Position numbers and translations under genes: made by a program | The notes under the pieces: generated by a model | What the model saw: the letters and a program-made list of their open reading frames with translations, nothing else | What the model was told of the DNA's origin: nothing | Database searches by the model: none | Part shown: in pieces, positions 1-26,486 of the stretch | How the letters are laid out: each line of letters begins with the position of its first letter | Position numbering within the stretch: position 1 is the first letter of the stretch | Virus record (IMG/VR): IMGVR_UViG_3300025122_000126 | Location: 1-26,486 of that record | Source of the DNA: a virus | Direction: 5' to 3' (one strand) | Length of the DNA stretch: 26,486 nt

Positions 1-45
1 GACACCTCTCTCATAATTTTTTGAAAATTCTAACCCCTCTATTGT

Positions 46-57
46 ATAGTCTACTAT
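46..57. promoter_or_regulatory. Palindromic operator-like site 1
   Basis: The sequence ATAGTCTACTAT has perfect 5-base arms (ATAGT/ACTAT) around CT. It sits immediately upstream of the BRE-like element of the first promoter. A second palindrome with the same ATAG....CTAT outer arms lies at 83-94, on the other side of the TATA box. A pair of matching palindromes bracketing a promoter is typical of repressor or activator binding. The regulator is not identifiable here. Confidence 0.5.
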
Positions 58-73
58 CGAAAGGTTTATATAC
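58..73 (+). promoter_or_regulatory. Archaeal-type promoter (BRE + TATA box)
   Basis: The stretch CGAAAGG followed by TTTATATAC matches the archaeal arrangement of a purine-rich, A-rich BRE directly before a TATA box. Transcription would be expected about 25 bases downstream, near position 95-97. This fits the start of the structured leader and the first ORF at 194. No bacterial -35 element lies at a suitable distance, which favours an archaeal reading. It would drive the small-gene operon at 194-1732. Confidence 0.65.
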
Positions 74-82
74 TTCCTCATG

Positions 83-94
83 ATAGCATACTAT
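83..94. promoter_or_regulatory. Palindromic operator-like site 2
   Basis: ATAGCATACTAT repeats the ATAG....CTAT arms of the site at 46-57, centred 37 bases further downstream. It lies between the TATA box and the expected transcription start. A protein bound here could block the polymerase or the initiation complex. Confidence 0.5.
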
Positions 95-95
95 T

Positions 96-167
96 GTGGT
101 GGTTCTGACTTTTGTCTCACAACTTAATTCTACCCGCCACCGGGGTTGGGTTTTGATTACCCAACCC
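96..167 (+). other. Structured 5' leader of the first operon
   Basis: Two pairings can form in the leader. GTGGTGG at 96-102 pairs with CCGCCAC at 134-140, with one G-U pair. A perfect 9-bp hairpin follows, GGGTTGGGT (143-151) with ACCCAACCC (159-167) and a 7-base loop. The first stem begins about where transcription should start. The element ends 26 bases before the first start codon at 194. It could be a regulatory leader, an RNA stabiliser or simply a DNA inverted repeat. It matches no riboswitch class I recognise. Confidence 0.4.
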
Positions 168-193
168 ATTGTTAAAATGAGTAGAGGACTAAG

Positions 194-334
194 TTGCCAA
201 ACTTAAATCTAGCGTTAACGGAAGAAGAACTTGAAGAATTTAAGACAAAGAAGCGGAAGCTCCAGTTTGAGATGAACCGGGATTTAAGCTGGAAACAGTT
301 AATTAGGATGGGGCTTGACAGTGGGCTTCGTTGA
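194..334 (+). CDS. Small charged protein, possible regulator
   Basis: A 46-residue ORF starts at TTG, with GAGG at 184-187 at good spacing. The protein begins MPNLNLALTEEELEEF and continues as a highly charged helical stretch ending WKQLIRMGLDSGLR. The pattern of an LTEEEL helix, a charged linker and a Trp-containing second helix resembles small archaeal proteins of the ribbon-helix-helix/antitoxin type. It is too short to assign. It is the first gene after the operator-flanked promoter, so an autoregulatory role is conceivable. The next ORF overlaps it by 14 bases. Confidence 0.5.
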   Translation: MPNLNLALTEEELEEFKTKKRKLQFEMNRDLSWKQLIRMGLDSGLR

Positions 335-452
335 AGATTTGAAAAGGGAACTGAGAGAACGGGAGATCAAGAATATTATTGAACGGATTGAGAAGGGTGA
401 TATAAATGAGAATCAGGAACGGATACATAGAAAGGAAGGCAGCGGGAGGTAG
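321..452 (+). CDS. Small hypothetical protein (43 aa)
   Basis: A GTG-started ORF overlaps the end of the preceding small gene and runs 47 bases into the following one. It encodes a charged, helical peptide (VEDLKRELREREIKNIIERIE, then polar residues), likely a short coiled coil. GGATGGGG at 306-313 could serve as the ribosome-binding site. The overlaps on both sides and the non-ATG start make it uncertain. It may be spurious or translationally coupled. Confidence 0.3.
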   Translation: MGFVEDLKRELREREIKNIIERIEKGDINENQERIHRKEGSGR

Positions 453-708
453 TTGGCGAAATTGGTGGTTAGTAGGTGCAAGGCCCCTTCTAAGCATGAA
501 AATTTATTTGCCAGCAGAACTTGTTGGGAAAAGGATTAGGTTCAGGATGGAAGAGGTTGGTGAACATACAGAGTTCATACCTGTTAATAGGGTGGAGTCA
601 CTTATTTCCAATACTGTGTTTAAATATCAAGAAGCGTTAGAAAAAGGTGAGAAAGTAACACCATACAGGTTGGCTGAATGGTTAGGAGAAACGAGGTATT
701 TACAATGA
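406..708 (+). CDS. Hypothetical protein (100 aa)
   Basis: The start ATG follows GGTGA (396-400), the ribosome-binding motif used repeatedly in this window. The N-terminus is basic and aromatic (RKAAGGSWRNWW). A middle segment, IYLPAELVGKRIRFRMEEV, resembles the strand-rich 'PAELVGKRIRF' motif found in small archaeal proteins of unknown role. The C-terminal half is helical and ends RLAEWLGETRYLQ. No catalytic motif is visible. Its stop overlaps the next start (ATGA at 705-708), so the two are translationally coupled. Confidence 0.7.
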   Translation: MRIRNGYIERKAAGGSWRNWWLVGARPLLSMKIYLPAELVGKRIRFRMEEVGEHTEFIPVNRVESLISNTVFKYQEALEKGEKVTPYRLAEWLGETRYLQ

Positions 709-893
709 CAGCGAAAACGTTTGAGGTTTGTACAATTTGTAGTAGTTTATCTGGGATGTTAATCAATTATGTTTATTGCAGAAGTACTGAAAGAATTATT
801 AAAAAACAGTTTCGTTGTAGTGAATGTTCTGGAGTTTTTAAAGAAGTTGATTTAGACAAGCAGGAGGGAGGAGATCATGATAAGATTAATTAG
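705..893 (+). CDS. Zinc-ribbon protein (62 aa)
   Basis: I chose the ATG at 705 because it overlaps the upstream stop as ATGA and is preceded by GAGGT at 692-696. A longer in-frame start at 678 lacks this support. Two CxxC pairs (CTIC at residues 9-12, CSEC at 38-41) are separated by about 25 residues, the layout of a zinc ribbon. The tail is acidic. Such small treble-clef or ribbon proteins in viruses often act as transcription or nucleic-acid adaptors, but nothing here fixes the partner. The next gene starts inside its 3' end. Confidence 0.65.
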   Translation: MTAKTFEVCTICSSLSGMLINYVYCRSTERIIKKQFRCSECSGVFKEVDLDKQEGGDHDKIN

Positions 894-1113
894 GTATGGG
901 ATTGCACGGATGTTAATTAACTGTATGACTAATCAACAGATGAGTGAAAAGACGGCCAAGAGATGGAACCACTTACAAGCTGTTATACTTACAAGGGGTA
1001 AAATTTATTTTGATTATTATATATTATTTAATAAAGATGTGGTTAAATGTAAAAGGTGTTTGGCTCGGATTAAAGAGGGAACGCATTGTGAAAGGTGTGA
1101 AAATGAGATGTAA
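877..1113 (+). CDS. Small protein with C-terminal zinc finger (78 aa)
   Basis: A strong GGAGGAGATC ribosome-binding site lies just before the ATG. The N-terminal 50 residues are helical and basic. The last 22 residues hold two CxxC knuckles (CKRC and CERC), spaced as in rubredoxin-like or zinc-ribbon folds. The gene overlaps both neighbours, which places it in the same coupled small-gene operon. A nucleic-acid-binding role is an inference from the zinc finger only. Confidence 0.6.
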   Translation: MIRLIRYGIARMLINCMTNQQMSEKTAKRWNHLQAVILTRGKIYFDYYILFNKDVVKCKRCLARIKEGTHCERCENEM

Positions 1114-1285
1114 ATTATTCGGGCATAAGTTAAAACAGAAGAGGTACTTGGAATTTGAAGATTTTAATGGGATGATTCATTTCCAGTACACTTCACGGAA
1201 GGTGTGTCAACGCTGTTACAGTGCATGGACTTATCGAGAGATTGCTCCTGTTAATATGAAAAAGACAGTTTATTTGAAAAGATGA
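1103..1285 (+). CDS. DUF1660-like small zinc-binding protein (60 aa)
   Basis: The protein starts MRCKLFGHKLK and later has a CQRC pair. This is the arrangement of small phage proteins of the DUF1660 type (MxCKLFGHK near the N-terminus and a downstream CxxC). Cysteine 3 and histidine 8 with the CxxC could form one zinc site. I chose the ATG at 1103, which has AAGGTG ten bases upstream and a short overlap with the preceding gene. A longer in-frame extension back to 944 would overlap that gene almost fully and looks artefactual. The function is unknown. Confidence 0.6.
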   Translation: MRCKLFGHKLKQKRYLEFEDFNGMIHFQYTSRKVCQRCYSAWTYREIAPVNMKKTVYLKR

Positions 1286-1312
1286 CAAGAGGGATGAAGA
1301 AGGTGCAGATAA

Positions 1313-1732
1313 GTGACGTTAGATAAAAAAGTTGGAATTATATTTGGTGTGTTTGACCTGATGCACGTTGGACATGTTCAACTGTTTGAATGGGCAAAAC
1401 AACAGGTGGACTATTTAGTAGTAGGGGTAAACTCTGGTGACCATTTAGAAGCCCACAAAAATAAACCACTTTTAACTGCCAATGAAAGATTATATCTTGT
1501 TAACTCTTGTAAATTTGTAGATGAAGCGTTTGTTTACAAAGATGAAGCCGAATTACACCAGTATCAGGCTGCACATTTAGATTATGTTAGAATTATGGGT
1601 GATGATCATACTGATAGGTTTAATGGATCAGATTTACCAATACAAACATTGTTTCATCCTAGACTACAACATAACTATTCCAGTACTGAAATGAGAAGGA
1701 GAATTGTAGGATGGGATCAATATTTGGAATGA
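1313..1732 (+). CDS. Cytidylyltransferase-family nucleotidyltransferase
   Basis: The N-terminus carries the nucleotidyltransferase signature GVFDLMHVGH (residues 12-21, with HxGH at 18-21). This binds the nucleotide phosphates in glycerol-3-phosphate and phosphocholine cytidylyltransferases. The later YSSTEMRRRI segment corresponds to the conserved C-terminal serine/threonine-arginine motif of the family. At 139 residues it is the usual single-domain length (TagD-like). The likely reaction is CTP plus a phosphorylated alcohol giving a CDP-activated compound. An archaeal FAD-synthase-like or sugar substrate is possible. The start is GTG with AGGTGC upstream. It ends the small-gene operon and could feed the glycosyltransferase encoded at 14502. 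Confidence 0.85.
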   Translation: MTLDKKVGIIFGVFDLMHVGHVQLFEWAKQQVDYLVVGVNSGDHLEAHKNKPLLTANERLYLVNSCKFVDEAFVYKDEAELHQYQAAHLDYVRIMGDDHTDRFNGSDLPIQTLFHPRLQHNYSSTEMRRRIVGWDQYLE

Positions 1733-1770
1733 AGGTCACAACTTGGAGGAACTACAACAATTATTATAAT

Positions 1771-1873
1771 TTGCTCAGCACGGGAAAAACCTCACTAGGT
1801 TTTTTTGGGCAGGTAGCTATCATCACCTTACCCGAACCTCTTTTCCTTTTGGGTTTTCAGACGTGCTGAGTGA
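1771..1873 (+). ncRNA. Multibranched structured element upstream of terminase
   Basis: CTCAGCACG at 1774-1782 pairs perfectly with CGTGCTGAG at 1862-1870, extendable by wobble and A-T pairs to 1771/1873. Three hairpins lie inside: 1785-1804 (8-bp stem, CACT loop), 1807-1833 (GGG/CCC plus AGGT/ACCT around an internal loop) and 1835-1855 (AACC/GGTT). The whole folds as a four-way junction of about 100 bases. No tRNA features are present. It could be a small RNA, a processed leader, or a DNA packaging or cleavage site next to the terminase genes. No pairing has been tested by covariation. Confidence 0.4.
1785..1806 (+). terminator. Possible hairpin/T-tract terminator after the small-gene operon
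   Basis: AAAAACCT (1785-1792) pairs with AGGTTTTT (1797-1804) around a CACT loop, and the T run continues to 1806. This gives a terminator-like hairpin about 50 bases after the cytidylyltransferase stop. It is nested in the larger fold at 1771-1873, so it may instead be one arm of that structure. The mostly A-T stem means the T run itself, rather than stem strength, would drive termination. Confidence 0.4.
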
Positions 1874-1917
1874 ACAAAAATGAAATGACGAACACAAGGG
1901 GGGTGGTTGACGGTATA

Positions 1918-1933
1918 ACGGAAACCTTTAAAC
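1918..1933 (+). promoter_or_regulatory. Possible promoter of the late (head) operon
   Basis: ACGGAAAC followed by CTTTAAAC resembles a BRE/TATA pair. It lies about 25 bases before the terminase small-subunit ATG at 1957, so transcripts would be almost leaderless. However, a GAGGG ribosome-binding site at 1945-1949 argues for a slightly longer leader. GGTATAAC at 1912-1919 is an alternative TATA-like element. This is weaker than the promoter at 58-73. Confidence 0.35.
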
Positions 1934-1956
1934 AATGATTGAACGAGGGATGAAGA

Positions 1957-2331
1957 ATGACCACTAAGAATTTATTAAAGCCGTTAGGGAAAATCCCGGC
2001 AGAGAACACAAAGGAGTTTAAAAAAATAATTAATGCTGTTATTAAACAATGGGGGTTAAGTCAACCAGTAGAGATTATGTCAGCTAATAGGTTAGTCTCT
2101 ACTTGGATGAAAATGAGGTATGTGGAATCTTGTATCAAGAAATATGGCCTGTTTTTTGAAGACACGGATGATTGTGGGAAAATTAACAGGATTAGGATGA
2201 ATGAACTTGCATATTACCTTAAACAGTTGGAGGCAGATTTTAGGAGTTATTGTCGTTTGTTAAATGTCAAAAGGGAAAGTTCATCAGATAACCCCATGAC
2301 TTTCTTGGAGATGTTAGATGGCAAAAATTGA
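1957..2331 (+). CDS. terS: Terminase small subunit (P27-like)
   Basis: This 124-residue, helical, basic protein ends 14 bases inside the terminase large-subunit gene. The middle and C-terminal pattern (a helix ending YVESCIKKYGLFF, then LAYYLKQLEADFRSYCRLLNV) resembles P27-type small terminases, in which the tail packs near 'fR.yc..lnv'. Its role is to recognise viral DNA and hand it to the large subunit for cutting and packaging. The start has GAGGG upstream. The assignment rests mainly on position and the C-terminal pattern. Confidence 0.75.
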   Translation: MTTKNLLKPLGKIPAENTKEFKKIINAVIKQWGLSQPVEIMSANRLVSTWMKMRYVESCIKKYGLFFEDTDDCGKINRIRMNELAYYLKQLEADFRSYCRLLNVKRESSSDNPMTFLEMLDGKN

Positions 2332-3790
2332 CCCTAAGAAACTCAAGAAAGACCCTATATATTTTATTGAAAATATTATTTATGCAGGGACTGGGTGGAA
2401 ATTAACAGAATTTCAGAAGGAATGGTTGAGGCTAGTTGAAGATAAACATCGAGTAACTTTCATGGCGTTTAGGTCATCCGGAAAGACTCGGCAACTGTTC
2501 GTTCACTATTTCTTATGGAAAGCGATAATTAACCCAGCAACTCAATATTTAATCATTTCAAAGACACTTCCACAAGCAATAGAGGTGTTAAAAGATATAA
2601 GAATCACTGTCCTGACCACGCCTATCTTAAAAACTATGATTCCCTCGAACCGATCTCAGGCGTGGTCACGGACAGAACTAGAATTTGCTAATCATTCCCG
2701 GATATTGAGTAAAGCGTACAACGATAACGTAAGAGGATTACACGTTGACGGCCTTGGCTGTGACGAATTGGGAGAGTATCAAGACCATGAGATTCTCAAG
2801 AAGGCTGTTCTCCCGACAATCCGTGCAAAACGCGGCTTCTTTGTTGGTGTTGGTACCCCAAAATCCGAACTGGACTTGTTGCACGAAATTGAAAGAGACC
2901 CGGGATTTTCTTCTATTTTCTTTGACCGTTACCCAGCAGAAGGCGAGAAAGGGCAATTGTTTATAGAAAGATACCCAGACACCAAGATTGAACATAAAGA
3001 AGGTGCAGTTCATATATTGGATAAAAAGACAGGTAAGACACTTGAGACATACAATAATCTCACTTGGTCACAGGAATTCTTGTTGAAACCAGTTTCAACT
3101 GAAGATAAGTTGTTTCCTACTGCTATGATTGAAGCTTGCATTGATCAAACTGAAGCGTTTTATGACCAGCCAGTTAACATGCGACAATATTTTATGGGTG
3201 TGGATTTTGCAATGTCAGCCAATGCTGGTTCAGACTATACTGTGATAACTATATTAGAGAAGCATCCAGCACATAACAGACTAAAGATTGTTCACATAGA
3301 CCGGTTCAGGGGATTAGATTACACATTACAGAAGCAGAAAATTGTTGAATTAGCTGATAAATTCAAGATAACTAAGGCGTTAGGGGATGAAAACACGTTT
3401 GGGAAGGTGTTTATTTATGATTTGAAAGCAGAAGGTGTGCCAATTGACGGATTTAAGTTTTCTTCGTCAAATAAGAGCAAGGAAGATGTGATTAAGGCGT
3501 TAAGAGACCAATTTGAGAAAAAAGGGTTTTTGATTCCTTATGATCATAACTGTGCTAACACAATGACCAAAGTTAGAGTGTTAATTGATGAATTGAGTAA
3601 GTTTGGTATCATCTTTGACATGAGAAGCAAGATGGTGAAGTTTGAAGGGACAGGTAAACATGATGATATGGTTATATCATTAGGCCTCGCTAGTTATATT
3701 GCTCGTAACATCACTATGGGTGTGTTTTCTGCAATCAAAGGGACAGGAAGACGTAAAAGTAATCCCTTCATTGTGTCAAAAACCAAATAG
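2318..3790 (+). CDS. terL: Terminase large subunit
   Basis: This is the DNA-packaging motor with ATPase and nuclease domains. The N-terminal ATPase has a Walker A (AFRSSGKT, residues 50-57), a Walker B ending in Asp149-Glu150 (GLGCDE), and a coupling motif GVGTP near 176-180. The C-terminal RNase H-like nuclease has a first acidic residue in GVDFAMS (about D295), a central acidic ALGDENT segment and a terminal HDD motif (about 448-450). At 490 residues it is a normal full length. The gene overlaps the small subunit by 14 bases, and GGAGATG lies upstream of its ATG. All catalytic positions look intact. Confidence 0.95.
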   Translation: MAKIDPKKLKKDPIYFIENIIYAGTGWKLTEFQKEWLRLVEDKHRVTFMAFRSSGKTRQLFVHYFLWKAIINPATQYLIISKTLPQAIEVLKDIRITVLTTPILKTMIPSNRSQAWSRTELEFANHSRILSKAYNDNVRGLHVDGLGCDELGEYQDHEILKKAVLPTIRAKRGFFVGVGTPKSELDLLHEIERDPGFSSIFFDRYPAEGEKGQLFIERYPDTKIEHKEGAVHILDKKTGKTLETYNNLTWSQEFLLKPVSTEDKLFPTAMIEACIDQTEAFYDQPVNMRQYFMGVDFAMSANAGSDYTVITILEKHPAHNRLKIVHIDRFRGLDYTLQKQKIVELADKFKITKALGDENTFGKVFIYDLKAEGVPIDGFKFSSSNKSKEDVIKALRDQFEKKGFLIPYDHNCANTMTKVRVLIDELSKFGIIFDMRSKMVKFEGTGKHDDMVISLGLASYIARNITMGVFSAIKGTGRRKSNPFIVSKTK

Positions 3791-3804
3791 GTTTTAAATG
3801 GGTA

Positions 3805-5175
3805 ATGTTTGAGAATACATCAATGGCTCTATTTGAACGTAAACCTATCCAAGAAGCAGGTGTTGCAATTGTTAAAAAAGGTAGTCAGAATTCTGTTGGA
3901 TTGTTGAGTGGTGAGGATAATCATAACGATAGAGAAGCTGCTTTTATGAAATATAAAGATGCGTATGATAGAGTCCCGTTGGTGACAGCAATAATTGATG
4001 TCCAAAGTGACCAAGCAGTCCAAGACTTTTTCTTTGAAGGGCCGAACTCTGATAAATTGGACAAATGGGCGGATAAAGTCAATTTAATGCAGTTTTTTCA
4101 CAGAACAGCTAAGTTAATGGTGTTATATGGCAATAGTTATGTTGAAACCATAAGAGAGAAGGGAGAAATTGTTGAATTAAAAATACTAGACCCTATTTAT
4201 ATGAATGTGTTTAGAAAACTTACTGGAGACATTACTGGTTATTCACAAATCATTGGAGACAAAAAAGTAGTATTGTGGGGGACTACTGGTTCTGAAGAAG
4301 AAGACAAGAAATATAAAAGAAAACTTGCTAAGTTTGATTCTATTTCTCATTTTAAACATAATGTGTTAGGGACAGAGAAATATGGTGCAAGTATAATCAA
4401 GCCTTTAGTGAGTTCAATTAATATTAAGTTAGAGATGGAAAGTAGTCTCAGTAAAGTTCTATTCAAATATGTAGCACCTTTAATTTGGGCGAAAGTGGGT
4501 AATGACCAGTTTCCAGCAAATGACTCGGTGGTAACTTCCATTAGTAACACGTTAAGGGATTTAAGTGCAGAAAGTGAAATCACAACTTCACATCTCGTTG
4601 AATTGAAAGTAATGGATTTCAATGCGAAGGGGATGGATATTAAAACGCCCATTGAACATGTTGAACAACAAATAATTACAGGTGGACAAGTGCCTCCCGT
4701 TTTACTAGGCAGGGGCGGAGAAGGCAAAGCTGATTCTGAAGTTCAGCTTCGTTCATTTGGGCGTCATATTAAAGCTTTACAAAGAGAACTTAAAAATGAA
4801 TTTGAAGAGAAAATTGTAGTTGGGCAGGAGATGGGTTCAGAAGAAGATAAGCTAGTTTGGTCACAAGCAGAAGAGAGGGAAAAAGAAGTGGAGATTGATA
4901 TGCTTAGGGGATTGGTGACTGATGGGATTATTACGCCTCAAAAAGCTAACGACTTATTACCACCTAAATTCCGGGAAGAATTACCAGACCGGCCTATGGA
5001 GCTGTTAAATAAGCAGGGACAAGACCCAGAGACAGGTTTACAAGAACCGAGACCAACACAGAGGAAGGATAAAAAAGTGAAAGATAATCCAAATGATCCT
5101 ACTCAGACTACAAAAGACAAGAAAACTATGGGGAAACGAGTCAACAAGACAGACCGTTCTGTACCAATAAAATGA
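3805..5175 (+). CDS. Portal protein
   Basis: The 456-residue protein follows the large terminase, the usual place for the dodecameric portal ring through which DNA enters the capsid. Portal-like patterns include AKLMVLYGNSYVE, then KILDPIYMNVFRK, then a long helical stretch before QVPPVLLGRGGEG, where portals of this type carry the QVPp.llG turn. The C-terminus is low-complexity and very basic (KDKKVKDNPNDPTQTTKDKK). The start at 3805 is weakly supported, and an in-frame ATG at 3823 is an alternative. The stop overlaps the next start as ATGA. Confidence 0.9.
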   Translation: MFENTSMALFERKPIQEAGVAIVKKGSQNSVGLLSGEDNHNDREAAFMKYKDAYDRVPLVTAIIDVQSDQAVQDFFFEGPNSDKLDKWADKVNLMQFFHRTAKLMVLYGNSYVETIREKGEIVELKILDPIYMNVFRKLTGDITGYSQIIGDKKVVLWGTTGSEEEDKKYKRKLAKFDSISHFKHNVLGTEKYGASIIKPLVSSINIKLEMESSLSKVLFKYVAPLIWAKVGNDQFPANDSVVTSISNTLRDLSAESEITTSHLVELKVMDFNAKGMDIKTPIEHVEQQIITGGQVPPVLLGRGGEGKADSEVQLRSFGRHIKALQRELKNEFEEKIVVGQEMGSEEDKLVWSQAEEREKEVEIDMLRGLVTDGIITPQKANDLLPPKFREELPDRPMELLNKQGQDPETGLQEPRPTQRKDKKVKDNPNDPTQTTKDKKTMGKRVNKTDRSVPIK

Positions 5176-5366
5176 ATGAAGAAGATATAGTGAGGAAAAC
5201 TCCAAAAAAGTTATTAGAAGCAATGGGAGCTATATGTGTTGGGAGTAAACCGAAAGTACCAGTTATGGAAGTTATTGGTGAGAAGGGATTAGTTGTTAAT
5301 GAATATGCTGACAGTCCTGATAAACCGCTACCATACCACATTTTGATGGAGAGGCACGTCCTATGA
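5172..5366 (+). CDS. Small hypothetical protein between portal and protease
   Basis: This 64-residue ORF starts with the ATGA overlap at the portal stop and ends with another ATGA overlap to the next gene. That strongly suggests real, coupled translation. The sequence (DIVRKTPKKLLEAMGAICVGSK, then short strands) shows no motif I recognise. Its place between the portal and protease genes suggests a small head-morphogenesis or connector role, but this is inference from position only. Confidence 0.6.
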   Translation: MNEEDIVRKTPKKLLEAMGAICVGSKPKVPVMEVIGEKGLVVNEYADSPDKPLPYHILMERHVL

Positions 5367-5629
5367 TGTTCCGTTGCCCTGTTTGCCGAGATAAGCATTC
5401 CGTACAAAATAATTATGATAATCAGGACTTTATCTGTTTAAATGGTGCAAGCAGCCATAGTCAGAAAACATTTCAGAATATGGTGCCAGAAGATTTAATG
5501 AGTAGGAATGAACCGTTAAAGAACAGGTTTAGTATCAAGGTTGATGAGGCGAGGCCAGTCACCGTAAGTCCCAAAGTGGAATTTCGGAGAACTGCAGAGA
5601 GGTTAGGAACAAACAAAACAAATTGGTGA
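5363..5629 (+). CDS. Small zinc-finger-like protein in head module
   Basis: This 88-residue protein opens MMFRCPVCRDKHSV and has a further Cys and His in FICLNGASSH. The CPVC pair with the downstream Cys/His could hold a zinc. The remainder is polar and basic with no known motif. It is coupled to both neighbours: ATGA at its start, and its stop lies inside the ribosome-binding site of the protease gene. A Zn-binding protein between portal and protease is unusual, and its role is unknown. Confidence 0.65.
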   Translation: MMFRCPVCRDKHSVQNNYDNQDFICLNGASSHSQKTFQNMVPEDLMSRNEPLKNRFSIKVDEARPVTVSPKVEFRRTAERLGTNKTNW

Positions 5630-5634
5630 TAAAT

Positions 5635-6591
5635 ATGATTAAAGAAAATCTTTCGTTTGAATTTAACCCTTCTTTTGAAATTCAGGAAGGACATGACAAT
5701 AATGGGAAATGGTTGAAAATAGGTGGTCTTGCATTAGAAGAAGGTATTAGCAGGAACAAGAGAAAGTTTACCATTGAGAATTTACAAGAAAATCATGGCC
5801 GTGACTTTAAATGGTTATTTGGCCACCCAGACTCAGATGCTGTTGAAGAACACATTGTGGGAAAAGGGAAATTATCGTTATCGGGCAAACAGTTACTTCA
5901 TGAAGGAGTGATTAGGAATACTGCTCGTCATCCAGATGTTATGGAGGCCGTTAAGGATGGGTTTTTAGGGCCATCAATCCATGCGACAGCGAAGAAAGTA
6001 ACAAGAGTGGAAGATGTGTTCACAGTGGAAGGTTTAGAGATTGACGGAGTCGGTCTTGTTGCTTTCCAAGGTGTTAAGAGTGCAAGTATTGATTATGCGA
6101 TAGCAGAGTCGTTTGAAAAGATGGAGTCTTCAGAAGCTGAGGACGAAGAAAAAAATAGCGAAGGTGAATCAAAAATGAGCGAAGAAGAAGTTAAACAACC
6201 CGAGCCTCAGCCTCAACCTGCAGAAAAACCTGCAGAAGAAGCTCCAGCTCCAGCTCCAGCAGAGGAATCTGTTAGTGTCAATGACATTAAAGAGTTAAGG
6301 GAAGAATTAGCAGCATTAAAACTAGCTAAAAAGAAAGAATTGGTTGAATCCGTGTTAAAATCTAACAAGGATTTAGTGAAAGAAGAATTAATGAAAGAAA
6401 GCGTTGATAAGTTAAACCTTATCTTAGAATATGAACAAAAATTGTCCGCAAGAAGCGAAAGTGTTGCTGTTGTTGAAACAGACAGTGCTAAACCTTTAAG
6501 TTTTGTGGAAGAAAAGGACGGTTCACTTTCTATGTCTAAAGAGATGTATGAGAAGTTTAATGATGAGCTTCGTCAAAAAGTACGAAACTAG
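5635..6591 (+). CDS. Capsid maturation protease fused to scaffold
   Basis: The N-terminal half is a prohead protease: GLALEEGISRNKRKF near residues 31-45, GHPD with His64, HEGVIRNTARHPDV around 89-102 and GPSIHATAK with Ser114. His64 and Ser114 are the probable catalytic pair of the herpesvirus-assemblin-like phage proteases. Residues from about 165 on are acidic and Pro/Glu-rich, then a charged coiled coil, as in scaffolds. The start is the ATG at 5635, after GGTGAT at 5625-5630. In-frame TTG/GTG codons just upstream lie in that site. The protein processes the capsid after assembly. Confidence 0.88.
   Translation: MIKENLSFEFNPSFEIQEGHDNNGKWLKIGGLALEEGISRNKRKFTIENLQENHGRDFKWLFGHPDSDAVEEHIVGKGKLSLSGKQLLHEGVIRNTARHPDVMEAVKDGFLGPSIHATAKKVTRVEDVFTVEGLEIDGVGLVAFQGVKSASIDYAIAESFEKMESSEAEDEEKNSEGESKMSEEEVKQPEPQPQPAEKPAEEAPAPAPAEESVSVNDIKELREELAALKLAKKKELVESVLKSNKDLVKEELMKESVDKLNLILEYEQKLSARSESVAVVETDSAKPLSFVEEKDGSLSMSKEMYEKFNDELRQKVRN
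6175..6591 (+). CDS. Nested scaffold protein (internal start)
   Basis: An in-frame ATG at 6175, inside the protease-scaffold gene, is preceded by AAGGTGAATC. Its GGTGA at 6163-6167 lies seven bases before the start. This is the same ribosome-binding motif used for real starts at 406, 5635, 6602, 9678 and 20974. Translation here would give a free 138-residue scaffold beginning MSEEEVKQ: Pro/Glu-rich, then a coiled coil. Lambda makes its Nu3 scaffold from within the C protease gene in the same way. Inferred, not demonstrated. Confidence 0.5.
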   Translation: MSEEEVKQPEPQPQPAEKPAEEAPAPAPAEESVSVNDIKELREELAALKLAKKKELVESVLKSNKDLVKEELMKESVDKLNLILEYEQKLSARSESVAVVETDSAKPLSFVEEKDGSLSMSKEMYEKFNDELRQKVRN

Positions 6592-6601
6592 AGGTGAATA
6601 A

Positions 6602-7048
6602 ATGGCACAAACAGGATTTATGTTATCAGATGAAGGCCGAACTTTAACTGTATTGAATGACAGTGGAACTACCGCTATTGAAGCAGGTGACATTGTATTT
6701 AGTATTGCTAATGATGACGCTTTCACTGGTACCGCAGCAAGTGCGAGAAACGCATACGCAGTGGGAGATATTAAAGTGAAATCAATGACTGACTCCGCAA
6801 CTGGTTATCAAACAGTAATGGGAGTAGCATTGCAAGACATACCAGCAGATGGATACGGCTCAATCGCTATGGAAGGAGTATTTATCCATGCAGCAGTTGA
6901 GAATTTAGAAGCTGGTGGGTTAATTCAGGGAGATGAAGCAGCAACCAACAAAGTAGCAGTTGCCGATGAGTTTGGCCACGTTATTGGACGTGCATTAACT
7001 GGTGGATCAGCTGACGGAAAATTTGTAGCGTGGAAGCTATCATTATAA
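6602..7048 (+). CDS. Capsid decoration protein (DUF2190-like)
   Basis: The 148-residue, Gly/Ala-rich protein sits between the scaffold and major capsid genes, the common place for head decoration proteins. The pattern AIEAGDIVF, then a VMGVALQDIPADGYGSIAMEG stretch, matches the DUF2190-type fold, in which 'aGDiv' and 'ADGy..v...G' strands form a small beta barrel on the capsid surface. GAGGTGAATA precedes the ATG. The N-terminal half of the protein at 25578 shares this layout. It would stabilise the expanded capsid or carry a surface binding site. Confidence 0.7.
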   Translation: MAQTGFMLSDEGRTLTVLNDSGTTAIEAGDIVFSIANDDAFTGTAASARNAYAVGDIKVKSMTDSATGYQTVMGVALQDIPADGYGSIAMEGVFIHAAVENLEAGGLIQGDEAATNKVAVADEFGHVIGRALTGGSADGKFVAWKLSL

Positions 7049-7061
7049 GGAGGAATAGAAA

Positions 7062-7940
7062 ATGCCAAGTGGAATGTTAGGAACAGGGAGTGCAGACTTT
7101 GCCAGTAGCACACCCAGCACTCAAACAACTTCTTATTTAATACCAAGAACATTGCTTCCTGAAGTGATGAACGCGGTACGTAAGAAATTGATTTTAAGGG
7201 GATTAGCAGCACGAATCTTCGGGCCAAGTGCAATCCCCGGAAGAACCTTAGTGTTACCTTTACAAGCAGAATTTACAGCAAGTAATGCTTTGCAAGTAAT
7301 TCAGGTAGCTGAAGGAGCAGAAGTACCAATTGTTCAAAGTGAGTTCACCAGCCTGACCTTAACACCAGTTAAGTACGGTGCAAGAATCGGTGTAACTAAA
7401 GAAATGATGGAAGATGGAATCGTTGACTTACTTTCTTACCACGCAGAACTAGCAGGGTATGAATTTGCAGACAACGAAGAAGCTTTGATTGTATCAGCTT
7501 TAAACACTGCGTCAAACGCAGCAGGAAATGATGTAGCTAACGGAAACGCAACGTTACCTATCAGCGACATCACTGAATCGATGCAAAACTTAGAAGCAAG
7601 TAACTATAAACCAAGCCACATGATTTGTGGAGTTGAAGTAGTTAACGATTTGAGAAACATCGATACCTTCGTAGAAGCAGACAAGTCAGGAGTAAGTGAC
7701 CCAACCAAACCTTTGATTGGTAGAATCTTTGGAATGGATGTATTGGTTAGTAACAATGTAACTGCAACATTAGCTTATGTTATTGATGCAGCACACGCAT
7801 TTGTTATTGCTGAGAAACGGCCATTAACTGTTGAAAGGTATTCTGATGTAGCACGTGACCAAGGCTTTGTAGTAGTTACTCAAAGAGTTTCTGTTTCAGC
7901 TTTGAGGAATGGGGCTAGTGCGGAGATTACAACTACATAA
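7062..7940 (+). CDS. Major capsid protein (HK97 fold)
   Basis: The gene follows the protease and decoration genes and has the strongest ribosome-binding site nearby (AAGGAGGAATAG). The 292-residue sequence has the order of an HK97-like coat: LIPRTLLPEVMNAVRKK (N-arm helix), an extended loop with RTLVLPLQAEF, ARIGVTKEMMEDG (spine helix start), a Gly/Ala-rich P-domain, then FGMDVLVSNNV and a terminal RVSVSALRNG strand. There is no separate N-terminal delta domain, consistent with scaffold being supplied by the fused protease gene. A T-rich terminator follows directly. Confidence 0.88.
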   Translation: MPSGMLGTGSADFASSTPSTQTTSYLIPRTLLPEVMNAVRKKLILRGLAARIFGPSAIPGRTLVLPLQAEFTASNALQVIQVAEGAEVPIVQSEFTSLTLTPVKYGARIGVTKEMMEDGIVDLLSYHAELAGYEFADNEEALIVSALNTASNAAGNDVANGNATLPISDITESMQNLEASNYKPSHMICGVEVVNDLRNIDTFVEADKSGVSDPTKPLIGRIFGMDVLVSNNVTATLAYVIDAAHAFVIAEKRPLTVERYSDVARDQGFVVVTQRVSVSALRNGASAEITTT

Positions 7941-7970
7941 GGATTTTTTCCTTATTTTTATTTTATTTCT
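7938..7970 (+). terminator. T-rich terminator after the major capsid gene
   Basis: TAAGGA (7938-7943) can pair with TCCTTA (7949-7954), and a long T-rich run (TTTTTATTTTATTTCTTT) follows. Oligo-T tracts without a strong stem are normal archaeal termination signals. Its place directly after the coat gene suggests that it sets high coat expression relative to the genes downstream. Confidence 0.6.
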
Positions 7971-7997
7971 TTAATAGAATAAAAGGAGAGAGACAAA

Positions 7998-8591
7998 ATG
8001 GCAGGATTAAAAGATGGATTAGGTGCAGGTTCAGGTTTGTCTGGGATTGAAGAAGAAGGTTCTTCTGATAAAATTTACACAGGTACAACTCGGGTTTACT
8101 TTAGAGATGCAGGACTGAATATATATTCAAGTACAGATGGACAACTAGATATTGTTGCAGATACTACTATTGCTTTAAGTGGTGCGGTTACAATGGACAG
8201 TACATTAGTAGCACAAAGTACAGTTACAGTGACTACAGGAGTTCAAAGTGCAGCAGTTGCAAGAACAGCAACAGCAGACGGTTTAACAACAGGGATTGTG
8301 GCAGACGGTACTACTTATGTTGAAGTAACAAGTGCAAGTGCAGACAACATAATTGTATTACCTACACCAACACCGGGAAACATTGTTTGGTTATACTGTG
8401 CAGCAAACGGTTATGAACTTCGTTCAGATACCCCCGCTTCAGTAGCAATTAACGGTGGAACAGGTGCAGGTGCAGAATCAGCTATTGCAGCAGGTTCATT
8501 AGTAAGGTGTGTGTGTACAAGTGCAACAACTTGGGTATGTAGTCAGTTTATAGCAGACGGTACTGAAAGTAAAGTGGAAGCAGCAGCTTAA
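7998..8591 (+). CDS. Ala/Thr-rich virion surface protein
   Basis: This 197-residue, Ala/Thr/Ser-rich beta protein has a strong ribosome-binding site (AAGGAGAG). The segment YFRDAGLNIYSSTDGQLDI resembles a motif that recurs in phage head or tail fibre proteins. The second half (NIIVLPTPTPGNIVWLYCA, then TWVCSQF) is a small beta domain seen in phage fibre tips. It sits between two terminators, so it is probably made in high copy as a head-associated surface protein. The exact placement on the virion is inferred. Confidence 0.6.
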   Translation: MAGLKDGLGAGSGLSGIEEEGSSDKIYTGTTRVYFRDAGLNIYSSTDGQLDIVADTTIALSGAVTMDSTLVAQSTVTVTTGVQSAAVARTATADGLTTGIVADGTTYVEVTSASADNIIVLPTPTPGNIVWLYCAANGYELRSDTPASVAINGGTGAGAESAIAAGSLVRCVCTSATTWVCSQFIADGTESKVEAAA

Positions 8592-8596
8592 ACATA

Positions 8597-8616
8597 ATAT
8601 TTTTTTTATTTTTTTA
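8597..8616 (+). terminator. Oligo-T terminator
   Basis: ATATTTTTTTTATTTTTTTA lies directly after the stop at 8591, with no strong upstream hairpin. This suits archaeal oligo-T termination. It is the second such tract in 700 bases and isolates the gene at 7998 as a short transcription unit or attenuates readthrough. Confidence 0.55.
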
Positions 8617-8649
8617 AATTAAAAAGACAAGAATGAGAGGAATGAAAAA

Positions 8650-8955
8650 ATGGCAACAGATTTTGTGGATATAACACCAACAATGATTGACCCAACACCG
8701 GGTACGAAAGGGAAAGGAACTGTTTTCCAAGAGACAGAATGGAGACAGATTCACGAGAACCCAGAAAACCTAACGAAAGAAGGGTTGGATGAAAGGATTA
8801 GGATTTGGAAACGATCAAACAACAAGCATGTTCAGATTAAATATGCTACAATGAAAGCACAGTGTAAAAAATTTGCTACTAGCGGGAAAACAAAAGACGG
8901 GTTGGTGATCTTTAGTAGAAACCAAGATGGTTCTGCTAAATGGACGGCTAATTAA
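8650..8955 (+). CDS. Hypothetical protein (101 aa)
   Basis: The protein has a GAGAGGAATG ribosome-binding region before the ATG. The N-terminus is ATDFVDITPTMIDP. The middle is polar and charged with Trp (TEWRQIHENPENLTKEGLDE), and the C-terminus is basic. I recognise no family. Its place among head genes suggests a minor virion or assembly protein. Confidence 0.55.
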   Translation: MATDFVDITPTMIDPTPGTKGKGTVFQETEWRQIHENPENLTKEGLDERIRIWKRSNNKHVQIKYATMKAQCKKFATSGKTKDGLVIFSRNQDGSAKWTAN

Positions 8956-9005
8956 ATGGATGTTGAAAAAAACATAGACCCTCTTGTTAGTGGACAGAGT
9001 TAAAC

Positions 9006-9143
9006 GTGACAAAGAAGAAATTAGTGAAAGTTGAGAATGAACTGGTGGAACTGGGAATAATATTTGTAATGTTAAAGAGGTTCCATAAGTTCCTGCGTAC
9101 AAAGTGGGATAAGTTCCAGAAAATGTTTAGTAAAATAAAATAG
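9006..9143 (+). CDS. Small basic protein (45 aa), tentative
   Basis: A GTG-started ORF fills most of the gap between the genes at 8650 and 9223. It encodes MTKKKLVKVENELVELGIIF and then a basic, aromatic helix (RFHKFLRTKWDKF). The pattern is an amphipathic or weakly hydrophobic helix followed by a basic one. No clear ribosome-binding site precedes it, so translation is uncertain. Confidence 0.35.
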   Translation: MTKKKLVKVENELVELGIIFVMLKRFHKFLRTKWDKFQKMFSKIK

Positions 9144-9152
9144 GTTATAAAT
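9134..9152 (+). promoter_or_regulatory. Weak TATA-like promoter candidate
   Basis: AATAAAATAG followed by GTTATAAAT looks like a BRE/TATA pair. It is placed to start transcription near 9175, giving a leader of about 48 bases before the gene at 9223. It lies at the end of the tentative small ORF. AT-rich sequence makes such matches common, so support is low. Confidence 0.25.
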
Positions 9153-9222
9153 GAGTGACCTATAATAGTTTGTATGGCTGAGATTCCTTATTCCGGCCAA
9201 CAAAAATACAAGGAGGAAGAAA

Positions 9223-9666
9223 ATGGCAACTTCAGATTTAATAAGTCCCCATGCAGGGACACGTGGAGACGTTAAAACTCGTGGTGCAGCAGCACAAGGT
9301 GGTATGATCCGTTTATGGAGATACACTTCAGATTCTATAGCAGCAACAGACAATTCAGAACTAGACTTAACTTCAGCAGAAGATTGGTCTTGGGACGCTG
9401 TTAAAATACATCAGATTATTGTACAGGCAAGTGCAAGTACAGACTTTGATGTAGAGATTTACGGTGAAGATGGATTTACTTCAAATGAACATTATTACAA
9501 GAACGAGAATAATAATCTTGTTATGAACGATGCACCGATTGGTGGATTATTTTACATTGATAGGGATTTAAGTAAGGAATTACACTTAAAGATAATCAAT
9601 ACTGATGCGGGGAACGCAAGTACATTTGACGTGTTCATGATTATCAGCCCGATTACAAACATCTGA
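9223..9666 (+). CDS. Virion structural protein, beta-rich (147 aa)
   Basis: A strong AAGGAGGAAG precedes the ATG. The protein opens ATSDLISPHAGTRGDVKTRG and continues as alternating strands (IHQIIVQASASTDFDVEIYG, then LHLKIINTDAG, then FDVFMIISPITNI), the look of a jelly-roll or similar beta sandwich. There is no catalytic motif. Position in the block between coat and connector genes suggests a head fibre or decoration component. The next gene begins 11 bases later with GAGGTGAATA. Confidence 0.55.
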   Translation: MATSDLISPHAGTRGDVKTRGAAAQGGMIRLWRYTSDSIAATDNSELDLTSAEDWSWDAVKIHQIIVQASASTDFDVEIYGEDGFTSNEHYYKNENNNLVMNDAPIGGLFYIDRDLSKELHLKIINTDAGNASTFDVFMIISPITNI

Positions 9667-9677
9667 GGTGAATAAAG

Positions 9678-10475
9678 ATGGCAAGAACACACCCAACAAA
9701 CACAGGGAACTTGATAGTTGAGGATTTCACTGTAACTGATGATTTAACCGTTACAGATATAGCTACCGTTGGTGATATAAGCTCGACAACACCTGAAAAA
9801 TATTACTTTTTTGAAGATGACTTTGTTTATTATTACCGTAACAATACTGCACCTTGGTACACTATTATTGGTTCTAACGGGGCACAAAGTTTCGTATTAG
9901 GTGCAATTGATACGACTGATAACCCTGGTCTTACTAGGTTGATAACCAATGATACTGTTGGAAGTTACGCAACAATGTCAACGGGAGCATACGGTTCATT
10001 CATGCTTGGGGGCGGAGTAAACTCATTTACAATTATTGCAAAAATTAATAATTTATCGGTTGCTGGAGATGTTACATTTTGGGCATTTGGAGCGAGATAT
10101 GCGAGTGGTGGAGGAAGTGCTTGGAGTGATGTAGGAGGCTGGGATGATGCATTAATGTTTGTCTATGATAAAGATACTGGGAATAACTGGTTAGCAGTCA
10201 CAAGAAAGAATGGAACTGAAACTGCAACAGATACAGGAATTGCAGTAGATACTGATTTTCATAAGTTTGAAATCATAGTAAATGCAGGAGCAACAAGTGT
10301 GGGATTCAAGATTGATGGTACAACAGAAGCAACTAACACAACGAATATTCCAGATGATTTAAATTTGGACTATACTCTTACTGGTAAGCGAATATCTGAA
10401 ACGGCAGTAGTAGCACAAGAAATGCAAGTTGATTACTTTTCACATAAGATAGAATTAACTAATACGAGGTACTAA
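9678..10475 (+). CDS. LamG/concanavalin-like virion protein
   Basis: The N-terminus carries a short beta repeat (LIVEDFTVTDDLTVTDIATV). From about residue 45 there is a probable beta-sandwich of the concanavalin/LamG type: FFEDDF, a central FTIIAKINNLSVAGDVTFWA, then WLAVTRKNG, then FHKFEIIVNAGATSVGFKID, ending in a strand with DYFSHKIEL. This fold usually binds sugars or mediates assembly. The gene is spaced for coupling with both neighbours. It could display a glycan-binding domain on the head. The fold call is from pattern only. Confidence 0.55.
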   Translation: MARTHPTNTGNLIVEDFTVTDDLTVTDIATVGDISSTTPEKYYFFEDDFVYYYRNNTAPWYTIIGSNGAQSFVLGAIDTTDNPGLTRLITNDTVGSYATMSTGAYGSFMLGGGVNSFTIIAKINNLSVAGDVTFWAFGARYASGGGSAWSDVGGWDDALMFVYDKDTGNNWLAVTRKNGTETATDTGIAVDTDFHKFEIIVNAGATSVGFKIDGTTEATNTTNIPDDLNLDYTLTGKRISETAVVAQEMQVDYFSHKIELTNTRY

Positions 10476-10477
10476 AA

Positions 10478-11590
10478 ATGGCAACAACATTTTCAATTGT
10501 GAGCGGAGCATTATCTATTAACATTGATAATACTGACTCACCATATACAATTACTTCTGCTGTAGTTGGAGCAGATGTAGATAGGAAAATTGTAATCTCT
10601 GCTGATACAACAAGTGGGGCAATAACAATAAACTTACCAGCAATTGATGAAGAAGGTTTTGATATTACTGTAAAGGATGTAGGATACAATGCAAGTACCA
10701 ATAACATCACTTTAGCAAGGGATGGTTCTGATACCATAGAAGAAGGAACAAGTTTTATTGTAAATCAAGACGGACAATCTAACCATTTGATTTCAAACGA
10801 TTCTGATAGTAATTGGGAAGTGATGGAATATTCTCCAGCTGCGTATCCTGTAACTGGTGATGGCGATGAGTTAGTAACTACGGAAAAAGCAACTAACGAT
10901 GGTGATACTGGTTACATAAAAGAGTTTTATCACGATTCGGCAAGTCCTGCACAACATGATTGGTTAGCACAGATTTCAATGGATGGTAACAATAATAGTG
11001 CTGCACAAACTTCATACGCTAGAATTACAGGAATAATTGAAAGTCCAACTGCAGGTTCTGAACAAGGAATAATCATGTTACAAACTGCTGACGGTGCAGG
11101 CGGAGATTTAGATGACGAAGCAGGAGTATGTGGTGGATTGATAGCAACATCAACAGGAGCTAATTGGTTCTTAGGAGATGGGTTCATAGGAGGTTCTGCT
11201 GATGCAGTTACTCTCACTACAAGTGGTGGAACTTTAACTCTTGGGAATAATAATGCAGAGGTTATTAAGTATAAGGGCTTATTGGTTCCTTCTAACTTTA
11301 CTACCTATTCAGCAGCAGGTGCAATTGCTCCTAGTGACAGGTTTGCTTTAATAACTTCAGATTCAACAGGGATGGCTATGACACTTGCAAATGGTTCGCA
11401 ACCAGGTCAATTATTAACCTTAAGTTATGATGGTGAAAATGCAGGTGCAGATACTGTGATAATCACTCCTACAAGTTTCAGAGATGGAAGCACAATCACA
11501 TTAACTGATGTTCATGATACTGCTGTGTTGTTTTGGACAAGTACCGGGTGGAAAGTAGAATCAACTTACGGGAATACAGCAATAGCATAG
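10478..11590 (+). CDS. Large beta-rich virion surface protein (370 aa)
   Basis: The sequence is Thr/Ser/Gly-rich with repeated short strands. It has two similar modules: an early one (ITINLPAIDEEGFDITVKDV, then ITLARDGSDTIEEG) and a late one (AMTLANGSQPGQLLTLSYDG, then ITLTDVHDTAVLFWTSTGWKV). Both follow the 'mtLp....G....i...g...i.l..g..v...W.v' layout of phage fibre tip domains. Between them is a Gly/Ala-rich linker domain. GAGGT at 10466 precedes the start. It is likely part of a surface appendage with the two upstream genes. Confidence 0.6.
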   Translation: MATTFSIVSGALSINIDNTDSPYTITSAVVGADVDRKIVISADTTSGAITINLPAIDEEGFDITVKDVGYNASTNNITLARDGSDTIEEGTSFIVNQDGQSNHLISNDSDSNWEVMEYSPAAYPVTGDGDELVTTEKATNDGDTGYIKEFYHDSASPAQHDWLAQISMDGNNNSAAQTSYARITGIIESPTAGSEQGIIMLQTADGAGGDLDDEAGVCGGLIATSTGANWFLGDGFIGGSADAVTLTTSGGTLTLGNNNAEVIKYKGLLVPSNFTTYSAAGAIAPSDRFALITSDSTGMAMTLANGSQPGQLLTLSYDGENAGADTVIITPTSFRDGSTITLTDVHDTAVLFWTSTGWKVESTYGNTAIA

Positions 11591-11618
11591 AAATATGTCA
11601 AAAGGGATAGGAGAGAGG

Positions 11619-11816
11619 ATGGCACGATTGGAGGAAAAGGTAGATAATATAGATACCTGTGTCCATCAATTAAGAGATGATCTTAAACAATTCGTTGACA
11701 AGGCTGATGAGAAGTACGCAGCAAAACAAGTAGAAAGGATTGTTTATACTTTAGTAGGAACAATAATTACGTTTGTGTTAACAGCAATTTTAACCAAAAC
11801 GTTTGGATTGTGGTAG
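11619..11816 (+). CDS. XhlA-like coiled-coil membrane protein
   Basis: I chose the ATG at 11619, preceded by AGGAGAG at 11609-11615. An in-frame ATG at 11595 has no ribosome-binding site. The 65-residue protein starts MARLEEKVDNIDTCVHQL, a coiled coil of about 35 residues, then a single membrane segment near residues 43-62 (VYTLVGTIITFVLTAIL). This layout matches the haemolysin XhlA family, phage membrane proteins often associated with holins. A lysis-related role is possible. Its place in the head-tail module is unusual for a lysis gene. Confidence 0.6.
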   Translation: MARLEEKVDNIDTCVHQLRDDLKQFVDKADEKYAAKQVERIVYTLVGTIITFVLTAILTKTFGLW

Positions 11817-11831
11817 AGAGGTAAGAATAGA

Positions 11832-12014
11832 ATGACAAAATATATCCTGAATAGACAGAAAGGTTCAACGATTAATCATCCCTCTGTTGGGAAGGTTAGG
11901 GGTGGAGTGGCTTATGAAGTTACTGACCACCAAGCAAACATGATGAAACATATCATTAACATAATTGTGTTTGATGAAATAGTTTTTAAAGAGAAAGAGG
12001 TTTCAAAGAAGTAA
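11832..12014 (+). CDS. Hypothetical protein (60 aa)
   Basis: GAGGTAAG lies before the ATG, and the next gene starts two bases after the stop. The protein reads as short strands then a helix (GGVAYEVTDHQANMMKHI) and a strand, ending basic (FKEKEVSKK). It resembles small proteins found just before head-tail connector genes, but I cannot name a family. A connector or head-completion role is inference from position. Confidence 0.5.
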   Translation: MTKYILNRQKGSTINHPSVGKVRGGVAYEVTDHQANMMKHIINIIVFDEIVFKEKEVSKK

Positions 12015-12015
12015 G

Positions 12016-12363
12016 ATGGCAGTAACACTATCCCAAGTATCAGCTGACTGTGGTGAGATATACGATGCTGTTGATGGAGGAACCACTGCGGTTACTTCAA
12101 TCATAGCACGGGCACTCAACTTTGTTACAGCGGCAGGTTCAACAGACGATGCCGTAGTTAGACCATTAGTAGATGCGATGGTGGTTAACCAAGTAATGGG
12201 CGGTATTGATCCTGTTAACAAAACGATAGGTACACTATCTGTTGGGAACAAAGATTTGAAAAGTATGAGGGATTATTTCAAGAAAGAAGCCAATACAGCG
12301 GCAGTAGTCGCAGGAGTTTCACTTGACGGTCTTACTATCATACTGAGAGACAGCGAACAATGA
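12016..12363 (+). CDS. Probable head-tail connector protein
   Basis: The 115-residue protein starts two bases after the preceding stop and ends with an ATGA overlap to the next gene. It is mostly helical in the first half (YDAVDGGTTAVTSIIARALN) and contains LVDAMVVNQVMGGIDPVNKT. This fits the size and helical nature of the adaptor ring attached below the portal. No sequence motif proves it. The gene order (connector, stopper, completion, tube) supports the call. Confidence 0.5.
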   Translation: MAVTLSQVSADCGEIYDAVDGGTTAVTSIIARALNFVTAAGSTDDAVVRPLVDAMVVNQVMGGIDPVNKTIGTLSVGNKDLKSMRDYFKKEANTAAVVAGVSLDGLTIILRDSEQ

Positions 12364-12749
12364 CTTTATCCACATCATTAAGAGGGGCGGCAAGGAACCT
12401 TATTGATACCTTTGGGAACGCTGGTTCTCTGTACGGGTATTCGGGTGCCACTAAAACCGAGAATGATGAAGGGGACATTACTGTCTCTGACTGGTTAACA
12501 GCTAGTAGTATTAAGGTTGTGGATGGAGATAACGTCCAAGAAGAACTATCAAAATCTATCCAAGGGATGGAATCAATTGGTGCTGACACCAAGATAATTA
12601 GAGATGATGAAACGGTTGCAGTAAATGACCGGTTAACAGTAAACAGTGTTGAATTTAGGATTGACCAAATTCGACCTGTTAGAACACAAGACACGTTAGT
12701 TGTTCAGCTTGTGGAAGTAACACGAGTGGACGATACAACTAACTGGTAA
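12360..12749 (+). CDS. Probable head-closure (stopper) protein
   Basis: The start overlaps the previous stop as ATGA. The N-terminus is helical (LRGAARNLIDTFGNAGSLYG) and the rest is beta-rich. It has a strand pair near ETVAVNDRLTVNSVEFRI, a common pattern in phage head-closure proteins of the HK97 gp7/SPP1 gp16 type, where a small barrel seals the DNA channel. At 129 residues it has the expected size. The call rests on position and fold pattern. Confidence 0.55.
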   Translation: MTLSTSLRGAARNLIDTFGNAGSLYGYSGATKTENDEGDITVSDWLTASSIKVVDGDNVQEELSKSIQGMESIGADTKIIRDDETVAVNDRLTVNSVEFRIDQIRPVRTQDTLVVQLVEVTRVDDTTNW

Positions 12750-12768
12750 GATGGCACATGTGTCATAT

Positions 12769-12798
12769 ATGTCACGTGGGACAACCCACAAGTGACAT
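12769..12798 (+). other. Strong intergenic hairpin
   Basis: ATGTCAC plus GTGGG (12769-12780) pairs with CCCAC (12785-12789) and GTGACAT (12792-12798) around an ACAA loop, with an AA bulge. This gives a 12-bp stem, much stronger than expected for a 61-base gap between tail genes. It ends 12 bases before the ATG of the next gene and covers its probable ribosome-binding site. It could regulate translation, process or stabilise the transcript, or be a protein-binding DNA palindrome. There is no T run, so it is not a classic terminator. Confidence 0.55.
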
Positions 12799-12810
12799 GG
12801 GGACTAACCT

Positions 12811-13239
12811 ATGGCAGTAAGTAAAAACACGCTAACCACAGATATTTGGGACACTATTTATACGTACATTCAAACTACTAACCCTATCACCACTAACAAC
12901 ATTTATTCTGCATGGAATTCTACGTTAGCTAAAAGTAAAGGTTATCCTCTTGTTATTATGCTCCCTCCCACTGCAAGTGTTGAAAAGTTAAATGTAACTG
13001 GTTCAACAGTTATGTCTGACATAATGATTGCTTTCGATATTTATCATAATTCTGCTCAGAACTTAAAGGTTGTTATTGATGAGGTTCGGGCAAAGTTACT
13101 TGCAGGAAGGTCAACCTTTGCGGGTGTTGGACTAAAAAACATGCAAATTGAAGGTGGCGATTTTGATTCATGGGAAGAAGGTAAAAAGAAAATACACAGG
13201 GGTAATTTTGAAGTTAAGTTTAGGTATGTGGAGATATAA
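12811..13239 (+). CDS. Probable tail terminator/completion protein
   Basis: This 142-residue protein lies between the stopper-like gene and the gp10-like gene. It has an N-terminal helix (TTDIWDTIYTYIQ), a strand LVIMLPPTASV, a strand with DIMIAFDIYH, a helix QNLKVVIDEVRAKLL and a terminal strand NFEVKFRYVEI. This alpha/beta order (gpU/Z-like) is that of tail terminators, which cap the tail tube. The start lies just after the hairpin at 12769-12798. The stop overlaps the next start (TAATGG). Confidence 0.55.
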   Translation: MAVSKNTLTTDIWDTIYTYIQTTNPITTNNIYSAWNSTLAKSKGYPLVIMLPPTASVEKLNVTGSTVMSDIMIAFDIYHNSAQNLKVVIDEVRAKLLAGRSTFAGVGLKNMQIEGGDFDSWEEGKKKIHRGNFEVKFRYVEI

Positions 13240-13733
13240 TGGTTACTAGGTTGGAAATAAGGGGGCTTAAAGAAGGTACACGGATCATTGCAGGTATTGG
13301 TAGAAGAACGAAAGAAGAACCTACCATGTTAACCCATTCACTTGCAAAGATGTTGAGAGAACGTATAAAAGCAAATGTCCCTCGTAGCAACAGCCCATTA
13401 AGTAGCGGCCACTCTACTCCTACTAAATTATTACATAGATTGAATCCTGTTAGAACGGTGAAACATGGTCATGTTGTTAGGTTTAAAGATGTGGCAGAAG
13501 ATAGGTATTACGATTTACCCACCATTCTAGATGAAGGTGCAAGGGAACACCCCATTTCAATTCGTAATAGACCAATTATGTCGGGGATAAGTAAAGGGCG
13601 TAGGTTCTTTGCTAGGCAAGTTCAACACCCAGGCATTAAACCAACTTTCTTTTGGAGAGATGCAGTGAGTGCTTTTTTAATAAATGATTTTGAGGGGACT
13701 GTTGATAAGAGTGTATTGAAGATTGTTGGATGA
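13239..13733 (+). CDS. HK97 gp10-like tail completion protein
   Basis: The 164-residue basic protein has the family's central helix (LAKMLRERIKANVPR) and a conserved C-terminal HPGIKPTFFWRDAV stretch. This closely follows the HPGtkp.pF.r.A motif of HK97 gp10-like proteins. These are minor proteins at the head-tail junction. It overlaps its neighbour by one base at the start. The assignment is good, but orthology to any named phage gene is not claimed. Confidence 0.7.
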   Translation: MVTRLEIRGLKEGTRIIAGIGRRTKEEPTMLTHSLAKMLRERIKANVPRSNSPLSSGHSTPTKLLHRLNPVRTVKHGHVVRFKDVAEDRYYDLPTILDEGAREHPISIRNRPIMSGISKGRRFFARQVQHPGIKPTFFWRDAVSAFLINDFEGTVDKSVLKIVG

Positions 13734-13763
13734 GATTGATTAAACAACGGAGGAATAAATAAA

Positions 13764-14450
13764 ATGGCATTACCAGATCACTTTGAAGGTGAGGACGTAA
13801 TAATTACGTTTGAAAGGGACGGAGCTGCAACCGTAACAAATGTAGAGGGTAGAGTTTTAAGTTGGAACTTGAGTGGAGGTGCGTCATCTACTGATGAAGT
13901 GTTTGCATTTGGTGGGAAAACTTTTAACTTTCAAAAACCGAGAGAAAAGTTCACTGTATCTTTTGAGATTATGGTTAACGATTCAGACTTTGACTTTGTT
14001 CAGTTTAATTCCAGTACAGCAGGAGCTGCATTTGGAAGTATGGCTGGGAAAGTAGTTAAATCAAGTGATATACCTAGCCAATGGCGTGTTATCATGTGGT
14101 TCCAATCAGCTGCTAGTCACTTAAAGACTGGGACAATTACTGTACCAGACATTTCAGTAAGTGTGTATCGGATGATGTTCTGTGATTGTAAAGCGGTGAC
14201 TTTTGATAAAGAATTTGGTTCTGATGAGTACATGAAAGGTACACTAACCTTTGAGTTTTCAGCAACAGATTCTGATGGTTACGCAAACTACTTTTCAGAA
14301 GAAGGGTTAGGAGTAAGTACAACTGCAGCAGATGCAAAGTTGGCATCATTAACCACTAGTGCAGGTAAAGGGTTAAAAACTGAAGCGAAAGGCTCATTAA
14401 CTTGGTCAGTAACCACCACTCGGTCTTGGACAGGAGCGTACAGTACATAA
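13764..14450 (+). CDS. Major tail tube protein
   Basis: A strong GGAGGAATAAATAAA context precedes the ATG. The 228-residue protein is beta-rich, and a terminator-like T tract follows it, as for abundant proteins. Features fit a siphoviral tube subunit: an N-terminal VIITFERDGAATVTNV strand pair, EVFAFGGKTFNFQKPREKFT (a typical charged turn before a long strand), FEIMVNDSDFDFVQF and SDEYMKGTLTFEFSA. The C-terminal 30 residues are Ala/Ser/Thr-rich, possibly a small appended domain. It lies directly upstream of the modification cassette instead of the chaperone genes. Confidence 0.8.
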   Translation: MALPDHFEGEDVIITFERDGAATVTNVEGRVLSWNLSGGASSTDEVFAFGGKTFNFQKPREKFTVSFEIMVNDSDFDFVQFNSSTAGAAFGSMAGKVVKSSDIPSQWRVIMWFQSAASHLKTGTITVPDISVSVYRMMFCDCKAVTFDKEFGSDEYMKGTLTFEFSATDSDGYANYFSEEGLGVSTTAADAKLASLTTSAGKGLKTEAKGSLTWSVTTTRSWTGAYST

Positions 14451-14454
14451 ACTT

Positions 14455-14479
14455 AATTAATTTTTTTATTTTTTTTATT
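14455..14479 (+). terminator. T-rich terminator after tail tube gene
   Basis: AATTAA followed by a T7-A-T8-A run lies four bases after the tube stop. It has no hairpin of note, so it is an oligo-T archaeal-type signal. It separates the tube gene from the glycosyltransferase cassette and should reduce cassette expression. Confidence 0.6.
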
Positions 14480-14501
14480 GATTGAATAGGAGGATGATAA
14501 G

Positions 14502-15518
14502 ATGGATTATGAAAATATAAAATTCACCCACGTGTTGGGTGCAAGTGAAATACCTAAACATATTAAAGATTGTCTTGAAGAACAACCTGCACGGAGCGGG
14601 ATGTATAACTGGATATTTGTGTTTAAGGGAGAGATTAATACTTATAGGTCTATTACAGGTAAGTTACATGATTATGATATAATTCAATGTAACATGTCTC
14701 CTGTTGATATGCCAATGATTCTACAAATTAGGGATGAACTGACAAGGACAGGGAACACTAAAACTAAACTTGTTATTAATAACGATTATGTTACTGAATG
14801 TTGGGGTAAGTGGGGCATTGACCCATTTTACTATGACCACGTTCAGAGGCAAGGTGACATGGTATTTGGTACAGAATCTCACCAAGTATCGAACATGATA
14901 CCCGGAACGTTTACTATTCCTCATCCAACTAACACTAAGATGTTAAAGAGGTTAGGTTCTGACGTTGAATCTGATTCTATTGGGTTCATATTTCATTGGT
15001 GGGCAGGAGAAACTTACTTACCTCACAGAACTTTGGAACGTGTTAAGAGAAAGTATGGTGTTAAGAAGTCCAAGATTTATGCTTACAAGCCTAATAAAGA
15101 TGAAATGACTCATGGTCAGAAATTAATGTGGGACGATAAAATTGGTATGTTAGATTTCCCAGACTTTGCAGAGTACATTCAAGGGGAACGTTGTGTTTAT
15201 GACCCTAACCCTTGCCATACTTATGGGAGGAATGGGGTTGAACTTGCTTGTTGGAAAAGACCAGTTGTAGGCAGTGATAGGGTATTCAGTTACAAAATGT
15301 TATTCCCAGAACTATGTTGTGACCCTTACAATTTCAATGCAACCATGGACTGTTTTGACATTGTGTTTAACCAACCAGACAAGTTAAAAGAGATTATGGA
15401 TAGGGCTTATGAAAAAGTTGAATATTTTAATTATGCAAATAGTAAGAAAAGGTTCATTGACGCTTTGAAAGTATGTGAAGGAAGGGGGTGGAACAGTTGG
15501 TATTTAAAACAGTTTTAA
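14502..15518 (+). CDS. Glycosyltransferase (GT-B-like)
   Basis: The 338-residue enzyme has the two-domain layout of GT-B glycosyltransferases. The N-domain includes KLVINNDYVTECW. IPHPTNTK near residue 139 marks the domain crossover, and a C-domain segment RNGVELACWKRPVVGSD near 246-259 holds the E-x7-like motif that binds the sugar nucleotide. GGAGGATGATAAG precedes the start. It probably transfers a sugar to a protein or host glycan. It overlaps the downstream methyltransferase by 31 bases. The sugar and target are unknown; a virion glycan or host surface is inferred. Confidence 0.75.
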   Translation: MDYENIKFTHVLGASEIPKHIKDCLEEQPARSGMYNWIFVFKGEINTYRSITGKLHDYDIIQCNMSPVDMPMILQIRDELTRTGNTKTKLVINNDYVTECWGKWGIDPFYYDHVQRQGDMVFGTESHQVSNMIPGTFTIPHPTNTKMLKRLGSDVESDSIGFIFHWWAGETYLPHRTLERVKRKYGVKKSKIYAYKPNKDEMTHGQKLMWDDKIGMLDFPDFAEYIQGERCVYDPNPCHTYGRNGVELACWKRPVVGSDRVFSYKMLFPELCCDPYNFNATMDCFDIVFNQPDKLKEIMDRAYEKVEYFNYANSKKRFIDALKVCEGRGWNSWYLKQF

Positions 15519-16084
15519 ATGAAAAGTACCCTTGGCCAACTGAATGCCCAGATGTCCAGTTAGATGGACATGGTTGGTTCAGAGAACAGAACGCTAAGAA
15601 ACTTGACGAGTTCATTAAATCTGACCACATAGTTATTGAACTTGGTTCTTGGCTAGGTAAATCTACTAGATTCATGGCTGAACGGTGTAAACAAGTTATA
15701 GCTATTGACCATTGGAAAGGTGGACCAGAACATGTAGTATCCACCTACGCGTCCATTAAATGCCGTTTACCTATCCTCTACGAAACGTTCATTAAGAACT
15801 GTTGGGAGTACAAGGATAAAATAATACCTATCAGAGAAACTACTCTGGTTGGGTTAACAGAATGTTCTCAAGCTGGTATTAAACCAGACATCATTTACAT
15901 TGACGCTTCTCACGAATATAAAGATGTGTTAGCAGATATTGAATTGTCTAGGAAACTATTTCCTGACGCTTTAATTATTGGAGATGATTGGGAAAGGCGA
16001 GGAGTTCATTCTGCTGTGATAAATCACGTTTATGATAAAGAACTTGTCCTGTCTGTATATGGTTGTGTGTGGTGGTTGAAATGA
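15488..16084 (+). CDS. Class I methyltransferase (Methyltransf_24-like)
   Basis: The SAM-binding motif ELGSWLGKSTRF lies near residues 51-62. An AIDHWKGGPEH segment follows, and DIIYIDASHEYKDVLADIELS near 134-153 is characteristic of the Methyltransf_24 family, whose members often methylate sugars. The gene overlaps the glycosyltransferase and is followed by a second methyltransferase by ATGA overlap. The start is GTG at 15488, with GAAGG close upstream. A TTG at 15497 after GGGGGTG is an equally good choice. It may act on the sugar transferred by the neighbour. Confidence 0.8.
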   Translation: MEQLVFKTVLNEKYPWPTECPDVQLDGHGWFREQNAKKLDEFIKSDHIVIELGSWLGKSTRFMAERCKQVIAIDHWKGGPEHVVSTYASIKCRLPILYETFIKNCWEYKDKIIPIRETTLVGLTECSQAGIKPDIIYIDASHEYKDVLADIELSRKLFPDALIIGDDWERRGVHSAVINHVYDKELVLSVYGCVWWLK

Positions 16085-16713
16085 GAAGTAAAGAAGAGCT
16101 GAATGAGTTAGTTAAGAAATGGTCTGCACAAGAGTGGGCAGTTGAACAAGATAAAGGATTCATGCAGGTTGAGAGAGTATATACTTTTGATGATATGTTA
16201 AAAGCTAACCCTTACAGGTTTAGTTGGGTTAAGAAGAAAGCCAAGGGAGTAGGGACAGCATTAGATTTAGGTTGTTCAAATGGGATTATGACTCATCATT
16301 TGTTAGATATTGGCTATGAAGTGGTTGGATTAGATGTTGGTGAAGCTATCATAGCTGCTGCTAAAGAGAATGTACCCGCAGCTAAATTTGTTTTGGCTAA
16401 GGCAGACGAACCATTACCTTTTGTAGATGAGACATTTGATTGTGTAACTTGTTTAGAAGTAATAGAACATGTTAGAGACTTAGAACAATTCATGAAAGAA
16501 GCTATACGAGTATGTAAAAGGGGTGGCCAAATGTTTTTCACTACGCCAGTGGATCAACATTATGACTGTGACCAACACTTGCGGTACTTTAAGTTTTATG
16601 ATTTAGAGGAGTTGTTTGATAAACTTCCTGTTAAAGAGTTTAAGATTTGTAGGATACATAAAAATGTAACCTATGAAGGTAGAAATTTGTTTGGAATTGA
16701 GGTGACAAGATGA
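16081..16713 (+). CDS. Class I SAM-dependent methyltransferase (UbiE/COQ5-like)
   Basis: Start chosen at ATG 16081, overlapping the upstream stop as ATGA. An in-frame upstream extension is possible. It has the SAM motif I ALDLGCSNG (60-68), then a VVGLDVGEAII stretch, then LEVIEHV (125-131) before the post-motif region and MFFTTP. This fits small-molecule, lipid or sugar methyltransferases of the Methyltransf_11/UbiE type. The 210-residue length is normal. It is coupled to both neighbours in the cassette. Confidence 0.85.
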   Translation: MRSKEELNELVKKWSAQEWAVEQDKGFMQVERVYTFDDMLKANPYRFSWVKKKAKGVGTALDLGCSNGIMTHHLLDIGYEVVGLDVGEAIIAAAKENVPAAKFVLAKADEPLPFVDETFDCVTCLEVIEHVRDLEQFMKEAIRVCKRGGQMFFTTPVDQHYDCDQHLRYFKFYDLEELFDKLPVKEFKICRIHKNVTYEGRNLFGIEVTR

Positions 16714-17027
16714 GTGAAGGAAAGAAGATGGGAGAAGTAAAGGAGAGGTTAGATGATATAACAACTATTAACTTCTCAATTACAAAATGCCCTTTAAACG
16801 TATTTAAAGCGTTTAGTAGCTTTTGTAAGAGGGAAACTAATGACAACTATGCTTTTGGGTTAAAGCTACTTTTAGACTCAAGAGAGGCTAACGTAAAGGA
16901 AGTGGTTTTATATGAGCAGTACCTAGAACTAAAGGATGAGATAGAAAATATCAAAAAACAATTAGGGAATGAAGAAAGGAAGAAACCCAAAACAATGGGT
17001 TCAGGAGGAATGAAGAATGACAGATGA
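16710..17027 (+). CDS. Predicted DNA-binding-like protein (105 aa)
   Basis: ATGA overlap with the upstream methyltransferase indicates coupling. The core pattern (TINFSITKCPLNVFKAFSSF, then TNDNYAFGLKLLLD) resembles ribbon-helix-helix or small helical DNA-binding proteins of archaeal viruses. A coiled-coil helix (YEQYLELKDEIENIKKQL) and a basic tail follow. It may regulate the cassette or belong to the tail module. The next ORF starts inside its 3' end, after GGAGGA. No motif settles the function. Confidence 0.5.
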   Translation: MSEGKKMGEVKERLDDITTINFSITKCPLNVFKAFSSFCKRETNDNYAFGLKLLLDSREANVKEVVLYEQYLELKDEIENIKKQLGNEERKKPKTMGSGGMKNDR

Positions 17028-17379
17028 AATAAAAATTAAGTTAAAGGATGGGGAAGTAATTCTCAAAAAGCCAAGTAGATTAAGTAAATTGGTTGGGGAA
17101 CCGTTAACAGTAACAATAGGTGGAGAAGAATTTACATTGAAACCGTTGACTATTAAAGACTTACCATTATTAATGTCCATGAATGATCCATCTTTACAAG
17201 TCAGGAATGATGCAATGATTAATATGATTTCAGAAACATTGAAACAGTGCGTACCAGATGCTACTATTGAAGAAATTAATAAGGTAGGACTTACGTACTT
17301 TCGGGAGTTTTCGGAAGCAATTATGAAAGTCAATGGGTTAGATGATGATCTCGAAAAGAGTAAACCGATTAAAGAATAA
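17017..17379 (+). CDS. Tail assembly chaperone (G-like)
   Basis: The 120-residue, acidic protein has a GGAGGAATGAAG context before its ATG. It lies upstream of the tape measure gene, where lambda-type G chaperones are found. The pattern (ITVTIGGEEFTLKPLTIKDLP and a helical second half) matches small chaperones that hold the tape measure before tail polymerisation. The next ORF, in another frame, overlaps its 3' end and continues as a T-like extension. A frameshift may join them. Confidence 0.7.
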   Translation: MTDEIKIKLKDGEVILKKPSRLSKLVGEPLTVTIGGEEFTLKPLTIKDLPLLMSMNDPSLQVRNDAMINMISETLKQCVPDATIEEINKVGLTYFREFSEAIMKVNGLDDDLEKSKPIKE

Positions 17380-17554
17380 AGGGCGTTTATCTGACAAAGT
17401 AGTGGAGACAGTGGTGGTAGTTATGAAAGAGATGGGGTGGTCTTATGAAGAGACGATGGCTTGCCCAATCCCTTCTTACTTCGTCATTGTTAAAGTGTTG
17501 AGTGACAGGGCAGAAAAAGAAAAGAAAGAATATCAAAAGAGAAAGGGGAAATAA
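17342..17554 (+). CDS. T-like tail chaperone extension (frameshift candidate)
   Basis: This ORF is open from 17342 and lies in the frame one base ahead of the upstream chaperone, with a 38-base overlap. It has no clear ribosome-binding site. Its body reads KVVETVVVVMKEMGWSYEET, then IPSYFVIVKVLSDR with a basic tail. In phages, T-like domains downstream of G are made only as a G-T fusion by programmed frameshift. Here +1 or -2 slippage would be needed. I see no textbook slippery site, so reinitiation at the ATG pair at 17342 is possible. Confidence 0.6.
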   Translation: MMISKRVNRLKNKGRLSDKVVETVVVVMKEMGWSYEETMACPIPSYFVIVKVLSDRAEKEKKEYQKRKGK

Positions 17555-18958
17555 ATGGCGACAAAAGCTCAAAAAATAGAAATGTTGTTCCTTGCAGTAG
17601 ATAAGGCTTCTAGCACAATCACTCAAATTACTAAAAAAATGAAGGTTCTTCAAGATACCACATTTACCACTGCCCGAAAATTTGACACCATCACTGGAGC
17701 GATTAATTCTTCAATGGCAAAACGGGGGGGATGGGTTTCTGAAGTTCAGAAGATACCTTGGACATTAGGAAAGTCAGTAAAGGTGGTCACAAAGTTGGAA
17801 AGGAACTTTGAGAGATTATATGCACAAGCAAAAAAGTTTGATATGCGAATGTTAAGTATCATGTTTGCAGGGATGGCATTGAAACGAGCATTTGGTGGAG
17901 CGTTACGTTCAATCCATAATTCTTTTAAAAAAGCAGAGGATAACACTTCAGAGTTATCACGATCAACAATGGGTTTAAATGCGTCATGGGAGTTCTTAAA
18001 ATTTAGTATATTCAATGCGTTAGACCAACCTGTATTTTTAAAAATGATTGAGTTTTTGATTAAAGGTGTTAATTGGATTTCTAAAATGATTAATAAATAT
18101 CCTGAATTAGGTATTGCTATTATGGCTGTTTTTGGGGCATTCGCAGTAGGTGGTACAATTATGATGATCATTGGGCAATTTTCACTTGGTTGGCAGGCTC
18201 TTTTTGGAGTAGGAGGAGTATTAGCTAAATCCACAGCAGCAGGAGTAGCTGAATCACAATTAGCGATAGGTACGGGGATGAGCGCTATTTCAAAAATGTT
18301 AAAAGGGGCGTTCTTGTTTTATTTGATTTATGATGGGTTCAAAAAGTTCAAAGATGGAGATGTTGCAGGCATCTTTGGTGCCCTTGCAGCAGGCGCTATT
18401 ACTTGGACAGCTGGGTTAGGGTATGGTGTGGCATTTTATTTGGCATTCAAAGGGATAGAGTGGTCATCAGGAAAATTAATGCAAGCATCTAACGAATTCC
18501 GAGCAGTTACAGATGTATTTCCCGACACTTCTATGTTACTTAGAGGGTGGGAGTCACTTAAAGCAGGGTTTACAGGTGGTGATGCTACACAAGCAATAAT
18601 GGATGCGTCAGACGCTGCTTCATCATTGAATAATGGGTTTACTTCATTTCACACCATTGCGGCAGAGAATAATACTACTATGCAGAAGCTTAAAGAGGAG
18701 GCAGTTCTTCCTTTAAAAGATGAAACTGCGTTGTTAGGGGATGCAATAAATGAGGTTAATGTTGAGGATTTAGCAGGGATTGAACAAGCACCCAGTGTAA
18801 TTGAACAAGATAATGCGAAAGCAGATGCCGCATTTAATTTGGCTGAGATGAGGAGACAAGCCGCTGCGGCTGCACGAGAACAAGCACAAGCAGAAAGAGA
18901 ATTAAGAGAAGCGATGAGTAGTAATTATGGGTCTGCATCAGACGGAGTAGGTAGTTAA
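17555..18958 (+). CDS. Tape measure protein
   Basis: The 467-residue protein starts 3' of the chaperone pair with AAAGGGGAAATAA upstream. It has a long helical, amphipathic N-terminal region followed by membrane-like segments (IAIMAVFGAFAVGGTIMMII near 190-210, and GAFLFYLIY and LGYGVAFYLAFKG near 255 and 290). The C-terminal helix is Ala/Glu-rich with QAAAAAREQAQAEREL, a coiled coil. This is the typical architecture of siphoviral tape measure proteins. At about 0.15 nm per residue, tail length would be roughly 70 nm. Confidence 0.85.
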   Translation: MATKAQKIEMLFLAVDKASSTITQITKKMKVLQDTTFTTARKFDTITGAINSSMAKRGGWVSEVQKIPWTLGKSVKVVTKLERNFERLYAQAKKFDMRMLSIMFAGMALKRAFGGALRSIHNSFKKAEDNTSELSRSTMGLNASWEFLKFSIFNALDQPVFLKMIEFLIKGVNWISKMINKYPELGIAIMAVFGAFAVGGTIMMIIGQFSLGWQALFGVGGVLAKSTAAGVAESQLAIGTGMSAISKMLKGAFLFYLIYDGFKKFKDGDVAGIFGALAAGAITWTAGLGYGVAFYLAFKGIEWSSGKLMQASNEFRAVTDVFPDTSMLLRGWESLKAGFTGGDATQAIMDASDAASSLNNGFTSFHTIAAENNTTMQKLKEEAVLPLKDETALLGDAINEVNVEDLAGIEQAPSVIEQDNAKADAAFNLAEMRRQAAAAAREQAQAERELREAMSSNYGSASDGVGS

Positions 18959-18960
18959 AA

Positions 18961-19509
18961 ATGGTAAGTATATACATACATGATAGTGGGTATTTAAGCC
19001 CGACAAATACAGGTACAAGAGCAAGTTCAGCAAACATGGTTAATTCGGGGAATGCTATTGAGTTACATGGAGTAGAATTTAAACCAAGAACAGCGGCAAA
19101 TTATGATGTGTCTCCTACTTTAGGAGTGTATGGAACTGGCACGGACACCAGTGGAGGTACGGTGATTCATGTAACGAGTGTAGAAAATACAGGATTTACC
19201 TTAAGGGGGGTTCTTGATCTAAGTAACGCAACAGACCAAGCATTAGTGACACCTATTGCTCAATTACCACGTACAAGGTGGTACAAGCTGTTATATTTTA
19301 ATTCGTTAGATGCAACTCAGTTAATCCATAATCTTGCAGATGACACTTTTACAGCAGGGGAAGTAACAGCGTTTAGTTTAGGGGGTGCATGGAAACATTT
19401 TCATGTGTTTGTTCAAACAGTTACTTGGGCTCACGTGGCAAGGGCCCAGCCAAGATTAGAATATACTATTGTTGGCCACGTTACCAAAACGGAAACAAGT
19501 ACAATATGA
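18961..19509 (+). CDS. Putative distal tail or minor tail protein
   Basis: The 182-residue beta-rich protein sits between the tape measure and the hub, the usual place for a distal tail protein. It has strands such as GFTLRGVLDLSN and YKLLYFNS, and a terminal set LEYTIVGHVTKTE. No motif proves a Dit protein, and position is the main argument. Its stop overlaps the next start (ATGA). Confidence 0.5.
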   Translation: MVSIYIHDSGYLSPTNTGTRASSANMVNSGNAIELHGVEFKPRTAANYDVSPTLGVYGTGTDTSGGTVIHVTSVENTGFTLRGVLDLSNATDQALVTPIAQLPRTRWYKLLYFNSLDATQLIHNLADDTFTAGEVTAFSLGGAWKHFHVFVQTVTWAHVARAQPRLEYTIVGHVTKTETSTI

Positions 19510-20963
19510 CAATATTATTAAAGAGAATATTATGGTACCGTCTTAGGGACAGAGGGACAGAGTTAGTTAGTGACAATATTTATCAAGACCCTATTGATAT
19601 TACAGATGATGTGGCATGGACTGGTGCCAAGGGATTAGATATTAAGAATAATGTGTTAACCATAACTTTAAGGAATGCTAACTCCCTTTATGTAGAAAAC
19701 AATTTGATTAAGTTTGAGGAACAAGACCAGATTAAAGTTTATTTAAAACATACTGATGATAATGATGATGTTACCACTGCGTGGGATACTGATTCCTCTA
19801 CATTCCCTTCTTCTACTGATTTAGTAGGTGTATATTATATCATTGAGTTTGCGATAGACCATTCACAGAACACAACAATCATTAAGTTAGTGTGTGCTGA
19901 CAAAACGTATGTTCTATTTAACAAACTATATGCTAAAAATTATCTTGTTTCTGATGGTTTAACCGCAGCTGAGATTATTCAGGATGTAGTAAGGTTTAGT
20001 TCACAGAACCAATTTGGAGAATTTTCTGGGACGAGGGAAAACGCTGGAGTGTTTTATGACATTGATGCCAAAATGGATTATGAAGGTGGGTTCATAGAAA
20101 CAACAAGGGCAGATTCTACTGCATTCCCTGACACTGCAATTTCTAAAGTGTGGAAGCCAATTTATGAATGGGTAAAAGATTTAAGCCAGCTTGAGAAAAC
20201 GAACAGTGCTACTGAAATTTCAACAAATGCTTTGGTACAACCTAGAGCGATGATATTTTGGGTGGATGAGAATAATAGATTTCATTGGGTTTACCCCACT
20301 GATATTGTTGATTCTACCTTAGTGATTGGAACGGACATAATTATAAGTTCTTCGTTTGTTAAGAAAGTGTTTGATGTAGTTAATATGGTTATTTTCAATG
20401 CAGGAACGGACTTATACGAAACAGGGATATGGAATTACAAAGTTGATACTACTTCTACTGTTAGAACATTGAAGATGAGAGTAGTGCCGATGGTGGACAT
20501 TGCCGAATCGTTAATTCAAAAAGATTATGGTGCTGATTTTAATCCTGCTGCAGACAGAGAGGCAGGAGCAGGAGGAAAAGGAGACGGGTATCCTGTCCCT
20601 CAGTTCCCTAAAGATGCACAGTATAATCTTACTGCCTGTGCATTTGTTCCAACAACAAGCTATGCTGCCGCTGCAAATATTACTAACGATTCAGATTATA
20701 ATAGTGCGTTAAGGGAAAGGGCAACAGATGAAGGTTCAGCAAGAGCTCAAGCTATTTTGTCTGGGTTAGCAATAGCACGGTGGATGGGAAATCTAGAAGT
20801 AAGAGGAACATTGATTTATTCTCCAGGGGATTTAATACAGTACACCGATGCAGAAGTAGGGATTTATCAGGAGAAATTAAGGTTAATGAAAGTACAACAT
20901 AATGTAGGAAAAAATGGTTGGTTCACTACACTTACATTAGAGAACGATCCAAAAGAACAATAG
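19506..20963 (+). CDS. Tail hub/baseplate protein
   Basis: I chose the ATG at 19506 because it overlaps the upstream stop as ATGA. An open extension back to 19389 lies inside the upstream gene and should not be used. The 485-residue protein has the pattern of gp27/gpD-like hub folds: ITDDVAWTGAKGLDIKNNVL early, then FEEQDQIKVYLKHTDD, and a later VKKVFDVVNMVIFNAG. The end is beta-rich (IYSPGDLIQYTDAEVGIYQ, then a VGKNGWFTTLTLE strand). Hub proteins form the ring at the tail tip. It is the longest tail-tip protein here. Confidence 0.65.
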   Translation: MTILLKRILWYRLRDRGTELVSDNIYQDPIDITDDVAWTGAKGLDIKNNVLTITLRNANSLYVENNLIKFEEQDQIKVYLKHTDDNDDVTTAWDTDSSTFPSSTDLVGVYYIIEFAIDHSQNTTIIKLVCADKTYVLFNKLYAKNYLVSDGLTAAEIIQDVVRFSSQNQFGEFSGTRENAGVFYDIDAKMDYEGGFIETTRADSTAFPDTAISKVWKPIYEWVKDLSQLEKTNSATEISTNALVQPRAMIFWVDENNRFHWVYPTDIVDSTLVIGTDIIISSSFVKKVFDVVNMVIFNAGTDLYETGIWNYKVDTTSTVRTLKMRVVPMVDIAESLIQKDYGADFNPAADREAGAGGKGDGYPVPQFPKDAQYNLTACAFVPTTSYAAAANITNDSDYNSALRERATDEGSARAQAILSGLAIARWMGNLEVRGTLIYSPGDLIQYTDAEVGIYQEKLRLMKVQHNVGKNGWFTTLTLENDPKEQ

Positions 20964-20973
20964 GTGATGATAA

Positions 20974-21318
20974 ATGGTTATGACAAGTGAAGGGTTAAAC
21001 AGAGTGAGAGATTTAGTGTCAGCTGATATGGTCAATGCAAGGCTTGGCACGGATGGTACTGCTGCCACTATTGATGATACTGATTTGAGGGCTGGGGACG
21101 CAACATCAGAGAAAGCTGTTACTAAGACAACCACTGATAGATTGTTACAGGTAAGCTACACTTTGTTAAGTACAGAAGGAACAACTGCTTCTTATAAAGA
21201 GATTAAATTTTATGGCACTGCTGATTTTGATAGAACAGTGTTCAGTGGTATATCTTGGACAAAGAATGGCTCTGAACAAATAGCAGCTACAAAAAAATAC
21301 TTTTTTAGAGGGACATAA
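20974..21318 (+). CDS. Baseplate/tail-tip protein, phage-typical family
   Basis: The 114-residue protein opens MVMTSEGLNRVRDLVSAD. It carries the typical 'lGTdgT..t..DT.L' pattern (ARLGTDGTAATIDDTDLR) and a C-terminal beta half (LLQVSYTLLSTEG, FYGTADFDRTVFSGISW). This layout is common in short phage and archaeal-virus tail-tip proteins upstream of fibres. GGTGATGATAA precedes the ATG. The stop is followed immediately by the next start. Confidence 0.65.
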   Translation: MVMTSEGLNRVRDLVSADMVNARLGTDGTAATIDDTDLRAGDATSEKAVTKTTTDRLLQVSYTLLSTEGTTASYKEIKFYGTADFDRTVFSGISWTKNGSEQIAATKKYFFRGT

Positions 21319-22083
21319 ATGGGGAATGTTAGCCAAGATATTGCACAGCTTAAAAGACAAGTAGGTAAACTGCCTGAAGAATTAACAGTTGGAATTTGGG
21401 AATATTTAGAAGACATCTGGGTAGAAGAAGGCCCGTTAGTTGTTCAAACTACTAATCTGTTAGGCGGGGCTGGAATCTATGGACATGTCGGCTTTGGGAT
21501 ATACGGTACTTCCCGTTATGCTACTAACGAAGGAATGATTTGGGGACATGCTGTTCATTCGATATGGGGTTCTGCTGAATGGGGGCCTTTCTCTGTAGGA
21601 TTCGTTTTAGGTTCTCCAATATTAGGCGTCCTTGGAACAAACAAATTAGGGACAGGGAACCAAGCTACAAACACAATTAGAGTTGTTAATACAGATAATG
21701 TGTTTAGAGAAAGGTTCAGAGATGATGATTTTGAACATACAAACACCACTGCTACATGGGACACGACAAACCATTTATGTTATTTTGGTGACTCTGAGGT
21801 TATGAAAACAGAAATTGTTGCACTTAATGAAGAGACATATACAACAGGAAAGGTTATTATCACTGGTGCCGCCCTATCCAACTTAACATTAGAATTACAA
21901 TTTGATGGTTCTACGTGGGAAACAGTTTCAAATAATGTTTCATTTACAAGTACAAATGGTTCTACAAAAGGTATTAAATTTAGAGCAACAGCAGGGACAG
22001 CACACAGTAATAAATTTGCGTTAGCGTTTCCTGTTAGTTTTGCGGGGACAACAATCGAGGTTTTAAAGATAGAATATAGTTAG
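21319..22083 (+). CDS. Putative tail fibre or baseplate protein (254 aa)
   Basis: An N-terminal helical segment (NVSQDIAQLKRQVGKLPEEL) looks like an attachment coiled coil. A Gly-rich region with repeated GIYG/GFGIYGTS and Trp-Gly motifs follows, then a beta domain with LTLELQFDGSTWETVSNNVS. GAGGG lies upstream of the ATG. It is the first of a run of fibre-type genes. The precise fold is not identifiable. Confidence 0.5.
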   Translation: MGNVSQDIAQLKRQVGKLPEELTVGIWEYLEDIWVEEGPLVVQTTNLLGGAGIYGHVGFGIYGTSRYATNEGMIWGHAVHSIWGSAEWGPFSVGFVLGSPILGVLGTNKLGTGNQATNTIRVVNTDNVFRERFRDDDFEHTNTTATWDTTNHLCYFGDSEVMKTEIVALNEETYTTGKVIITGAALSNLTLELQFDGSTWETVSNNVSFTSTNGSTKGIKFRATAGTAHSNKFALAFPVSFAGTTIEVLKIEYS

Positions 22084-22094
22084 AGGTAAATACA

Positions 22095-22487
22095 ATGGCA
22101 TGGGATGATACACAAACAGGAACGGACACAATTACTCACACAGAGTGGAATACTATGGTTACATTTATCAAACAAGGAGATGTAACCGCACAGACAGCAA
22201 CACCAAAAACGTTAGATTTGGGAGATGATGTGGTAGTATGTAATACTACTAGCAACGTTATTGCAATTACATTACCTGAAGCGGCTTCTTCTTTAGGTAA
22301 GAGATACTTGATCTTTTTGGAAACAGATGGTGGGAATAATGTAACTGTAACTTGTGCAGGTGCAGACACGTTAGACGGTTCAAATACCATTGGCACGTTA
22401 GCAGATGCAGAAGATTATTTCGAGATTGTTGCTGTGTCTAATGATAGATGGTTAATAATAACAAATAGTGGAGTGGCTTTGAGCTAG
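22095..22487 (+). CDS. Small tail fibre-type protein (130 aa)
   Basis: GAGGTAAATACA precedes the ATG. The N-terminus, AWDDTQTGTDTITHTEWN, and the body have the strand-turn pattern of phage fibre tip domains (AITLPEAASSLGKRYLIFLE, then VTVTCAGADTLDGSNTIG, then WLIITNSG). The body resembles the domain repeated in the protein at 10478. Probably a fibre component or adaptor. Confidence 0.55.
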   Translation: MAWDDTQTGTDTITHTEWNTMVTFIKQGDVTAQTATPKTLDLGDDVVVCNTTSNVIAITLPEAASSLGKRYLIFLETDGGNNVTVTCAGADTLDGSNTIGTLADAEDYFEIVAVSNDRWLIITNSGVALS

Positions 22488-22500
22488 GAGGAAAAATAAA

Positions 22501-23496
22501 ATGACGATACCAAATACTTATGTTAATGGAACAGTAATAGATGCTGATGAGCATAATGAGAATATTAATTATGTTAATCCAGTGTGGGATATAGAATTTG
22601 TAAATGCTTCAACTTTTAGCGGAATAATTGCACATAGCACTACAAATTATTCACTAACTAACGCAGGTGGTGGAACCATTTATTTATGGGATGGTTCAAC
22701 ATTCACATCTAAAAATTCAACTCCAAATCAAGCAGGAATATTAAGATTATGTAAAGATGATGATGCTAAAGGTTTCTTTGTTGAGTTAGTAGCTACAGGT
22801 GAAACTTCTTACGGTACCGGTGATGGTACTTCTTGGGCAGTTACAGCAAATGTTGGACATAGCATAACAGTTAATGATATGAGTTTCCCTACTGCTAACT
22901 TAATTGTAATTGGTGGAGATGATGGTGGTGGTGATTTTATTCAAACTTCAGTAGATCAAGGTGCAAATTGGGTTGATGCAACAACTTCTCCAGCAGCAGC
23001 AGTTGAAATATTAGATATGTTTGATGGAACAACTGGTTATTGTATAGACGCATCTGATAATATATGGAAAACTACAGATAGTGGTGACACTTGGGTTGAT
23101 ACAACTGATAATATTAGTAATTCACATGCTTCTGGTACTATGTTTTGTTTAACAGCGGACATTGTATTAATTTGTAGTGAAGGTTATGTTCATCATTACA
23201 CCAATTCAACCAACACTCTCACTACAAAATTTTATGATCCGGGACAGCCATATCCTTCAAATTTTGTTAATACTAATGGATATATTTATCTGTTAATTCG
23301 TACAAGTTCAGGTGGCGATCCACAGAAACTATTAATTTCAAGTGATTCAGGAGTTACTTGGACTGAACAACCAGCATCTAGATCGGCTGGTGGTACATCT
23401 GATTATTATAAAAGTATGTTAGCAGCGTATGATACAGGTAAAATAATGTTTGTTAATACAGGACAAATATACAAACAAGACAGGTCAAACTTATAG
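22501..23496 (+). CDS. Asp-box (BNR-repeat) receptor-binding protein
   Basis: The 331-residue protein contains three Asp-box motifs of the S/T-x-D-x-G-x-x-W type: TSVDQGANW (149-157), TTDSGDTW (191-198) and SSDSGVTW (280-287). Asp-boxes mark the bladed beta-propellers of sialidases and other glycan-binding proteins. An N-terminal segment (TYVNGTVIDADEHNENINYV) resembles a phage fibre attachment motif also seen at 23508. AGGAGGAAAAATAA lies just upstream. It is a strong candidate for the host-receptor-binding protein, perhaps with glycan-cleaving activity. No catalytic set is identified. Confidence 0.7.
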   Translation: MTIPNTYVNGTVIDADEHNENINYVNPVWDIEFVNASTFSGIIAHSTTNYSLTNAGGGTIYLWDGSTFTSKNSTPNQAGILRLCKDDDAKGFFVELVATGETSYGTGDGTSWAVTANVGHSITVNDMSFPTANLIVIGGDDGGGDFIQTSVDQGANWVDATTSPAAAVEILDMFDGTTGYCIDASDNIWKTTDSGDTWVDTTDNISNSHASGTMFCLTADIVLICSEGYVHHYTNSTNTLTTKFYDPGQPYPSNFVNTNGYIYLLIRTSSGGDPQKLLISSDSGVTWTEQPASRSAGGTSDYYKSMLAAYDTGKIMFVNTGQIYKQDRSNL

Positions 23497-23507
23497 GAGG
23501 ATAAAAA

Positions 23508-24266
23508 ATGGCATACCCCAATTACTCGGTAACAAATGATTTTACAAACGGAACTACTGCAGAAGCAGGAGAAGTTAATGCAAACTTTGCAGATATAGAA
23601 AATTCAATAAATGGTGCAAGTGCAGTAGGCGTTCCAGTTGCTTATGGTATTGCTCCAATAGGTGGGATTATTGCATGGGCAAAGACTTTAAGAGAAGTAA
23701 GCTCAACAGGAGGACAAACAAACACCACACAATCAGCAACACAGCTTATTGATTCAGCAGCTGACTTTGTTTCAGACGGAATAACTGCAGGAATGATAGT
23801 TCATAACGAAGATGATAACGAGTTTGCTATTATTGAGACAGTAGTGGATTTGAATACATTAACATTAGTAAGCGATTTAAATGCAGGGACTGCTGATGTG
23901 GACACTTTCAATGGAGCAACAGGAGTAAACTATGCAATTTATGCTACTCCAGAACTTCCAGATAACTGGTTAGAATGTAATGGTCAGTCTGTTAGTGATG
24001 CTGATAGTCCATTTAATGGGACTACTTTACCTAATATGAATGGAACAAGTGATACAACAAAAGCATTTATTCGAGGTGTAATAGGTTCTACCGATTTAAC
24101 AGTAACGGATTCAACTCACACTCACAGTGTAGTAGTTGCTTCAGAAAGCAAAACTTGTGGTTCCGGTAGTCCAGGGAATGTTGGACGAGACGATACCTAC
24201 TACACAGGTTCGTCAAGGGCTATACCCCCATATGCTGAGATGGTATGGATTATAAGGGTTAAATGA
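23508..24266 (+). CDS. Tail collar-domain fibre protein 1
   Basis: The N-terminus (DFTNGTTAEAGEVNANFADI) is a phage fibre attachment motif. A beta insert of about 80 residues precedes a collar-type C-terminus: WLECNGQSVSDADSPFNG from residue 154, then FIRGV, an HTHS segment and a final PPYAEMVWIIRVK strand. This matches the phage tail collar family, in which 'WLlCdG', 'P.l.g.fiRG' and 'lPPy...ifiIk' are conserved. GGAGGATAAAAA precedes the start. The collar end is related to the protein at 25578. Confidence 0.75.
   Translation: MAYPNYSVTNDFTNGTTAEAGEVNANFADIENSINGASAVGVPVAYGIAPIGGIIAWAKTLREVSSTGGQTNTTQSATQLIDSAADFVSDGITAGMIVHNEDDNEFAIIETVVDLNTLTLVSDLNAGTADVDTFNGATGVNYAIYATPELPDNWLECNGQSVSDADSPFNGTTLPNMNGTSDTTKAFIRGVIGSTDLTVTDSTHTHSVVVASESKTCGSGSPGNVGRDDTYYTGSSRAIPPYAEMVWIIRVK
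23992..24020 (+). repeat. Collar-domain DNA repeat, copy 1
   Basis: This segment matches 26083-26111 at 25 of 29 bases. It encodes VSDADSPFNG in the first collar gene. Together the copies bracket the radical SAM gene and could allow recombination between the two collar genes. Confidence 0.6.
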
Positions 24267-24276
24267 GGTAATAAAA

Positions 24277-24345
24277 ATGGAAGAAAAAGAAGAAAAAAAA
24301 CAAGAAGAAATTGAACAAGATGAATGTAAAGACAGTTGTTGTTAA
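24277..24345 (+). CDS. 22-residue Cys-tailed peptide overlapping radical SAM gene
   Basis: A short ORF starts at the ATG at 24277 with GAGGTAATAAAA (GAGGT at 24265-24269) well placed upstream. The peptide is MEEKEEKKQEEIEQDE followed by CKDSCC: an acidic leader-like stretch with three cysteines at its end. Its last 26 bases overlap the radical SAM gene in another frame. It could be a substrate peptide, a partner of the enzyme, or only a leader ORF that brings ribosomes to a downstream gene lacking its own ribosome-binding site. The last option is the simplest. Confidence 0.4.
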   Translation: MEEKEEKKQEEIEQDECKDSCC

Positions 24346-25576
24346 AGATTCCTTTATTAAACAAGAAGGAAGAAAAGGAGTGATTGCCACAAATGTAAGA
24401 TGTAGTGGCAACTGTACTTTTTGTTATGAGAAACTATTTTCTCAATTATTTCCAAAATCAAAAACAGTTACTATTCCAAAATATGATAAGGAAAGTTTTG
24501 AAGAATATAACAATGGTTTTAGAGAGTTTATCCAAAAATCAACAGATGACTTTCCAAAAATCTCTACGTTGCCTACAAGTAAGAAAAAAGGGATAGTTGA
24601 ATATTATCCAAATTGTGACTTTTTTAGTTTAGGATTGTCATTAGAACAAATTGAACAAGTAGTTAAAAACATAATAAAAACTACGGAATTTAATGGTAAA
24701 AAAATATTTGACTTTTACACTAATGGATATAACCTTTCAATAAAAACCCTGAATCATTTAAAAGATAAATATTCGGGGATGTTTGGGATACATCTGTCAG
24801 CTATTACTTTTAACAAAGAATATAGAAGAAAAATGTTAATAGGCAGAGAAGATTCAACTAATATTAAAGCATTAGTTAAAGAACTGCCACTAAATTCGAC
24901 AATATATTTTCTTTTCTTAGATTTTGAAACTGCAAAAAAAGATTTAGATTTGGTAGTTGACATGGCAAGAAAAAATAACATTAACATTTGGTTTAGTAAA
25001 ATGTTTTATAACCGTATCAATGGAGGATTTGTAAGAAAAGTATCTAACGATTCAGAACCGGAATTTAAAAAATTTATATTTTACTTAAAGGACAATACTA
25101 AATATAAAGATGTTTATAATAAAATTCTTTTTAGTCCACACTCAAAGATGTTTGCAAGTGCTAAGAAAAAGCAACTATTGGATTTACTAGGGTTAATCAA
25201 TTCTAATGAAGAACATTCAGCAGTTTTTTGTTCAAATGGTGCCTATGATATAATTAATAGGAAGTTTAGAAACACAGATATAACTGTTGTAAGAATAGAT
25301 AGTGCGTTTGGAGGTACTGTTGATTTTTCTCTAGGAATTACATTTAAAACTATTTTATTAAAATTAGAGGAGTTCAGAAATAATGGTACAGGATTTAATA
25401 AAATATACATTCCAAGTACTATGTTGTGGGTTGATGGGATGTATGATGCTAATGGAGATGGAATAGATTTAATTGAAAATGAAGGAATTAGTGTTGAAGT
25501 TATACCTATTCCTTATCAAATGAAAATGCAATTACTAAATATAGATGATTGTTATAAGTATTATGGGGTAAAATAA
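24320..25576 (+). CDS. Radical SAM enzyme with DUF512-like C-terminus
   Basis: From the ATG at 24320, VRCSGNCTFCYEK holds the CxxxCxxC iron-sulfur motif (C28, C32, C35). Barrel landmarks follow: FDFYTNGYNL, then GIHLSAITFNKEYRRKML, a pattern shared by radical SAM enzymes. The last 130 residues (VRIDSAFGGTVDFSLGIT, then KIYIPSTMLWVDGMYD) resemble DUF512. A TTG at 24311 is an alternative start. Neither has its own ribosome-binding site, so coupling to the 24277 ORF is likely. The gene looks more A-rich than its neighbours, suggesting acquisition. The substrate is unknown. Confidence 0.8.
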   Translation: MNVKTVVVKDSFIKQEGRKGVIATNVRCSGNCTFCYEKLFSQLFPKSKTVTIPKYDKESFEEYNNGFREFIQKSTDDFPKISTLPTSKKKGIVEYYPNCDFFSLGLSLEQIEQVVKNIIKTTEFNGKKIFDFYTNGYNLSIKTLNHLKDKYSGMFGIHLSAITFNKEYRRKMLIGREDSTNIKALVKELPLNSTIYFLFLDFETAKKDLDLVVDMARKNNINIWFSKMFYNRINGGFVRKVSNDSEPEFKKFIFYLKDNTKYKDVYNKILFSPHSKMFASAKKKQLLDLLGLINSNEEHSAVFCSNGAYDIINRKFRNTDITVVRIDSAFGGTVDFSLGITFKTILLKLEEFRNNGTGFNKIYIPSTMLWVDGMYDANGDGIDLIENEGISVEVIPIPYQMKMQLLNIDDCYKYYGVK

Positions 25577-25577
25577 A

Positions 25578-26369
25578 ATGGCAAATGAAGGAGAATTTCC
25601 AAAAGTCGATGGTGACGTCTTATTTGAAACAGATGTTCATTACGCTAGTGGGATTATAGACGCAGAGGCAGGAGAAACACTTGCAGCAGGAGATGTAGTA
25701 TTCATTTACATGAGTGGTCACGCTAACGAGGGAGAGGCTTGGTTATCTGACGCTAATGTTCAAGATAAGTGTAGGGTTACAGGTATTTGTTTAAGTGCAG
25801 GTAACGATGGTGATACAGTTAAGGTAATGACTAGAGGGGTCTATAAGACTACTGGTTTAACAGCTAAAGAGAGTTACTATCTTAGTGCAACTGCAGGAGA
25901 TTGGACAACTACCACTTCAGGAGTTAGGATTGGACACGCAGTAAGTACAACAGAAATATTTATTGATGTTGTTCAGGATGATAGAGATGTTGTTGGGACG
26001 ATTAAGCCTTGGCTACAAGACCATGCTAATATGATTGCTAATCCGTTAACGGCTTTTTGGAAGTTATGTGATGGGACAGCTATTAGTGATGCAGAAAGTC
26101 CATTGAACGGGGGGCAAGCTCCGGACTTAAATTCAACCTCAAGATTTATTCGTGGTGCAGGAACTTCTGATGATGGTACTGATGATACTGCGGCTGGTGC
26201 TGATACTCACACTCATAGTATGGGTACTGCTTCTGCTTGTGCTGATGCTGCTGATAAGAGTTCTGGTAGTGGTTTCTCTGCTGCTACTTGCAGTCACACT
26301 CACACTGTTAATGCGGGTAGTACCTTGCCTGCATACATCGCGGTTACGTTCCTCATGAAGATAAAATGA
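25578..26369 (+). CDS. Tail collar-domain fibre protein 2
   Basis: The N-terminal half has the 'aGe.laaGDVVf' pattern (ETLAAGDVVFIYMSG), then GLTAKESYYLSATAGD. This is a DUF2190-like domain related to the decoration protein at 6602. The C-terminal half is collar-like: FWKLCDGTAISDAESPLNG, RFIRGAG, and His/Thr-rich turns (THTHS, SHTHTV) ending LPAYIAVTFLMKIK. The His/Thr tip resembles metal-binding fibre tips. It begins right after the radical SAM stop. Six cysteines include ACADAAD and ATCSH positions near the tip. Confidence 0.7.
   Translation: MANEGEFPKVDGDVLFETDVHYASGIIDAEAGETLAAGDVVFIYMSGHANEGEAWLSDANVQDKCRVTGICLSAGNDGDTVKVMTRGVYKTTGLTAKESYYLSATAGDWTTTTSGVRIGHAVSTTEIFIDVVQDDRDVVGTIKPWLQDHANMIANPLTAFWKLCDGTAISDAESPLNGGQAPDLNSTSRFIRGAGTSDDGTDDTAAGADTHTHSMGTASACADAADKSSGSGFSAATCSHTHTVNAGSTLPAYIAVTFLMKIK
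26083..26111 (+). repeat. Collar-domain DNA repeat, copy 2
   Basis: Partner of 23992-24020, with four mismatches in 29 bases. It encodes ISDAESPLNG in the second collar gene, downstream of the radical SAM gene. Confidence 0.6.
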
Positions 26370-26486
26370 GACTGTTTAAATGGATGATTATCAAAGAGGA
26401 AGATTACCTTGACTTAGAAAATGTCATCATTGAATGGATGGAAATTAGTAGTTCTCTATCAAGTGAACTCGCTAAGTTAGAAGCAG
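26366..26486 (+). CDS. Partial small protein at window end
   Basis: The start overlaps the collar stop as ATGA. The visible 40 residues are MRLFKWMIIKEEDYLDLENV and a continuing helix with SSSLSSELAKLEA. The gene is cut off by the window edge. It is probably a small coiled-coil protein following the fibre genes. No function can be given. Confidence 0.6.
   Translation, partial: MRLFKWMIIKEEDYLDLENVIIEWMEISSSLSSELAKLEA

Follow-up and report, generated by a model that had tools for sequence, protein, structure and literature searches.

A virus-borne radical SAM gene with a DUF512-like, probably cobalamin-binding C-terminal region at a putative exchange site of fibre genes

Wang et al. (PMC11659888) showed that the DUF512 domain of certain radical SAM enzymes binds cobalamin and that these enzymes make methyl-B12. 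In fold the domain is like that of Mmp10, a protein-arginine C-methylase whose target arginine lies in methyl-coenzyme M reductase (PMC8828468). A review places the DUF512 enzymes and Mmp10 together as class 2 of the B12-dependent radical SAM family (PMC13331322); Pfam does not put Mmp10 itself under DUF512 (PMC11659888). There are thousands of DUF512 enzymes, and a substrate is known for none of them except the related Mmp10 (PMC11659888).

The window analyzed here is a whole IMG/VR record, linear and 26,486 bases long, that is probably a fragment. From its content it appears to be the structural half of a tailed-virus genome known from metagenome sequence alone, with terminase (2318) and portal (3805) genes, then tail genes and finally a fibre cassette containing the gene for protein P0001. 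The features considered below are the following:

23508..24266, + strand: upstream collar-type fibre gene (Collar E=0.002, below cut-off; relatives in L021 and L022)
24277..24345, + strand: 22-codon ORF MEEKEEKKQEEIEQDECKDSCC, in another frame and overlapping the enzyme start, with a good Shine-Dalgarno site
24293..24300, + strand: A8 run, from the sequence
24320..25576, + strand: radical SAM gene P0001, 418 aa (open frame; Radical_SAM match)
24320..25039, + strand: radical SAM domain, approximately residues 1–240 (Pfam match to residues 26–189; the far boundary is an estimate)
24401..24424, + strand: putative 4Fe-4S motif C28-SGN-C32-TF-C35, from the translation
25040..25573, + strand: DUF512-like (B12-binding type) C-terminal region, residues 241–418 (alignments to 9CG2, 9CG1 and 80 DUF512 proteins)
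25578..26369, + strand: downstream collar-type fibre gene, N-terminal module MANEGEFPK (tip related to that of the upstream one; relatives in L025–L028 and L135)

The P0001 frame runs for 418 codons with no internal stops, and the deduced product shows a CxxxCxxC cluster motif at residues 28–35, a plausible second-strand motif at 92–102, FYTNG at 132–136 and further strand-like segments. The Pfam Radical_SAM profile (PF04055) matched the whole protein with E=0.0012 and residues 1–224 with E=1.9e-4 (22.1 bits, profile positions 5–141 of 166), in both cases below the curated cut-off of 29.5 bits, and searches against NCBIfam, PHROGs and PDB sequences retrieved nothing of use. A SPASM extension was not apparent, there being neither a profile match nor a Cys cluster in the C-terminal region. 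From motif and profile, P0001 can be assigned with good confidence to the radical SAM proteins, and the preliminary description of an intact gene of this class between two tail-collar-type fibre genes is borne out by the uninterrupted frame, the cluster motif and the sub-threshold Radical_SAM match.

The same description attributed a DUF512-like end to the protein. The DUF512 profile (PF04459) of Pfam and NCBIfam did not match P0001 at E≤10, such that, of the two profiles, only Radical_SAM gave a match. Since Pfam made no DUF512 call, DUF512 proteins were gathered for direct comparison with the help of a bait consensus that Pfam recognizes as DUF512 at 5e-90; the set comprised 80 bacterial DUF512 proteins plus chain segments of the solved 9CG1 and 9CG2, that is, 82 domains. 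In this test, which was prompted by the earlier suggestion and is not the top result of an open search, residues 241–418 aligned to the cobalamin domain of 9CG2 with a score of 89 (z 7.8; shuffles 38±6.5, with 0 of 1,000 as high), whereas the best of 824 segments taken from real ORFs of viral loci scored 69 (Gumbel p 8e-5). The alignment with 9CG1 reached z 4.5 and the mean over the 82 domains was z 2.9, with a single register, FGG on FFG, in 53 of them; the controls gave 0.5 for the reversed sequence and 0.7 for the C-terminus of a SPASM enzyme. With a DUF512-domain HMM, P0001 obtained 8.3 bits and was outranked by one of 5,000 shuffles, and neither a 12-sequence DUF512 HMM nor hhalign with the single sequence produced a significant match. 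At the level of individual positions, the B12-tail Thr site of DUF512 falls on C304 or S305, at the site or one residue off, and the lower-axial Leu site on L338-G339, shifted by one residue. These targeted alignments favor the proposed DUF512-like end, on which the profile libraries are silent, and suggest that the C-terminal region is a remote homolog of the solved DUF512 domains; P0001 is thus probably DUF512-like and B12-dependent, although we do not claim membership as proven.

AlphaFold models of P0001 were built from the single sequence only and were poor, with a pLDDT of 41 for the full protein and 52 for the C-terminal region. The predicted C-terminal strands (residues 300–305, 321–326, 361–365 and 391–395) would fit a four-stranded Rossmann-type domain. 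In a fold search with the full model, chains of Mmp10 appeared at ranks 25, 26 and 34 (E around 0.01, TM-scores 0.23–0.26) and were the sole radical SAM proteins among the top 50 matches, while the C-terminal model retrieved PLP enzymes and receiver domains, but neither Mmp10 nor DUF512. No fold match was better than E 0.001 with either model.

Among the solved enzymes, pfDUF512 of Pyrococcus furiosus (9CG2) resembles P0001 in having a radical SAM domain followed by DUF512 without a PDZ domain, and in the aromatic residue that follows the third Cys, which corresponds to Y36 in P0001 and occurs in all three solved enzymes. However, it is an archaeal cellular gene product of 358 aa vs. 418, its B12-contact residues are only inexactly kept in P0001, and the radical SAM halves are alike in the motif only, their alignment being at chance level (z 0.9). 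Mmp10 (7QBS) shares with P0001 the domain order, the length (411 vs. 418 aa), the lack of PDZ and the aromatic residue; the predicted four-stranded C-terminal domain would also be common to both, whereas the fold match is weak and non-significant, a direct sequence comparison yielded no match at E≤10, and the Cys4 iron loop of Mmp10 is missing from P0001, which has no Cys in residues 36–98. Bacterial PDZ-radical SAM-DUF512 proteins (9CG1) have in common with P0001 the FFG and IPxxML register of the C-terminal domain, but P0001 lacks their PDZ domain and DDD motif, and the gene neighborhood differs.

The P0001 gene starts 53 nt past the end of the upstream collar-type gene (24266), ends 1 nt before the downstream one (25578–26369) and has no promoter or terminator of its own above chance level. 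Therefore, although it had been described as standing alone in the cassette, transcriptionally it does not, being so close to the next gene and overlapped by the 22-codon ORF, and it is probably read as part of the late structural operon. The upstream collar gene (23508–24266) has relatives that are 80% (L021) and 62% (L022) identical, and the tips of the two flanking collar-type proteins are related (4e-13). The downstream gene starts with a 20-residue N-terminal module, MANEGEFPKxDGD (25578–25640), which is common to fibre proteins with different bodies (L027 10001, L028 10001 and L135 3735–5853), suggesting module swapping of receptor-binding proteins and a swapping site; identities computed over nt 61–360 were discarded because of free end gaps. 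SAM methyltransferases are found among the tail genes at 15488 (Methyltransf_24) and 16063 (Methyltransf_11), next to a 14502 protein that has no Pfam match and that, in our reading, carries a glycosyltransferase-like motif. Homologs of this trio (14502–16713) occur in L134 and L135, and of the 14502 gene also in L137 and L138.

The A-richer composition noted beforehand was confirmed, the P0001 gene having a GC content of 27.3% vs. 38% for the rest of the contig; non-overlapping windows of the same length elsewhere had at least 34.7% (mean 38.1, sd 1.6). By codon position, the GC content of the gene is 0.35, 0.29 and 0.19. No P0001 homolog was found in any of 18 terminase relatives, and a radical SAM family search of 19 related records matched two, both with SPASM-type proteins at other sites. 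Many of these 19 records are fragments ending short of the fibre cassette, so that the informative relative is G006 (46.7 kb), which has the tail genes in the same order and a homolog of the 22095 gene with 85% identity, followed by a collar gene, a gene for a 179-aa protein and another collar gene, with no radical SAM gene. Its absence from this syntenic relative indicates that the P0001 gene is not a core part of the virion, and the best reading is that it was acquired from an AT-rich source at a place where genes for receptor-binding proteins are exchanged. The proposal that it is a moron consequently holds for an accessory gene within the fibre cassette, by its GC content, its absence in G006 and the modular fibre N-terminus, but not for a unit with its own promoter and terminator.

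SPASM genes of two relatives (L138 9206–10270 and L140 636–1703) are likewise radical SAM accessory genes that viruses of this group carry within their structural region, but they differ from P0001 in the SPASM C-terminus, the adjacent epimerase and the insertion site, and show no close kinship to it. Each lies in a segment (L138 9206–11754, L140 636–3224) with an NAD-dependent epimerase gene and a further, unassigned gene, so that the structural region has another site of insertion here.

Searches for homologs of P0001 were negative throughout. A tblastn search in phages revealed no close relative, plasmids (PLSDB) gave one non-significant match (E=0.1), and peptide-pattern scans of IMG/VR and GTDB found none, those of IMG/VR reaching close relatives only. 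From 299 genomes of one phylum we obtained two matches, both false (a flavodoxin-like protein and noise). The question of whether homologs occur only as host housekeeping genes was thus tested in part: none was found anywhere searched, cellular or viral. Matches from the IMG/VR motif scans were rejected as kin of P0001, since they belong to different radical SAM families of phages that resemble it in the motif only. A separate phage radical SAM family (CDGGCPFCYEGC and variants) is carried by IMG/VR contigs of around 80–150 kb (L115, L116, L118, L120, L124, L125 and L128–L130). Of the DUF512 matches in INPHARED, the two checked were also rejected as phage genes: annotated as ‘Bacteriophage sp.’ (L151, MT836862, and L152, MT835759), they are bacterial chromosome, with DUF512 genes adjoining der, plsY, gpsA or ruvAB. 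Hence, we found no true phage DUF512 gene among the INPHARED matches checked or, within their reach of close relatives, in the IMG/VR scans.

Taken together, these results make it reasonably probable that P0001 is a viral radical SAM enzyme that lacks a PDZ domain and ends in a cobalamin domain of the DUF512 type. It would most likely be a methylase, its gene having been acquired where fibre genes are exchanged. By analogy with Mmp10, a first SAM would methylate bound cob(I)alamin, and a second SAM would be cleaved at a [4Fe-4S] cluster with C28, C32 and C35 as ligands, yielding a 5′-deoxyadenosyl radical; this radical would abstract hydrogen from the substrate, a protein, peptide or sugar, at an unactivated carbon, to which the methyl group would then pass. 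B12 binding and radical methyl transfer by P0001 would follow from what is known of the family, and we infer that the gene is expressed.

As for the substrate, our leading guess is a co-made virion or fibre protein, or a glycan. Given the methyltransferases (15488 and 16063) and the glycosyltransferase-like 14502 protein among the tail genes, a glycan is as open as a protein. That P0001 acts on the virion fibres is a guess from its position, and it seems rather improbable that a B12-dependent radical SAM enzyme methylates carbons of the receptor-binding fibre or of another virion protein, altering its stability or host recognition. Collar genes also occur in relatives without the enzyme, and no precedent for the radical-based modification of a virion was found in the literature searched. 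The Cys/His-rich fibre tip that had been pointed out next to P0001 does contain an HxH pattern, although it gives no hint of the substrate because phage fibres ordinarily use this pattern as a metal site (PMC6116203).

A serious, if somewhat doubtful, alternative is that the enzyme is directed to the host, where it would act during infection on a cofactor, an RNA, a protein or a surface glycan, and that the cassette is merely an entry site for foreign genes. It agrees with the foreign, AT-rich composition, with the presence of collars but not of the enzyme in G006, with the SPASM radical SAM and epimerase genes at another site in other relatives, and with the methyltransferases among the tail genes; however, nothing points to any particular host target, and no relative of P0001 was found in cellular genomes (GTDB pattern scans and 299 genomes of one phylum). 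This alternative concerns the substrate only and does not exclude a B12-dependent mechanism.

It is unlikely, although it deserves consideration, that P0001 belongs to another radical SAM subgroup whose Rossmann-like C-terminus does not bind B12, its resemblance to DUF512 being due to convergence or chance. The silence of the DUF512 profiles, the inexact conservation of the B12-contact residues and the retrieval of PLP enzymes and receiver domains by the C-terminal model (pLDDT 52) would be expected in that case, but not targeted alignments far over both shuffles and real decoys, with a single register across many DUF512 proteins. Still more improbable is a recent capture of a gene that has no function in the virus: an orphan of foreign composition, missing from syntenic G006, could have such an origin, but the full-length open frame, the intact cluster motif, the gradient of GC content along codon positions and the tight packing against the next gene argue against it.

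Finally, the start of the gene allows for a small product. Most genes here have Shine-Dalgarno energies near −6 kcal/mol, whereas that of ATG 24320 is −1.5 and that of ATG 24277, which opens the 22-codon frame MEEKEEKKQEEIEQDECKDSCC, is −6.9 kcal/mol. We consider it very improbable that this ORF, with its strong ribosome site directly 5′ of the enzyme, encodes a precursor whose Cys-rich end is modified by P0001 as a peptide maturase, because its Cys codons are a shifted reading of Val-Val-Val in the first strand of the enzyme; moreover, an acidic-basic leader is expected free from A-rich DNA, MEEKEEKKQEEIEQDECKDSCC has no second copy among the loci compared, and the ribosome site is accounted for equally by a one-base loss or slippage in the A8 run, which would put ATG 24277 in frame with the enzyme.

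If the favored reading of P0001 as a DUF512-type radical SAM enzyme is true, it would rank as the first viral member of the DUF512/B12 class found in the libraries searched and, together with the SPASM enzymes of its relatives, would indicate that viruses of this group acquire radical SAM enzymes of different kinds within the structural operon. The virus may then methylate some protein or sugar while infecting. A viral DUF512-type enzyme, if expressed, has few neighbors and a short list of co-made proteins, and the substrate of the viral copy could therefore perhaps be easier to find.
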